Assembly: GCF_001602375.1 (NCBI RefSeq)
Contig: NZ_BCNY01000015.1
Location: 434,001 to 498,000, forward strand
DNA length: 64,000 nt
Direction of reading: 5' to 3'
Source: Methanoculleus horonobensis
GTDB lineage: Archaea; Halobacteriota; Methanomicrobia; Methanomicrobiales; Methanoculleaceae
The notes under the pieces were generated by a model. The model had not been told where the DNA came from. It was given only the letters and a program-made list of their open reading frames with translations, and did no database searches. A program made the position numbers and the translations under genes. Positions 1 to 64,000 of this stretch are shown piece after piece; within the stretch, counting starts at the first letter, position 1, and every line of letters starts with the position of its first letter.

Positions 1-327
1 GAGGATCCGCGCCTCTCCGCTCTCGGCGTGCCAGACGATCGCCGGCTTATCCTTCCGGCCGCCGGCGACGTGCCGGTCCAGGCAGCTCGTGGTGATGTTC
101 AGTTTTCCGTTGACGAACCACTTTGCGTAGGGGTAGTTCCACTCCCTGACCCTGTCCCAGGGCTCGAACCAGTCGAGCTCGCGGGCGACGTTCTCCCAGA
201 ACCCTTCGGGGTCGCGCAGGAACGTGCTGTAGGCCTGGGTGTAGTCCGGTGTCCAGGCATTCGTTCTGCACCGGGGGTCCGGGAGGTAGCGTTTCTCCTC
301 CAGTTTCACGGCAAAAGTTTCTGCCAT
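1..327 (-). CDS. acs: Acetyl-CoA synthetase (AMP-forming), N-terminal part only
   Basis: The reverse strand reads without a stop from 345 to the window edge. The peptide contains YLPDPRCRTNAWTPDY, then DPEGFWENVARELDWFEPW and KWFVNGKLNITTSCLDRHV, which is the typical start of AMP-forming acetyl-CoA synthetases. This family activates acetate with ATP and CoA and releases AMP and pyrophosphate. About 109 residues are present; the catalytic core lies outside the window. I prefer the ATG at 327 because GGAG and AGGA lie just upstream, but the in-frame ATG at 345 is possible. It lies downstream of, and co-directional with, the membrane pyrophosphatase that could use its pyrophosphate. Three palindromic operators precede it. 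Confidence 0.9.
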   Translation of the reverse strand, partial: MAETFAVKLEEKRYLPDPRCRTNAWTPDYTQAYSTFLRDPEGFWENVARELDWFEPWDRVREWNYPYAKWFVNGKLNITTSCLDRHVAGGRKDKPAIVWHAESGEARIL

Positions 328-341
328 ATCTCCAACGTCCT

Positions 342-357
342 GCATGATTAATCATGC
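342..357. promoter_or_regulatory. Palindromic operator 1 upstream of acs
   Basis: GCATGATTAATCATGC is a perfect 16-bp palindrome touching the acs start region. It shares the core CATGAT-N2-ATCATG with two further sites about 200 bp upstream, so it is probably a binding site for a dimeric regulator. Confidence 0.6.
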
Positions 358-543
358 CGGATTCCGCCGGTCGGAACCCGTGCGGGTTCTAACTCCGTGC
401 AGAAACGGCTGATCGTTCCGTCCGGCGGCCTCCGGCCTCCGGTTCGTGGTCGCTCTCTCATGCGTGCGGCCGCCAGCACCAGGTCGGCAGCCGCCGGGGT
501 CGTAACCGTTCCGGGTTCCTCCTCCCGTCCGGCCGCCCTCCAG

Positions 544-569
544 ATTATACATGATCGATCATGTATAAT
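544..569. promoter_or_regulatory. Palindromic operator 2 upstream of acs
   Basis: A perfect 26-bp palindrome centred between 556 and 557, with core ACATGATCGATCATGT. It has the same CATGAT-N2-ATCATG pattern as the site at 342. It lies just downstream (reverse strand) of an AT-rich promoter-like stretch, so a bound regulator would cover the start of transcription. Confidence 0.7.
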
Positions 570-571
570 TT

Positions 572-589
572 TACATGATCAATAATGTA
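572..589. promoter_or_regulatory. Palindromic operator 3 upstream of acs
   Basis: TACATGATCAATAATGTA is an imperfect copy of the CATGAT-N2-ATCATG operator, three bases from operator 2. Tandem spacing suggests cooperative binding. Confidence 0.55.
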
Positions 590-595
590 GGATCT

Positions 596-609
596 GCAAT
601 AAATATTGC
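596..609 (-). promoter_or_regulatory. AT-rich promoter-like element for acs
   Basis: GCAATAAATATTGC is a small inverted repeat containing an AAATAT TATA-like core, the only strongly AT-rich stretch between hppA and acs. If it is the TATA box, transcription starts near 575 inside the operators and leaves a GC-rich leader of about 240 nt before acs. That leader contains a GAACCC/GGGTTC hairpin at 376-391 and no convincing gene. Confidence 0.4.
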
Positions 610-654
610 GGTGACCGCCGAAGTGGTGCAGTTGCCCTGCCCGGTGGGCGTATG

Positions 655-661
655 AAAAAAA
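655..661 (-). terminator. U-tract terminator of hppA
   Basis: Seven consecutive A residues on the plus strand give U7 in the hppA transcript a few bases after its stop codon. This matches archaeal oligo-U termination; no stem is evident. Confidence 0.5.
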
Positions 662-670
662 GGAGTCGGA

Positions 671-2695
<2,025 letters not shown>

Positions 2696-2746
2696 CTCTT
2701 TGCATTCCTCCGGTTGAGTACCATATACAGAGGAATTCAACATTTT

Positions 2747-2755
2747 TAAATATGT
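2747..2755 (-). promoter_or_regulatory. TATA box of hppA
   Basis: On the reverse strand this reads ATATTTAAA, a near-ideal archaeal TATA box about 55 bp upstream of the chosen hppA start. Confidence 0.6.
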
Positions 2756-2784
2756 GGAAAAGATCTGGTGTATCTGGTGGAAAA

Positions 2785-4188
2785 TCAGCTGAAATCGATC
2801 ACTTCGGGCTGAAGCGTCTGGAGATCGACGACAAACGCACGCGCGGGCGTGGGGTTGATGTTCATCTGTTTCTGAAACGCGGTCTGAGCCTGCCAGGTAC
2901 CGGCGTTCACCCCGAGGACGCCCCGGTAACGGGTGATGCCGCAGATGTGGACGTGCCCGGTGAGAAGGATCTCGGGGAGCGGGTCGATGACGAGCCGGTC
3001 GGTCTTCATTGCGGCGATCGGTGTCCGCATCCCGTAAGGAGAGGCGAGAAGCCGGCGTTTGAGCATCTCATCCATGATCTCGCCGGGCCGCTCGTAACTC
3101 GCGCCCGGAATCAGCCCGATCATGTCGTCGATCGATCGGCCGTGATACATCAGGACCCGGACACCCTGGAGGTTCAGGAGACAGGGGTTCTCGACGAGGG
3201 TGCAGTTTTCCGGGAACTTCGCGGTGAACTCCGGCGGGATCGCCGGCTGCGGTTCGGCCATCCTGACGACGTCGTGGTTTCCCGGCGCGGCGACGATCCG
3301 GATCCGGGAGGGCAGGTCGCGGAGCATCCCCGCAAAGACGTCGTACTGCTCGTAGATGTTCTTGATCGTCAGTTCGTTCTCCTGCCCGGGATAGATCCCG
3401 ATGCCGTCGACGAGGTCGCCCGCGATCAGGAGGTATGCGGCATCGGAGTCCTGGAGCCAGTCGGCGAACCGGTTCCACGCATCATCGAGGAATGTGTCGC
3501 TCCCGACATGCACGTCGGAGATGAGAATCGCTTTCCCCGGCCGGTCGCTCTTGAACGGGGCGTTGTTGATGGGGACGTCCGGGCGAAAGAGTTGCTCGGC
3601 GAAGAAGAGGCCGCCGTCGCTTGAGAGTTTTCCCTTGACCCCGAGCACCTCGTCGGGGAGGATCCGCTCCGCCTCCGCAAACGAGTCGTCCTTCCCTCTG
3701 TTGAAGAGCACCCTGATTGCCCCGGTGGGGTCTTCCACCTCGACGAGCCGGTGTCCCTTCGCGGTCGTCCGGACGTCGGCCACCATCCCGATGATGCTGC
3801 ACTCTTCATCGCGGTAACGGTGGGGAGACTTCAGCAGCGCCTCGACCGGCATCGTGGTCATCCGGCTCCGGATCATCGAGGAGAGGCAGTTGTAGCGGTT
3901 TCGGAAGTAGTGGACGGCGTCCTCGTGGCCGCTGACGCTTCCTGTGGTTCCGGCGCTCCCCATGATCACCTCGAGTTCGGGGTCGACGAGGAATCGCGTC
4001 CCGTCCCGGACCTTCTTCAAGCCCGGGATATGCTCTGAGGAGACGACCAGGGTGCCGTCGGGGACCCCCGCCGCAATCCGGTCGATGAGGGAGGGATCGT
4101 CCTGTTCACGGATGTAACTCACCACGTCGGGATGAACCTGGTGTTTCAACTCGAGGAACCGGCGTACGATCTCGGCGTTGGCGAGCAT
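2785..4188 (-). CDS. polB: DNA polymerase D small subunit DP1 (exonuclease)
   Basis: A protein of about 467 residues. The middle carries an OB-like domain ([22 protein letters not shown]). The C-terminal half is a calcineurin-type phosphoesterase with SDVHVGS, AGDLVDG, APGNHD, MYHGRS and LTGHVH motifs. This is the family of the small, proofreading subunit of the archaeal D-family replicative polymerase; its partner DP2 is not in the window. All metal-binding motifs look intact. The ATG at 4188 ([14 protein letters not shown]) fits the family start better than an ATG at 4257. The gene is divergent from the signal peptidase gene. Confidence 0.95.
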
Positions 4189-4302
4189 GGACCCCAAGAT
4201 ATTCTCCCCCCGGCAATATGGGTTTATCTTTTCGCGCTCCGTTCCCGGTCCGGGCATCCGGAGAACCTATGTATATGAAGGATAGCAATCTCTTTAGAAC
4301 AG

Positions 4303-4971
4303 ATGTCGGATACCACCTGGCTGCAGCGTGCAGCATCGGCCCTTACGGCGTTCCGGGAGAGCGACCGCCCGGTCGTCTCGCTCGCCCGCGACCTCCTCTG
4401 GGTCGCCGCGGTCGTGGGGGGTATCGCCCTCGCCCTCTTCCTCTTCTCCGGAACCTGGCCGGCAGTGGTCACGATCGAGTCGGAGAGCATGGTTCCGAAC
4501 ATGAACGTCGGCGACCTGGTGCTCGTCGTCGACGAGGACCGGTTCGGCAGCCTGACGACCTGGGCCGAGGGACAACGAACCGGGCACGCGTCCTTCGGGA
4601 ACTACGGTGACGTGATCGTCTATCGGCCGAACGGTGCCGACTCCGTCCACCCTATCATCCATCGCGCGATGACCCACGTCGATACCGCCGCCGTGGTTGA
4701 GTCGGGGCTCGGGGCCTACTACGCCGACCCGCACGGTGGCTACATCACCAAAGGCGACAACAACCCCTATACCGACCAGCCGAACCTCCGGATCGGGGGT
4801 GTCGGAGTGATCGAGCCGGTGGAGAAGGAGTGGATCGTCGGCAAAGCCCTCTTCGCGGTGCCGCTCGTCGGCTACCTGCCCCTGCACCTCGTTGAGTTCG
4901 CCGTCGTCGTCATTCTGGTCATCCTCATCCACGACTTCGTCCTTGCGCGCAAAAAAGAGAAAGACGAATAA
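4303..4971 (+). CDS. Signal peptidase I, archaeal/ER type
   Basis: 222 residues with a membrane segment near residues 27-50 and another near 190-212. The catalytic Ser lies in ESESMVPNM, a His in PIIHRA, and an Asp in TKGDNN, which is the Ser-His-Asp arrangement of archaeal and ER (S26B) signal peptidases. It removes signal peptides from exported proteins, of which this window encodes many. The C-terminus is a short charged tail (KKEKDE). It is co-directional with cofH 28 bp downstream. Confidence 0.93.
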   Translation: MSDTTWLQRAASALTAFRESDRPVVSLARDLLWVAAVVGGIALALFLFSGTWPAVVTIESESMVPNMNVGDLVLVVDEDRFGSLTTWAEGQRTGHASFGNYGDVIVYRPNGADSVHPIIHRAMTHVDTAAVVESGLGAYYADPHGGYITKGDNNPYTDQPNLRIGGVGVIEPVEKEWIVGKALFAVPLVGYLPLHLVEFAVVVILVILIHDFVLARKKEKDE

Positions 4972-4999
4972 ATCCACGACTACAAGAGAGCTGTTTACG

Positions 5000-6079
5000 A
5001 TGCCCAACTCGCTGCATACCCTGCTCGACGATACGCTTGCCGGCCACCGGCTCACGGAGGAGGAGGCCGTCACGCTCCTCTCGACGCGCGGCCGGGACGT
5101 CTGGGCGATTGCCGCCGCCGCAGACGAGCTCCGCGAGCGCAAAGTCGGTGATACCGTCACCTATGTCCGGAACCAGAACATCCACGTCACCAACATCTGC
5201 AAGAACCTCTGCGGGTTCGGGCGGCGGGCGGACGATCCGGAGGCATTCTACGACGATATCGATGCGATCCGGGAGAAGGCCCGGACGGCAGCGACACGGA
5301 ACGTCACCGAGATCTGCCTCCTCTCCGGCGTCCACCCGGACTATACCCTCGACTCCTACGTCGACCTCATCTCCTGCGTGCGGGAGGAGGCCCCCGGCAC
5401 GGATATCCATACGGCAAGCCCCGACGAGATCGCCTGGGCCGCGAAACAGAGCGGCGTCTCGACGAAGGAGGCGATCGAACGCCTGCGTGACGCGGGGCTC
5501 GGAACCGTGCAGGGGACCGCGGCCGAGATCCTGGTCGACGACGTCCGTCGCGTGATCTGCCCGAGCAAGTGCGATACGACAACCTGGGTTCGGATCATCA
5601 AGGAGGCGCACCGTATCGGCCTCCGCTCGACGGCGACGATCATGTACGGCTCCTCTGAGAGCGAGGCGGATCGCGCCCGGCATCTTAGCGTCCTCCGCGA
5701 GATCCAGGATGAGACCCGCGGGTTCACCGAACTGGTTCCCCTCTCCTTCCTCCACGAGAACACCGCCCTTTACCGGAACGGTCTCGCGCCCGCGGGAGCC
5801 ACCGGCAGAGAAGATCTCCTCCTCTTTGCGGTCTCCCGTCTCTTCCTCGACAACTTCGACCACATCCAGATCTCCTGGGGCAAGGTCGGGACGAAGATGG
5901 CAGAGCTCGGGCTTCTCGCGGGCGGCGACGACCTCGGCGGGACGATGTTCTGCGACGACGTCAGCACGGATGCCGGCGGCGAGGGCGCCGACTACCTCGA
6001 TCCGGCGGAGATGCGGCGGATCGCCGAAGATCTCGGCCGGACGCTCCGCCAGCGGACGACGACCTACGAGCTGGTATAA
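5000..6079 (+). CDS. CofH-like protein with broken radical-SAM cysteine motif
   Basis: 359 residues, strongly similar over its full length to the neighbour at 6385-7485, which is a CofH subunit of FO synthase (coenzyme F420 chromophore, 4-hydroxybenzyl transfer from tyrosine). The neighbour has the radical-SAM CX3CX2C motif as CVNACGFC. Here it reads CKNLCGFG, so the third cluster cysteine is missing. The cause is visible: the neighbour has two tandem copies of TGCGGGTTC (6604-6621), and this gene has only one (5210-5218). A 9-bp slippage deletion kept the frame but should prevent normal [4Fe-4S] assembly. The rest of the frame is well preserved, so the protein may be inactive or have a different role. 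The start at 5000 aligns with the paralog. Confidence 0.85.
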   Translation: MPNSLHTLLDDTLAGHRLTEEEAVTLLSTRGRDVWAIAAAADELRERKVGDTVTYVRNQNIHVTNICKNLCGFGRRADDPEAFYDDIDAIREKARTAATRNVTEICLLSGVHPDYTLDSYVDLISCVREEAPGTDIHTASPDEIAWAAKQSGVSTKEAIERLRDAGLGTVQGTAAEILVDDVRRVICPSKCDTTTWVRIIKEAHRIGLRSTATIMYGSSESEADRARHLSVLREIQDETRGFTELVPLSFLHENTALYRNGLAPAGATGREDLLLFAVSRLFLDNFDHIQISWGKVGTKMAELGLLAGGDDLGGTMFCDDVSTDAGGEGADYLDPAEMRRIAEDLGRTLRQRTTTYELV

Positions 6080-6098
6080 CCTGTCCGGATAGGCCGCG

Positions 6099-6395
6099 TC
6101 ACATCCGGTTCAGCGCCTCCCTCCCCGGCATCCCGATCTCGACGCGGCGCTGCACGGCGGGGAGGTTCGCCGCCTTCACCTCGGCGTCCATCAGGGAATC
6201 GAGGTCATCGAGGGTCGACTCTTCCGAGGCGCCGACGATCGCCGCAGGAACTCCGGCGTTCGCGAGCGCCTCGATATCTCATCCCATCGTCCGGGAACCG
6301 ATACGTGTATGCACCACCACCGGGCGCGCCCGAAGGTTCTTGTCCTGACCGGGCCAGATCAACGTATCCCATACGGGGGGACGGATGAGGTGCAT
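6099..6395 (-). pseudogene. Possible remnant of an unidentified gene between the cofH copies
   Basis: On the reverse strand one frame runs from an ATG at 6395 to a stop at 6099, broken by a single TGA at 6279-6281. It reads WDTLIWPGQDKNLRARPVVV before the stop and DIEALANAGVPAAIVGASEE to VEIGMPGREALNRM after it. The composition looks protein-like, and the segment fills the gap between the two cofH genes. I do not recognise the family. It overlaps the first codons of the second cofH by 11 bp. It could also be chance reading in GC-rich DNA. Confidence 0.35.
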
Positions 6396-7485
6396 GACGC
6401 CGCCGCTATCAGAGGTTCTTGACGACGTGCTTGCCGGTCACCGGCTCACGGAGGAGGAGGCCGTCCGTCTCCTCTCGACCCGCGGCCGGGACGTCCTCGC
6501 CATCGCCGCCGCCGCGGACGAACTCCGCGAGCGAAGAGTCGGTGATATCGTCACCTATGTCCGGAACCAGAACATCAACGTCACCAACATCTGCGTGAAC
6601 GCCTGCGGGTTCTGCGGGTTCTCGCGCAAGCCTGGCGACGCCGATGCCTTCTTTTACGGCGAGGCCGCGGTGCGGGAGAAGGCGCGGGCGGCACGCGAGC
6701 GCGGCGTCACCGAGGTCTGCACGGTGAGCGGGCTCCACCCGGAGTTCGACGCCCGGTCATACGCCGATATCTACTCCTGGATACGGGACGAGGCGCCGGG
6801 CGTCCACATCCACGCGAGCAACCCGATGGAGGTGGCGTATGCCGCAGAAAAGAGCGGCATCTCCACCCGGGAAGTCCTCGGGATGATGAGGGACGCGGGT
6901 CTCGCCACCCTCTGCGGGACGGCGGCCGAGATCCTGGTGGACAGCGTCCGTGCCGTGATCTGCCCCGACAAGATCGACACGGCGACCTGGGCGCGGATCA
7001 TCAGGGAGGCGCACGGTCTCGGGATCCGGTCGACGGCGACGATCATGTACGGCCACTCCGAGAACGAGGCGGATCGCGCCCGGCATCTTGGCGTCCTCCG
7101 CGAGATCCAGGACGAGACTCACGGGTTCACGGAGTTCGTACCCCTCTCGTTCATCCACAGAAACACCCCCCTCTACCGGGCGGGGCAGGCCCGGCCCGGA
7201 GCGGCCGGGAGAGAAGACCTCCTGATGCTTGCGGTCGCCCGACTCTTCCTCGACAACTTCGATCACATCCAGGCCTCATGGGTGAAGGTCGGGACGAAGA
7301 TGGCGCAGATGGGGCTTCTTTCGGGCGCGGACGACCTTGGAGGGACACTCTTTGAAGAGAGTATATCCCGGGAGGCGGGCGCCCGGGATACCGACTACCT
7401 GGATCCGGCCGAGATGCAGCGGATGGCCGGGGATCTCGGCCGGGTACTCCGGCAGCGGACGACGACCTATACCCGTCTTGGCTGA
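6385..7485 (+). CDS. cofH: FO synthase subunit CofH
   Basis: 366 residues. It is the radical-SAM enzyme that joins the hydroxybenzyl group of tyrosine to 5-amino-6-ribitylaminouracil in the first FO step; CofG, not in this window, completes the deazaflavin. The motif CVNACGFCGFS supplies the three cluster cysteines. TVSGLHPEF, HIHASNPMEV and QASWVKVGTKMAQMGL are typical of CofH. It duplicates the gene at 5000 but has the intact motif, so it is probably the working copy. GGGGGGACGG precedes the ATG at 6385; an in-frame ATG at 6394 behind GAGGTG is also possible. Confidence 0.93.
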   Translation: MRCMTPPLSEVLDDVLAGHRLTEEEAVRLLSTRGRDVLAIAAAADELRERRVGDIVTYVRNQNINVTNICVNACGFCGFSRKPGDADAFFYGEAAVREKARAARERGVTEVCTVSGLHPEFDARSYADIYSWIRDEAPGVHIHASNPMEVAYAAEKSGISTREVLGMMRDAGLATLCGTAAEILVDSVRAVICPDKIDTATWARIIREAHGLGIRSTATIMYGHSENEADRARHLGVLREIQDETHGFTEFVPLSFIHRNTPLYRAGQARPGAAGREDLLMLAVARLFLDNFDHIQASWVKVGTKMAQMGLLSGADDLGGTLFEESISREAGARDTDYLDPAEMQRMAGDLGRVLRQRTTTYTRLG

Positions 7486-7539
7486 TCACCGGGAAGAGCC
7501 GGATCGATTCGCCGGCTCATCCAAACAATATCCGGAAAA

Positions 7540-7548
7540 ATATAAATA
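7540..7548 (+). promoter_or_regulatory. TATA box of the small membrane protein gene
   Basis: ATATAAATA, preceded by purine-rich CCGGAAAA (BRE-like), about 63 bp before the start codon at 7611. Confidence 0.6.
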
Positions 7549-7610
7549 CGCCCGGATAGATTGTGGCTCCTCAACGCCGGCCGGGTGCTGGCGGTTGGGA
7601 GGAGAACACT

Positions 7611-7772
7611 ATGCTTGGTGGTGGCCTTGTAGGTCTTGCAATCCTCTTCTTCGTGCTGGCACTTATCTTCGCCATACTCGGAGCACGAGGCGTTGCAGGA
7701 ATGTCAATGTCGGTCGCGAAGTGGCTGGTTATCATCTTCATTGTCCTCGCGATCATATCGCTGCTGCTCTGA
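7611..7772 (+). CDS. DUF1328-type small membrane protein
   Basis: 53 residues beginning [20 protein letters not shown] and forming two membrane segments separated by [15 protein letters not shown]. This matches the UPF0391/DUF1328 family of tiny inner-membrane proteins, often stress-linked in bacteria; its function is unknown. The start is set by GGGAGGAGAACACT directly before the ATG. It is a stand-alone gene with its own TATA box. A GGCGGG/CCCGCC hairpin follows at 7795-7816 and may end the transcript. Confidence 0.85.
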
Positions 7773-7909
7773 CTGCAGCCGGGCGGGAGGAGATGGCGGG
7801 CGGCAAACACCCCGCCCTTCCCTGAGACACCCCGCTCGCGAGGGCCGAGGGTCGGGAGCGCGGCTCTGATAGGCGACCGACCGCCGGAGAGGTGTGGGGG
7901 TTCGGGTTC

Positions 7910-8461
7910 TCAGTCCTCGGGCTGAAGGTACCTGACGATCGTATCCGCGACCGTCCTGGCCTTCTTCATCGCCCGTTCGTCTTTATGAATATCTCCCGGC
8001 GCGTAGCCTTTCCCGCAGACGTAGCCGAGATACGAGAACTCGTGGGTGTTTAAGAACCCCTCCACGGTCTCGAGCGCGCGCTCGCATCCCCGGTCGGCGC
8101 AGACGGCGACGGCGACGGCTCTCCTCCCCGAAAGCCTCCGGTCGTGGTAGAGCGAGTAGGTCCGGTCGATCAGGTTCTTCGTCTGGCCGTTGATGTCGTA
8201 GTAGTAGGTCGGGGCACCGAGGACGAGCACCTCGCAGTCGACCATCTTCTGCGCAACGAGGCCCCAGTCGTCATCCTCCGTCACGCACCACTTCGCGTCC
8301 TTGCAGGCTTCGCACCCGGTGCAGGGCCGGATATCCATATCGGCGAGTGAGAGATACTCGGTCTCGATGCCTGCCTCCCGCACCCGATCAAGGATGGTGG
8401 TGACGAGAGTCGCGGTATTGCCGTTTTTACGCATGCTTCCGGAGATACCGAGAACGTTCAT
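7910..8461 (-). CDS. Iron-sulfur flavoprotein / NADPH-dependent FMN reductase family
   Basis: 183 residues. The start MNVLGISGSMRKNGNTATLV is the FMN phosphate-binding loop of the flavodoxin-like reductases. The cysteines CTGCEACKDAKWC (CX2CX2CX5C) match the compact 4Fe-4S motif of archaeal iron-sulfur flavoproteins. APTYYYDINGQTKNLIDR contributes to flavin binding. Such proteins move electrons between ferredoxin and acceptors such as O2 or H2O2 in methanogens; the substrate here is unknown. It is last in a three-gene operon whose coding regions overlap by a few bases. Confidence 0.88.
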   Translation of the reverse strand: MNVLGISGSMRKNGNTATLVTTILDRVREAGIETEYLSLADMDIRPCTGCEACKDAKWCVTEDDDWGLVAQKMVDCEVLVLGAPTYYYDINGQTKNLIDRTYSLYHDRRLSGRRAVAVAVCADRGCERALETVEGFLNTHEFSYLGYVCGKGYAPGDIHKDERAMKKARTVADTIVRYLQPED

Positions 8462-8913
8462 ACCCTATGCTGGTTCCCCTCGTTCTTGATTCTTGTGATC
8501 CGGGCATCGAGACCGAGACCCCGGAATGCTGCGGCGACCTCGGGAACCGGGTCGCCGGGACGGTAAAAGAGGTGGGAGGGGCAGGCGCAGTCGCTGCACC
8601 CGAACCCCGGGACGGAGGATCCGGCGACGGCACGGGCGAGATCGCACTCGCAGTCCCGGTCGGTGGCGGCGGTGACGACGGCGGCGGGGAAGAAGTGCGG
8701 GTCGAGGAGGAGGTAGTCGATGTGCCACCGGGGCGGGCGGTCGCGGCGGAGGGCGAGCCGCAGGTGCCGCAAAACCCGGGCAAGGCCGCCGCTCCCCCGG
8801 GCGGATCCCACGTAGACGTGGCTGCCGCGGGGAAACTCCCGCTCCCCGAGAGCGCCGACCCGGACGATGCAATTGTTGTTCTCAAGGATGAGGGCGTAGA
8901 CACCTTTATCCAT
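8458..8913 (-). CDS. DUF123 (GIY-YIG-like) family protein
   Basis: 151 residues. RGSHVYVGSARGSGGLARVL and RHLR...RPPRWHIDYLLL match the DUF123 family, which resembles the GIY-YIG nuclease fold. The cysteine-rich segment CECDLARAV...GFGCSDCACPSHLF is a likely metal site. The ATG at 8913 overlaps the stop of the upstream hydrolase (ATGGATAA), and its own stop overlaps the flavoprotein start, so the three genes are probably translationally coupled. Its role is unknown; a nucleic-acid function is likely from the fold. Confidence 0.85.
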   Translation of the reverse strand: MDKGVYALILENNNCIVRVGALGEREFPRGSHVYVGSARGSGGLARVLRHLRLALRRDRPPRWHIDYLLLDPHFFPAAVVTAATDRDCECDLARAVAGSSVPGFGCSDCACPSHLFYRPGDPVPEVAAAFRGLGLDARITRIKNEGNQHRV

Positions 8914-9508
8914 AGAACCGGAGCGCCTCCCGGGCGGCCGCGATATGCCGCCCGCCGCCCCGGGCGACAGGCTCGCCGTGGCCGGGGTAGAGCCCCTCGA
9001 CATCGAGGGCGCCGAGGCGCTCGATGGATGCCGCAAGCGCCGTCCGATCGCCGCCCGGGAAGTCGTAACGCCCGAAGGATCCGCCGGTGAAGACGGTGTC
9101 CCCGGAGAAGAGCAGTTTTTCAGCCTCGGCGTAGAGGCAGATCCCGCCCGCGGTGTGGCCGGGGGTGTGGATGACGCGGAGGTTCCCTACCCGGTCGCCG
9201 TCATGGAGAAGAACGTCGGCAACGATCCCGGGCGAGCGGGCCCCGAAGACCATCGAGAGGCTCCGGGCGTCGTCGGCGAGGCCGGGCGCGTCCGCCTCAT
9301 GGATGCAGACGGCCGCATCGCCGCAGAGCCGCGCGATCTCTTTGATGTGGGCGATATGGTCGTAGTGGGCGTGGGTGATGACGATCGTATCGATCGCGGC
9401 GGCATAGGGCTGCACCGCCATCGGGAGAACGCCCGCGTCGATAAGGACGTTTTCGTAAACGAACGAATTGGCGTAGGTCGCATCGCTCGCGATCCACCGG
9501 ACTGGCAT
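8906..9508 (-). CDS. Metallo-beta-lactamase-fold hydrolase
   Basis: 200 residues. The zinc motif THAHYDHIAH, then HTPGHTAGG, SGDTVFTGG and YPGHGEP form the complete set of glyoxalase II-like MBL enzymes. The substrate is probably a thioester or similar. The ATG at 9508 starts the conserved fold (MPVRWIASDATYANSFVYEN). It is first in the operon with DUF123 and the flavoprotein, and its start is only 34 bp from that of the divergent thiC, so the two promoters must overlap. Confidence 0.88.
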   Translation of the reverse strand: MPVRWIASDATYANSFVYENVLIDAGVLPMAVQPYAAAIDTIVITHAHYDHIAHIKEIARLCGDAAVCIHEADAPGLADDARSLSMVFGARSPGIVADVLLHDGDRVGNLRVIHTPGHTAGGICLYAEAEKLLFSGDTVFTGGSFGRYDFPGGDRTALAASIERLGALDVEGLYPGHGEPVARGGGRHIAAAREALRFYG

Positions 9509-9542
9509 GCAGACTAATATGGCTTCCGGGCAAATGGTTCTT

Positions 9543-10823
9543 ATGCATACCCTGATCTCCGCGTGCCTGCGCGGGGTTCCCCCCGAGGTGGAGACGATCG
9601 CCCGGGAAGAGGATCTCCCGCCCCACGCCGCCGCCCGGGCCGTCGCCCGCGGCCGGATCGTCATCCCGGCAAACCCCATAAGACCGCACCGACTCTGCGC
9701 CATCGGGGAGGGCTGCAGGGTACGGGTCAACGTGAACGTCGGGACGTCGGGAACCCGGTGCGACGAGGATCTCGAGGTCGAGAAGGCGAAGGCGGCCCTC
9801 CGGGAGGGTGCGGACGCGTTGATGGACCTCTCGACCGGCGGCGATCTCGTCCGCATCCGGCAGAAGATCCTGAAACTCGATGCGCCGGTCGGCACCGTCC
9901 CCGTCTACGAGGCGGTCAGGCGGGCGGGGAGCGCGGCGGACGTCGACGCCGATCTCCTCTTCAAGGTCATCCGGGAGCACTGCCGGCAGGGCGTGGACTT
10001 CCTGACGCTGCACTGCGGCGTGAACCGCGACGCCCTCGCGTCGCTCAAGGCCGACCCCCGGACGATGGGCGTCGTCAGCAGGGGCGGGGCGTTCCACGTG
10101 GCGATGATGGCCGCGACGGGCGAGGAGAATCCCCTCTATGCCGAGTATGACTACCTCCTCGAGGTCCTCGCCGAACACGACGTCGTCGTGAGCCTCGGCG
10201 ACGGGATGCGGCCGGGCGCGCTCGTGGACGCCGGCCGCCTCGCGAAGTCGACGGAGTACCTGACGCTCGGCCATCTCGCGAAGCGGGCGCTCGCCGCCGG
10301 GGTGCAGCGGATGATCGAGGGGCCGGGGCACATCCCGGCCGACCAGGTCGGCTACAACGTCCGGATGATCAAGGAACTGACCGACGGCGCTCCGCTCTAC
10401 CTGCTCGGCCCGCTCGTCACCGACGTGGCGCCGGGCTACGACCACGTCGTGGGGGCGATCGGGGGCGCGATCGCCTGCATGAACGGCGCCGACTTCCTCT
10501 GCATGGTCTCGCCGGCCGAGCACCTGGCGCTGCCGGACGTTCGCGACATCGTGGAAGGGACGCGGGTGGCGAAGATCGCGGCGCACGTCGGGAGCCTCTC
10601 CCGCGCCGCCGCACACACGAAGAACCGCGAGATCCGGATGGCGGAGGCGCGGCGGGCGCTCGACTGGGAGAAACAGTTCGAGGCGGCGCTCGCTCCCGAG
10701 GAGGCGCGGCGTATCCACGAGCGCGACGGCGAGATCGAGACCTGCTCGATGTGCGGCGACCTCTGCGCCGTAAAGATGGTGCGGGATATCCTCCCGGTAC
10801 CGGAAGAACGGATGGAGCCGTGA
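9543..10823 (+). CDS. thiC: Phosphomethylpyrimidine synthase (thiamine biosynthesis)
   Basis: 426 residues. ThiC converts aminoimidazole ribotide to the thiamine pyrimidine by radical-SAM chemistry. RVRVNVNVGTSG, ADALMDLSTGGD, TLHCGVNR, VSRGGAF, SLGDGMRPG, IEGPGHIP and GADFLCMVSPAEHL are all ThiC motifs. The C-terminal cluster motif is CSMCGDLCAVK, that is CX2CX3C, one residue shorter than the CX2CX4C of well-studied bacterial ThiC. The ATG at 9543 begins MHTLISACLRGV. It is divergent from the MBL gene. No thiamine riboswitch is evident in the 34-bp gap. Confidence 0.92.
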   Translation: MHTLISACLRGVPPEVETIAREEDLPPHAAARAVARGRIVIPANPIRPHRLCAIGEGCRVRVNVNVGTSGTRCDEDLEVEKAKAALREGADALMDLSTGGDLVRIRQKILKLDAPVGTVPVYEAVRRAGSAADVDADLLFKVIREHCRQGVDFLTLHCGVNRDALASLKADPRTMGVVSRGGAFHVAMMAATGEENPLYAEYDYLLEVLAEHDVVVSLGDGMRPGALVDAGRLAKSTEYLTLGHLAKRALAAGVQRMIEGPGHIPADQVGYNVRMIKELTDGAPLYLLGPLVTDVAPGYDHVVGAIGGAIACMNGADFLCMVSPAEHLALPDVRDIVEGTRVAKIAAHVGSLSRAAAHTKNREIRMAEARRALDWEKQFEAALAPEEARRIHERDGEIETCSMCGDLCAVKMVRDILPVPEERMEP

Positions 10824-10911
10824 AAGGTTCTCCTGGATACTCTTCTCCACTTCCTTTATATTTTCCGAATGCTCGAACTCCGCTCGGCGCTGCTGGCCGA
10901 ACGTCGTGCTC

Positions 10912-10930
10912 GAAAACGCTTCGCGTTTTC
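10912..10930. terminator. Hairpin in the thiC-arsC intergenic region
   Basis: GAAAACGC-TTC-GCGTTTTC is a perfect 8-bp stem with a 3-nt loop, ending in T4 and A4 on the two strands. It could terminate transcription from both convergent genes, thiC and the arsC-like gene. The surrounding 180 bp (10824-11005) hold no convincing gene. Confidence 0.45.
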
Positions 10931-10984
10931 TCAAACTCCGGACGTCCCATCCGTCGCTCTTCGCACCTAACGGTGCTCGAATTC

Positions 10985-11002
10985 CTTCCCCTTTTGGGGA
11001 AG
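10985..11002 (-). terminator. Hairpin just after the arsC-like gene
   Basis: CTTCCCC-TTTT-GGGGAAG, a perfect 7-bp stem with a 4-nt loop, begins a few bases beyond the arsC-like stop codon at 11006. No U-run follows, so its role as a terminator is uncertain. Confidence 0.35.
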
Positions 11003-11005
11003 TCA

Positions 11006-11407
11006 TTACCCGAACCGCCCGTCGATCCAGGCGGTTACCGCGTCGCGGCTCCGCCGGTAGGCCGCGATCACCTTGTCGGGGGTTCCGGTTGCGCGGCCCG
11101 GGTCGGGGAAGTCGACGTGGATCGTCTCCTTCGTCCAGGGAAACATCGGGCAGACACCCCCGGCACAGAGCGCGACGACGTAATCCATCTCCTTTCCGTC
11201 AAAGAGCGTGAGATCCTTTGCCTGCTGCTCTGAGATGTCTATCTCGATCTCGCCCATCACCCGTACTGCGAGGGGAGCGGGTGCGGTGGGGGCGATCCCG
11301 GCGGAGCAGGCCTCGTAGCGGTCGCCGTAGCGGGCGCGGAGATAGCCCTCCGCCATCTGGGTCCGGGCGGCGTTGTTCGTGCCGATGAAGAGCACTCTCT
11401 GCTTCAT
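11006..11407 (-). CDS. ArsC-like low-molecular-weight phosphatase lacking the P-loop cysteine
   Basis: 133 residues with the overall pattern of low-molecular-weight protein-tyrosine phosphatases and thioredoxin-coupled arsenate reductases: an N-terminal loop followed by MAEGYLRARYGDRYEACSAG, and later GGVCPMFPWTKETIHVDFPDP. In active members the loop is CX5R with a nucleophilic cysteine after the first strand. Here it reads VLFIGTNNAARTQ, with GGC (Gly) at the cysteine position and the arginine kept. Classical catalysis should be lost. The downstream Cys pair in ALCAGGVC remains. It could be a binding or regulatory homolog. The ATG at 11407 starts MKQRVLFIG. Confidence 0.75.
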   Translation of the reverse strand: MKQRVLFIGTNNAARTQMAEGYLRARYGDRYEACSAGIAPTAPAPLAVRVMGEIEIDISEQQAKDLTLFDGKEMDYVVALCAGGVCPMFPWTKETIHVDFPDPGRATGTPDKVIAAYRRSRDAVTAWIDGRFG

Positions 11408-11429
11408 GCCCCTCCCTTCGCGGCCGGGT

Positions 11430-11456
11430 GGAAAAAGGTTGCCCGACGCTCGGGCA
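11430..11456 (-). terminator. Intrinsic-type terminator of purE
   Basis: On the reverse strand TGCCCGA-GCG-TCGGGCA (7-bp stem, 3-nt loop) is followed after three bases by T5. It lies downstream of the purE stop and before the arsC-like start. Confidence 0.6.
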
Positions 11457-11537
11457 CCGCCGGGTGCGCGCCCGGGGTTCGAGAAGGCCGCGGTGCTCCT
11501 ACGTGTAAGGCCGGCGCCCCCGGCCCGGCAGGAGATC

Positions 11538-11930
11538 TCAGTCGCGCCCTGCTTCAAGGATCCGGATCGCGAGCAGGGCGGCATTCACGCCGTTGTCCAC
11601 CCCGACGCAGGCCACCGGGACGCCTCTCGGCATCTGGACGATCGAGAGGAGGGCATCAAAGCCCATCAGCGTCCCGCTCACCGGGACGCCGATCACCGGC
11701 CGCTTCGTCTTCGAGGCGATCACTCCCGGGAGAGCCGCCGAGAGTCCGGCGATCGCGATGAAGACCCGTGCATCGCTCGCCTTCACATACTCGTCCAGCC
11801 GCTCCGGGTCGCGGTGCGCCGAGATCACCTTGTAGTCGTAGGCCACGCCGTGCTCTTTCAGGGTCTCAAAGACCTTCTCCGCGACGGCGCCGTCCGAGAC
11901 GGAACCGCAGATAACCGTGACGTCTGCCAT
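11538..11930 (-). CDS. purE: PurE, aminoimidazole ribotide carboxylase/mutase
   Basis: 130 residues. [36 protein letters not shown] and [20 protein letters not shown] match PurE, which acts in step 6 of purine synthesis. GLSAALPG replaces the GGAAHLPG of common bacterial PurE. The ATG at 11930 gives [13 protein letters not shown]; an in-frame TTG at 11942 with GAGG upstream is an alternative. It stands alone with a terminator downstream. Confidence 0.9.
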
Positions 11931-12065
11931 ATCCAGCTTCAATTGTGGCCCGCCTCTTTTTCACCCTGTCGATATTGCACGGTGGTGAGGTTGATATGAA
12001 ACCACATCCAACTTCCTTGCAGGAACAGCGTCTGTCCTCGACGAGACGATACGGACTGATATCCC

Positions 12066-13654
<1,589 letters not shown>

Positions 13655-13712
13655 TGCAAAAAGTGAGGATTATCAATAACCGGTGCGAGTAGTACCACAG
13701 GAAGGATTGTAC

Positions 13713-14120
13713 ATGACGATAAAACTTGGATTCGTCGTCGCGGAGTTCAACCGCGACATCACCTATATGATGGAGATCGAGGCCCGGGAACACGCCGGAT
13801 TCCTCGACGCGGAGGTTGCCGACACGATCTACGTCCCCGGCGCCTACGACATGCCGCTCGCGATCAAGAAACTGCTCGAGCAGAGCGAGATCGACGCGGT
13901 CGTCACCATCGGCTGTGTCATCGAGGGTGCCACCCAGCACGACGAGATCGTCGTCCAGCACGCGGCGCGTAAGATCATCGACCTCTCCCTTGAGTTCGGA
14001 AAGCCCGTCGCTCTCGGCATCTCCGGGCCGGGGATGACCCGGATGGAAGCGACCGAGCGGATCGACTATGCGAAGCGCGCAGTCGAGTCGGCCGTGAAGA
14101 TGGTTCAGCGATTGGGATGA
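13713..14120 (+). CDS. ribH: 6,7-dimethyl-8-ribityllumazine synthase
   Basis: 135 residues. [49 protein letters not shown] and [13 protein letters not shown] match lumazine synthase, which makes the lumazine used by the adjacent riboflavin synthase. GGAAGG lies before the ATG at 13713. The last codons overlap the following aminotransferase by 4 bp. Confidence 0.95.
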
Positions 14121-15247
14121 GGAGCCTCTCGGAGAAGGTTGCGGCCATCGCTCCTTCTGCGACGATCGAGATCTCGAACGCCGCAAAGCGGATGGCGCAG
14201 GAGGGCGTCGACGTCATCAGCCTCTCCATCGGGGAGCCGGACTTCGACACCCCCGAGCACATCAAGGACGCCTGCATCGGCGCCCTCCGCCGGGGCGAGA
14301 CGCATTACGCCCCGAGCGCGGGGATACCCGCGCTGACGGCCGCGATCGCGGCGAAGATCGGCCGCGAGAACGCCGTCCCCGCAAAGCCCGACGAGGTGAT
14401 CGTCACCTGCGGGGCGAAAGACGCCATCTACGAGGCGATGGAGGCCGTCCTGAACCCGGGCGACGAGGTGCTCATCCTCGATCCGGCATGGGTATCCTAC
14501 GAGCCCTGCAGTCAGCTTGCAGGCGCCGTCGCCCGGCACCACCCGCTCTCGACAGAGACCTTCCAGGTCGACGACACCCTTCTTGAGGCCGTCGGTTCCC
14601 GGACGAAGATGATCGTGGTCAACTCCCCCTCGAATCCCTCCGGCGCGGTGCTCGATAGAGACTCGCTCCGGCTCATCGCCGATATCTGCCGTGACCACGA
14701 CATCTACGCGCTCTCAGACGAGATCTACGAGAAACTGGTCTACGGGAAGGAGCACGTCTCCCTCGCCTCCCTCCCGGAGATGGCGGAGCGGACGATCACG
14801 ATCAACGGGTTCTCGAAGGCCTATGCGATGACCGGGTGGCGGATCGGCTACGCAGTCGCTCCCCGGCCGATCCTCCGGCAGATGGAGAAGGTGCAGCAGC
14901 ACACCATATCGCACCCGACGACGTTTGCAATGTTCGGCGCCGTCGCGGCGCTCGAGGGTCCCCAGGACTGCGTGGAAGCAATGCGCCGCGAGTTCGAGCG
15001 CCGGCGCGACTACCTCATTCCGGCGCTCCGCGATCTCGGCTACGCCACCGCCCCGGCCGACGGTGCCTTCTACGCCTACGTGCAGGTCGACGGCGACGAT
15101 ATGGCGGTCGCCCGGTCGTGGCTCCACGATCTCCACGTGGCGGTCACCCCGGGAACCGCGTTCGGCACTCCCGGCTGGCTCCGACTCTCCTACGCGACCT
15201 CGATGGGGAACCTCGAGGAAGCGGTCGAGCGGATTGCGCGGGCCTAG
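14117..15247 (+). CDS. Class I PLP aminotransferase (aspartate aminotransferase family)
   Basis: 376 residues. [77 protein letters not shown] (PLP lysine) and LRLSYATS are family signatures. It probably interconverts aspartate or related amino acids and 2-oxoglutarate. It is last in the operon that starts at 12066. Its stop codon shares the CTAG palindrome with the stop of the convergent TPR gene. Confidence 0.92.
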
Positions 15248-16938
15248 AGCCCGTTCCTTTTTCCCGGACTTTGTTCTCCCTTCCGCTTCCATTCCGGCAG
15301 CCGCTGCAGCCTCTCGTAGTATTTGACCGCCTCGGCAGGGCGGTCGAGATTGATCAGCGCCACCGCCTTTCCGTTGAGGGCTTCGGCGTCGTCGGGGTTG
15401 AGGGAGAGAACCCGATCGTAGCAGACGAGCGCCTCCTCAGAGCGGTCCAGGAGCACGAGAGCGTTCCCCTTCGTAGTCCAGGCCTCGACCCTCGTGGGAT
15501 CGATATCGAGCGCGTGCGTATAACAGGTGACGGCATCGCTGTACCGTCCGAGGACGAAGAGCGCGAGCCCTTTGTTGTACCAGGCGTCTATGTTCTCGGG
15601 ATGTGCCCGGAGTTCCTGGTCGTAGCAGACGAGCGCCTTGTCGTAGTGTGACAGAACGGAGAGCACGCTCGCTTTGTTGTTCCAGACTCGCTGGTTCTCC
15701 GGATCGATCTCGAGCGCCCGCTCGTAGCAGACGAGCGCTTCCTCGTAGTGCTCGAGCTGGTAGAGTGCGTTGCCGTAGTTGTTCCAGGCGATGGCGTTCT
15801 CGGGGTGCACCCTGACCACGGCCCGGTAACATTCGATCGCAGCCTCACGGTCCCCGAGGGCGTAGTAACTCTCGCCCCGGTAGTATTCCGCGTCGGTGTG
15901 GTCGGGCTGGAGTTTGAGCGCCTGACTGAGGCACTCTACTGCATCCCCGTAACGCTTCATGGTGAAGTAGAGCAGGCCTTTCTGGTACCAGATCTCCGCG
16001 TCGACGGCGTTCACCCGGAGCGCGCGGTCAAAGCAGGCGAGCGCGAGGTCGTAGCGCTTCAGTTTCTTCAGCGTTGTGGCCTTGTGATGCCAGATACCGG
16101 GGTAATCGGGGTTGATCCGGAACGCCCGCTCGTAGCAGTCGAGTGCCTCTTCGTAGCGCTCCAGGTTCTGCAGTCCCCGGCCCCGGTTGTACCAGGCCTC
16201 GACGTCGTCGGGGCGGAGGGCGAGCGCGCGGTCGAAGCATCCGATTGCCTCTTCGTAACGCTGGAGCGCCGAGAGCGTGCATCCTTTGGTATACCAGGTA
16301 TCGGTGTGCTTCGGGTCGATGGCGACGGCCCGATCGTAGGATGCGAGTGCGTCCTCGAAGCGGGAGAGAAGGGTCTCGATGGTTCCCCTGGCATACCAGG
16401 CGTTTGCGTTCCCCGGTTCAAGCGCGACCACCCGGTCGTAGCACCCGATCGCCATCTCATACCGGCGTTCGGTGGCAAGCGCCGTGCCGCGGGCGAGCCA
16501 GGCGTCAACCCGGTTCGGTTCGAGCGTGACCACCCGGTCGTAGCACGCGATTGCCTCGGGGGTGAGCCCGATCTTCCGGAGAGCGTGGCCCCGGGTGAGC
16601 CAGGCGCCCGCGGAGTCCGGTGCGAGTTTCACCGCCTGGCCGGAAGACCCGGCCGCTTCCCGGTACTCCCCGATCTCGTAGAGCGCCTGTCCCCGGGCCT
16701 GCCAGAACCGGGCACAGGTCGGGTCGATCCGGATCGCCTGGTCGAAGCACTCGATCGCTGCCCGGTGGTTCCGGGCGCCGGTGAGAGCGAGCCCCTTTTG
16801 ATACCAGGCGGCGCCGGTGCTGGGGCTCTGCTGAATCGCCCGGTCGTAGCACTCGACGGCCCGGTCGTACTGCCCCTGCTCGGCGTATGCCTGTCCCTTC
16901 CTGCACAAGGCCTCGGCGCTCTTCCAGGGGAGTTCCAT
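15244..16938 (-). CDS. Large TPR-repeat protein
   Basis: 564 residues made almost wholly of about 16 tetratricopeptide repeats of 34 residues with the pattern AWYNKGLALxxLxRYEEAxxCYDRALxLxP. There is no signal peptide and no membrane segment, so it is probably a cytoplasmic scaffold; the partner is unknown. The repeats also cause periodic DNA similarity across the gene. The stop overlaps the convergent aminotransferase by 3 bp (CTAG). AT-rich DNA at 16945-17030 probably holds its promoter. Confidence 0.9.
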   Translation of the reverse strand: MELPWKSAEALCRKGQAYAEQGQYDRAVECYDRAIQQSPSTGAAWYQKGLALTGARNHRAAIECFDQAIRIDPTCARFWQARGQALYEIGEYREAAGSSGQAVKLAPDSAGAWLTRGHALRKIGLTPEAIACYDRVVTLEPNRVDAWLARGTALATERRYEMAIGCYDRVVALEPGNANAWYARGTIETLLSRFEDALASYDRAVAIDPKHTDTWYTKGCTLSALQRYEEAIGCFDRALALRPDDVEAWYNRGRGLQNLERYEEALDCYERAFRINPDYPGIWHHKATTLKKLKRYDLALACFDRALRVNAVDAEIWYQKGLLYFTMKRYGDAVECLSQALKLQPDHTDAEYYRGESYYALGDREAAIECYRAVVRVHPENAIAWNNYGNALYQLEHYEEALVCYERALEIDPENQRVWNNKASVLSVLSHYDKALVCYDQELRAHPENIDAWYNKGLALFVLGRYSDAVTCYTHALDIDPTRVEAWTTKGNALVLLDRSEEALVCYDRVLSLNPDDAEALNGKAVALINLDRPAEAVKYYERLQRLPEWKRKGEQSPGKRNGL

Positions 16939-17126
16939 TTCGTGAAAGATAGTGCCACCGGGTTAAAAAGAGTTTCGATAGGGTTCTCAAAAATCCCTCC
17001 CATCTGGAAAGATTATTTCGTTTTTAGTTCGTTCTCCCTGGATTTGGATCCGTTCGGTGTGCCGGATCGATTGGCAACATATACATGCTCCGGGATTAAA
17101 CCGGGGAGATAACCCGAACGGGTCGG

Positions 17127-17804
17127 ATGAGCATGAGAAAGAGGATGCGTGACACCCCGAACCACGATCGTCCACGCGAGAGGCTGGCAGCACGCGGACC
17201 ACAGGCGCTCACCGATGCCGAACTGATTGCCCTTCTCCTCGGGCGCGGCACGGCGGGGCGGGACGTCTGGCAGGTCGCGGGCGACGTCGAACGCTGCCTG
17301 AAGCGTGCTGAAGGCTGCCCTTCGTATGACGATCTCCTCGAGATAGATGGTGTCGGCTCGGCGAAAGCCTGCGAGATCATGGCTTGCTTTGAACTCGGGC
17401 GGCGGTATCTCGGGGACGATGGGGTCTCCGGGCACCGGATCACCCGGCCTGAGGACGTCCTCCCGCTGGTCGCGGAGTGGCGGGACAAGAAGCAGGAGTA
17501 CTTCATCTGTCTCACCTTAAACGGTGCCGGCGAGGTGATCGAGTGCCGGGTGGTCACCGTCGGCATCCTGAACCAGAGCCTCGTCCATCCCCGGGAGGTC
17601 TTCTCCGAGGCGATCACCGACCGTGCGGCATCGGTCGTCCTGGTTCACAACCATCCTTCGGGAACTCTTGAGCCGTCGACCCAGGATATCGGGATCACCC
17701 GGCAGCTCGTTGAGGCCGGGTCGATCCTCGGCATACGCGTGCTCGACCATCTCATCGTCACGAAGAACGGCTACGCGAGTTTGAAGGAACTCGGGCACCT
17801 GTAA
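17127..17804 (+). CDS. radC: RadC/JAB-domain protein
   Basis: 225 residues. The N-terminal part holds a helix-hairpin-helix-like segment (LLEIDGVGSAKACEIM). The C-terminal part is the RadC JAB/MPN domain with NQSLVHPREVFSEAI and the metal motif VLVHNHPSGTLEPSTQD. RadC proteins are widely linked to DNA repair and mobile DNA, but the activity is not settled. The metal-binding residues are intact. ACCCGAACGGGT, a small inverted repeat, lies at 17112-17123 just before the start. A TATA-like ACATATACAT lies about 50 bp upstream. Confidence 0.9.
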   Translation: MSMRKRMRDTPNHDRPRERLAARGPQALTDAELIALLLGRGTAGRDVWQVAGDVERCLKRAEGCPSYDDLLEIDGVGSAKACEIMACFELGRRYLGDDGVSGHRITRPEDVLPLVAEWRDKKQEYFICLTLNGAGEVIECRVVTVGILNQSLVHPREVFSEAITDRAASVVLVHNHPSGTLEPSTQDIGITRQLVEAGSILGIRVLDHLIVTKNGYASLKELGHL

Positions 17805-18040
17805 TCGGTACAGATCGCGATTGACGTGCCGGCGGCGCGTGCGGGGGTTGCCACGCGGTACGGGGGAGGCCGGGAAACGAACCGCCCGCCCGCCCGGGGA
17901 AGACCGCCCCGTCCCCCGGTTTGAGCCGAACCCTGTCGGAGGATCGTGAAAATCCAGCGAATTCCCCCGCATTCGGCATCACTGTCCTGAAAAAAGTTTA
18001 TCCCTTTCCGTCGGCCAAGAGTATACGAGGCGTACTTATT

Positions 18041-18697
18041 ATGGACACAGGGTTTCTCCGGGTACTGCTTGATCCCGGGCGGTTCTTTGAGACTCGCATG
18101 CAGGAAAAACCAAGCCTGAAGATACCGGCGCTGATCGCACTCGCCGTCGGGCTGATCGGTGCGGTCTCGGTCATACCGATGACGGATATCACCATGGCCA
18201 TGCTTCCCGCGGATATGCAGGGCCTCGGGGTGATCATGACGATCTTCTCCGCAGGTATTGCCTTCGTCGGCGGGTTCCTCGCGTGGATCATCTACGGCTT
18301 CGTCTTCCACGTCGTTTCGATGTTCTTCAAGGGCCAGGGCGACCTCGAGCGGACACTGGAGTTCACCGGCTACGGGCTCCTCCCCCAGGTCTTCGGGGGC
18401 ATCATCGGAACCTACTTCTCCTTCCAGCTCCTCTCGGGCCTGAACATCCCGCCCCTGACGAACCCCGAGCAGATGGTGGAGTTCTCCGAGAACCTGGTGA
18501 CCATTCTCGCGACCGATCCCCTGGCGCGGATTGCCGGGATCGTGAGCATCCTCTTCGTGATCTGGAGCGCGAACATCTGGATCTTCGGTATGAAGTACGC
18601 ACGGAACCTCTCCACGCGGAACGCGGTTCTCACCGTCGGGATACCCGTGGGGCTCTACATCCTCTATATCCTCATCACACTTGCCGGATGGCTGTAA
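18041..18697 (+). CDS. YIP1-family membrane protein
   Basis: 218 residues with five or six membrane segments. The start FLRVLLDPGRFFETRMQEKP, a soluble stretch before the first segment, and YGLLPQVFGGIIG resemble YIP1-domain proteins of methanogens. GAGG precedes the ATG at 18041 and AAAAAAGTTTATCC is a likely TATA region. It is first in a four-gene operon with an exported protein and an ABC exporter, so it may help assemble or regulate that system. Confidence 0.8.
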   Translation: MDTGFLRVLLDPGRFFETRMQEKPSLKIPALIALAVGLIGAVSVIPMTDITMAMLPADMQGLGVIMTIFSAGIAFVGGFLAWIIYGFVFHVVSMFFKGQGDLERTLEFTGYGLLPQVFGGIIGTYFSFQLLSGLNIPPLTNPEQMVEFSENLVTILATDPLARIAGIVSILFVIWSANIWIFGMKYARNLSTRNAVLTVGIPVGLYILYILITLAGWL

Positions 18698-18698
18698 C

Positions 18699-19841
18699 AT
18701 GAAATCGATCTACCTTGCAATCATAACCCTCCTCTGTGCCGCTATCGCGGTTGCCGGCCCGGCCAGCGCCGCCCCTGCGGATCTCACCGTGACCTCCTCG
18801 TCGCTCGACCCGGCGGTCCTGATGAAGGGCGACACCGGGACGCTGACGGTTGTCGTCCAGAACAACGGCGCCGAACCTGTCGCCATCAGGAGTGCCCGGC
18901 TCCACGGCAGCGGGGTCGTGCCCTTAAGCGACCCCTACCCCTCGGTCGGGGAGATCGGCGCCGGGAACGTCAAGACGTTCACCTTCACCGTCCGGGCTGA
19001 CGGCGGCGAAGGGACGTTCTACCCGACGTTCGTCCTTGACTTCCGCGACGGTGGCGGCAGTCTCCGCTACCCGGTCCCGATCCAGGTCGAGAACACGCCG
19101 CTCAGCGCGTCGGTGATCAAGAAACCGGACGCCTTCGCTGAGTCCCGAACGGCCGACATCACCGTCAGGGTGGGCAACCCGCGGCCGAACGCCGCCTCGG
19201 GCGTCCAGGTGATCCCGCAGGGGAACGAATTTACCGTCACCCCGACCGGCGGGTTCATCGGTGCTCTCGCCCCCGACGCGTCCGGGACGGTCACGTTCAA
19301 CCTGACCCCGACCGCGGAGACGGACGTCACGTTCCAGGTGGTCTGGCGTAACGGGATCAACACCCATACCGCGGATCTCGTGCTGCCGGTCGCCTTCGGC
19401 GAGGACAAGCGTCAGGCCGACCCCGTCATCACCAACGTCGAGGTCACGCCGATCGCCGGGGGTTACCGGATCGTGGGCGACGTCATGAACGCCGGCCTCG
19501 AGTCTGCCCGGTCGGTGCTGGTCACCCCCGGATCGCCCGCGACGCCCATCGACCCGTTCCGGGTCTATGTCGTCGGAACGCTCGATCCCGACGACATCTC
19601 GTCGTTCGAGGTGACGTTTAAGACCAATGGTACCGTGACCGAGATCCCGGTCGTCGTCGAGTACCGGGACGACGACGGAAACCGCTACACCGCCTCGACA
19701 CCGGTCGGACTCGGCGGCACGACGGCAGCCCCGCTCGAAGAGCGGGAGGACGGCGGGTTCCCGCTCTTCGGGATCATCGTCGTGGTGCTGGTCGCGCTCG
19801 GGGTTGCCGGAGCGATCTACTACTCCTGGAAGCGGACGTAA
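18699..19841 (+). CDS. Exported, membrane-anchored CARDB/NEW3-like protein
   Basis: 380 residues with a signal peptide (IYLAIITLLCAAIAVAGPASA), about 300 extracellular residues and a C-terminal membrane helix (FGIIVVVLVALGVAGAIYY) ending KRT. Two or three immunoglobulin-like modules with TGTLTVVVQNNGAEPVAIRS resemble CARDB/NEW3 domains of archaeal surface proteins. It starts one base after the YIP1 gene ends and precedes an MacB-like ABC transporter. It is probably an outside partner or substrate-contact subunit of that exporter. Confidence 0.8.
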   Translation: MKSIYLAIITLLCAAIAVAGPASAAPADLTVTSSSLDPAVLMKGDTGTLTVVVQNNGAEPVAIRSARLHGSGVVPLSDPYPSVGEIGAGNVKTFTFTVRADGGEGTFYPTFVLDFRDGGGSLRYPVPIQVENTPLSASVIKKPDAFAESRTADITVRVGNPRPNAASGVQVIPQGNEFTVTPTGGFIGALAPDASGTVTFNLTPTAETDVTFQVVWRNGINTHTADLVLPVAFGEDKRQADPVITNVEVTPIAGGYRIVGDVMNAGLESARSVLVTPGSPATPIDPFRVYVVGTLDPDDISSFEVTFKTNGTVTEIPVVVEYRDDDGNRYTASTPVGLGGTTAAPLEEREDGGFPLFGIIVVVLVALGVAGAIYYSWKRT

Positions 19842-19846
19842 CGACG

Positions 19847-20514
<668 letters not shown>

Positions 20515-20518
<4 letters not shown>

Positions 20519-21660
20519 CGTTCTTCGACCTCGCCCGCCGGAACGTCGTCCGTCACTGGCTCCGGTCGTCTCTTGCGGTCATCGGGATCGTCATCGGTGT
20601 CATCGCGATCGCCTCCCTCGGCATCATGGGCAACAGCATCGGCTTGATGTTCAACGACATGGTCAGCGACGTCGGCGACACCGTCATCGTCTCCCCGGCG
20701 ACGGGCGTGGGCGGCGGCAAACTCACCGACCGGGAGGTCTCCGATATCGCCCGGGCGGTCGGCTCGAACGACGTCATACCGTTCTCGAGCACCGCCGACA
20801 GGTTAGCCGTGGGCGATAAAGAGAGCGCCGCGATGATCTACGCGATCCCCGCCGGGGATATCCCCGCTCTGCTCGAAGTGGAGTCGGGGGGCTACCCGAG
20901 GGATACCGGCGGCGGGTGCCTGATCGGGAGCGAGCTTGCCGCGAACAGCAGGGAGAACGGCCTGAAACTCGGTGCCCGGGTCAGGATCGGCGACGAAACC
21001 CTCCGTGTCGTGGGCGTGCTCAAGGAACGGGGGATGGGGTTCGACATCAATCCCGACTACGCCATCGTCGTCCCCTACGCCTGGTATTCGAGTCACTACG
21101 ACGAAGACGATTACGATCAGGCGATCGTGAAGGTCAGGGACGTCAATAACATCGACGCGGTCAAGGAGTCGATCGAGCAGAGGATGAACCGCCGGGAGGA
21201 CACCGTCACCGTCATGGATACCCGGGGGATTCTCGAGAGCGTCTTTGCGGCCACCGAGTCGATCACGGTCTTTCTCGCAGGGATCGGCGCGATATCGCTC
21301 CTCGTCGCCGGCGTCTCGATCCTGAACGTGATGCTGATGTCGGTGACCGAGCGGATCAAGGAGATAGGCGTTCTCCGGAGCATCGGCACCCGCCGGGGCG
21401 AGGTGATGCGGATGTTCATCTACGAGGCGCTCCTCCTCGGCATTGCCGGCGCCCTCATCGGGGGCGTGCTCAGTTTCTGCGCCGGCTACGTGGTAACGGC
21501 GGTCTTCGTCGAGAACCCCGATTACCTCTTCGACCCGACGAGCCTCCTCTACATCGTCTTCGGGATGGCCTTCGGCGTCATCACGAGCGTGGCATCCGGC
21601 CTCTATCCGGCCTGGAAGGCGGCGCAGTTAAACCCGATCCAGGCCCTGCGCCACGAGTGA
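20515..21660 (+). CDS. ABC transporter permease, FtsX/MacB family
   Basis: 381 residues. One N-terminal membrane segment ([17 protein letters not shown]) is followed by a large outside domain of the MacB periplasmic-core type. Three C-terminal segments form the FtsX domain, with [23 protein letters not shown]. The family exports or extracts peptides, lipoproteins or lipids. With the ATPase, the CARDB protein and the YIP1 protein it forms one operon. Confidence 0.92.
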
Positions 21661-21663
21661 GGG

Positions 21664-21927
21664 CTACCCCAGACATCTCTCTTTTTCCCGCTCGATATCG
21701 TCTCGGAGCGTCTCGAGGAGATCGCTGATCGCCCGTGGCGCACCCGGGAGGAGGGCAAGGTATTCACTCCTTCCCTCGACGACGAGGAGCGCAACCGGGG
21801 TCAGGCTGAGTGCGGCCGCTCCCCCCACACAGAGCGTGAATGTCCTGATGACAGGAATGATGCACCGGCCGCCTGCCGTACGGCCGCCCCCGACGACGAG
21901 ATCGGTTCCTTCAGGCACCCGGCACAC
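21664..21927 (-). CDS. Small GerW-like protein, third gene of the gerW operon
   Basis: 87 residues. CIIPVIRTFTLCVGGAAALSLTPVALLVVEGRSEYLALLPG resembles the core of GerW/YtfJ proteins (a glycine-rich turn, then a SxxPVAxLVV strand), but the Gly/Ser-rich linker is missing. It overlaps the end of the DUF2953 gene by 17 bp and so belongs to that operon. Its function is unknown. Confidence 0.6.
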   Translation of the reverse strand: MCRVPEGTDLVVGGGRTAGGRCIIPVIRTFTLCVGGAAALSLTPVALLVVEGRSEYLALLPGAPRAISDLLETLRDDIEREKERCLG

Positions 21928-22588
21928 CCCTGCCCGACACCTGGCGGAGCCGTTCTCTCACCGGTCTTTTCAGAAGCGCCTTTGCGACCGCGATGAGGAT
22001 CAGGAGCGGGCGGCGAACCTGCATCCGGAGTATGAAGGTGCCTTCGAAGACCTCGCGGTCGAAGACCGGGATCAGCGCAAACTCGATCGCCTCCGCCGGC
22101 CAGAGCGCGTAACGAGCGGCGGTGCAGTAGCCGTACACGACACCGGTGTCGGCGGGGCTCTCGAGGCCGAGGGTGATATCCACCCGGAGCGTCTCAAGGC
22201 GGAGAGACCGGCAAATGGTCTCGAGAATCTTCCGGATATGCGGCCAGAGGTCGCCGGCAGCGTCGAGGTACTCCCGCACCGGCCGGGCCGGCCGTCTCTC
22301 CTCGGCCTTCTTCTCTTTCTCCTCCGGTTTCTCCGCCAACATCTCCCCGAGATCCCGGGTCACGATCCGGCGTTCGGCGAGGAGGATCTCGATCGCCTGC
22401 GTCTCGTCGGCGACCAGAACCCTCGCCCCCACGATGCCCCAGGCTACGGTTGCCGTCGCCCGGGCTCTCTCCCGGCTGCAGTCGGCGACCATCGAGACGG
22501 TCACCGGAACCAGGTAGAGGGCCAGCAGAAGAGCGAGGATGAGGACGGCGGCGACGAGCAGGATGAAGAAAAGAAGGGTCGCGGCCAT
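21911..22588 (-). CDS. DUF2953 membrane protein
   Basis: 225 residues. An N-terminal hydrophobic helix (LLFFILLVAAVLILALLLALYLVPV) is followed by a charged linker (EKPEEKEKKAEERRP) and a soluble domain with LETLRVDITLGLESPADTGVVYG, typical of DUF2953. In Bacillus this family pairs with the GerW-like YtfJ during spore formation; here it lies 15 bp downstream of a gerW-like gene. Confidence 0.8.
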   Translation of the reverse strand: MAATLLFFILLVAAVLILALLLALYLVPVTVSMVADCSRERARATATVAWGIVGARVLVADETQAIEILLAERRIVTRDLGEMLAEKPEEKEKKAEERRPARPVREYLDAAGDLWPHIRKILETICRSLRLETLRVDITLGLESPADTGVVYGYCTAARYALWPAEAIEFALIPVFDREVFEGTFILRMQVRRPLLILIAVAKALLKRPVRERLRQVSGRGVPGA

Positions 22589-22603
22589 GGAATGGAGAGA
22601 ACC

Positions 22604-23080
22604 TTATGCCTCTCCTTCACCGCCGATCGGGATCTCTTTTCCGCCTTCCGATGCCCCGGGCATTCTGCCGCCCTTGTGCTGCTGCATCATCTCGGAGCCC
22701 TTCTCGAGCACCCTCTCGACGTGGGGGCCGACCGCCTCTCCGATCGTCGAGATGACCTCGGCGATCTCGCTCTTCTTCTTCAGCGACACCACCTGGATGC
22801 CTTCGGGCCCGGGGACACCCCTGGTGATGATGATCAGCGCAACGGCCGATATGCCGCCGCCTCCGGCGCTCGCGGAGCCGGATCCTCCGGCCGGGCCGCC
22901 TTCCTTCTTCTCTCCGGAGCCTTCACCGCCGCCGAACCCGAGCCCGAACTCGGCGACCGGTATGATAACCCGCTCGCCGGCCTCGATCGGAGCACCGAGA
23001 ACCGCGCTCGCGCAGAGTGTTCTTGCAAGTTGATCGACGGTTATCTGAAGCATCGATTCGCCAGTCAAATTATTCACCAC
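22604..23080 (-). CDS. GerW/YtfJ family protein
   Basis: 158 residues. ERVIIPVAEFGLGFGGGEG, a Gly/Ser-rich linker, then GGGGISAVALIIIT and QVVSLKKKSEIAEVISTIGEAV are the GerW pattern. Methanogens do not sporulate, so the role is unknown. I include the GTG at 23080 because it restores an N-terminal helix expected in the family; the ATG at 23053 is the alternative. It is first in an operon with DUF2953 and a short GerW-like protein. Confidence 0.75.
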   Translation of the reverse strand: MVNNLTGESMLQITVDQLARTLCASAVLGAPIEAGERVIIPVAEFGLGFGGGEGSGEKKEGGPAGGSGSASAGGGGISAVALIIITRGVPGPEGIQVVSLKKKSEIAEVISTIGEAVGPHVERVLEKGSEMMQQHKGGRMPGASEGGKEIPIGGEGEA

Positions 23081-23163
23081 AGGTAATCCACTCTCCGGCC
23101 TCGTATATAATGGTTGGGGTTTTCCGGCGTTCGCCTGCCGGTTCGGGGGGGCGGCAGGCGTCC

Positions 23164-23748
23164 TCAGGGCAGGAGACGCCAGCCCACGGCCAGCGTGGCA
23201 AGGACGGCGAGGCCGAGTGCGGCGACGAGCGCCAGGCGTAGCGAGGTGTCTGCGAGCCGCGTGAGGGCGGTCGTGAGTTCCTCACGGTAGATGTAGGCGA
23301 ACAACCCCGCTATCAGGAAGAAGAAGATCCATTCGCTTGGCTGGGCGAGCTCCCGGAGAACCGACTCCCAGAAGTAGTCTTCCGGGTAGCCGTGGCTCGG
23401 GAGGGGGCCGAGGAACGGCCAGAACCACTCGACCGGGTGCCACCACATCCCGTCGAGGAACTGGTGGCTCGACATCCCGGCGGCGACGGCGAAGAGCTCG
23501 ATCCGCCGGCGGTAGCGGTAGAGGATGAGGCCGGCGATGACGACCAGGAAGAGAACGGTGAGGCCGTGGAAGTAGATCCTGCCGTAGTCCAGGGTTCCGG
23601 CGAGGAGGATATGCCCGAGCGGCTTGTCGATCAGGTCGGGGAGCACGGCGCCCAGCACGGCGAGCGCGAGAACCCGCCGGTCGCCGGCGATCGCCGCAAG
23701 CACGACGCCTATGAGGAGGCCGACCATGGCGTGGGCGAGGAGGTACAT
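23164..23748 (-). CDS. Membrane-bound metal-dependent hydrolase-like (YdjM/DUF457) protein
   Basis: 194 residues, four or more membrane segments. The start MYLLAHAMVGLLIGVVLA and the motifs LGAVLPDLIDKPLGH and SSHQFLDGMWWHP carry the conserved His/Asp pattern of the YdjM family. Substrate and role are unknown. The ATG at 23748 gives the expected N-terminus. Confidence 0.75.
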   Translation of the reverse strand: MYLLAHAMVGLLIGVVLAAIAGDRRVLALAVLGAVLPDLIDKPLGHILLAGTLDYGRIYFHGLTVLFLVVIAGLILYRYRRRIELFAVAAGMSSHQFLDGMWWHPVEWFWPFLGPLPSHGYPEDYFWESVLRELAQPSEWIFFFLIAGLFAYIYREELTTALTRLADTSLRLALVAALGLAVLATLAVGWRLLP

Positions 23749-23889
23749 CGGTATCCCGTGGCGGGGCGTGCATATACTCTTTTTCCCGTGCGGTTCAGGC
23801 AAGGGGTGAGTTCCCGCTGTGCCAAGGCGATCCCAATTGATCAACAATGCGTACTAATGTATATATGTGTTCAAGGTACACCGTGATGC

Positions 23890-25248
23890 ATGCAGACGAA
23901 GTTCCTCCTTGGCGAGGAGGAGATGCCGAAACGGTGGTACAACATCCAGGCAGACCTCCCGACGCCTATGGACCCGCCCCTTCACCCGGCTACCGGGAAA
24001 CCGGCGGTCCCCGACGATCTCCGCCATCTCTTCCCGATGGAACTGATCCGGCAGGAGATGAGCACCGAGCGCTACATCGATATCCCTGAAGAGGTCCGGG
24101 ATATCCTCACCCTCTGGAGGCCGAGCCCGCTCTACCGGGCAAGAAGGCTCGAGGCGGCTTTGAAGACCCCGGCGAAGATCTACTTTAAGTGGGAGGGCGT
24201 GAGCCCGCCGGGTTCGCACAAGCCCAACACCGCTATCCCCCAGGCCTACTATAACCGTGAAGAGGGGATCGAGCGGCTCGCGACCGAGACCGGGGCGGGG
24301 CAGTGGGGTTCGTCGCTCGCGTTTGCGACGAGCCTCTTCGACATGGAGTGCACCGTCTACATGGTCCGGAGTTCCTACGACCAGAAGCCCTACCGAAAAA
24401 GCATGATGCAGGTCTACGGCGCCGAGTGCATTCCGAGCCCGTCCGAGAAGACCCGATCCGGCCAGACCATCCTCGCCCGCGATCCGGATACGCCGGGCTC
24501 CCTCGGGATCGCCATCTCCGAGGCGGTCGAGGACGCAGCCGCCCACGAGAACACCAACTACGCACTCGGTTCCGTCCTCAACCATGTCTGCCTCCACCAG
24601 ACGATCATCGGCCAGGAGGCAGTGCAGCAGCTCGCGGCCGCGGAGACCTATCCCGACGTGGTGATCGGGTGCGTCGGCGGCGGCACCAACTTCGCCGGGC
24701 TCTCCTTCCCGTTTGCGGGGGCGAAGATGACCGGGAAGCATCCCGATACCGATATCGTCGCGGTCGAGCCCGCGGCCTGCCCGACCCTGACGAAGGGGCT
24801 CTACGCCTACGACTTCGGCGACGTTGCAGGGCTGACACCGCTTCTTCGGATGTTCACCCTCGGCCACGACTTCGTCCCGCCGGCGATCCATGCCGGAGGG
24901 CTCCGCTACCACGGGGCGTCGCCGCTCGTCTCCCGCCTCGTCCAGGACGGGGTCGTCCGGCCGGTCTCCTACCGGCAGAACGAGGTCTTCGAGGCCGCCG
25001 TGCTCTTCGCCCGGACGGAAGGGATCGTCGTCGCGCCCGAGGCCGCCCACGCGGTGAAGGCCGCGGTCGACGAGGCCATCAAGTGCCGGGAGACCGGGGA
25101 CGCGAAGACAATCCTCTTCAACAACTCCGGGCACGGCAACTTCGATTTCTCCTCCTACGAGGCCTATTTTGCAGGAAAGCTCGTCGACTACGAGTACCCG
25201 GCCGAGTTGATCAAAGAGTCGCTCGCCCGGCTGCCGGTGACGGGGTGA
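23890..25248 (+). CDS. trpB2: TrpB2-type tryptophan synthase beta chain
   Basis: 452 residues, longer than the standard beta chain at 29667. [27 protein letters not shown] (PLP lysine), [16 protein letters not shown] and [12 protein letters not shown] mark the TrpB2 subfamily. TrpB2 makes tryptophan from serine and indole without binding TrpA tightly and may salvage indole. It is first in the trp operon. ATGTATATATG at about 23856-23866 is a likely TATA element. Its stop overlaps the ATG of trpE (TGATG). Confidence 0.93.
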
Positions 25249-25283
25249 TGCCGGTGGACTGGACGGCGCTCCAAGAGAGCTGA
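25248..25283 (+). other. Stranded 11-codon start of trpE (apparent frameshift)
   Basis: An ATG that overlaps the trpB2 stop (TGATG) opens [11 protein letters not shown] and hits TGA at 25281. The downstream trpE frame is offset by two bases and has no ATG, GTG or TTG before 25505. Removing one AG from the GAGAG at 25275-25279 would join [11 protein letters not shown] to NTISGYEEAV in one frame. This looks like a 2-bp insertion in trpE or a sequencing error. Confidence 0.6.
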
Positions 25284-26758
25284 ACACAATCTCGGGATAC
25301 GAGGAGGCCGTTGCCGCGGCGGACGCGGCTGGCCGGCCTCTTCTCGTCCCGGTTTTTGCAGAGATCCCGCTCCCCGCGGCATCGCCGGCCGACCTCTATG
25401 CCTCCCTCCGGGACGGCCCGGGGTTCCTGCTCGAGTCGCTCGAGGGGAGCGAGAAGACCGCCCGTTACTCGTTCATCTGCACCGCCCCTGCCGCGACCGT
25501 CGCCGTGGCCTCCGACGGCACGCTGACGGTCTCCGGCGATTCGCGCATCCGGGAGGTTGCCGCCGGCGTCGAGGGCGAGGATCCCCTCGACGTCCTCCGG
25601 TCGTTCATGGGCCGGTTCCGGGTCGCCTCCGCGCCGTTCCCCCGGTTCTCGGGGGGGCTTACCGGTTACTTCGCCTACGACCTTGCCTCGTCCCTCTACC
25701 CGGTTCCCGAACTGGAGGGAGCCGAAGAACCCGCCGCCCGGTTCATGCTGGCGCAGGACTGCCTCGCCCTCGACCACAAGAGAGAGCGGCTCGCGCTCGT
25801 CGCAAACCTGCTCGTTGCCGACGGGACCGACGCGGAAGAGGAGTTCCATCGGGCCCGGACGGGGATCGCGGAACGGGCCGCCCGGATTCGCGATCTTGCG
25901 CCACCGTCGCCGTGCGGGCGGTGCAGATCCGGCGTTCCGGCGTCGTCCTGCACCCCGGACGAGTTCTCGAACGCGGTCCTCCGGATAAAAGAGCATATTG
26001 CGGCAGGAGACGTCTTCCAGGCCGTCCTCTCCCGGCGGCTCGCCTGCCGGATCGAGGGCGACCCGTTCGCCGTCTACCGGCACCTCCGGGCGGAGAACCC
26101 GAGCCCCTACATGTACTACCTGGACTTCGGCGACCGCCAGGTCGCCGGGAGCAGCCCCGAGATGCTCGTCCGGGTGGAGGGCGGCCGGGTGACGACCGTC
26201 CCGATCGCCGGCACCCGGCCGCGGGGGCGGACCCCGGCGGAGGACGACCTGCTCGCGGCCGAACTCCTCAGCGACGAGAAGGAGCGGGCGGAGCATGTCA
26301 TGCTCGTCGACCTGGCGAGAAACGACGTCGGGGCGGTCTCCGCCTTCGGGAGCGTCTCGGTGACGGATTTCATGACCGTCGAGCGGTTCTCTCACGTCCA
26401 GCACATCGTCTCGACGGTCTCGGGGAGGCTCCGGGAAGGGTGCGACCGGTTCGACGCCCTCCGCTCCTGTTTCCCGGCAGGAACCGTCTCGGGCGCCCCG
26501 AAGGTCCGGGCGATGCAGATCATCGGCGAGACGGAAGGGCTCCGCCGCGGTATCTATGCCGGGGCGGTCGGTTATGTCGGGTTTTCCGGCACGATGGACC
26601 TTGCGATAGCCATCCGGACGGTTCTGGTGCAGGACGGCGTTGCTTCCGTCCAGGTGGGAGCGGGGATCGTGGCCGACTCCGACCCCGGCCGGGAGTGGGC
26701 CGAGACCGAGAACAAAGGGCGGGCGATGCTTGCGGCGCTCGGTGCGGAGGCGGAGTGA
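25280..26758 (+). CDS. trpE: Anthranilate synthase component I, 5' end frameshifted or CTG-initiated
   Basis: The catalytic body is complete: KEHIAAGDVFQAVLSRR, YYLDFGDRQVAGSSPEM, TVPIAGTRPRG, FSHVQHIVSTVSGRL and FPAGTVSGAPKVRAM. The enzyme makes anthranilate from chorismate with TrpG. TrpE-like sequence also continues upstream of the first standard start (GTG 25505): PLLVPVFAEIPLPA...GFLLESLEGSEKTARYSF, including the LLES element of tryptophan feedback. The coordinates begin at a CTG whose last two bases overlap the stop of the stranded leader peptide. If translation begins at 25505, about 75 residues including that site are lost. Confidence 0.85.
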   Translation: MNTISGYEEAVAAADAAGRPLLVPVFAEIPLPAASPADLYASLRDGPGFLLESLEGSEKTARYSFICTAPAATVAVASDGTLTVSGDSRIREVAAGVEGEDPLDVLRSFMGRFRVASAPFPRFSGGLTGYFAYDLASSLYPVPELEGAEEPAARFMLAQDCLALDHKRERLALVANLLVADGTDAEEEFHRARTGIAERAARIRDLAPPSPCGRCRSGVPASSCTPDEFSNAVLRIKEHIAAGDVFQAVLSRRLACRIEGDPFAVYRHLRAENPSPYMYYLDFGDRQVAGSSPEMLVRVEGGRVTTVPIAGTRPRGRTPAEDDLLAAELLSDEKERAEHVMLVDLARNDVGAVSAFGSVSVTDFMTVERFSHVQHIVSTVSGRLREGCDRFDALRSCFPAGTVSGAPKVRAMQIIGETEGLRRGIYAGAVGYVGFSGTMDLAIAIRTVLVQDGVASVQVGAGIVADSDPGREWAETENKGRAMLAALGAEAE

Positions 26759-27336
26759 TGCGGGTGCTCGTCATCGACAGCTACGACAGTTTCACCTTCA
26801 ACCTCTGCCAGCAGATCGGGGTGTTCGGGGCGGAGCCGGTCGTGGTGAAGAGCGATACGCCGTTTGAACGGATCCAATCCGAATCGTTCGATAGGATCGT
26901 CCTCTCGCCCGGCCCGGGGCATCCCCGGGACTCCGCCCTCTACCGGGAGGTTCTCGGCACGATCAGCCGCGCCGTCCCGACGCTCGGGGTCTGCCTCGGC
27001 CACCAGGCGATCGGCCTCGCCTTCGGCGCCCGCATCACCCGGGCGAACCGGCTGATGCACGGGAAGCGGTCGCTCGTCCGGCACGACGGTGCGGGGATCT
27101 ACGCAGGCGTGCCCGACCCCCTCGTCGCGACCCGCTACCACTCGCTCGTCATCGACCCGGCATCCGTTCCGGACTGCCTCGCGGTGACGGCCTTAAGCGA
27201 CGACGGGGCGGTCATGGGCGTCCGGCACAGGTCGTTCCCGATCGAGGGGGTGCAGTTCCACCCGGAGAGCATCCTCACTCCCGAGGGGGACCGGCTGGTG
27301 GCGAACTTCCTCTCCGGCACGGGAGGCGTGGCATGA
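26758..27336 (+). CDS. trpG: Anthranilate synthase component II (glutamine amidotransferase)
   Basis: 192 residues. [27 protein letters not shown] (catalytic cysteine) and [11 protein letters not shown] (His-Glu) give the full amidotransferase triad. It supplies ammonia to TrpE. The start overlaps the trpE stop (TGATG). Confidence 0.95.
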
Positions 27337-28349
27337 TCCGCGAGGCGATCGCCCGGGTCTCCTCGGGTACGGATCTCTCCCCGGCCGAGGCGGGAGGGGT
27401 GATGGAGGAGATCATGCGGGGCGCGGCGACACCCGCCCAGATCGGCGGATTCCTCACGGCTCTGCGGATGAAGGGGGAGACGGTTATAGAGATCGCGGCG
27501 TTCGCCCGTGCGATGCGGGCGGCGGCCGTCCCGGTCTCCCTCCCCTCCCCCGGGGCGCGGGTGGATACCTGCGGGACCGGGGGCGACGGCGCGGGGACGT
27601 TCAACATCAGCACCGCGGCCGCCTTCGTCGCGGCCGGTGCAGGCATCCCGGTCGTGAAGCACGGGAACCGTGGGGTTTCGAGCCGGTGCGGCTCGGCCGA
27701 CGTCCTCGAGGCGCTCGGGGTCGACGTCGCGATCCCGCCCGAACGGGTGGCGGACGTCCTTTCGGCCGCCGGGATCGCGTTTCTCTTCGCCCCGGCCTAC
27801 CACCCGGCGATGCAGTACGTCCGCGCCGCCCGGCAGGAGATCGGGATACGGACGGTCTTCAACCTCCTCGGCCCCCTGACGAACCCGGCAGGCGCCGGAG
27901 CCCATCTGCTTGGCGTCTACGACCCCCGCCTGACCCTTCCGGTCGCCCGGGTCCTCGGCGATCTCGGGGCGGAGCGGGCGATGGTCGTCCACGGTGCGGG
28001 GCTCGACGAGATCGCGACGGCCGGGTCGACGACGGTTGCGGAACTCCGGGACGGCGAGGTCACGGCGTATACTCTCGACTGCATGGAGTTCGGAATTCCG
28101 CGTTCATCCGTCGCGGCCGTCCGGGGCGGCGGGCCGGAGGAGAATGCCGCGACCCTCCTTTCCCTCCTGTCGGGAGAGGAGGGCCCCGTCCGGGATATCG
28201 TCCTCCTCAACGCCGGGGCGGCGATCTACCTCGGCGGGAAGGCTCGCGATATCGCCCGGGGGATCGCCCGCGCCGAGGCGTCGATCGACTCGGGGGCGGC
28301 GCTCGACCGGCTCCGCCGGCTGGTCGGGGCGACCGGAGGCGGGACATGA
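27333..28349 (+). CDS. trpD: Anthranilate phosphoribosyltransferase
   Basis: 338 residues. [40 protein letters not shown] and [14 protein letters not shown] are the substrate- and PRPP-binding motifs. It converts anthranilate and PRPP to phosphoribosylanthranilate. It overlaps trpG and trpC by 4 bp each. Confidence 0.95.
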
Positions 28350-29098
28350 TCCTCGACGAGATCGTCAGGTCGACCAACGAGCGCCTCCGGCACCTCGACC
28401 AGCTGGTCGATCCCGATCCCCTGCCCCGCCGGAGTCTCGCAGCGGCGATACGCGCCTCTTCCGGGAGGCACGCGGTCATCGCCGAGGTGAAGTACGCCTC
28501 TCCGTCGCGGGGGAGGATCCACGAGGGCTGCACCCCCGAAGCGATCGCCCGGGAGTTCGTCGCCGCCGGGGCCGCCGGGCTCTCGGTGCTGACCGAACCC
28601 ACCTACTTTTCGGGGAGTATCGAGAACCTCGTCCGGGTGCGGCGTGCGGTATCCGTCCCGGTCCTCCGGAAGGACTTCATCATCGACGAACGCCAGCTCG
28701 CCGAGACCCGGGTGCTCGGCGCCGACGCCGTCCTCCTGATCGCCCGGGTGCTCGATGATCGCCTCCCCGCGTTCGTTGATTCGGCGCTCGCGCTCGGGCT
28801 CGAGCCGCTCGTCGAGGTTCACGATAGGGACGAGATGGAGCGCGCTCTCGCGACGGATGCGACCCTCATCGGGATCAACAACCGCAACCTCGCAACGATG
28901 ACGGTCGATCTCTCGACGACCGTCCGTCTCGCGAGAGCGGCCCGCGACGCGGGGAGGATCGTGGTCTCGGAGAGCGGCATCATATGGCCCTGCGACGTCC
29001 GGAGCCTCTCCCGGCACTGCGACGCGTTCCTGATAGGATCCGCCCTGATGTCGGCCCGCGACCGGAGAAAACGGCTGGAGGGGTTCGTATTCGCGTGA
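28346..29098 (+). CDS. trpC: Indole-3-glycerol phosphate synthase
   Basis: 250 residues, TIM barrel. [58 protein letters not shown] and VSESGI are the catalytic and phosphate-binding strands. It overlaps trpD and trpF by 4 bp. Confidence 0.95.
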
Positions 29099-29670
29099 AG
29101 ATCTGCGGGATGACGAGCGTTCGCGACGCACTCCTCGCCGTGGCGGCCGGAGCCGACGCGATCGGCGTGGTGCTCGCGAGCCCCTCCCCCCGGTCGGTGA
29201 GCCCGGAGGTGGCGCGGGGGATATTCGCGGCGGTTTCGCCGTTCGCGACCACGGTCGCGGTCACCTCGACCGACCGGCCCGAAGACATCCCGTCGCTCCT
29301 CTCCTCGGGGCCGGACGTGGTTCAGGTGCCGGGCAGTCTTGAGGTGCCCCGTGATGCGGGGGTGCGGGTCATCAGGATGCTCTCTCCCGGCGACGCTCTC
29401 CGGGACGACTGCGACGCGGTGATCGTCGATGGTAGCCACGGCACCGGGCGGGCGTTCGACCCGGAGTATGCCCGTGAGTGCGTGGCCGCCTCCCCGGTCC
29501 CGGTCATCCTCGCGGGAGGGCTCACCCCCGGGAACGTCGCCGACGCAATCCTGGCGGTGCGGCCGCATGCGGTCGATGTCTGTTCAGGCGTCGAGGCGGC
29601 GCCGGGGATCAAGGACGAGCGCCTCATGCGGGCGTTCGTGAAGATATGCAGGATGATGGACAATCCATGA
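29095..29670 (+). CDS. trpF: Phosphoribosylanthranilate isomerase
   Basis: 191 residues starting at a GTG that overlaps the trpC stop (GTGA). [13 protein letters not shown] (catalytic cysteine), [20 protein letters not shown] and [15 protein letters not shown] are TrpF motifs. Confidence 0.93.
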
Positions 29671-30839
29671 AACCAGGACGATACGGTATATACGGCGGGC
29701 GGTACGTGCCCGAGACCCTGATGAGCGCGCTGATCGAGCTCGAAGAGACCTACGAGCGGGTTCGCGAGGATCCGGAGTTCTCCAGCCGGCTCTCCTGGTA
29801 CCTCCGCGAGTACGCCGGGCGGGAGACGCCGCTCACCTACTGCGCGAACCTCTCCCGCGACCTCGGCTGCCGGGTCTACCTGAAACGGGAAGACCTCCTC
29901 CACGGCGGTGCGCACAAACTGAACAACACCCTCGGCCAGGCGCTGATGGCGAAGTTCATGGGCAAGCGCCGGCTGATCGCCGAGACGGGCGCCGGGCAGC
30001 ACGGCGTCGCGACGGCGATCGCGGGCGCGGCGCTCGGTCTGCCCGTCGAGGTCTACATGGGCGAGGTGGATACCCGCCGCCAAGCGTTGAACGTCTTTCG
30101 GATGGAACTCCTCGGTGCCCGGGTCGTCCCGGTCGTTTCCGGGACGCGGACACTGAAGGACGCCATCAACGCAGCGATGCGCGACTGGGTGGCGAACCTC
30201 GGGGATACCCACTACCTGCTCGGCTCCTGCGTCGGCCCGCACCCCTTCCCCCGGATCGTCCGCGATTTCCAGTCGGTCATCGGCGAGGAGACGAGAAGAC
30301 AGATCCTTGAGAGGGAAGGTCGGCTCCCCGACACCGTCGTCGCCTGCGTCGGCGGGGGTTCGAACGCGATCGGCATCTTCTACCCGTTCGTGAACGACGA
30401 CGTTGCACTGGTCGGCGTGGAAGCGGGAGGCGAGGGGCTCGATTCCGGCCGACACGGCGCTTCGCTCTCTGCCGGTTCGGTCGGGGTCTTTCAGGGGGCG
30501 CTCTCCTACCTTCTCCAGGACGGCGACGGCCAGGCGCTCGAGACGCACTCCGTCGCCGCGGGCCTCGACCACCCCTCGGTCGGGCCGGAGCACGCCATGC
30601 TGAAGGACTCCGGGCGGGTCCGCTACGAGGCGGTCACCGACGCCGAGGCACTCCACGCCTTCCGCCGTCTCTCCCGCACCGAGGGGATCATCCCGGCGCT
30701 CGAGTCCGCCCACGCGGTCGCCTACGCTCTCCGGGCGGCGGACGATCTCGATAAGGACGGCATCCTCGTCGTCAACCTCTCGGGGAGGGGGGACAAAGAC
30801 GTCGCCGACGTCGCGAACCTTCACGGGGGCGTCGCATGA
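29667..30839 (+). CDS. trpB: Tryptophan synthase beta chain (TrpB1)
   Basis: 390 residues. [29 protein letters not shown] (PLP lysine), [25 protein letters not shown] and [11 protein letters not shown] are the classic TrpB1 motifs. It pairs with the adjacent TrpA. With trpB2 at 23890 the operon carries both beta-chain types. Confidence 0.96.
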
Positions 30840-31672
30840 GCCGGATCGACGCCCTCTTTGCCCGGAAGAGCCCGGTCTTCATCGGGTTCACCGTCGCGGG
30901 GGACCCCGGGATCGAGGCGTCGCTCCGGGTGGCGAAGGCGATGATCGATGCGGGCGCCGACCTCCTCGAGATCGCCGTCCCCTATGCCGACCCGGTGGCG
31001 GACGGCCCCGTGATCGAGCGGGCGCACGTCCGCGCCCTCCGGGCGGGGACCACCCCAGACGACGTCTTCGCCCTCGTCCGGCGGATCAGGGGATATGCGC
31101 CGGCGCTCCCCCTCGTCCTCTTCACCTACCATAACATCATCCACCGCCGGGGGCCGGACCGGTTCTTTTCGGAGGCCGCGGCCGCCGGCGCGGACGGCGT
31201 CCTCATCGTCGACCTTCCGAGCGAGGAGTCGGGCGAGGTCGCGCCCTGCGCCGCCCGATACGGCATCGACCGGATCGCCCTCATCGCCCCGACGACGTCG
31301 CCGGAGCGGCAGCACGCGATCCTTTCCGGAGCATCCGGGTTCGTCTACCTGATCTCGCTCGAGGGGGTCACCGGCGAGCGCGACCGCCTCCCCCCCGGTA
31401 TCGCCGGGCTGGTCGGCGCGGTGCGGGAGAAGACCGGTCTTCCTCTCGCCGTCGGGTTCGGGGTCTCGCGCCCGGAACACGTCCGGACCGTCGTCGCCGC
31501 CGGTGCGGACGGCGTCATCGTGGGGAGCGCGCTCGTCCGGCTGATCGAGGAGCACGCGGGCGACGAGGCCGCGATGCACGCGGCCCTCCGGGCGGCGATA
31601 GCCGCGCTCCGGCGCGGGCTCGTCCCCGACCCCGAACCTGATATGCTCCGGCGCGAAAGGGTAGAAGAATGA
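30836..31672 (+). CDS. trpA: Tryptophan synthase alpha chain
   Basis: 278 residues. [18 protein letters not shown] contains the catalytic Glu and Asp; [10 protein letters not shown] and [13 protein letters not shown] complete the barrel. It cleaves indole-glycerol phosphate and feeds indole to TrpB. It overlaps trpB and the kinase-like gene by 4 bp. Confidence 0.95.
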
Positions 31673-32769
31673 GACGGATTGGGTTCCTGGTCAACCCCAT
31701 CGCCGGGATGGGCGGCGCCGTGGGGCTCGCGGGGACGGACGGGCAGGCGGCCGAAGCCCTCCGGCGCGGCGCCGTCCCACGCTCTGCCGACCGGGCGGTG
31801 CAGGCCCTCTCCGCTCTCCGGGGTCAGGATATCGCATGGTGCACCTGTGCCGCGCCGATGGGCGAGGACGTCCTCGCTGCGGCGGGGATCGAACGCTTCA
31901 CTGTTCTCTACCGGCCCGCCGTCCCGACGGGTGCGGCCGAGACGAAGGCCGCGTGCCGGGCGTTCCTTGCGGCCGGGGTGGATCTTGTCGTATTCTGCGG
32001 CGGGGACGGGACGGCCCGGGACGTCTTCGACGCGGTGGGGCGGGAGGTGCCTATCCTCGGCATCCCCGCCGGGGTGAAGATGTATTCTGCGGTCTTCGCG
32101 GTCAATCCGGCGGCGGCGGCCGACCTCATCCGCCGGGCGGGGGAGGTCCCCTGCCGGGACTCCGAGGTGATGGACGTCGACGAGGAGGCCTACCGCTCCG
32201 GCCGGCTTACCGCCCGGCTTTACGGCTACGCGTGCGTCCCCTATATCCCGGAGCGGACCCAGGGAGGGAAGCAGGTCTTCGAGCAGCAGGACGAGGAGCG
32301 GGCGAAGGAGGATATTGCGGCGTTCATCGCCGAGATCATGATCCCGGACACCCTCTACATCTTCGGCGCCGGGAGCACGACCGCCCGGATCATGGAGCGG
32401 CTCGGGCTTCTCCCCACGCTCCTCGGGGTCGACGCCGTCAGGAACGGGGAGGTCCTCGCCCGCAACGCCGACGAGCGGACGCTGCTCGCCCTCCTCGACA
32501 CCTACCCGCGGGCTAAGATCGTCATAAGCCCCATCGGCGCCCAGGGTTTCGTCCTCGGGAGGGGGAACCAGCAGATCAGCCCCGCGGTGATCCGGAAGGC
32601 CGGGCTACGGAACCTGGTCGTGGTCGCCACGCCGGGGAAGCTCGCCGCAACTCCCCTCCTCTACGTCGACTCGGGGGACGCAGCGCTCGACCGGGAGATG
32701 GGCGACTCGCTCCAGGTCGTCTCCGGCTACCGGATTGCGCAGCGAAAGCGGGTCGTCCAGACCGGCTGA
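31669..32769 (+). CDS. ATP-NAD kinase-like (diacylglycerol/NAD kinase fold) protein
   Basis: 366 residues. [19 protein letters not shown] and VVFCGGDGTARDVFDAV are the NAD/DAG kinase nucleotide loop (GGDGT). IPAGVKMYSAVFA and PDTLYIFGAGSTTARIM match the archaeal ATP-NAD kinase-like group, whose substrate is not well established. It overlaps trpA by 4 bp and is probably transcribed with the trp operon. The last 165 bp overlap the 3' end of the convergent phosphate-transporter-like gene. Confidence 0.88.
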   Translation: MRRIGFLVNPIAGMGGAVGLAGTDGQAAEALRRGAVPRSADRAVQALSALRGQDIAWCTCAAPMGEDVLAAAGIERFTVLYRPAVPTGAAETKAACRAFLAAGVDLVVFCGGDGTARDVFDAVGREVPILGIPAGVKMYSAVFAVNPAAAADLIRRAGEVPCRDSEVMDVDEEAYRSGRLTARLYGYACVPYIPERTQGGKQVFEQQDEERAKEDIAAFIAEIMIPDTLYIFGAGSTTARIMERLGLLPTLLGVDAVRNGEVLARNADERTLLALLDTYPRAKIVISPIGAQGFVLGRGNQQISPAVIRKAGLRNLVVVATPGKLAATPLLYVDSGDAALDREMGDSLQVVSGYRIAQRKRVVQTG

Positions 32770-34383
32770 CGGTGTCCCGGCCGTCTTCTCGCGCGAGTAC
32801 TGCTCGGCAAGTTTACGGAGGTCCCGCACCCTGGCGTTCGCCGCCTCGATGATCGAGAGAACCTCGAGGTAGCGGCTGTCCCCGAACGCGCCCTCCCTCT
32901 TGAGGTTGATGAGCTGTTCGCGGTAGCGGTCGTTGATGGCGTGCTGGAGTTCGACGTCCCGGCCGCGGAGTTCCGCGACGGTCGCGTCCAGGATCTTCGG
33001 GAAGAGGAGCCCGAGCCCGACGATGTTCTCGTCAAGAATCCGGTAGACACCCTCCGTCTTCTTCACCAGGACGGCGGAGACGCCGTTGCCGTTTTGGAAC
33101 ATCCTGCGGAAGAACTCCCCGAGGTCAGCCCCGAGGTCGCCGAGCCGCTCGATCTCGTTCGACATCCGCACCAGGAAGACCACCTCGGTCGCTTCCGCAT
33201 CAGAGAGCGGCCTCGCGGAGATTGTCCGGAGCGCCTGCTCGATCCTCGCATCGAGGTAGTTGTTCAGGCTCTTGAGCCGCTCGACCATCTGGTAGTCCGC
33301 CTCCTTTGAGGTGGCGAGGTAGGTCATCACTGCCCGGAAGAGGTCGAGCGTGACCTCATGGGCGTGCCTGAGTTCCTGTCGGATCACCTCGAACCCGACT
33401 TCCGTGTCGTCGGGGATGCCCTCCTCGAGGTGGCGCGTCCGCATCAGGATCTCGGGTTCGCTTCCGGGCACCGCCCGCTCCACGAGCTGCCCGAACCTCC
33501 CGATGAAGAGGAGGAAGACCGCCGCCGCGATCAGGTTGAAGGCGAGGTGGGCGTTCGCCACCATCTGCGCCTCGGTTCCGCCGATCGCCGTTACGAGCGT
33601 GGTGAACGGCACGAGGAAGGGCAGGATCAGGAGCACCCCGCCGAGGTTGAAGATGAAGTGGGCCGCCGCCGCCCGCCGGGAGTAGAGGTTCATCCGGGCG
33701 GAGGCGATCAGGGTCGTCGTGGTCGAGCCGATGTTTGCGCCGAGCAGGATGGGGATCGCCTGCGGGAGGGTGAGCAGCCCCTGCTGGGCGAGGACGACGA
33801 CGAGGCCGGTGGTGACGGAGCTCGACTGCACTGCGGTGGTGAAGAGGAACCCGATCAGGACGGCGAGCGGGAGGGCCGAGTACTCGGTAACGAGCGCGAT
33901 GATCTCGGGGTCGCTCTGGAACGGCGCGAGCCCAGTGGAGATGAGGTTCAGGCTGAAGAGAACCAGCCCGAAGTAGAAGAGGGGTTTCCCCAGGAACCGG
34001 TAGCGCCGCCCGAAGATCCCGACGAGGAACCCGGCCGGGATCAGCACCTGCCCGAGAGCGGTCATCTTGAAGGCGACGAGCTGGGCGGTGACGGTCGTGC
34101 CGATGTTCGAGCCGATGATGATCCCGAGGCTCTGGAGGAAGGAGAGCGTCCCGGCGTTGACGAGCCCGATGGTGATGATCGTGGTCGCCGCGCTCGACTG
34201 GACGAGGGCGGTGACGACGGCGCCGATGAGTGCGCCGACGACCGGCCGCGACGTCAGCCGCCCCAGGATCTTCGCGAAACTGCCTTTCGCGACCGCGAGG
34301 ATCTCCCGCGAGAAGTTCTCTATCCCGTAGAAGAAGAGGATCAGGCCGGGTATGATGGCGAATACGAGTTCCCACGGGACCAT
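32605..34383 (-). CDS. Na+/phosphate cotransporter family protein with PhoU-like domain
   Basis: 592 residues. Two inverted-repeat transport halves carry ALVQSSAATTIITIGLVNAG and TAVQSSSVTTGLVVV, the QSS motifs of the NptA family. About eight membrane segments end near residue 300. A cytoplasmic PhoU-like helical domain follows (residues 330-530). The last 55 residues (about KTAGTPSAGL to HDQVP) are encoded wholly antisense to the ATP-NAD kinase-like gene and look unlike the family, so the original stop seems to have been lost. It probably imports phosphate with sodium. Confidence 0.9.
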   Translation of the reverse strand: MVPWELVFAIIPGLILFFYGIENFSREILAVAKGSFAKILGRLTSRPVVGALIGAVVTALVQSSAATTIITIGLVNAGTLSFLQSLGIIIGSNIGTTVTAQLVAFKMTALGQVLIPAGFLVGIFGRRYRFLGKPLFYFGLVLFSLNLISTGLAPFQSDPEIIALVTEYSALPLAVLIGFLFTTAVQSSSVTTGLVVVLAQQGLLTLPQAIPILLGANIGSTTTTLIASARMNLYSRRAAAAHFIFNLGGVLLILPFLVPFTTLVTAIGGTEAQMVANAHLAFNLIAAAVFLLFIGRFGQLVERAVPGSEPEILMRTRHLEEGIPDDTEVGFEVIRQELRHAHEVTLDLFRAVMTYLATSKEADYQMVERLKSLNNYLDARIEQALRTISARPLSDAEATEVVFLVRMSNEIERLGDLGADLGEFFRRMFQNGNGVSAVLVKKTEGVYRILDENIVGLGLLFPKILDATVAELRGRDVELQHAINDRYREQLINLKREGAFGDSRYLEVLSIIEAANARVRDLRKLAEQYSREKTAGTPSAGLDDPLSLRNPVAGDDLERVAHLPVERCVPRVDVEEGSCGELPRRGDHDQVP

Positions 34384-34465
34384 TGCTGTTCAGGGAGTAT
34401 GGAGTCGCCGCCCTCAAATACCTCTCTACATGCATCCCGGCCGGGGAGTGCCTCTGCGTGGGAAT

Positions 34466-35056
34466 TTATGGACGGTGTGCCGCACTCCGCTGCCAGGCGA
34501 GGACGAGGAGCAGGATGCCGAGGAGCCCGAGCCCGGCGTAGACGTAAGCCGCTCCGGCGAACTCGTAGAGCGAGGGCGAGTGGACTCTGACGGTCTCCGG
34601 GAGCGCCGGAGCGAGGAAGAGGCCGTATGCCCGGACCAGGCCGAAAAGGCTGATGACCCCCGCTTCGATCACCCCGAACCATGCCGTCGATCCCCTCTCA
34701 AGCGACAGCGCCCCGAGCAGGATCAGGACCCCTGGGGCAAGGAGGACGGTCGCGAGCTGGCCGGGCCCGGATGACCCGGGCAGCGGCCCGAAGACGGCGA
34801 GGGCGAGGAGGAGCACCGCGAGGGGCACTGCCGCCCACCACCTGCCGCCTTCTTCCCGCACTGCTGCGGCAAAGAGCACCGCTCCCGCAAGGGAGAGGAT
34901 ACAGAAGAGGAGGAGCGCCGGCGAGACCTCTGCGACCCGGTGATCGAACTGGCCGTTGTAGACGAACCGGGCATACGCGCCGGTCACGGGAACGGCGAGG
35001 AAGTAGGCCGCGGTGAGGGCGAGTGCGATCGAGGTCTTCTCGGGCGCCGTTCTCAT
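34466..35056 (-). CDS. Hypothetical membrane protein, box-A operon
   Basis: 196 residues with five or six hydrophobic segments (IALALTAAYFLAVPVTGAYA; LLLFCILSLAGAVLFAAA; VPLAVLLLALAVFGPL and others). I do not recognise a family. The ATG at 35056 overlaps the stop of the upstream gene (35053), so both are probably made from the promoter box at 35674. Confidence 0.75.
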   Translation of the reverse strand: MRTAPEKTSIALALTAAYFLAVPVTGAYARFVYNGQFDHRVAEVSPALLLFCILSLAGAVLFAAAVREEGGRWWAAVPLAVLLLALAVFGPLPGSSGPGQLATVLLAPGVLILLGALSLERGSTAWFGVIEAGVISLFGLVRAYGLFLAPALPETVRVHSPSLYEFAGAAYVYAGLGLLGILLLVLAWQRSAAHRP

Positions 35057-35604
35057 CCCTCCTCCTCGGCGTGCCCCTCTCCCTGCAACCGCGGGGCGGG
35101 GGCGGCGGTCAGGCGGATGGCGGCGTAGAGCAGGGTTGCGGCGAGCACGCACTCGAGGTAGAACCCGAAGCCCGTGAACGCGGAGAAAAGCAGGTTATAC
35201 GCGGGGGTGCCCGCGGTGAGGGGCAGGGCGCTCATGATCCCGTCGAAGAGCCACCCGAATACCGGCACCCTGTCCGCGATCAGGGGAGCAGGCCCGCCCG
35301 GCCACCCGTCGGGATTTATCAGCAGGGCGGCGACGAACGGAACCGAGGCTGCAACGGCAACGAGCGTCGCCTGCCGCTCTCTCCTGACCGGGACGGCGCC
35401 CGAGATGAGCGGGAGCGGTGTCGCGGCCCCCGCGACCGCAAGGGTGACCATCACGAGAACGAAGACGGGGAGAACCTGTTGCGGCGTCCCGGAGATGCAC
35501 ACGGTGATATCCGCCCAGACGATGCATGCAGCGACCGCGACGAGCGGGGGGATGGTCGACGAGAACCGGCTCCGGGGAAGAGGGGCGACGATCTTACCTG
35601 ACAT
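35053..35604 (-). CDS. Hypothetical membrane protein, first gene behind box A
   Basis: 183 residues with four or five membrane segments (VAVAACIVWADITVCI; VLPVFVLVMVTLAVAGAA; TLVAVAASVPFVAALLI) and a charged C-terminus. The family is not recognised. It is transcribed from the conserved 47-bp promoter box at 35674-35720, about 70 bp upstream. Confidence 0.75.
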   Translation of the reverse strand: MSGKIVAPLPRSRFSSTIPPLVAVAACIVWADITVCISGTPQQVLPVFVLVMVTLAVAGAATPLPLISGAVPVRRERQATLVAVAASVPFVAALLINPDGWPGGPAPLIADRVPVFGWLFDGIMSALPLTAGTPAYNLLFSAFTGFGFYLECVLAATLLYAAIRLTAAPAPRLQGEGHAEEEG

Positions 35605-35673
35605 ACTGCACCATATCGGGACTGAACCCGGGACGCGGTTCGGCTGCCGTGTCCTGGAAACCTGCGGGAGAGG

Positions 35674-35720
35674 TCAACGTTCTTCTATAAACGATTTCTG
35701 TCACGATCGTCTACACGTCG
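35674..35720 (-). promoter_or_regulatory. 47-bp promoter box, copy A
   Basis: On the reverse strand it begins CGACGTGTAGA, has TGACAGAAATCGTTTATAG in the middle and ends AACGTTGA. The fixed length, the TATA-like TTTATA and the outer arms match eight other copies between here and 50421. It precedes the gene pair 35604/35056. Confidence 0.8.
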
Positions 35721-35799
35721 GGGCCCTTCAATCCGTTTTGTTCCCGGAAAGGCGGTAGAAGGGATATCTCGATGCGGTTCTTCCACCGCGGCAGAACGG

Positions 35800-36009
35800 T
35801 CAGTCCGGCTGCTTCTCCCGGCACCGTTTGCTCGCAACCTGCACGATGAGGCTGCTAAACAGCAGGACGAAAAACAGGTACCGGGCAAAGGCGCCGGGCC
35901 GGCCGTGCAGGATTATATCCTGGTAGAAGTTGACCGCGAGGACGACTACGGCAAGGACGAGGAGTAGTTTCCACAGGAGCGACAGGTGGTTGCAGTTCAT
36001 GTTCGTCAC
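35800..36009 (-). CDS. Small membrane protein
   Basis: 69 residues with two membrane segments (LLWKLLLVLAVVVLAVNFY and YLFFVLLFSSLIVQVA), starting MTNMNCNHLS. No family is recognised. It begins 4 bp after the stop of the 36561 gene and is probably the second gene of the box-B operon. Confidence 0.7.
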   Translation of the reverse strand: MTNMNCNHLSLLWKLLLVLAVVVLAVNFYQDIILHGRPGAFARYLFFVLLFSSLIVQVASKRCREKQPD

Positions 36010-36012
36010 CGG

Positions 36013-36561
36013 TTATACGACTCCCACCGCGCGATGGAGATAGTACGCGAGCACCACGCCTGTCGCAAGAGCGACGAAGACGGCCCGGTCCTTGGACTTC
36101 TCGTGGAATATCCATACGCCGAAGTAGGTCGAGAGGCAGAACCAGCCGAGGAGGAGCAGGCCGGCAAACGGAACCCCCAGGAGAACCGCCCAGGAGAAGA
36201 GGATGAGCGGCGCGAGAGCATAGACCGCCGACTTCATCGTCTGCTCGAACTCCCGGTGTACGTCGACGAAGAGCAGGAAGAAGTGCTCGACGAGGCTGAC
36301 GGCGAGGAGGGCGACGGCCCCGGTTATCAGGCCCTGTGTCAGGGTGACAAGGATGTCTGCCCCAATAAACCAGAACCGGTGTATTCCGTCAATCTTCAGC
36401 TCCTCTCCCGTAAGGAGGGGTAGCATCATGAATAGGACTGATGCGACTGCGACGATCGCGAAGTAGAATGTGAGATCGTCGCGCAGCGGTTTTTCGTTGA
36501 GTTTCTGGAAGACCCGCCGGGGGCCGGAGAAGGCGCTTTCCGGTGATATTTCTGTTGACAT
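36013..36561 (-). CDS. Hypothetical membrane protein behind box B
   Basis: 182 residues, about four membrane segments (LTFYFAIVAVASVLFMMLPL; GLITGAVALLAVSLVEHFFLL; LAPLILFSWAVLLGVPFAGLL; FVALATGVVLAYYL). The N-terminus is soluble (MSTEISPESAFSGPRRVF). No known family is recognised. The ATG at 36561 lies about 63 bp downstream of box B. Confidence 0.75.
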   Translation of the reverse strand: MSTEISPESAFSGPRRVFQKLNEKPLRDDLTFYFAIVAVASVLFMMLPLLTGEELKIDGIHRFWFIGADILVTLTQGLITGAVALLAVSLVEHFFLLFVDVHREFEQTMKSAVYALAPLILFSWAVLLGVPFAGLLLLGWFCLSTYFGVWIFHEKSKDRAVFVALATGVVLAYYLHRAVGVV

Positions 36562-36623
36562 GGTCTTCTTTTCCTTGAACGATGGTAACCGCCCGTCCGC
36601 TTCCGGTATCGATGAAGGAGAAA

Positions 36624-36670
36624 TCGATGTCCTCCTATAAACGTTCTCTGTCATGATCGTCCACACGTCG
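36624..36670 (-). promoter_or_regulatory. 47-bp promoter box, copy B
   Basis: Reverse strand: CGACGTGTGGA at the start, TGACAGAGAACGTTTATAG in the middle, ACATCGA at the end. Same length and spacing as the other boxes. It precedes the 36561/36009 gene pair. Confidence 0.75.
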
Positions 36671-36816
36671 GGTCACGGTTGGTTGAAGAGAGGCAGCCGG
36701 TGCCCGTTATCGCTCTGACACTAGGCAGGGCCGGGGGGTGGTATAGCCCCCATTCATCCTTCGTCCGGGTGAGGGGAGCTTGTTTTTACCGATGGGCGGC
36801 CTGAAAATCGTTGGTA

Positions 36817-37317
36817 TCAGCGGTGGAGTACTGCCGGGAGGTTCAATCGCCTCTCATGGACGGTCGATGTGAGCTCGAACCGCCCCTCTCCGGGTTCAAA
36901 CGGGGAGCAGGATACAGTCAACGTTCCGGAATTGATCCCTTCTGATTCCTGAGTTGTGCTGTGAGGTATCCCTGCAGGGTTCCAGACTGTTAGGGTGAAG
37001 GTGGCTTTCTTTGCGCTGCTAAATTCGTTTTTCTGGTCGTTTCTCCATGTAGCAGTGAAGACGCTTCTCCCGGTTCCCGTCTCGATTGAGGGGATCGAAT
37101 TCGAAAATGTTGCGTTGCTCCTGAAGTCGGTCGAAGCTCTGCCGATGTGAAAGACTCCGTGGGAGTCGTTGTCCTGAAAGACGATCGTGCCGCCGGAGGT
37201 GGTAGTGTTCACGACAATGTCCTCCGCGGCGTGCGATACGAGCCCGTACCCGAGGAGGCCGACAAAGCCTATCGCCAGCACGATGCTGCATAATAGTTTT
37301 CCGTTCAACCCGATCAC
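36817..37317 (-). CDS. Exported hypothetical protein behind box C
   Basis: 166 residues with an N-terminal signal/anchor (LLCSIVLAIGFVGLLGYGLVSHAA) and a beta-rich outside part with many Ser/Thr/Asn. It starts with GTG at 37317, preceded by AAGGA. The family is unrecognised. The box-C promoter lies 84 bp upstream. A GGGGG/CCCCC hairpin about 65-85 bp downstream may end the transcript; otherwise 36671-36816 holds nothing clear. Confidence 0.7.
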   Translation of the reverse strand: MIGLNGKLLCSIVLAIGFVGLLGYGLVSHAAEDIVVNTTTSGGTIVFQDNDSHGVFHIGRASTDFRSNATFSNSIPSIETGTGRSVFTATWRNDQKNEFSSAKKATFTLTVWNPAGIPHSTTQESEGINSGTLTVSCSPFEPGEGRFELTSTVHERRLNLPAVLHR

Positions 37318-37400
37318 CGTTCCTTTTCAGAAAGTAAGTACATCCCGGGGATTATCGCTTCAGATGCAAATGCTTCCACGGGTATTGCCTTCTTGAGACT

Positions 37401-37447
37401 GGATTGCCACTCTATTTACGTTTTCTGTCACATCTCTCTACACATCG
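37401..37447 (-). promoter_or_regulatory. 47-bp promoter box, copy C (divergent right arm)
   Basis: Reverse strand: CGATGTGTAGA, then TGTGACAGAAAACGTAAATAG. The right arm is poorly kept. It precedes the gene starting at 37317. Confidence 0.65.
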
Positions 37448-37597
37448 AGACGGCGAGAGGGCCTGAGCAGACCAACGGCCGGGGTAAACCAGCGATACTG
37501 TGCCCCGAGCGAGAACGCAGGTCTGTTTCGGAAATTTCAAGCCCGGGCGGTTCCATACTGACTTTAACCACGCCGGTTCCATCGGCCCGGAACTACC

Positions 37598-38281
37598 ATG
37601 AGACGACCGATCCTTGCCGTTATCGTCGGAGTAATAGTTGTCTACGCCTGCATGCACTTCTTCATCTTACCGGAGGCCCCGGAGGTCACCCGTATCGAGA
37701 ATATCACCCATCTTGAGTCCCCGGCATACCATCCGGCCATCCTGAACCTCTGGGAGATCGCCGTCGAGAGCACCGGCGTTGAGAACGAGTCGGCTGTGCT
37801 GCGGAAGCTGGAGGTCGATCTCGCCGGGAATGGCGCGGCTCGGGTGATATGGCTCTACTTCTACGGTGATAAGGACGGCGAACAGCACGGCTACGAGGCG
37901 TATGTGGGGCCGGGCGGAACAGTATCGGCCAAATCGCAGAAGTTCAATTTTTCCGTGCAGGGGGTGCACCCCCTCGAACTCTTGCGGGAGGTCGACGCCA
38001 TCGCCCTGGAGGATATTCCCTTCCGGGACCGGGGTATGAGGCTTCTTGTAAATCCGAACGCGTACGGGGACCACTACAACGAGACCCGGGGAAGGCTCTA
38101 CGAGGTTTCGAACGGGATGTTTTGCCCGGTGAAAGAAGTGACGTTCGGCCCGGACGCGTGCTGGTACACCATCACGATCACTCCCCACCGGAGCCCGGGA
38201 TCCCCGCCGTCTCCAGAAGAGGTTCTTATCGCGTTCACCCCGCAGGATCTTGCAGCAGCCGAGTCCGTAGTCTACGGGTAG
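37598..38281 (+). CDS. Membrane-anchored hypothetical protein
   Basis: 227 residues with one N-terminal membrane helix (PILAVIVGVIVVYACMHFFIL) and an outside domain. The domain alternates aromatic and charged strands (LEVDLAGNGAARVIWLYFYG; ITPHRSPGSPPSPEEV). The family is unrecognised. ACTTTAACC about 30 bp upstream may be its TATA region. It is divergent from the box-C gene and has no 47-bp box. Confidence 0.75.
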   Translation: MRRPILAVIVGVIVVYACMHFFILPEAPEVTRIENITHLESPAYHPAILNLWEIAVESTGVENESAVLRKLEVDLAGNGAARVIWLYFYGDKDGEQHGYEAYVGPGGTVSAKSQKFNFSVQGVHPLELLREVDAIALEDIPFRDRGMRLLVNPNAYGDHYNETRGRLYEVSNGMFCPVKEVTFGPDACWYTITITPHRSPGSPPSPEEVLIAFTPQDLAAAESVVYG

Positions 38282-38339
38282 GTGAGTGCCGAGAACCGGG
38301 ACTCGTTCATCGTCTCCAGCCCAACCGCCCCCGGGTAAC

Positions 38340-39074
38340 CTAACCGGTTGCGTCTGCGCCCCTGTCCGCCCGGGATACAACATCCCGCCGGGGGAAGTAG
38401 CGCACCAGCCTTCCGTCTCTCTCGCTCCGTACGGCACCGTCCCGGATGAGCAGCGCCATATGCCAGGTCACCGATGCGCCGGAGATCCCGAGCGCGGATG
38501 CGACTTCTTTCCGCGCCATTCCCGGGTCCTGTGCAAGGAGATCGAGGATCTGCTTTCGTGTCCCGTTGATGGGGTAGCCCTCTCCCTCACTGGCCGGTCT
38601 GCCGTTCGCATAGTACCGCAAGAATCCGTGATCGCGCTCAGCTACTATCCGTCCGGTCTCGCAGAGGGTTGCAAGGTGGTACCGGAGCGTTCCAATGTTA
38701 ACCCCCAGCCTGTGTGAGAGGGAAGCGTGGTTGATCCCGGGGTTCTCCCGGATGCAGAGGTATGCCGCACGGCGGGTGCCGTGTTCGAAAACGTTCTTTC
38801 GGGAGATCCTCTTCTGGCCGAGAATGAGCCATACGGTTACTGATATGAGGAACTGCACCGGGAGGAAGAGCAGGGGTGCGGTCATGAAGACAAAGTCGAG
38901 CAGGAGGAGTTTGAGCGGCACATTCCAGATGTATACCGGGGTCGGATCGCCCGGTATCGCCTCCGGAAACTCCCCCTCACTTGATATGGTGCCAGTAGCG
39001 CTCCCCGGGGCGATTATAAGCGGGAGGATGATGAGGAGCAGAGCAGTCCTCGCGAGAGGGAGTTGATGGCGCAT
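38340..39074 (-). CDS. Membrane-anchored double winged-helix transcription regulator
   Basis: 244 residues. An N-terminal hydrophobic helix and a second near residues 50-85 precede two tandem winged helix-turn-helix domains. The first is AAYLCIRENPGINHASLSHR with LGVNIGTLRYHLATL; the second is QILDLLAQDPGMARKEVASA with LGISGASVTWHMALLIRDG. Such membrane-tethered regulators with twin MarR/ArsR-like domains are common in methanogens, but their targets are mostly unknown. The gene has no 47-bp box itself but sits among the boxed genes, so it is a candidate regulator for them. Confidence 0.85.
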   Translation of the reverse strand: MRHQLPLARTALLLIILPLIIAPGSATGTISSEGEFPEAIPGDPTPVYIWNVPLKLLLLDFVFMTAPLLFLPVQFLISVTVWLILGQKRISRKNVFEHGTRRAAYLCIRENPGINHASLSHRLGVNIGTLRYHLATLCETGRIVAERDHGFLRYYANGRPASEGEGYPINGTRKQILDLLAQDPGMARKEVASALGISGASVTWHMALLIRDGAVRSERDGRLVRYFPRRDVVSRADRGADATG

Positions 39075-39243
39075 TAAAAAGATCAGGTGGCCGGGAGTAT
39101 AAAAACGGTGCTATTCTGCCATTCTCCCATCGCACGCCTCTGCGTGTCTTCGGGTAGCCGGTCCCCTCAGGAGTCTGGGTTCGGTATCGACCGGTCCAGT
39201 GAGTGTCCCTGAATTCTCCGGAGCAAAACGAAGGGATCCGGCT

Positions 39244-39290
39244 CGACGTGTAGAGGATCGTGACAGAAATCGTTTATAGGGGAACGTTGA
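39244..39290 (+). promoter_or_regulatory. 47-bp promoter box, copy D
   Basis: CGACGTGTAGA, GATCGTGACAGAAATCG, TTTATAG, ending AACGTTGA. A near-consensus copy with outer arms TCGACGT and ACGTTGA. It precedes the gene at 39347. Confidence 0.85.
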
Positions 39291-39346
39291 GTTCTCATGC
39301 ATAGATCCGGAAGGCGGGGCCCACCCGGCCGGGCGGTGGTGAGAAG

Positions 39347-40018
39347 ATGGGCGAAAAACGTAGCAATACCAGAAAAACCGTACTGAACCTGCTCATAGCG
39401 CTCGCCATCCTCGCCGGGGTGGTCTTCCTGCTCTTCCTTGCTGTCGGGTTCGTCGAGACGACCATGCCGAACGACTCCTACATGATCGAGATCACCGGTC
39501 TCTCCGTTCTTGCCGTGAACGGCACCGCCACGGTCATGATCCCGGTTCCGGCGAACGCGGAGGGCGAGCTGGTGATGTTCGAGTCGTCCAGTGTTCTCCA
39601 GCCCGCCGGGTGGCGGACGGCGATCCGGGAGACGCCGTACGGGAAGATGATCGCGTTCACGACGACGGAAGACTACGCGCAGGATATCTTCAGACCGACC
39701 GGCGAGTTCGAGACGAAAGAAGAGCCGCGGCTGCTCGTGCCGGTCCTCGGGACCCCCGAGAACGCGAGCGTCGCCGGGTTCACCCGGGGATCGGGGGGCA
39801 CCTACACCACGGTCGTCTTCCTCGACGGCTTTGTCCCGCCGGAGAACGCCACATCGATCTCGTTCGATCTCGAGTACCGGGGCGGCGGCGGTGTGAAACA
39901 TCTGATCAAAGAGAACATCTGGACGGCAACGGTGAATATGGCCGTTTCGAGCACAGAGTCCGGCTTTGTCCCGGTGCCGGCCGACTACCACGTTATTCCC
40001 GGGGGTATCAATCTATAA
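39347..40018 (+). CDS. Membrane-anchored hypothetical protein behind box D
   Basis: 223 residues: a charged start, one membrane helix (LLIALAILAGVVFLLFLAVGF) and a beta-rich outside domain (IEITGLSVLAVNGTATVMIP ... VPADYHVIPGGINL). The family is unrecognised. GGTGAGAAG precedes the ATG at 39347, 57 bp after box D. The stop overlaps the ATG of the following lipoprotein gene (TAATG). Confidence 0.8.
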   Translation: MGEKRSNTRKTVLNLLIALAILAGVVFLLFLAVGFVETTMPNDSYMIEITGLSVLAVNGTATVMIPVPANAEGELVMFESSSVLQPAGWRTAIRETPYGKMIAFTTTEDYAQDIFRPTGEFETKEEPRLLVPVLGTPENASVAGFTRGSGGTYTTVVFLDGFVPPENATSISFDLEYRGGGGVKHLIKENIWTATVNMAVSSTESGFVPVPADYHVIPGGINL

Positions 40019-41223
40019 TGACCGACTCCGGGAGAGAAGATCTCCATCGATTGAAACGTATGCTCGTTGACGGCAAAACTCATGCAGCCCGTAAAATGGC
40101 GATATCTCTTGCTCTTTTATCCCTCATCGTCCTCACTGCCGTATCGGGGTGCCTCTCGATCGACGCTGTCGCCGACCGTCATGCTCTCTCCGTCACCCGA
40201 ACCGACGCCGCCGGTACCGAGATCTGGCACACCGCTTTTGATGGAGGGGGCGACGAATACGGCACCGTCCTGTTGCCGGTTTCGGACGGCGGCCTGCTTG
40301 TCGGAGGGTCGGTCAAACAATCTCCGGGAAGCGATGAGCACGCCCTGCTGCTCAAGATCGCGGAGGACGGCCGGATCGAGTGGAACTGGTCGTTCCCGGC
40401 ACGGTATGGCGTTGAGGCAGTTGTCTCCCACCCTGACGGCAGTTTCACCGCCGGGACGGGTGACGGGTCTCTATTCCGGGTGGCCGGTGACGGGACACCG
40501 GTCTGGAGCAGCCGGGTTTCGGGGTCCGTGCCTGGAATCTCCGGTCTGCCGGACGGAGGCATCGTGGCTGCAGGGAGCAAGCACGAGAGGGATGTCTGGG
40601 TGGCGGTCGTGAACGATACCGGGTCGCTGCTCCGGGAAGAGACCTACCCGGATCTCGGCCGGGGGCGGGCTATCGAGGTCGCTTCGGCGTCGGACGGGGG
40701 GTGCATCGTTGCAGGGACGACGGATAGCCATCCGCTCTGGGTGATGCGGCTCGATGGGGAAGGCAACGTCATCTGGATCCGCACCTTCGAGGAAGGCCCT
40801 GAGTATATCGGGGTCATGCTTCACCGTGTATATTCGGTGCGAGAGAAGCCGGACGGCAGCGTGGAGCTGCTCTATAAGGTCGGCCGGGCCCTGAAGGGGG
40901 AGGCCGTCGGAAAATCAGTCACGGTCGACCGAACCCTCGCCCGGGACGGTTCGGACATGAGCGTAACGGAGTTTTATATGCCCTGCCCGGTTGTCCGGGC
41001 CTCCGGCGGCGGTTACGCCTGTGCCTCCCTCGAGAGTTCCGAGGGCGACGGTTACACCATGGGGAACCATCTCGGGTCGCCGATTCACGTGATGATATGC
41101 GACGAGCGCGGTGAGATTGTCCGGGTCAGTACCGGCACGGAGGCGAAGGTGGATATCGTCACGGATATCGTGCAGACCCCGGATGGGGGGTTTGCGGTGC
41201 TTGGTGGGTCTACGAATACCTGA
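40018..41223 (+). CDS. Lipoprotein with beta-propeller-like repeats
   Basis: 401 residues counted from the ATG that overlaps the previous stop. MAISLALLSLIVLTAVSGC is a lipoprotein signal with lipobox VSGC, so the start could instead be the ATG at 40096. Repeated SDGG/PDGG motifs with strands (LLPVSDGGLLVGGSV; SHPDGSFTAG; ASASDGGCIVAGTT; TPDGGFAVLGGS) suggest a beta-propeller of the PQQ/kelch-like kind on the cell surface. It is co-transcribed with the box-D gene. Confidence 0.8.
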   Translation: MTDSGREDLHRLKRMLVDGKTHAARKMAISLALLSLIVLTAVSGCLSIDAVADRHALSVTRTDAAGTEIWHTAFDGGGDEYGTVLLPVSDGGLLVGGSVKQSPGSDEHALLLKIAEDGRIEWNWSFPARYGVEAVVSHPDGSFTAGTGDGSLFRVAGDGTPVWSSRVSGSVPGISGLPDGGIVAAGSKHERDVWVAVVNDTGSLLREETYPDLGRGRAIEVASASDGGCIVAGTTDSHPLWVMRLDGEGNVIWIRTFEEGPEYIGVMLHRVYSVREKPDGSVELLYKVGRALKGEAVGKSVTVDRTLARDGSDMSVTEFYMPCPVVRASGGGYACASLESSEGDGYTMGNHLGSPIHVMICDERGEIVRVSTGTEAKVDIVTDIVQTPDGGFAVLGGSTNT

Positions 41224-41270
41224 ACCTTCAAGAGCCCGTGTGCTCTCCCGGTGCCGGCTGCTATCACAAC

Positions 41271-41300
41271 CTTTATAGTTAGGTCAACCCAAACTAATCA
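41271..41300 (+). promoter_or_regulatory. marR promoter with overlapping operator
   Basis: CTTTATAG (TATA) is directly followed by AGTTAGGTCAACCCAAACTAA (arms TTAG and CTAA). The same pattern recurs before lon at 41747-41767. A repressor bound here would cover the TATA/start region, which points to autoregulation by MarR. Confidence 0.65.
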
Positions 41301-41309
41301 GTATCAACC

Positions 41310-41729
41310 ATGGCGGCAAGACAAGAGCACCTGTTCGAAGTGTTTGATCGCCTGATCGCCATCAAGAACGAATGCTCCTCCGAGATCTTCTCCGAATGCG
41401 GGCTCAGCCGTTTGACGGTGAAGCAGGTCGCCTACCTGAAGACGATCGACGAGCACGGCGACGTGACATTCAGCAGTCTTGCCGAGATCACCAGGAACTC
41501 GAAACCCACCGTGACGGAGATGGTTAATCGGTTCGTCCGGATGGAGTGTGCCTACCGCCAGAAGTGCCCCGACGACGGGCGGGTCACCTACATCCGGCTG
41601 ACCGAGAAGGGCCGGATGCTGGCAAACGCCGAGCGGAACGCGCTGAGCCGGATGATCGAGAGGGTGGTGCGGACGCTCGATGAGAACGAATTGGATCTCC
41701 TGGTGGAGATCTTGAAGAAGGTCGGATGA
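41310..41729 (+). CDS. MarR-family transcriptional regulator
   Basis: 139 residues with the winged-helix pattern FSSLAEITRNSKPTVTEMVN (recognition helix), then DDGRVTYIRLTEKGRMLANA (wing) and flanking dimerisation helices. It probably represses its own gene and lon through the matching operators at 41277 and 41747. CSSEIFSECG and ECAYRQKC hold cysteines that could sense redox or metal. No ligand can be named. Confidence 0.9.
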   Translation: MAARQEHLFEVFDRLIAIKNECSSEIFSECGLSRLTVKQVAYLKTIDEHGDVTFSSLAEITRNSKPTVTEMVNRFVRMECAYRQKCPDDGRVTYIRLTEKGRMLANAERNALSRMIERVVRTLDENELDLLVEILKKVG

Positions 41730-41746
41730 TTTTTGCCCGGCAAAAC

Positions 41747-41767
41747 AGTTAGGTAAATGCGAACTAA
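41747..41767 (+). promoter_or_regulatory. Second MarR-type operator, before lon
   Basis: AGTTAGGTAAATGCGAACTAA matches the marR operator in its AGTTAGGT and AACTAA parts, with the same spacing. It lies in the 54-bp marR-lon gap, 17 bp before the lon start. Confidence 0.65.
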
Positions 41768-41783
41768 ACAATCCGGAGTCACC

Positions 41784-44165
<2,382 letters not shown>

Positions 44166-44247
44166 ACACCCTCTTTTTATCGTCTCGCCATACCCCCCTT
44201 TCTCTCCTTCGAGCCCCGCTCCGGGAGCAAATAGGCTTGAGGCGGTT

Positions 44248-44294
44248 CGACGTGTAGAGGATCGTGACAGAAATCGTTTATAGAGGTACGTCGA
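44248..44294 (+). promoter_or_regulatory. 47-bp promoter box, copy E
   Basis: CGACGTGTAGA, GATCGTGACAGAAATCG, TTTATAG and an end ACGTCGA. Outer arms TCGACGT (44247-44253) and ACGTCGA (44288-44294) form a perfect inverted repeat, 41 bp centre to centre, around the TATA element. It precedes the gene at 44374. Confidence 0.85.
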
Positions 44295-44373
44295 GCTCTC
44301 ACCGATAGCTGCCGGAATCGGTGCCCCGATGTGTGGGATCTGTCCGGCCTGCGCCGAGACCGGAGGAGATTGC

Positions 44374-44775
44374 ATGGAACCTGACAGGAAGCGCCTGATT
44401 GCCGTAGGGATCTTTGCGTTCATCGGCGTCGTCCTTCTCGTCGCGGCGGTCGTGCTCACGTGCACCGCCCTCGTCACCCTGATCACGGGAATCGACGGTC
44501 CTCCGCAAATGTTGGTTGTGGAAGTAGTCGGGGAAGAAGAGCTGCAGAACGCATCCGTCATCCATCTGACCGACCGGGACCTGAAGCAGCACCCGGTGCT
44601 TGCCACCGCGATCCGGGAGGCTAGCAGCGAATCCAACGTGGTGAAATCCGCGTCGGTTCCGATGACAGAGGTCGAATGCCTCGCACTCACCGAGTCCTTT
44701 GGTGTGTATACGGCGAATGCGCCGATCCTCGAGTACGACGGAGTATACTACTCGACACGTGTTCTGCTCCATTAG
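44374..44775 (+). CDS. Membrane-anchored small protein, LTD/YYV family member 1
   Basis: 133 residues. One N-terminal membrane helix (LIAVGIFAFIGVVLLVAAVVLT) is followed by an outside domain. It carries VIHLTDRDLKQHPVLATAIR and ends LEYDGVYYSTRVLLH. Three neighbours (44796, 46501, 48049) share this LTxxD...P...R...EYxGxYY pattern. Function is unknown. GGAGGAG precedes the ATG at 44374; box E lies 80 bp upstream. Confidence 0.8.
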   Translation: MEPDRKRLIAVGIFAFIGVVLLVAAVVLTCTALVTLITGIDGPPQMLVVEVVGEEELQNASVIHLTDRDLKQHPVLATAIREASSESNVVKSASVPMTEVECLALTESFGVYTANAPILEYDGVYYSTRVLLH

Positions 44776-44795
44776 GATGCTTGAAGGGGTGCAGA

Positions 44796-45236
44796 ATGGA
44801 AGAAGGTAAGAAACCCGGCAACCGGCTCAGAACGGCGGGGCTCGTCGTCGCGTGCGGTCTTGCCGGCATCGTTGCGGTCGTGCTCGGCTTCATGCTCGCC
44901 GATGCCCTCCTCATCTACGCGATGGAGGGTTCGGGCGGGCAGCCGATGCTCTACGTCATGGAGAGGACGGAGCCGGGAGAGAACGTGATCGTTCCCCTGA
45001 CCGAGAAGGACTTCGCCGACCACCCGGCGCTCGACGCGGTCATCCGGGGCGAGGAACGAAATCCGTCAGGATGGGAGTGGGGTATGAGCGACCGGCGCTT
45101 CATCGGGGGAACCAACGTCTCCTACGCGGAGAGCAAGGTGCTCCAGGACACTTACGGCCCCGACCGGGAGACGTGGGTCTACCCGCACCTGGAGTATGAG
45201 GGTGCATACTATCTGGTGGTGACGACGTGGCCGTGA
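44796..45236 (+). CDS. Membrane-anchored small protein, LTD/YYV family member 2
   Basis: 146 residues with one membrane helix (GLVVACGLAGIVAVVLGFMLADALLI) and an outside domain with VIVPLTEKDFADHPALDAVI and HLEYEGAYYLVV, as in the previous gene. AAGGGG precedes the ATG at 44796. It lies 20 bp after its paralog and is probably co-transcribed from box E. Confidence 0.8.
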   Translation: MEEGKKPGNRLRTAGLVVACGLAGIVAVVLGFMLADALLIYAMEGSGGQPMLYVMERTEPGENVIVPLTEKDFADHPALDAVIRGEERNPSGWEWGMSDRRFIGGTNVSYAESKVLQDTYGPDRETWVYPHLEYEGAYYLVVTTWP

Positions 45237-45273
45237 CACGAGGAGATCCTTCGGTGATTGAGGTGGCCGAAAG

Positions 45274-46260
45274 ATGATGAAGATCGCATCCGTCGTTTTT
45301 CTGCTGTTTGTCTCGGCCTGTATCGGGGGCTGCTGCACCTACGAAACGGCCTATCCAGCCCCTCCCGGCGGCCCGCAGGATATATTGACGGAACAATGCC
45401 CCGACGTCAACGTATCGGAGATTCCTGTAGCAACCCCGGAGTTGATTCGAACAAACGGCTCATACGTAGCCGGGATTGCGCTCGGCGACGAGCGGGCGCG
45501 GGCTCTCGTCCGGCACGGCGGCAAACCCGAGTCGGTTGCCGTGCTCTTCCACTCGTGCCCGCGAAACGACCCGTACTGCAACCAGAACCCGAGCCTCGTC
45601 ATCCGCTACGGGGAGATCCGGTTTGCCGTCACCGTCGACGAGACGGCCGGGACGGTGCTCGGCGGCTCTGCACTCGTGCCTAACACGCCCTCTCCTGCAT
45701 ATTACAAGACCCGCGACCTCTCGACCGGGACCGATACCGTCTACCTGGGGGACGCCCCGATCATGACCTACAACGGGACGTCGCTCCTGTACCTGAACGA
45801 GTCGTACGGTCGTTCTTCCGGACCGGCAGAATCTTCCCCCGACCTCGACGGGATCGTGGCGCGGTACCGGGCGGCCCACCTGTCCGGGGATATCGACACC
45901 GGCTTCACCCACGAACCCTGCGAGGCTTACTCGAAGACCGGGGAGTTCGTCGAGACAGTCGGCGGGCTCTTCGATCTCGTCCGGGAGGATCCCGCCACCG
46001 CCCGGCTCCTCTCCGAAGGGGGCGAGATCACGGGCGTCGTTGTCGTCTGCCCGCCGTCCGCCGCGTCCGAACCGGGGGGCCCGGGATGCTACCCTGCGGT
46101 CCGCGTCAGGTACGGGGAGATGACGATCGACTACCTCGTCAACATCGACTGTATGTGCATCGAGAGGGCTTCCGTCGAGGTTCCGTCTGGATATCTCTCC
46201 CGTACGGTCGATAATGTGACTTATATCATTCACGATGGCGACGTGGTGCTCGCTCTCTGA
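45274..46260 (+). CDS. Lipoprotein with an internally repeated domain
   Basis: 328 residues. The lipoprotein signal (IASVVFLLFVSACIGGCC) precedes two related halves. The first contains SLVIRYGEIRFAVTVDETAG and the second AVRVRYGEMTIDYLVNIDC, each after an ALV/LL-x-GG turn. Several cysteines (CPRNDPYC; DCMC) may be paired outside the cell. The family is unrecognised. It starts 37 bp after the previous gene and is probably the third gene behind box E. Confidence 0.75.
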   Translation: MMKIASVVFLLFVSACIGGCCTYETAYPAPPGGPQDILTEQCPDVNVSEIPVATPELIRTNGSYVAGIALGDERARALVRHGGKPESVAVLFHSCPRNDPYCNQNPSLVIRYGEIRFAVTVDETAGTVLGGSALVPNTPSPAYYKTRDLSTGTDTVYLGDAPIMTYNGTSLLYLNESYGRSSGPAESSPDLDGIVARYRAAHLSGDIDTGFTHEPCEAYSKTGEFVETVGGLFDLVREDPATARLLSEGGEITGVVVVCPPSAASEPGGPGCYPAVRVRYGEMTIDYLVNIDCMCIERASVEVPSGYLSRTVDNVTYIIHDGDVVLAL

Positions 46261-46329
46261 GGGAAGGGCGCGCCCCCGGTTCCGGGCCCGTAGTAGGTTT
46301 GTTCGGGTTCAAAATCGATCGGGAAGGCC

Positions 46330-46376
46330 CGACGTGTAGACGATTGTCACAGAAATCGTTTATAGAAGAAGGTCGA
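46330..46376 (+). promoter_or_regulatory. 47-bp promoter box, copy F
   Basis: CGACGTGTAGA, CACAGAAATCGTTTATAG, ending GGTCGA. Same length and register as the other copies. It precedes the gene at 46501, with an unusually long 124-bp interval. Confidence 0.8.
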
Positions 46377-46465
46377 CCTCTCCCGCGTGGATACCGGTAT
46401 CCCGGGGCGTGGGTCCGGTCGTGCGACCCGCACCAAAACCTGGCCGGCACCCCGGCGGAGGGTAG

Positions 46466-46537
46466 ATGGACGAAAATGCAACCATTCTTGAGGAAAAGCG
46501 GTGGCTCCGTTGCACCACGAGAAGGGCACCCGGCTGA
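46466..46537 (+). CDS. Possible 23-codon leader peptide overlapping the next start
   Basis: GGCGGAGGGTAG, a strong ribosome-binding site, precedes an ATG opening MDENATILEEKRWLRCTTRR and ending at TGA 46537, beyond the GTG start (46501) of the next gene in another frame. It may regulate that gene by coupling, or mark a frameshift at its 5' end. Confidence 0.3.
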   Translation: MDENATILEEKRWLRCTTRRAPG

Positions 46538-46932
46538 AGCGATACCTCATCGCGGTCGCGGTCGCCGGGCTCCTCCTGTTCGGCTGCTACGTCGCTGTTT
46601 CCTCCTACATCGCCGCGACCATCCCGCCCGACGAACTCCTGCTCTACGAAGTCACGGAGGAGACGGCCCGGGAGGGTATCGTCATGCCCCTCGATGAGGA
46701 GATGTTCCGGAACCTGCCCGTTCTGGACGCGATCCTCCGGGGTGAGGGGCATGAGGACGAAGGGGGCCCGTATACCGCCGGGGACATCCGGCTGGTGGGG
46801 AGCGTGGAGTACCCGGAGAAGATCCACCAGGAGACGATTGATGCCTACATCTTCGATAACGAGACCGGCAAGCGAAAATACTTCGAGTACGAGGGCCGGT
46901 ACTACCGGGTCGGGACGATTTACCGGGACTGA
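46501..46932 (+). CDS. Membrane-anchored small protein, LTD/YYV family member 3
   Basis: 143 residues from a GTG preceded by GAGGA. One membrane helix (YLIAVAVAGLLLFGCYVAV) and an outside domain with IVMPLDEEMFRNLPVLDAIL and FEYEGRYYRVGTIY, similar to the proteins at 44374 and 44796. A strong ribosome site 35 bp upstream serves another frame, so the true start is not certain. It is first in the box-F operon. Confidence 0.75.
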   Translation: MAPLHHEKGTRLKRYLIAVAVAGLLLFGCYVAVSSYIAATIPPDELLLYEVTEETAREGIVMPLDEEMFRNLPVLDAILRGEGHEDEGGPYTAGDIRLVGSVEYPEKIHQETIDAYIFDNETGKRKYFEYEGRYYRVGTIYRD

Positions 46933-46949
46933 ACGGTGAGGGATTGAAA

Positions 46950-48047
46950 ATGAACGGAACAACCAGAACATGGACACTCCTCCTCCTCGCGCTGCTGCTC
47001 GCGGCCGTCCCGGCGGCAGGCGCAGATCTCGGTCCCAACCAGCACCTGATCCCGGAACTGAAGGTGAACGAGTCGATCGAGACGATCGCCATATCCGGGG
47101 TGTTGACCCTTCAGCCGGAGTGGGACGGGAGTGTGACCACCGGGATACCGTTCGGCTCGATCATGGTTCATACTGCCGACGCAAGAACACTGATCTTCGA
47201 TAGCGACGGGAACCAGCTGCTCTCCATCAGCGACGAACTCTCTGCAAAAGTCCCCACCCCTGCGGGTGTCGAGAAGCCCTGCACCTGGGTGCACCAGCTC
47301 CCGAACGACTCCCGGGTCTATCATCACGACAACGCGACCTTCATCTTCGGCAAGGCCGGGGACCTCATCCTGACCGTCATCAACGAGCACCCGCCGCCCG
47401 TCGAAGACCCGATCACCATCAACATCACCTCCCCGGCCGAGGGCGAGACGGTCTGGATCGACGTCGTTCCGCCCCGCGTCGCCGTCGTCGGGGAGGTCCA
47501 CGCCCCCACGGGTCTGCACAACGTGGTTGTGCGGAGCGGAACCGGGGAGGTCTCGTGCGGGAACCGGCCCGAGTTCGCCTGCTCGGTCCCGGTCTCCGCC
47601 GGGGAGAACACGATCACCGTCGTGGCGGGCACCCATGGACGCCGGGCCGAGAAGACCGTGAACGTGACCGTCCGTATCGGTCTCCCGCCGCCCCCGGCGA
47701 TCGCCGTCTCGGGCAGGGTGACGGACGCCGGCGGCAACCCGGTTCCCGGTGCATTGGTGCGGTTCGAGTCGGTGTTTACGCTCGACGACGAACCCCTCGC
47801 GGGGACGAACGTGACCGGGGAGGATGGCGGCTACCTGGTGGAAGGCGTCTTCGGCTACCGGCAGACGGTCACGGTCGAGAAGGAGGGCTACGCCCCCCTC
47901 CGGGAGGAGTTCATCTTTGAAAACCTGACGAACGATCTCGACCTGGAACTGGAGCCCCTCCCCCGGACGGTGCCGGGATTCGGTTCCGCGCTCGCGGTTC
48001 TCTCGCTCACGGGGGCGTTCCTCCTCATCGGCCGGAAGAGGCGGTGA
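46950..48047 (+). CDS. Secreted protein with PGF-CTERM sorting tail
   Basis: 365 residues. The signal peptide (TLLLLALLLAAVPAAGA) is followed by a beta-rich region, a Pro-rich hinge (HPPPVEDP) and an Ig-like module. Next is a carboxypeptidase-regulatory-like module (AVSGRVTDAGGNPVPGALVR...GYLVEGVFGYRQTVTVEKEG). The end VPGFGSALAVLSLTGAFLLI plus GRKRR is a PGF-CTERM signal, the recognition tail of archaeosortase A. The protein is therefore likely processed and lipid-anchored to the surface. GAGGGATTGAAA precedes the ATG at 46950. Confidence 0.85.
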   Translation: MNGTTRTWTLLLLALLLAAVPAAGADLGPNQHLIPELKVNESIETIAISGVLTLQPEWDGSVTTGIPFGSIMVHTADARTLIFDSDGNQLLSISDELSAKVPTPAGVEKPCTWVHQLPNDSRVYHHDNATFIFGKAGDLILTVINEHPPPVEDPITINITSPAEGETVWIDVVPPRVAVVGEVHAPTGLHNVVVRSGTGEVSCGNRPEFACSVPVSAGENTITVVAGTHGRRAEKTVNVTVRIGLPPPPAIAVSGRVTDAGGNPVPGALVRFESVFTLDDEPLAGTNVTGEDGGYLVEGVFGYRQTVTVEKEGYAPLREEFIFENLTNDLDLELEPLPRTVPGFGSALAVLSLTGAFLLIGRKRR

Positions 48048-48048
48048 G

Positions 48049-48861
48049 ATGACAGAGAAACGTTCGATAATCCCGGCGCTCCTCCTCACCGCCGCAGTCA
48101 CGGCGCTGGCGGCGGGCTTTGCGGCTTTCGCGCCCGTCGCAGAGGTCACCGTAACCCCGCATGAGCAGATTGCCCCACAGGATCAGGCCCTGGTCCATAT
48201 CGACTTCTTCACGGAGAAGAGGGATGTCCCGGTCGAGGGCGTGGATATCCTCTCCTCGATCCTGCGTTACGAACTCGCGGTCTACGATACGGAGGGTATC
48301 CGTGATCGCCTGCTTTCCGGCGAACCGCTGGCGGTGCATATCGCCGGGCAGCCCTGCACGGCGGTTCTCGAGGAGTCGTTGCACGGCACCGGCTCCTTCA
48401 CCGGCACCCTATCCGTGGACGGGAGGGTGCACCTGACCATCAGCGGCGACGTCCTTCGCGGCTATTTCGAGACCGGCGGCGTCGCATACTGGGTGGAGAG
48501 CACCGGGCGGTACGACACCAAATCCCCGGGGAAGGTCATCCACTATCTCTTCTCCTCCGCCGACGTGAAAGGGCTGAGCGGCTGCTATCTCACGCTGTAC
48601 AACATCAGCAACGGGGATCTAAAGGATTCCGGGTACCCTGCAGGCTGGACGAGAGCCGACTTCCTGAAGGCCGGCCACGAGGTCGTCCCGCTCACGGATG
48701 CCGATCTCGTCGACCTCCCCAGAGTGAACGAGACCCTCCGCACCGGCTTTATCGAGGTGCCGCTCTCCTACAACGAGACAGTGCGTATTGCAAAGAGTTA
48801 CCGGGGGAAGATCGTGGAGTACCGCGGGAACTACTACGTGATCGACTTCTTCGAGAGTTAG
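48049..48861 (+). CDS. Exported protein with LTD/YYV C-terminal domain, member 4
   Basis: 270 residues. One N-terminal helix (IIPALLLTAAVTALAAGFAAFA), an unknown middle domain (about residues 35-190), and a C-terminal part with VVPLTDADLVDLPRVNETLR and IVEYRGNYYVIDFFE. The last part matches the short proteins at 44374, 44796 and 46501. It starts directly after the PGF-CTERM gene and is third in the box-F operon. Confidence 0.78.
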   Translation: MTEKRSIIPALLLTAAVTALAAGFAAFAPVAEVTVTPHEQIAPQDQALVHIDFFTEKRDVPVEGVDILSSILRYELAVYDTEGIRDRLLSGEPLAVHIAGQPCTAVLEESLHGTGSFTGTLSVDGRVHLTISGDVLRGYFETGGVAYWVESTGRYDTKSPGKVIHYLFSSADVKGLSGCYLTLYNISNGDLKDSGYPAGWTRADFLKAGHEVVPLTDADLVDLPRVNETLRTGFIEVPLSYNETVRIAKSYRGKIVEYRGNYYVIDFFES

Positions 48862-48875
48862 GCTGCGATGGTCCC

Positions 48876-49361
48876 CTAAACCCTCTTTGCTATCGTCTCG
48901 ATCGCCTCGATCAGCGTCTGCTGCTGCGGCTTGATGATCGCGACCGGGCAGTCGGCGATCTTCTCCACGATCGGCGCGAGGATCGGAGCGCAGATGATCC
49001 CGAGCGCCCCCTCCTTGTCGGCCCGGACGGCGGCGATGATGCACTCTTCAAGGGAATCGGCCGCGTAGCCCCGGATGTGGTATTGCTTCCCGCCGATGGG
49101 GAGGTCGCGGTTGTCGATCTCGTCGAGCAGGAACCGGGCCGCGATCACCGCGATGAAACTCTTCTCCCGGGGTTCGAGGACGTTCACGATCCGCCGGACG
49201 GTCGAGAGGCGTGGATCCGCCCTGCCCGACGTGAGTTTGTAGAGGGTTGCGGGCGGGATCCCGGCCCGTTCCGCGAGGTCGCGGATGCTCATATCCTGCC
49301 GGGCGAGTTCCTCCTGGAGCGCGTCGGCAAAGTCGGTCTCGAAGATCTTTCGCGAAAGCAT
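48876..49361 (-). CDS. XRE-type helix-turn-helix regulator
   Basis: 161 residues. An N-terminal XRE helix-turn-helix (QDMSIRDLAERAGIPPATLY, then TSGRADPRLSTVRRIVNVL) is followed by a domain with GIICAPILAPIVEKIADCPV. The second domain may bind a small ligand. The target is unknown. The gene is convergent with the box-F operon and divergent from box G; AT-rich DNA at 49370-49395 is its likely promoter. Confidence 0.85.
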   Translation of the reverse strand: MLSRKIFETDFADALQEELARQDMSIRDLAERAGIPPATLYKLTSGRADPRLSTVRRIVNVLEPREKSFIAVIAARFLLDEIDNRDLPIGGKQYHIRGYAADSLEECIIAAVRADKEGALGIICAPILAPIVEKIADCPVAIIKPQQQTLIEAIETIAKRV

Positions 49362-49526
49362 TGTTCTACTATGGTATGATCCTTAAGATAATATTTCCCT
49401 CATACGGTCAATGTGCTCGTCATGAGGGATAATCTTCTCCTCTCCCGGTTTCAGGGGGGCGGTGAGGGAGAAGTACCTCCTCCGAACCCGGACTGCTGTT
49501 TTTTTCCTCGAAGCCCATCCGTCAGC

Positions 49527-49573
49527 CGAGGTGTAGATGCGCGGCACAGAAAAGGTATATGGAAGAACGTTGA
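49527..49573 (+). promoter_or_regulatory. 47-bp promoter box, copy G
   Basis: CGAGGTGTAGA, CACAGAAAAGGTATATGG, ending AACGTTGA. TATA is GTATAT. It precedes the gene at 49628 by 55 bp. The rest of 49362-49627 holds only the divergent promoter region. Confidence 0.7.
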
Positions 49574-49627
49574 CCATTCACGCGTGGATTCCGGTGCAAA
49601 CCAGTTCACACCTCTGGAGGAGCCTTT

Positions 49628-49858
49628 ATGGACGAAGAAAAATTCAATCAACTCTTAGGGGCCCTGTCGGTGCCGGTCATCGTCCTGGCATTTTTTCCCC
49701 TGTGGGTGATCGTTTCTCTGATACCAATCGCGATTGTACCGGATCCGCGAGCTTTGATCGGGGCAGTTTATGCCACGGCATTGACCCTGTCGTTTGTCTA
49801 TTTCGGCCTGAAGATGCGGAGCATCAGTAGTGCAAAGGAAGGTAAATCCATCAGGTAA
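49628..49858 (+). CDS. Small membrane protein behind box G
   Basis: 76 residues with two membrane segments (VPVIVLAFFPLWVIVSLIPIA and LIGAVYATALTLSFVYF) and a charged tail. No family is recognised. GGAGGAGCCTTT precedes the ATG at 49628. Confidence 0.75.
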   Translation: MDEEKFNQLLGALSVPVIVLAFFPLWVIVSLIPIAIVPDPRALIGAVYATALTLSFVYFGLKMRSISSAKEGKSIR

Positions 49859-49936
49859 TTGGGGAGTGCAGGCGCTGCATTCCCGGACCGCTACTGGTGC
49901 GGAGCGGGTGTTCGTTGCCGGGTCACCACCTGTGTT

Positions 49937-49983
49937 GAACGTATAGGGAAGTTGGACAGAAGACGTAAATGAGCGGACGTTCA
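49937..49983 (+). promoter_or_regulatory. 47-bp promoter box, copy H (divergent)
   Basis: GAACGTATAGG at the start, GGACAGAAGACGTAAATG in the middle, GGACGTTCA at the end. It keeps the 47-bp register but differs most at the left arm. It precedes the gene at 50016 by 32 bp. Confidence 0.6.
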
Positions 49984-50015
49984 GATCTTTGTTACCGTAG
50001 CGAGGCGGGTGAAGC

Positions 50016-50246
50016 ATGCAGCGCAGGGTATCGATGGACACACTCTTAACGGGACTGCTTGCCGCGATGCTCCTTCTCTTGCTCTTCTACGACCCTATCA
50101 GGGGGCTCCATCCGGCGCTCGACCCTCTCTTCATGCTCTCTGGTCAGGCTATCGGTCTCGTTCTCCTGGTGCTCATGGTATTCTGCATCGTCGGGTTGGT
50201 GTTGCTCGTCGTCCGGCGCCTGTACGGCTTTTGCCGTGGGGGATGA
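50016..50246 (+). CDS. Small membrane protein behind box H
   Basis: 76 residues with two membrane segments (LLTGLLAAMLLLLLFY and IGLVLLVLMVFCIVGLVLLVV). The family is unrecognised. GAGGCGGGTGAAGC precedes the ATG at 50016; a second ATG at 50034 is possible. Confidence 0.72.
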   Translation: MQRRVSMDTLLTGLLAAMLLLLLFYDPIRGLHPALDPLFMLSGQAIGLVLLVLMVFCIVGLVLLVVRRLYGFCRGG

Positions 50247-50374
50247 CGGCAGTTATCCGGATAGAGCTTTTCTCCGCACAGGGAGATCCGTTCCGGGAGC
50301 GATCAACCTGGATGCGAGCGTCTCTCTTAATCCATTGTGGAGATCAAGGCTCTTTATTTCCGGTCACAACTCCC

Positions 50375-50421
50375 GGACGTGTAGAGAAACGTGACAGAAA
50401 ACGTATATCCCCGAACGTTCA
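50375..50421 (+). promoter_or_regulatory. 47-bp promoter box, copy I
   Basis: GGACGTGTAGA, GTGACAGAAAACGTATAT, ending CGAACGTTCA. The TATA lies only about 27 bp before the ATG at 50435, so the transcript should be leaderless or nearly so. Confidence 0.78.
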
Positions 50422-50434
50422 GGTCATTACATAC

Positions 50435-50590
50435 ATGGAACGCAAATACCTCGCCCTGTTGCTGGCCGCCGGCATCGCGGCCGGCCTGTACGCAGCCGTC
50501 ACCTACCAGTGGATCCTGATGCTCGTCATCGCCGCAGTGGTGGCGCTGATCCTGGTCGCGAGCGACTTCGCAGGGCGGACCGGGGCGTAG
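50435..50590 (+). CDS. Very small membrane protein behind box I
   Basis: 51 residues: MERKY followed by two membrane segments (LALLLAAGIAAGLYAAV and ILMLVIAAVVALILVA). The family is unrecognised. It has no ribosome site and lies 14 bp after box I, consistent with leaderless translation. Confidence 0.72.
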   Translation: MERKYLALLLAAGIAAGLYAAVTYQWILMLVIAAVVALILVASDFAGRTGA

Positions 50591-50663
50591 CCGGCGGCGA
50601 TCGCGGCACGGCAGACCCGGTCATACCGGTCACCTTTATCCCCGCCGCCACCCTCCCCCGCCC

Positions 50664-51398
50664 ATGCGCATCACCCGGGCGGCTCTCCTCCTCACCGCCC
50701 TCGCCCTCTTCCTCGCCGCCTTCCTGGTGGTCCGGTTCGACGACCCGGTGGTTCCGCCCGCCGTCCCGGTCGTCTTCCTGGTTGCTCTTGCCCTCCCCTC
50801 CTACCTTGCCCTCGTCCGCTGGCTCGGGCCCGCCCGCGGCATCGCGCTCCTCCTCCTTTTGAGCCTCCTCCCGCTCGCCGCCGAGGCGTACGCCGTCGCG
50901 ACCGGCATCCCGTATGGCCGGTTCACGTATTCGGCCGACCTCGGCTACCGGGTCTTCGGCCTCGTCCCCTGGACGGTCGCCTTCGCCTACCTCCCGATGC
51001 TCCTCGGCGCCGTCACCCTCGCCGGGGCCGCCGTCGGGACCTCCTGGATCCGGCTGGTTCCGGTGGGAGTCCTCGCGCTCCTCCTCGTCGATCTCGTCAT
51101 CGACCCGGCGGTCGTCCACGCCGGACTCTGGGTCTGGACCGACGGCGGCGCCTACTACGGGGTGCCGGTCTCGAACTTCGCGGGCTGGATCCTGACCGGA
51201 GCGGTCTACATCGCCCTCTTCCGGCTCATCGCGGGCGCCCGGCCGATCCCGGGGACGGTGGCGGCGAGCCTCCTCCTCGTCCTCGCGTTCTGGACCGGCT
51301 ACCTCGCCCGGAACGATCTTGCCGTACCGGCACTCCTCGGGGCGGCGCTTGCCCTTGCAACCCTTCCGGTCATCTTCGAAGACGACGCTTCACGGTGA
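50664..51398 (+). CDS. cruF: Carotenoid biosynthesis protein CruF-like (bisanhydrobacterioruberin hydratase)
   Basis: 244 residues, six or seven membrane segments. YAVATGIPYGRFTYSADLGY, FGLVPWTVAFAYLPML, LLVDLVIDPAVVHAGLWVW and GGAYYGVPVSNFAGW are hallmarks of the CruF/DUF422 carotenoid hydratase family. In haloarchaea it adds water in the last steps to bacterioruberin. It is the first of four carotenoid genes in one direction. Confidence 0.9.
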   Translation: MRITRAALLLTALALFLAAFLVVRFDDPVVPPAVPVVFLVALALPSYLALVRWLGPARGIALLLLLSLLPLAAEAYAVATGIPYGRFTYSADLGYRVFGLVPWTVAFAYLPMLLGAVTLAGAAVGTSWIRLVPVGVLALLLVDLVIDPAVVHAGLWVWTDGGAYYGVPVSNFAGWILTGAVYIALFRLIAGARPIPGTVAASLLLVLAFWTGYLARNDLAVPALLGAALALATLPVIFEDDASR

Positions 51399-51432
51399 GC
51401 GCCGCATCGGCGGTGTGCCTTCCCCGATACCA

Positions 51433-51443
51433 AAGTTTATATT
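51433..51443 (+). promoter_or_regulatory. TATA element of crtI
   Basis: AGTTTATATTC lies about 50 bp before the crtI start, so crtI-crtB-elongase may have a promoter separate from cruF. Confidence 0.55.
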
Positions 51444-51491
51444 CGATATGATTCTTCCTGCACCCGTTTTCTATTCAGGTGGAGGGAGTTT

Positions 51492-52967
51492 ATGCGGGCT
51501 GCGATTGTTGGGGCCGGGTTCGGAGGGCTCTCCGTTGCCGCTCTTCTTGCAAAGGGCGGTTTCGACGTCACGGTGATCGAGAAGAACGAGCAGCCCGGGG
51601 GCCGGGCGAGCGTTCACCGCGATAACGGGTTCACGTTCGACATGGGGCCGTCGTGGTACCTGATGCCCGACGTCTACGACCGGTTCTTCGCGGAGTTCGG
51701 GAGAACTCCGAAAGACTACTTCCCGCTCGCGAGGCTCGACCCTTCCTACCGGGTCTTCTTCGCCGACGAGCGGGTCGCGGACGTCTCGGCCGACCTCGGG
51801 AAGAACTATGATCTCTTCGAGTCGTTCGAACCCGGCGGGGCCGAGAAACTCAGGGGTTACCTCGCCGAGGCCGAGGAGACCTACGGTATCACCATGAGCG
51901 ACCTCCTCTACCGGGACTACCGGAGTATCTTCGACTTCTTCGACCGGCGTCTCCTTGCCGGGGGGAGGAAACTCAACCCCTTTGAGAACCTGGAGTCCTT
52001 CGTCAAGAAGCGGTTTGCAAGCGACGAAGCCCGGAAGATCGTCCAGTACTCCATCGGCTTCCTCGGCGGCTCGCCGAGAAACACCCCCTCGTTCTACCAC
52101 ATCATGACGCATATCGACCTGAACATGGGCGTGTGGTACCCGGAGGGGGGCATGCGGGCGGTCGTCGAGTCCCTCGTCTCGCTCGGTCGGGAGTTCGGGG
52201 TCGAGTACCGCTACAACGAACCGGTGACGGCCATCGACGTGGAGGGCGGAGTCGCCCGCCGGGTCGTCACCCCGCTTGGGGCGCACGAGGCCGATGTCGT
52301 CGTCGTCAACGCGGACTACCCGTTCACGGAACTCTCCCTCCTCCCCGAACGTTCGCGGTCGTACTCCGCCTCCTACTGGAAGAAGAAGGTTCTCGCCCCC
52401 TCCACGTTCGTTGCCTACCTCGGCGTCGACCGGGTGGTCGAGGGGCTCGCCCACCACAACATCTTCCTCGAGCCCGACTGGGAGGAGGGGTTCGAGACGA
52501 TCTTCGATCCCAAAAAAGCCGCCTGGCCGGAAAGCCCCTCCTTCTACGTCAACGTCCCCTCGAGGACGGACACGACCGCCGCCCCGAGAGGCACCGATAC
52601 CCTCTTCGTCCTCGCGCCCCTCGCCCCCGGCATCGAGGATACCCCGGAGCTCCGGGAACGGTTCTACGACCACCTCATGAACCGGATGGAAGGGATCCTC
52701 GGCGAGAAGATCCGTGACTCGGTCGTGACCCGGCGAATATTCGCGCTCTCGGACTTCTCGAACCGCTACAACGCCTACCGGGGCACGGCGCTCGGCCTCT
52801 CACATACCCTCCGGCAGACGGCGCTCTGGCGGCCGGCGCACCGGAGCAAGCGTGTCAGGAACCTCTACTATACCGGCCAGTACACCCACCCGGGGATCGG
52901 GGTGCCGATGACCCTGATATCGTCCCAGATCGTCGCCCGCGAGCTGACCGATCAATACCGCCGGTGA
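51492..52967 (+). CDS. crtI: Phytoene desaturase
   Basis: 491 residues. The FAD site AIVGAGFGGLSVAALLAKGG and EKNEQPGGRASVHRDNGF start the protein. MGPSWYLMPDVYDRFF, a middle YPEGGMRAVVESLVSLG, and a C-terminal RRIFALSDFSNRYNAYRGTA and GQYTHPGIGVPM follow, as in CrtI. It desaturates phytoene to lycopene. GGTGGAGGGAGTTT precedes the ATG. Its stop overlaps or adjoins the crtB start. Confidence 0.93.
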   Translation: MRAAIVGAGFGGLSVAALLAKGGFDVTVIEKNEQPGGRASVHRDNGFTFDMGPSWYLMPDVYDRFFAEFGRTPKDYFPLARLDPSYRVFFADERVADVSADLGKNYDLFESFEPGGAEKLRGYLAEAEETYGITMSDLLYRDYRSIFDFFDRRLLAGGRKLNPFENLESFVKKRFASDEARKIVQYSIGFLGGSPRNTPSFYHIMTHIDLNMGVWYPEGGMRAVVESLVSLGREFGVEYRYNEPVTAIDVEGGVARRVVTPLGAHEADVVVVNADYPFTELSLLPERSRSYSASYWKKKVLAPSTFVAYLGVDRVVEGLAHHNIFLEPDWEEGFETIFDPKKAAWPESPSFYVNVPSRTDTTAAPRGTDTLFVLAPLAPGIEDTPELRERFYDHLMNRMEGILGEKIRDSVVTRRIFALSDFSNRYNAYRGTALGLSHTLRQTALWRPAHRSKRVRNLYYTGQYTHPGIGVPMTLISSQIVARELTDQYRR

Positions 52968-52975
52968 GGTGCATC

Positions 52976-53800
52976 GTGATCGACCGGACCATCTACGATA
53001 TCTTCAAGCGGGGGAGCAAGACCTACTTCTACTCGACCCTCTTCTTCCCGCCGGCGGTGCGGGAGGACGTCTTTTCCCTCTACAGCTTCGTCCGCACCGC
53101 CGACGATTACGTGGACGCGGTGCCGCAGGAGGTCGAGGAGTTCTACGCCCTCACCGACCGCTACGCCGCGGGCGCTGCCGGCGAAGCGACGGGAGACGTG
53201 GTGGTCGACTCGTTCGTCGAGCTTGCGGCGCGGAAAGGCTTTGATCGAGGGTGGACAACGGCGTTTCTCCGCTCCATGGAGAGCGACATCACGGTCGGCT
53301 CCTACCAAACGATCCGGGATCTCGAGGGCTACCTCTATGGATCGTCCGAGGTGATCGGGCTGATGATGGCCCGGATCCTCGACCTCCCGCCGGAATCCTA
53401 CCCTGCAGCGCAGAACCTCGGCCGGGCGATGCAGTATGTCAACTTTATCCGCGACATCGCGGAGGACCTCGCCCTCGGCCGAACCTACTTCCCCCTCGAA
53501 GAGATGGAGGCGTTCGGGCTCGACGACCTCTCGGCGGCCGCGGCTTCCCGTGACCCCGGGGGATTTGCAGCATTTCTCCGGTTCCAGCTCCGGCGCTACC
53601 GGGAGTGGCAGGAGGCGGCGGAAGCCGGGTTCCGGCACATCCCCCGGCGTTACCGGATCCCGATCCGGACCGCATCGGATATGTACCGCTGGACGGCCCG
53701 GACGATCGATCGCGACCCGGCCGTCGTCCACCGGAGGAAGGTGAAGCCTTCGGTCTTCCGGATCGTCTCCGGCGCCGCCTCGAACACCCTGAAGGCGTGA
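52976..53800 (+). CDS. crtB: Phytoene synthase
   Basis: 274 residues. FKRGSKTYFYSTLFFPP, the first aspartate-rich motif TADDYVDAVP and the second VNFIRDIAEDLALGRTYFP are intact. It joins two geranylgeranyl diphosphates to phytoene. The GTG at 52976 behind GAGGTG fits the family N-terminus; a GTG at 52964 overlapping the crtI stop is possible. Confidence 0.93.
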   Translation: MIDRTIYDIFKRGSKTYFYSTLFFPPAVREDVFSLYSFVRTADDYVDAVPQEVEEFYALTDRYAAGAAGEATGDVVVDSFVELAARKGFDRGWTTAFLRSMESDITVGSYQTIRDLEGYLYGSSEVIGLMMARILDLPPESYPAAQNLGRAMQYVNFIRDIAEDLALGRTYFPLEEMEAFGLDDLSAAAASRDPGGFAAFLRFQLRRYREWQEAAEAGFRHIPRRYRIPIRTASDMYRWTARTIDRDPAVVHRRKVKPSVFRIVSGAASNTLKA

Positions 53801-53801
53801 A

Positions 53802-54662
53802 ATGTCCATGCCTCCCCGGCTCCTCTCGCTCGCCTGGCGGGTCTCGCGGTTCCGGTTCTGGATTTACACCGGGGGAACCTACGTGGTGGGCTACGCTCTC
53901 GGGATGGACTCCTGGACGGCCTTCTTCGATCCCGGCTACGTCCTCTTCCTGCTCTACTTCTTCTTCCCGGCAAACCTCTTCATCTACGGAGTGAACGACT
54001 GGTGGGACCAGGATACCGACCGGTTCAATCCAAAAAAAGACGTGAAGGAGTACCGGATCCGCGATGCGGACGGCCGGAACCTCCTCCTCCTCCTCGCTCT
54101 TGCGGGCGCCGTCAGCGTCGCGCTCCTCTTCGCCCTCGACACCGTCGGGCGGGCGCTTCTCCTCGCGTTCCTCTTCCTCTCCTACTTCTACAGCGCCCCG
54201 CCGCTCCGGTTCAAGGAGGTCCCGGTCCTCGACTTCTCCTCGAACATGCTCTACGTCGTCCCGGGGATCCTCGGCTACTACATCGCGAGCGGCGCCCTCC
54301 CGCCGCTGGCCCTGGTCATTGCCGGCTACCTCCACATCTCTGCGATGCACCTCTTCTCCGCGATCCCCGATATCGGATGGGATGCGGCCGCGGGGATGAC
54401 GACGACGGCCGTCGTCCTCGGAAGGCGACGTTCGCTCCTCCTCTGCCTCGCGTTCTGGTCGGGGCTTGCCGTCCTCGTCATCTGGCTCTCCAATCTTCAC
54501 CCGGCAAGCCTGCTCGTCCTCGTCTACCCGGCCGTCCCTCTCGCCCTCCTCCTCCGGGAAGGCCTCTCCATCGACCGGGTCTACTGGTACCTGCCTTTCG
54601 TCAACACCGGCCTCGGGGGTCTGGCCTTTCTCCTCGCGACCCTGCGGACGGCGGCGTGGTAG
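53802..54662 (+). CDS. lyeJ: UbiA-type prenyltransferase, probable lycopene elongase
   Basis: 286 residues, about eight membrane segments, with NDWWDQDTDRFNPKK as the first Asp-rich motif and AIPDIGWDAAAGMTTTAV as the second. The group fits lycopene elongase/hydratase, which adds C5 units to lycopene toward C50 bacterioruberin. The position next to crtI, crtB and cruF supports this. It starts two bases after crtB. Confidence 0.87.
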   Translation: MSMPPRLLSLAWRVSRFRFWIYTGGTYVVGYALGMDSWTAFFDPGYVLFLLYFFFPANLFIYGVNDWWDQDTDRFNPKKDVKEYRIRDADGRNLLLLLALAGAVSVALLFALDTVGRALLLAFLFLSYFYSAPPLRFKEVPVLDFSSNMLYVVPGILGYYIASGALPPLALVIAGYLHISAMHLFSAIPDIGWDAAAGMTTTAVVLGRRRSLLLCLAFWSGLAVLVIWLSNLHPASLLVLVYPAVPLALLLREGLSIDRVYWYLPFVNTGLGGLAFLLATLRTAAW

Positions 54663-54665
54663 GGT

Positions 54666-55598
54666 CTAGAGCATCACCGTCGCGATCAGCGGAATCGTAA
54701 CGAGCGACCCGATCGTCGAGACGAAGACGATCTGCGACGCGAGCCGGGAGTCGGCGCCGTACTGCTCCGCGAAGATGACGGTGTTTGCGGCGGCGGGCAT
54801 CGCGGCCATCGTGATCATGATCCCGTTGATATAGGGATCGGGAAAGACCGGGGCGAGGAGGTAGCAGTAGGCCGCCGGGATGGCGAGGAGGAGGATGGCG
54901 CTCGCCGCCCAGATCCGCCAGTTCCCGACCATCTCCCGGGCCGGGAAGGTGGCGAGCATCGCCCCGACGATGATCATCGCGAGCGGCGTCGTCACCCCCC
55001 CGAGGAGTTCGATCGAGTCGATGAAGGGCGACGGGATCTCCACCGAGCCGAGGAAGAGGGCGAACCCGACGATGGAGGCCGCGATCCCTGGGTTTAAGAG
55101 GAGTTTTGGGTCGAACCCCTTCCCTCTCCCCTCGGTCAGCATCGCGATCCCGACCGAGAAGACCAGGACGTTGAAGATGAGGTTGAAGATCGCGACGTAA
55201 AAGAGCGACTCCTCTCCAAAAAGTGTCAGGGCGACCGGGAACCCCATGAACCCCACGTTCCCGAAGACGATCGCGAACTGGAGCACCCCTTCCTCCGCGG
55301 CCGGGACCCGCATGGCCTTCGAGACCACCCAGGCGAGGGCGAACGAGAAGACGTAAAGCGCCCCGGTCGCGAGGATCAGGGTCTCTGCGCCGATGAGGCG
55401 CTCGGGGGTGAAGGGCACCTGCATCGAGGCGACGATCAGCGCCGGGATGGTGATGTTGACGAGGAGCCCCGAGAGCCCCCGGGTTGCCCGGGGGTCGACG
55501 ATCTTCGTCGCGACGGCGACGTAGCCCGCGGCGATCAGGAGGACCAGGATGAAGATCTGGTCTGCAACTATCAGGAAATCCGTGACCGCACCGTTCAT
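54666..55598 (-). CDS. AEC-family (auxin efflux carrier-like) transporter
   Basis: 310 residues with ten membrane segments. NITIPALIVASMQVPF, FGNVGFMGFPVALTLFG, TPLAMIIVGAMLA and MPAAANTVIFAEQY are AEC motifs. The substrate is probably an organic acid or amino acid. A decayed copy lies at 60842-61205. Upstream, around 55750-55775, is a 21-bp match to the regulator gene that accompanies the decayed copy. Confidence 0.9.
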   Translation of the reverse strand: MNGAVTDFLIVADQIFILVLLIAAGYVAVATKIVDPRATRGLSGLLVNITIPALIVASMQVPFTPERLIGAETLILATGALYVFSFALAWVVSKAMRVPAAEEGVLQFAIVFGNVGFMGFPVALTLFGEESLFYVAIFNLIFNVLVFSVGIAMLTEGRGKGFDPKLLLNPGIAASIVGFALFLGSVEIPSPFIDSIELLGGVTTPLAMIIVGAMLATFPAREMVGNWRIWAASAILLLAIPAAYCYLLAPVFPDPYINGIMITMAAMPAAANTVIFAEQYGADSRLASQIVFVSTIGSLVTIPLIATVML

Positions 55599-55838
55599 AT
55601 GGGCACCGCTCCGTCCGGTTCATCAAGGTGAGTGCCGGTACCCCTTTACGGTTCTGCTCGGGGGTGTGGGGTGCAGTGAGCGAGCGGGAGCCTGCCTGGG
55701 TTTTAGAGCGGGGTTTTTCGGGATCGCGGCGTGTTCCTCGCACAGAGGGCGCCTCGCCCGCGTAGAGGAAGGGTGAGGCTGTTCGGGACTGTGAAGTGTC
55801 GGCGGGTCTTGCCTTCAAGGGCCGGGATCATTATCCCA
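55599..55838. other. Intergenic region with a possible regulator fragment
   Basis: No gene is visible. GCGCCTCGCCCGCGTAGAGGA near 55751-55771 is shared exactly (one base longer than shown in either flank) with the regulator gene at 61206-61679, where it encodes LLLYAGEALLG on the reverse strand. Confidence 0.4.
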
Positions 55839-56160
55839 CCATAAGAAGGTTTATGATGTGTTCGGTTCCAGCCGAACGATGACTGCCGATTTTATATGTT
55901 ATAACGACCCAGAATCGCGTTGGGTGCCGCGTGCGGTACCCGTTTGTGTGCGGGGGTCTCCCATCCCCGGTTGACGCCCCGGATGACGCGCCCCGCAAGC
56001 CCGGAGGCAAAGGGAACGTAAGCGTTCTGCGTGCTTAAATATGTGCCTTTTCTGCCTCCGGAAAACTACAGGAGGAAAGTAAATGAACGGAAAAACCGGA
56101 TTGCAGGCATTTCCCATGCTCCTGGCGCTGCTGCTGGTGAGCGTGGTTATGGTGCCCGCA
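55839..56160 (+). repeat. Duplicated promoter-leader-signal peptide module, copy 1
   Basis: Nearly the same sequence recurs at 58671-58992. It covers CCATAAGAAGGTTTATGATG, the inverted repeat GTTCGG-TTCCAG-CCGAAC (55860-55877), a TATA (TTTTATATG near 55890), a leader and the first codons of a secreted protein. After the signal peptide the two genes differ. Confidence 0.85.
55918..56082 (+). ncRNA. Candidate structured 5' leader RNA, copy 1
   Basis: The predicted leader from about 25 nt after the TATA to the ATG at 56083. Visible helices: GGGTGCCGC/GCGGTACCC (55922-55941), an alternative CCCG/CGGG, CCGGAGGCA (56001-56009) with TGCCTCCGG (56053-56061), and an inner hairpin GAACG-TAAG-CGTTC (56014-56027). 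GGAGGA follows the closing helix. The copy at 58749 keeps the helices with changed bases. It could be a riboswitch-like or RNA-binding-protein element; nothing identifies a ligand. Confidence 0.5.
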
Positions 56161-56826
56161 AGCGCATACTATTATTGTTGTGCAGAATGGGTGAACAACT
56201 ATCCCCCACCATCCGACTTGGAGCACAATGATGAAAACGCACAGGGGTTTTACTACCAGCTCGGTGGTGACTCATCCTGGTGGGGAGACTTTATCTATGG
56301 CGATGGTCAGGCCCTGGAAAGACACTGGAAAGATCCCAGTAAGTCCGGAAACGGTATAGACTATATTTACACAGATGATACACATTTTGCGTTCTTTTCG
56401 GGCCATGGTGCCCCAGAAGGATTTGCATTTTCCTCCTCCCAAGACGATACCTTCCTGAGTTACAGTGATGCTCTCTGGGGAAACACGCAGATGGACTGGA
56501 TTACCATTGATGCCTGCACTGTTCTGCGCGAGAATAGCCATACAAATTGGTACAATGCATTTGGCGGCCTACACTCGATGACCGGGTTCCATACTGAATG
56601 TCACGATGTCTCGGACAGAGGCTCTAACTTCGTACACCGGATGGTCGGTACGTGGACCACCCAACCGATCATCACGGCATGGTTCATTGCAGCGAAGGAT
56701 ACAGAGCCTTCGACCACGTATGCGGCAGCCCTTGCCCGAGAAGGCTGCTGGTCCGATTATGTCTACGGGCACGGGAGCCAGGGGACACCCGGAACGTCGT
56801 TCCTGTACGGTACGTACCAGTGTTGA
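56083..56826 (+). CDS. Secreted clan CD (caspase/gingipain-like) peptidase-like protein
   Basis: 247 residues. The signal peptide (GLQAFPMLLALLLVSVVMVP then ASA) is nearly the same as that of the 58915 protein. The mature part, rich in Trp and Tyr, has HFAFFSGHGAPEGF and later WITIDACTVLRE. A GHG histidine followed by a DAC cysteine after a hydrophobic strand is the dyad pattern of clan CD cysteine peptidases, but this may instead be a related non-peptidase family. The gene is less GC-rich than its surroundings. A PepSY-like gene follows after 9 bp. Confidence 0.65.
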   Translation: MNGKTGLQAFPMLLALLLVSVVMVPASAYYYCCAEWVNNYPPPSDLEHNDENAQGFYYQLGGDSSWWGDFIYGDGQALERHWKDPSKSGNGIDYIYTDDTHFAFFSGHGAPEGFAFSSSQDDTFLSYSDALWGNTQMDWITIDACTVLRENSHTNWYNAFGGLHSMTGFHTECHDVSDRGSNFVHRMVGTWTTQPIITAWFIAAKDTEPSTTYAAALAREGCWSDYVYGHGSQGTPGTSFLYGTYQC

Positions 56827-56835
56827 GGTGATCAC

Positions 56836-57798
56836 ATGAACATGAAACTAATTGGAGTTAGTGCCGGTGTCCTGGCGCTTCTTGGAGTCATCTGCGTTGT
56901 CAGCATACCCGTGTTTTTCAGCGACAGTCATACACCTGACTGTGGTCAATCCAACCAGATAGGTGGCGTGAAATCGGCGGGTGCTGCAAACCTCACCTAC
57001 ACCGCCTCTGTTCCGTTCCCGCCGACGCCTGCGGAGGTTATCCTGTATCGGGTGCTGGAGCCGGAGATCACGACGGAACTTGTCTCATCGATGGCGGAGA
57101 AGATAGGCCTGAAGGGAACGGTGCGCGAATCGTACGACCAGATGCTGCTCTCCGATGAACCCCACTCGTTGGAGGTTCATATGAAGTCGGGGAGAGTCGC
57201 TCTGATTGATATCCCCCGTTGGATGAACCCGAACGACAAAGACCTGCCGGAAAGCCTTCCTTCGGACGATGAGGCGATCCAGATCGCAACACAGTACCTG
57301 GAGGAGACCGGGCTGATGCCCCCCGATGCAATCCTGTGTGGCGTTGCCCACCCCCAAATCGTTGAGTATAACGAGGATGGTGAGGTGATCGGTATCGCCT
57401 TTGAAGACGTCCAGGTCTCTTACTCCCGCACAATCGACGGTCGGCCGGTTGTGGGTTCGAAATTGACGGCTGAGATCGGCGGCGGCGGGGATATCCTGAA
57501 TGTTTACAAACTCTGGAGAGACTATGCCCCGGAGAAGGAGATAGCAGTCATAACGCCACAGGAAGCTTTTGAAGAATTGAAGGCGACTGGGCTGGCGGTC
57601 GACGGAAAAGGCCCGACCGCGGTTATCACCGGGATCGAACTTGGGTATTATGAAGCACCGGCGATGGATGAGCCTACCTACCTCGTCCCGGTCTACATCT
57701 TCAGGGGCGAGGTGCGGGATGAGACCGGGGGAACCGCATTCGTCAGATACATCCCCGCGTCCCCCGACCTTGGGGAGGGTATCCCGGCGGTAAAGTGA
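56836..57798 (+). CDS. Membrane-anchored PepSY/YycI-like protein
   Basis: 320 residues. A signal/anchor helix (LIGVSAGVLALLGVICVVSIPVFF) precedes an outside region with two PepSY-like units. IQIATQYLEETGLMPPDAIL and VQVSYSRTIDGRPVVGSKLT resemble the YycH/YycI-type fold, and the end YLVPVYIFRGEVRDETGGT is typical. PepSY domains often inhibit or chaperone secreted peptidases, which fits its position after the clan CD-like gene. Confidence 0.7.
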   Translation: MNMKLIGVSAGVLALLGVICVVSIPVFFSDSHTPDCGQSNQIGGVKSAGAANLTYTASVPFPPTPAEVILYRVLEPEITTELVSSMAEKIGLKGTVRESYDQMLLSDEPHSLEVHMKSGRVALIDIPRWMNPNDKDLPESLPSDDEAIQIATQYLEETGLMPPDAILCGVAHPQIVEYNEDGEVIGIAFEDVQVSYSRTIDGRPVVGSKLTAEIGGGGDILNVYKLWRDYAPEKEIAVITPQEAFEELKATGLAVDGKGPTAVITGIELGYYEAPAMDEPTYLVPVYIFRGEVRDETGGTAFVRYIPASPDLGEGIPAVK

Positions 57799-57836
57799 CC
57801 GCCCCAGGTTCCTCTTCTTTTTCGGAGCGAAATTCT

Positions 57837-58412
57837 ATGAAGAAGATTCTGTACCTCGTCATCACCTGTGCCGCCGCGGGCATGCTGGTCCTGGTTGGAA
57901 TACATATACTCCCGAACCCGGATCTGCAAGGGCCGGGTGAGATACCGACGGAGGTTCCGGAGAACCGAACACCCCGCCCGACAGGCGTTCCCCGGGAGAA
58001 TACATCGTTTATCGAGATTCATCATGCAGGAGACCCGGGCGTTATCCTCTATCCAGGAGATCCCGGGTATCCTGCCATCGAAGCAGAGTGCCGCGAGCAG
58101 ATCCGGAGCACCTGTGGTCAGTATAAGATGGGGTTCTCGCGGGTTGAGCTGGACGCCATGAAACAAAACGACACCTATGTCGCGATGCATCTCCCTGCTC
58201 CCACGAGATTCGAGACGGGTTATATCGTCGATGGGTCGCCGAAGGAGATCCTTGCAGACGAAGCGGTCTTCTTTCTGGATTTCGAGGACTGGCCGGAGAA
58301 CATAATCATCATGCGACTGGGAGATGTTTGCGGGGTCTGGGACGCTTCGCGCGACCGGGAAAAACTTCGGGTTCTGGCTGATCCGTTTTTGGTCGGTCGG
58401 GCCGCGTCCTGA
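57837..58412 (+). CDS. Membrane-anchored hypothetical protein
   Basis: 191 residues with one N-terminal helix (ILYLVITCAAAGMLVLVGIHI), a Pro-rich spacer and a soluble domain. CREQIRSTCGQY could hold a disulfide. The family is unrecognised. The ATG at 57837 follows CGGAGCG; a GTG at 57795 overlapping the previous stop is possible. It is probably last in the operon starting at 56083. Confidence 0.72.
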   Translation: MKKILYLVITCAAAGMLVLVGIHILPNPDLQGPGEIPTEVPENRTPRPTGVPRENTSFIEIHHAGDPGVILYPGDPGYPAIEAECREQIRSTCGQYKMGFSRVELDAMKQNDTYVAMHLPAPTRFETGYIVDGSPKEILADEAVFFLDFEDWPENIIIMRLGDVCGVWDASRDREKLRVLADPFLVGRAAS

Positions 58413-58670
58413 CAGGCGTAGACGGTCAGTGGTATATATTTGCATTTCGTCTGTTCAAAACAGACCCGTCCAATCGGCAGAATACGATCAACGCCTCCGC
58501 GCCGGCAACCGGGATGTATGAGGGGAATAGTTTTCGGCGGTCTTTGCCGGGAACAACTGCGACGGTGCCCGGTTCCGTGGGGGGAGGTTCGACGAGCGTG
58601 GCAGGGCCGTGACCATTATCCCGGCGCCCGACGGCGGGTCCTGTCTCCAGGGGCAGGAATTATTGTCCTG
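58413..58670. other. Intergenic region with a hairpin
   Basis: No gene is visible. GTCTGTT-CAA-AACAGAC (58449-58465) is a perfect 7-bp stem and may end the upstream operon. The last 30 bp resemble the sequence before repeat copy 1. Confidence 0.45.
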
Positions 58671-58992
58671 CCATAAGAAGGTTTATGATGTGTTCGGTTC
58701 CAGCCGAACGATGACTGCTGATTTTATATGTTCTAACGACCCAGAATCGCATCGAGTGCCGCATGCGGTACCCGCTTGTGTGCGGGGGCACCCATCCCCG
58801 GTTGACGCCCCGAATGACACGCCCCGCAAGCCCGGAGGCAATGGAAGTGTATGCACTTCCTGCACTTGAAGGTATGCTCTTCCCGCCTCCGGGGAAAAAC
58901 CGGAGGAAAAACAGATGAACGGAAAAATTGGACTGCGGGCATTCTCCACACTCCTGGCGATAATGCTGGTGAGTGTGGTGATGGTGCCGGCG
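58671..58992 (+). repeat. Duplicated promoter-leader-signal peptide module, copy 2
   Basis: Second copy of the 55839 module, including CCATAAGAAGG, the inverted repeat GTTCGG-TTCCAG-CCGAAC (58692-58709), the TATA near 58722, the leader and the signal-peptide codons MNGKIGLRAF. Confidence 0.85.
58749..58914 (+). ncRNA. Candidate structured 5' leader RNA, copy 2
   Basis: Leader of the 58915 gene. Closing helix CCCGGAGGC (58831-58839) with GCCTCCGGG (58885-58893). Inner hairpin GGAAGTG-TATG-CACTTCC (58843-58860) replaces the GAACG-TAAG-CGTTC of copy 1 with a different sequence but the same shape. CCCGC-N6-GCGGG replaces the G-U-closed CCCGT/GCGGG of copy 1. CGGAGGA follows before the ATG. Confidence 0.5.
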
Positions 58993-59919
58993 ATGGCAAT
59001 GGATGCCGGGGCACTCGATATTGAGAAGCTGGACATCGTGGATCCTGCAACACTTCAGGAACGATCTCCCTCGTTCATCAGCGAACTCCGAAGCAAAGGA
59101 TGTTCCGAAGAAGAGATTGCCGAGGCAATCCGTAGCCTGCCGCGAGTTTCATACCTTGACGGATGGACAGAGGCTGATGACGAACGGGTATCGCCCCTTT
59201 TGCAACAGGCAAGGGATGAGGTGAACTATTCGATGTACGGCGAGATAGATCCTCTGACAGAGGATGGCGTTTCGGCAGTAAAGATGTGTTCTTCAGGCAT
59301 CTGGCTGTTTGACACAGTTTTTCAGGGTGTTAATGGATGGGTACATCCCGGACTGATGGAATGCTCCTCGGATGGCACCAGACGCCAGTTTCTTACGACC
59401 CATCTTGGAAAAAAGATCGGTACGACCGCTAACTGGATCGAGATAGGTATAGAGTCAGTCTGCGATGATCCGAATCCGGCTCGCTACCATGTTTTCACCT
59501 ATGATAACAACAACATATCACGACCGATGGTTGTGCATAGTAACCTTACCAACGGCGACAGGGATTACAATTTCGAGATCTACGTAAGTGACGTGCAGTA
59601 CCCGGAGGGCTATCCCTATATGATCTTATGGGAAGGACAGGTCGTCCGGGTCGGTCACGTTCCGTTTGCGGAAGGCGATCTGAACGAGGTACACGAATAC
59701 GTCAGAAACGATCCCGGATCATTCTCCGATGTATCAACCTCCTATGTGTGTGATTCCTACGTCTATTACGACGGATATGGTGTATGGTGGAACGAGCAGC
59801 TGGATGCACAGTTAGCACACCCGACACAGCTCCATGCAGATACGCAGGAAGGTGTTTATGGCGATTTCTACAGACCATGGTGGTCGAATGCATACAGAAT
59901 CGACACGTGGATCGCGTGA
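58915..59919 (+). CDS. Secreted protein sharing the duplicated leader
   Basis: 334 residues. The signal peptide (GLRAFSTLLAIMLVSVVMVP then AMA) nearly copies that of the 56083 protein. The mature protein is acidic and rich in aromatic residues and Asp (SVCDDPNPARYHVFTYDNNN; GYPYMILWEGQVVRVGHVPF). I see no catalytic motif; the last part (YDGYGVWWNEQLDAQLA) may be a beta-sandwich. It is followed by an overlapping lipoprotein gene. Confidence 0.75.
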   Translation: MNGKIGLRAFSTLLAIMLVSVVMVPAMAMDAGALDIEKLDIVDPATLQERSPSFISELRSKGCSEEEIAEAIRSLPRVSYLDGWTEADDERVSPLLQQARDEVNYSMYGEIDPLTEDGVSAVKMCSSGIWLFDTVFQGVNGWVHPGLMECSSDGTRRQFLTTHLGKKIGTTANWIEIGIESVCDDPNPARYHVFTYDNNNISRPMVVHSNLTNGDRDYNFEIYVSDVQYPEGYPYMILWEGQVVRVGHVPFAEGDLNEVHEYVRNDPGSFSDVSTSYVCDSYVYYDGYGVWWNEQLDAQLAHPTQLHADTQEGVYGDFYRPWWSNAYRIDTWIA

Positions 59920-60313
59920 ACAAAGAAGAATAGGGTTGATGGTAATCATCTCAGTCCTCCTTTTTTGTTGTACGGGTTGCGTTGAAGAGCAACCGGTGAA
60001 TCAATCGAAATATATCAATATTTCACTTACAGAACCCATCTCTCAAGCAGATGCGGTCATCGTTGCCCTTTCCTATCCGGGAGTTGCTAAAACAATTGAG
60101 AATGATTCGTTCCGGATCACCATCGGAAAGCTCACCGTCTCTGACGTACGTGAGGGAAGGCTTAAAGAACACCATATGGTCTACATCGATCGCTTCAATA
60201 GCACTACGCACGAACCGCTCGAAGGTTTACAGGTTATTGTGACCTACGACGGGGACGTTTACAAAATCTGGCGGTCGTTCCCTCCAGTTAATTCTTCAAT
60301 TGCTGCAGAGTGA
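59888..60313 (+). CDS. Lipoprotein with PepSY-like domain
   Basis: 141 residues from an ATG that overlaps the end of the previous gene by 32 bp. GLMVIISVLLFCCTGC is a lipoprotein signal (lipobox CTGC). The remainder (SQADAVIVALSYPGVAKTI ... LQVIVTYDGDVYKIWRSFP) resembles one PepSY unit. It repeats the arrangement secreted protein + PepSY-like partner seen at 56083/56836. Confidence 0.7.
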   Translation: MHTESTRGSREQRRIGLMVIISVLLFCCTGCVEEQPVNQSKYINISLTEPISQADAVIVALSYPGVAKTIENDSFRITIGKLTVSDVREGRLKEHHMVYIDRFNSTTHEPLEGLQVIVTYDGDVYKIWRSFPPVNSSIAAE

Positions 60314-60338
60314 ACAGCCTCTGCAGGACCTGGTATAG

Positions 60339-60679
60339 ATGCCAGCCCCGGAGCCCACCCCGGCAAAAGAGCCCGGGCGGGCCGGGAACCTGACTGTCAT
60401 CCGGGCAACCGGGGATTCGAAACCCCCGCAGGCCGTCCCGATCCTCTCGTCGTGGAGGGATATCGGACCGGAGATATGTGAGCCGACCGAAGAAGATTGG
60501 GCTTTTGTCAAAGATGCCGCAACGGATCTGTCGGAAGAAGAGAAGACCCGGTTTGTTACAGAGGTCAGAAAGATACCTGCGGGGAATCGACACTGCCCCC
60601 GGAGGAGCAGGTCGATCTGGAGAGGGGACTTGGGTACTACCTGATTAAGGCAACCGAGGGAGTAGAGACAGCCCTTTAA
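60339..60679 (+). pseudogene. Frameshifted small gene
   Basis: The first frame reads IRATGDSKPPQAVPILSSWR to VRKIPAG, then loses sense. From about 60580 another frame continues ESTLPPEEQVDLERGLGYYL to VETAL and stops at 60679. Together they make one coherent protein of about 110 residues. The single shift suggests a broken gene or a sequencing error. The family is unrecognised. Confidence 0.5.
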
Positions 60680-60841
60680 CTGCTGAACGATCCAGCCGTA
60701 TCTGTAGTATTACTATGCCGGCGATCAGGTCCTGGCGTACCGATCGGCAGATCCCCCTTCCTGTGTGTTCCCGGGGTTATCGAGTTCTTCGTAGTTAAAC
60801 CAGGGATGGTCGGTGATCGGGTTGCGTCCCCTCCTGCCCTA

Positions 60842-61205
60842 CAGTAGCACCGTCGTCATCAGCGGAACCGTAACAGACGACCCGTTCGTCGAGACAAAGA
60901 CGATCTGAGAGGTATGCCGGGCGTCGGCAAAGACCCGGGTGAGGAGGGGGGCGACACTTGCCGCGCAGATCCGCCAGTTGTCGACCATCTCCCACGCCAG
61001 GAATGTTACGTGCATCGTCCCGACGATGATCATCGCAAATGGTGTGGTTACCCGGCTGAGGGGGTCGACCGCATCGATGGATGGGGCTCGTGCTCTCCAC
61101 CGAGCCGACGGAGGCGCGATCCCGATCGAAAAACGGGGAGGTTGAAGGTGGCGACGTAGAAGGGGAAGTCGTCGCCGAAGAGCGGCTGTGCGGACAGGAA
61201 AGAAA
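60842..61205 (-). pseudogene. Decayed AEC-family transporter
   Basis: On the reverse strand, pieces in shifting frames match the intact transporter at 54666. PLFGDDFPFYVATFNL, then TTPFAMIIVGTMHVTFLAWE, then MVDNWRICAAS and SQIVFVSTNGSSVTVPL are visible. The first half is missing and about 45 residues near the C-terminus are deleted. It lies directly downstream of the regulator at 61679. Confidence 0.75.
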
Positions 61206-61679
61206 CTACGCCGGTATAGGGGCGGTTCTCCGCCGGCACCGCAACGCGATGTACCAGAGCACAAATGTCACGCCGAGGAGCGCCTCGCCCGCGTAGAGGA
61301 GGAGGGGTTCCCTGACGACGCTCCCCCCCTGGACGACAAAACCGCGGAGATACGAGGTCACGCAGAGCACCCCGGCAGTCATGGCAACCAGGGATGTGCC
61401 GAGGAGGAAGATGATCCGGTGGTCTCTCCCGGGATGAAGGATCCGCCGCCCCTTCTCCGTCAGGGTGTAGTCCCGCCATTTCCGGGCGTTCTCGTGGGCC
61501 ACGAGATCCGCATCGGCCAGAACGGCAAGGTGTTCGTGGACAGTCGACTTTGCAAGACCGAGCCCGTCGGCGAGCTCGCTCATCGCCATGGGCCGGATAT
61601 CGAGCGCTTTGAGGATAGCGACCCGGACGTCGGAGGATAGCGCAGCGATATCGCCCCGGTCGAGCGTGACTTCTTCCAT
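61206..61679 (-). CDS. Winged-helix regulator with membrane tail
   Basis: 157 residues. An ArsR/MarR-like domain (VRVAILKALDIRPMAMSELADG then LGLAKSTVHEHLAVLADADL) is followed by two membrane segments (IIFLLGTSLVAMTAGVLCVTSY and LLLYAGEALLGVTFVLWYIAL). It probably regulated the transporter now decayed next to it. The ATG at 61679 gives the expected start. Confidence 0.8.
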   Translation of the reverse strand: MEEVTLDRGDIAALSSDVRVAILKALDIRPMAMSELADGLGLAKSTVHEHLAVLADADLVAHENARKWRDYTLTEKGRRILHPGRDHRIIFLLGTSLVAMTAGVLCVTSYLRGFVVQGGSVVREPLLLYAGEALLGVTFVLWYIALRCRRRTAPIPA

Positions 61680-61798
61680 GATTTGAAATCTCTCCGATAT
61701 GGGTCTGGTCCGAAACAATCAGGTACTCCCCTGCCGGGAGAGAAAAGCGTTCCGGAACTGTCCCGGTACTGCCGAAAAAGAGGATGCGCCGATCTCCG

Positions 61799-62614
61799 TC
61801 ATTCCGCCCGGAGGGTCGGGGGTGGGACCGGTTCCGGTGCACCTATCCCTACTACGACGAACGTTGCCGATCCCCCCGGGAGGCGGTCCCTGTTGAGGTT
61901 GGGGTCCGGGGTAGAGCCGGGGTCGATCTCTTCTTTCCAGGGGGTGTTGGAACCCGGTATGGTGACGGTCGCCCGCCGGAAGTCGAAGTCGATCGGTGTG
62001 CCGTTCGGGGTCGTGAGGGTGTACGGGGCGGCAAGACCGATCGTCAGGGAGAGGACCTCCTCCGGGCCGGGCTGCGGGAGGTCCGCCATCACCCGCACCT
62101 CGCGCCACTCCCCGGCGGCGAGGTCGTCGACGGGCAGCGAGGTCGAGGCGCCGGGGAGGACATCCCCCTCCGGCGACCCGGTGGTGGTGTTCAGGCTCGC
62201 GGTTTCCGTCGTCACGGCAAGATCGGCCCGGGCGCAGTCTTCGCCCGCGAGGTTCCGGATGAAGAAGTCGAGGCTGATCCTGTCGCTCTCGATTGCGATA
62301 TCGGGAGTGTACCGGATATCCTCCGGGCGGGCCGGGTCGAGGCTGTAGCGATCCCCGAGGGAGATTGTCCGGTTCCAGGCGGTGGCGTTCTCGAGATGCC
62401 AGGTCTCGTTATCGGCGTCGTAGGTGATGATCGGGCTCTCACAGGGATCGGGATACTCGAACCCCGGCCCGAACGGCAGTATCCAGTTCACCCGCTTGAG
62501 CGGTTCCTGCACATGCTGCTGTCCCGGGGGAAAGGCGGTGAGTATGGCGAGGTTTACCGCAGCAAGGATGAGAACGGCGCCGATACCGAGCCATATCCAT
62601 GTCTTTGAGTGCAT
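61799..62614 (-). CDS. Membrane-anchored DUF1616-like exported protein
   Basis: 271 residues. One N-terminal helix (TWIWLGIGAVLILAAVNLAIL), then an outside region with NWILPFGPGFEYPDPCESPI and a beta-sandwich (LDFFIRNLAGEDCARADLAV ... VTIPGSNTPWKEEIDPGST). The pattern resembles archaeal DUF1616-type or CARDB-like surface proteins; not certain. It lies after the PepSY gene in the same direction and may share its transcript. Confidence 0.65.
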   Translation of the reverse strand: MHSKTWIWLGIGAVLILAAVNLAILTAFPPGQQHVQEPLKRVNWILPFGPGFEYPDPCESPIITYDADNETWHLENATAWNRTISLGDRYSLDPARPEDIRYTPDIAIESDRISLDFFIRNLAGEDCARADLAVTTETASLNTTTGSPEGDVLPGASTSLPVDDLAAGEWREVRVMADLPQPGPEEVLSLTIGLAAPYTLTTPNGTPIDFDFRRATVTIPGSNTPWKEEIDPGSTPDPNLNRDRLPGGSATFVVVGIGAPEPVPPPTLRAE

Positions 62615-62640
62615 TGTATCACATTAGGAAAAGAGGTGAT

Positions 62641-63417
62641 TTAGAGGTATGGACTCACCATCAGCACTTCTCCGGTCTGTGCGTCGATAACGACAAGCCC
62701 TCCCTGGAGAACGTGGTCCTCCGGCTCGCCACTCATCGTGATCACCCATGTCAGCGTCTGTACGTCCGGTCGGGTGTACTCGACGGAGAGGTCGGCCGTT
62801 GCACCGGTCACCCGGATTCCCGGGAACTGCCCGGCTACGATCTTCAGCGCCTCGTCCCGGGAAAGTTTTGGCTCAAGCGAACATTTGATCTCCCGCTGGA
62901 TCCCGATGTACGAGACGATCTCGCCGGTGCTCGGGTTAAGGTTCACGACGACCGTGTTCGGCGTGAGGACATCGCTGATCTCTTCTCTCCAGATGTACGA
63001 GTACTCGCTGCCCGCATCACCGTGAGAAACCAGGTCCGATCTGGTAAGCTGCATACTCTTCTTCGCAAAGCCGCTGTACTTCTCTTCGGCGTAGGCCCTT
63101 GCCGTTACTTCGGCTGCGGCCCGATCCAGCCGGACATCGCGGCAATCCTTCCGTGCGGAGTCGAACGTGGCACGTTCGATCACCCCGGTCCGGGCGTTGG
63201 CGTAAACCTGTCCGTCTCCGGTACCAAAGACATAGTACTCTCCCAGATTCAGGCGTTCAGTCTTCTGGTACTGGACGGTTGCGTCGGGTGCGTTAAGAAA
63301 GTCCTGTGCTTTTTCTTTTGCGGTATCCACCCCGATCGGGGCGTTGGCATCAGTTGCCGACACGATCGAGACCGCGACGACGAGGCATAGCATTGCAACA
63401 ATGTATATCCGTTTCAT
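62641..63417 (-). CDS. Secreted PepSY-domain protein
   Basis: 258 residues with a signal peptide (MLCLVVAVSIVSATDA). Two or three PepSY units carry GVDTAKEKAQDFLNAPDATV, VIERATFDSA, NLNPSTGEIVSYIGIQREIK, LSRDEALKIVAGQFPG and GGLVVIDAQTGEVLMV. Tandem PepSY domains are typical of propeptides and inhibitors of secreted peptidases. It follows the clan CD-like gene at 63433 by 15 bp, repeating the 56083/56836 arrangement. Confidence 0.85.
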   Translation of the reverse strand: MKRIYIVAMLCLVVAVSIVSATDANAPIGVDTAKEKAQDFLNAPDATVQYQKTERLNLGEYYVFGTGDGQVYANARTGVIERATFDSARKDCRDVRLDRAAAEVTARAYAEEKYSGFAKKSMQLTRSDLVSHGDAGSEYSYIWREEISDVLTPNTVVVNLNPSTGEIVSYIGIQREIKCSLEPKLSRDEALKIVAGQFPGIRVTGATADLSVEYTRPDVQTLTWVITMSGEPEDHVLQGGLVVIDAQTGEVLMVSPYL

Positions 63418-63432
63418 GATTGAATCACCTCA

Positions 63433-64000
63433 TTAATAGACTCCGTAGCGAGCGGGAGTGAGATAACTGTTGTAACTGCCGGAGATCTCGTAGGTGTCCA
63501 CTCCATGGTAACCGAACGGCCAGTGCAAGTAGCAGTCGTCCTTTGCATTGCTTGCGGCGCTTGCAACGGTCTCCCCGTTTCGCAACCGGTCCCAGAAGCT
63601 CCCGGACCAGCACTTTCCGTTTTCGACCTCGACCTCGCCGTCGAACCCCAGGCAGATGTCTGCACCTTTGTTCGTGACTGTCTCTAAGACCAGATCACCG
63701 TTGTAAGGGTTGTAGTGCGACGAATAGCAGGCGAGGTAGACTGCGAGCAGGACATCCCTGATATCGGTTCCGTAGTCAGTTATGTAGTACTGGTAGTTTC
63801 CCGGGTAGTGTCCGTCGGTCCTGGCAAGTATCCAGGATTCCGAGGCGAACTTTATTCCACCGCCTTTATGCGAGTCGTCGTAGTAGAGGCCATGGCCGTT
63901 GAAGAAGAATATCGCGTCCGACCTGAACTGATTGTACGCTGTCGATGCTACTGCATTCGTGGACGACGAGTTGTCGTAGCCCATTGCACCCTGATCGACC
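63433..64000 (-). CDS. Clan CD (caspase/gingipain-like) peptidase-like protein, 5' end missing
   Basis: At least 189 residues; the frame is open to the window edge, so the signal peptide and N-terminus lie outside. SDAIFFFNGHGLYYDDSHKG contains a GHG histidine and LLAVYLACYSSHYNPYNGDL a cysteine after a hydrophobic strand, the clan CD dyad pattern. ADICLGFDGEVEVENGKCW and FWDRLRNGETVASAASNAKD follow, similar to CHAT/C25-like proteins. It is paired with the PepSY gene downstream. The mature sequence differs from the 56083 protein outside the dyad. Confidence 0.7.
   Translation of the reverse strand, partial: VDQGAMGYDNSSSTNAVASTAYNQFRSDAIFFFNGHGLYYDDSHKGGGIKFASESWILARTDGHYPGNYQYYITDYGTDIRDVLLAVYLACYSSHYNPYNGDLVLETVTNKGADICLGFDGEVEVENGKCWSGSFWDRLRNGETVASAASNAKDDCYLHWPFGYHGVDTYEISGSYNSYLTPARYGVY

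Follow-up and report, generated by a model that had tools for sequence, protein, structure and literature searches.

CofH (TIGR03551; 5-amino-6-(D-ribitylamino)uracil--L-tyrosine 4-hydroxyphenyl transferase) is the radical-SAM half of FO synthase and couples tyrosine to a flavin precursor. Its role in the pathway, together with that of CofG, has been described previously (PMC6450877). The futalosine-pathway radical SAM enzymes MqnE and MqnC (6XI9/6XIG) have the same fold as the CofH-family protein considered here and belong to another pathway. Replacing one cysteine of the radical-SAM motif of PqqE by serine abolished SAM cleavage (PMC5715301). The nearest genetic precedent is the inactivation of a redundant paralog by a short direct-repeat deletion; a literature search on CofH paralogs of Methanoculleus and the Methanomicrobiales returned nothing relevant.

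The window (the whole 64-kb stretch of DNA that was analysed, from a methane-producing archaeon of the genus Methanoculleus) contains two CofH-family genes in tandem, cofH1 and cofH2, the first of which has lost nine bases in its cluster motif. With a probability of about 0.8, judged from sequence, we read this cofH1 as an ancient, redundant CofH paralog in which a loss-of-function mutation arose recently: its product most likely lacks catalytic activity, and CofH2 and CofG would sustain FO/F420 synthesis. The source genome holds a single copy of cofG, away from the cofH1/cofH2 locus. The features of the locus, in window coordinates, are:

4303 to 4971, forward strand: a putative signal-peptidase-like gene, which ends 28 bp upstream of cofH1 and is a conserved synteny marker
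5000 to 6079, forward strand: cofH1, the CofH-family radical SAM gene with the 9-bp deletion (359 aa, ATG at 5000)
5198 to 5227, forward strand: the damaged radical-SAM cluster motif, CKNLCGFGRR where orthologs have CKNLCGFCGFGRR
5210 to 5218, forward strand: the single remaining TGCGGGTTC unit, which marks the deletion site by sequence comparison
6102 to 6278, reverse strand: what is left of a DUF1805 (PF08827) gene, some 59 residues of its C-terminal part, recognised by comparison with congeners
6385 to 7485, forward strand: cofH2, the intact CofH paralog (NVTNICVNACGFCGF), starting at ATG 6385 or, in a shorter form, at 6394 (MTPPLSEVLDD)
6604 to 6621, forward strand: the intact tandem of two TGCGGGTTC units in cofH2, encoding CGFCGF, found by sequence search

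By profile, domains and phylogenetic placement, though not by its motif, cofH1 is a CofH gene. Its product matches TIGR03551 over residues 18-358 with 408.3 bits, above the curated cut-off of 374.1, carries the Radical_SAM (PF04055, 48.6 bits) and CofH_C Pfam domains, and sits in the gene order of its genus orthologs, to which it is about 80-93% identical. It differs from the family in that the third cluster cysteine, kept in the compared homologs, is missing, and in scoring some 12-14 bits lower than intact orthologs. Against PRK07360 it reaches 398 bits, short of the cut-off of 426, as do the intact orthologs (405-411), and it scores under the cut-offs for MqnE and MqnC. An alternative TTG start at 4892 was rejected as a spurious extension, since the orthologs likewise start with MPNSLHTLLDD. 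The neighbouring cofH2 exceeds both CofH cut-offs (470 bits for TIGR03551, 447 for PRK07360), has the same two domains, and in the alignment shows no departure from residues that are invariant in the genus.

The two genes represent separate and old lineages. A tree of 107 proteins groups every cofH1-type sequence (motif CKNxCxFCxFG) on the same side of a branch whose SH-aLRT support is 100; the window cofH1 lies within this clade, near the named close relatives M. chikugoensis, M. sediminis and Methanoculleus sp. MH98A, and the cofH2-type sequences lie closer to the outgroups (from a quick search with an uncertain root). The original prediction had called cofH1 a duplicate; if this is taken to mean a copy of recent date, it does not hold, the tree placing cofH1 and cofH2 as order-wide, well-separated paralogs. 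Some genomes of the order carry only the cofH1 type (G037, G042) and others only the cofH2 type (G038, G060, G045), a distribution that suggests that either paralog can serve. DNA identity between the window's two genes is uneven, ranging from 53 to 89% per 30-codon block with high values near codons 30-60 and 180-240, a pattern for which gene conversion or differences in constraint may be responsible.

cofH1 has one copy of the nonamer TGCGGGTTC, and cofH2 has two copies in tandem (6604-6612 and 6613-6621), exactly the counts and positions of the original prediction, which had compared cofH1 with its paralog. Here the comparison was made with cofH1 orthologs: where close relatives have ATCTGCAAGAACCTCTGCGGGTTCTGCGGGTTCGGGCGG, the window has ATCTGCAAGAACCTCTGCGGGTTCGGGCGG, so that exactly three residues, or 9 bp, are absent. 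We scanned the 232 genomes of the order with degenerate DNA patterns for the deleted and intact cofH1 motifs; the deleted form was found in the source genome only (1 of 232) and the intact form in 161. The proposed check against orthologs at the locus therefore leaves the deletion without a second carrier among the genomes scanned, and the window cofH1 is the sole member of the cofH1 clade found with it. Within the genus, where the comparison set comprised 34 other Methanoculleus species and the source species is represented by one genome, the intact motif is present in 32 of the 34, all with three motif cysteines; the remaining two (G003 and G006) lack cofH1. The fetched Methanoculleus cofH1 sequences that span the motif all read CKN(L/R)C(G/R)FCGFG, and the window alone reads CKNLCGFG. 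The observation is thus confirmed, and the gap is neither chance nor alignment noise.

Because its flanks are nearly identical to those of the closest relatives (28-30 of 30 bases shared 5' of it and 27-29 of 30 shared 3' of it) and because many cofH1 orthologs (18 of 57, most of the nearest relatives included) carry the exact 9-bp tandem, slippage loss of one unit is the simplest cause; such slippage at an ancestral direct repeat would suffice. The in-frame, slippage-type deletion that had been proposed thus gains support from the orthologs; one unit would have been lost recently in the lineage of this strain, probably by replication slippage. Gene conversion from cofH2 was ruled out as its source, both flanks being cofH1-specific and the cofH2 tandem intact. 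The locus resembles other cases of redundant-paralog inactivation by short direct-repeat deletion in the exact loss of one tandem unit, the adjoining intact copy and the apparent recency, and differs from them in that the deletion is in frame and falls at the catalytic motif.

The three residues lost are Cys3 of the CX3CX2C motif and the Gly-Phe that accompanies it. The alignment of homologs bears out the predicted loss of this cysteine: the three motif cysteines are invariant in the 19 other aligned homologs, and the motif of the window CofH1 (CKNLCGFG) retains only two. No substitute cysteine lies near the damaged motif in the cofH1 translation, which contains HVTNICKNLCGFGRRADDPEAF, leaving the three-cysteine ligation of the [4Fe-4S] cluster that characterises the PF04055 superfamily one ligand short. 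AlphaFold2 retains the barrel in the window CofH1 and in an intact ortholog alike; its confidence for residues 61-70 and 71-80 is 62 and 58 in the window protein versus 88 and 80 in the ortholog. The best Foldseek match of the window model is MqnE 6XIG (TM 0.86), and this match and the Pfam score both place the partial TIM-barrel domain in CofH1. The product would thus be expected to fold as usual around a site that lacks the normal cluster. Because the normal SAM-cleaving [4Fe-4S] cluster presumably cannot be held, CofH1 is most likely catalytically dead, and its activity is likely lost. As the deletion is in frame and at the catalytic motif, the gene scores above the cut-off of the CofH profile just as an intact one would. 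An allele that scores above the family cut-off despite a broken catalytic motif is a caution, and also a small natural experiment.

Selection on cofH1 was measured by pairwise dN/dS and by amino-acid relative-rate counts. Omega is 0.13-0.22 when the window cofH1 is paired with six close relatives, and among the intact copies themselves it is 0.10-0.22; the amino-acid relative rates of the window copy are only slightly raised. Outside the deletion, the window cofH1 differs at two positions that are otherwise invariant in the genus (A to T at alignment column 198 and A to S at column 283), a number that does not exceed that of several intact copies and is too small to demonstrate decay. Since the omega of the damaged copy equals that of the intact ones, the deletion is young relative to the divergence of the species. 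The normal omega is no proof that a new function is under selection, since too little time has passed for decay to become visible. The original prediction had noted the open frame and conserved gene body, which the 359-aa frame and normal omega uphold, and had offered two explanations. That of a recent event agrees with the unchanged omega and the lack of a second genome with the deletion. The dN/dS comparison that it proposed, run pairwise for cofH1, gave the damaged copy the same omega as intact copies and does not favour selection for another function: no altered selection is visible, as would be expected of a young deletion, the allele has no other carrier among the genomes scanned, and there are further signs of decay at the locus.

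One such sign lies between the two genes. In many congeners an intact DUF1805 gene of 104 aa lies there on the opposite strand (for example at L040 5100-5411). In the window a deletion of about 150 bp has removed its start codon and N-terminal half, and an in-frame TGA (6279-6281) immediately precedes the remnant. The N-terminus is also missing in the single-contig genome G020 (2,478,101 bases), which we take to be M. marisnigri JR1, and the gene is absent at the locus in G003, G006, G024 and G002. Immediately after the signal-peptidase-like gene, G003 and G006 each have a single cofH. Its 5' end resembles cofH1 (MPNSLHTLLDD or MSNSLHTLLDD), and the rest of it, cluster motif included, resembles cofH2:

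L075 4644-5729 and L076 4202-5281: single chimeric cofH genes in two Methanoculleus genomes, with a cofH1 5' end and a cofH2 remainder

Such chimeras are consistent with recombination between tandem paralogs. Because these two genomes, each 99% complete, are without cofH1, the gene appears dispensable in the genus, and the deletion and the chimera together suggest that it has been lost there by two different routes. The lesion in the window is absent from close relatives, as in a recent pseudogene, and its probable inactivating effect would make it the first step on the way to one, with intact CofH2 and CofG presumably carrying on FO/F420 synthesis. The case is a real yet rather ordinary onset of redundant-gene decay. 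An ancient CofH paralog pair in the Methanomicrobiales of which one is repeatedly lost could reveal whether the two are truly redundant.

A sequencing or assembly error, with the 9 bp present in the organism, is unlikely. The source genome (2,446,106 bases) is a draft in 15 contigs, tandem repeats are classic sites of collapse, and a second deletion, that in DUF1805, lies 1 kb away; against this, completeness is 99.85%, the whole array spans 18-20 bp, far below the usual read length, and the identical array in cofH2, 1.4 kb off, was assembled intact. The DUF1805 lesion is itself best seen as natural, because the same N-terminal loss occurs in single-contig G020. A survey of the conserved genes also rejected the idea that the whole window is ridden with indels: no other conserved gene in the 64 kb has a clear window-unique indel of such size, the further cases being one of a single residue (41757-44165) and one of 4-5 residues in a poorly conserved gene (35053-35604).

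The remaining alternatives accept the deletion and differ on what CofH1 now does. That a cluster-less CofH1 is retained in a non-catalytic role, supporting or regulating a partner such as CofH2 or CofG, would fit the open frame, conserved body and normal omega, but a young deletion accounts for the same facts, the deleted form occurs in no other species, the adjoining DUF1805 gene is broken too and other species have dropped cofH1 entirely; we regard it as quite improbable. Its bolder version, in which the paralog lost its SAM-cleaving cluster in a single event and now serves F420 biosynthesis as a non-catalytic partner or sensor, seems more doubtful still. Some Fe-S proteins have clusters with non-Cys ligands, and two of the three cysteines keep their CX3C spacing, so a functional cluster might be bound through water, Asp/Glu or a distant Cys with activity kept. 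We consider this the least probable of the alternatives: the three cysteines are invariant among the other aligned homologs, the loop is three residues shorter and locally poorly predicted by AlphaFold2, and loss of one cysteine abolishes SAM cleavage in PqqE (PMC5715301).

Elsewhere in the window, a 9.3-kb stretch (about 54666-63931) is 98.7% identical to G020 at the DNA level, and most of the proteins encoded in 56083-63390 are 99-100% identical to their G020 counterparts; outside this stretch, identity to G020 is about 86-95%. This pattern suggests that the stretch was recently exchanged between species, by transfer or recombination.
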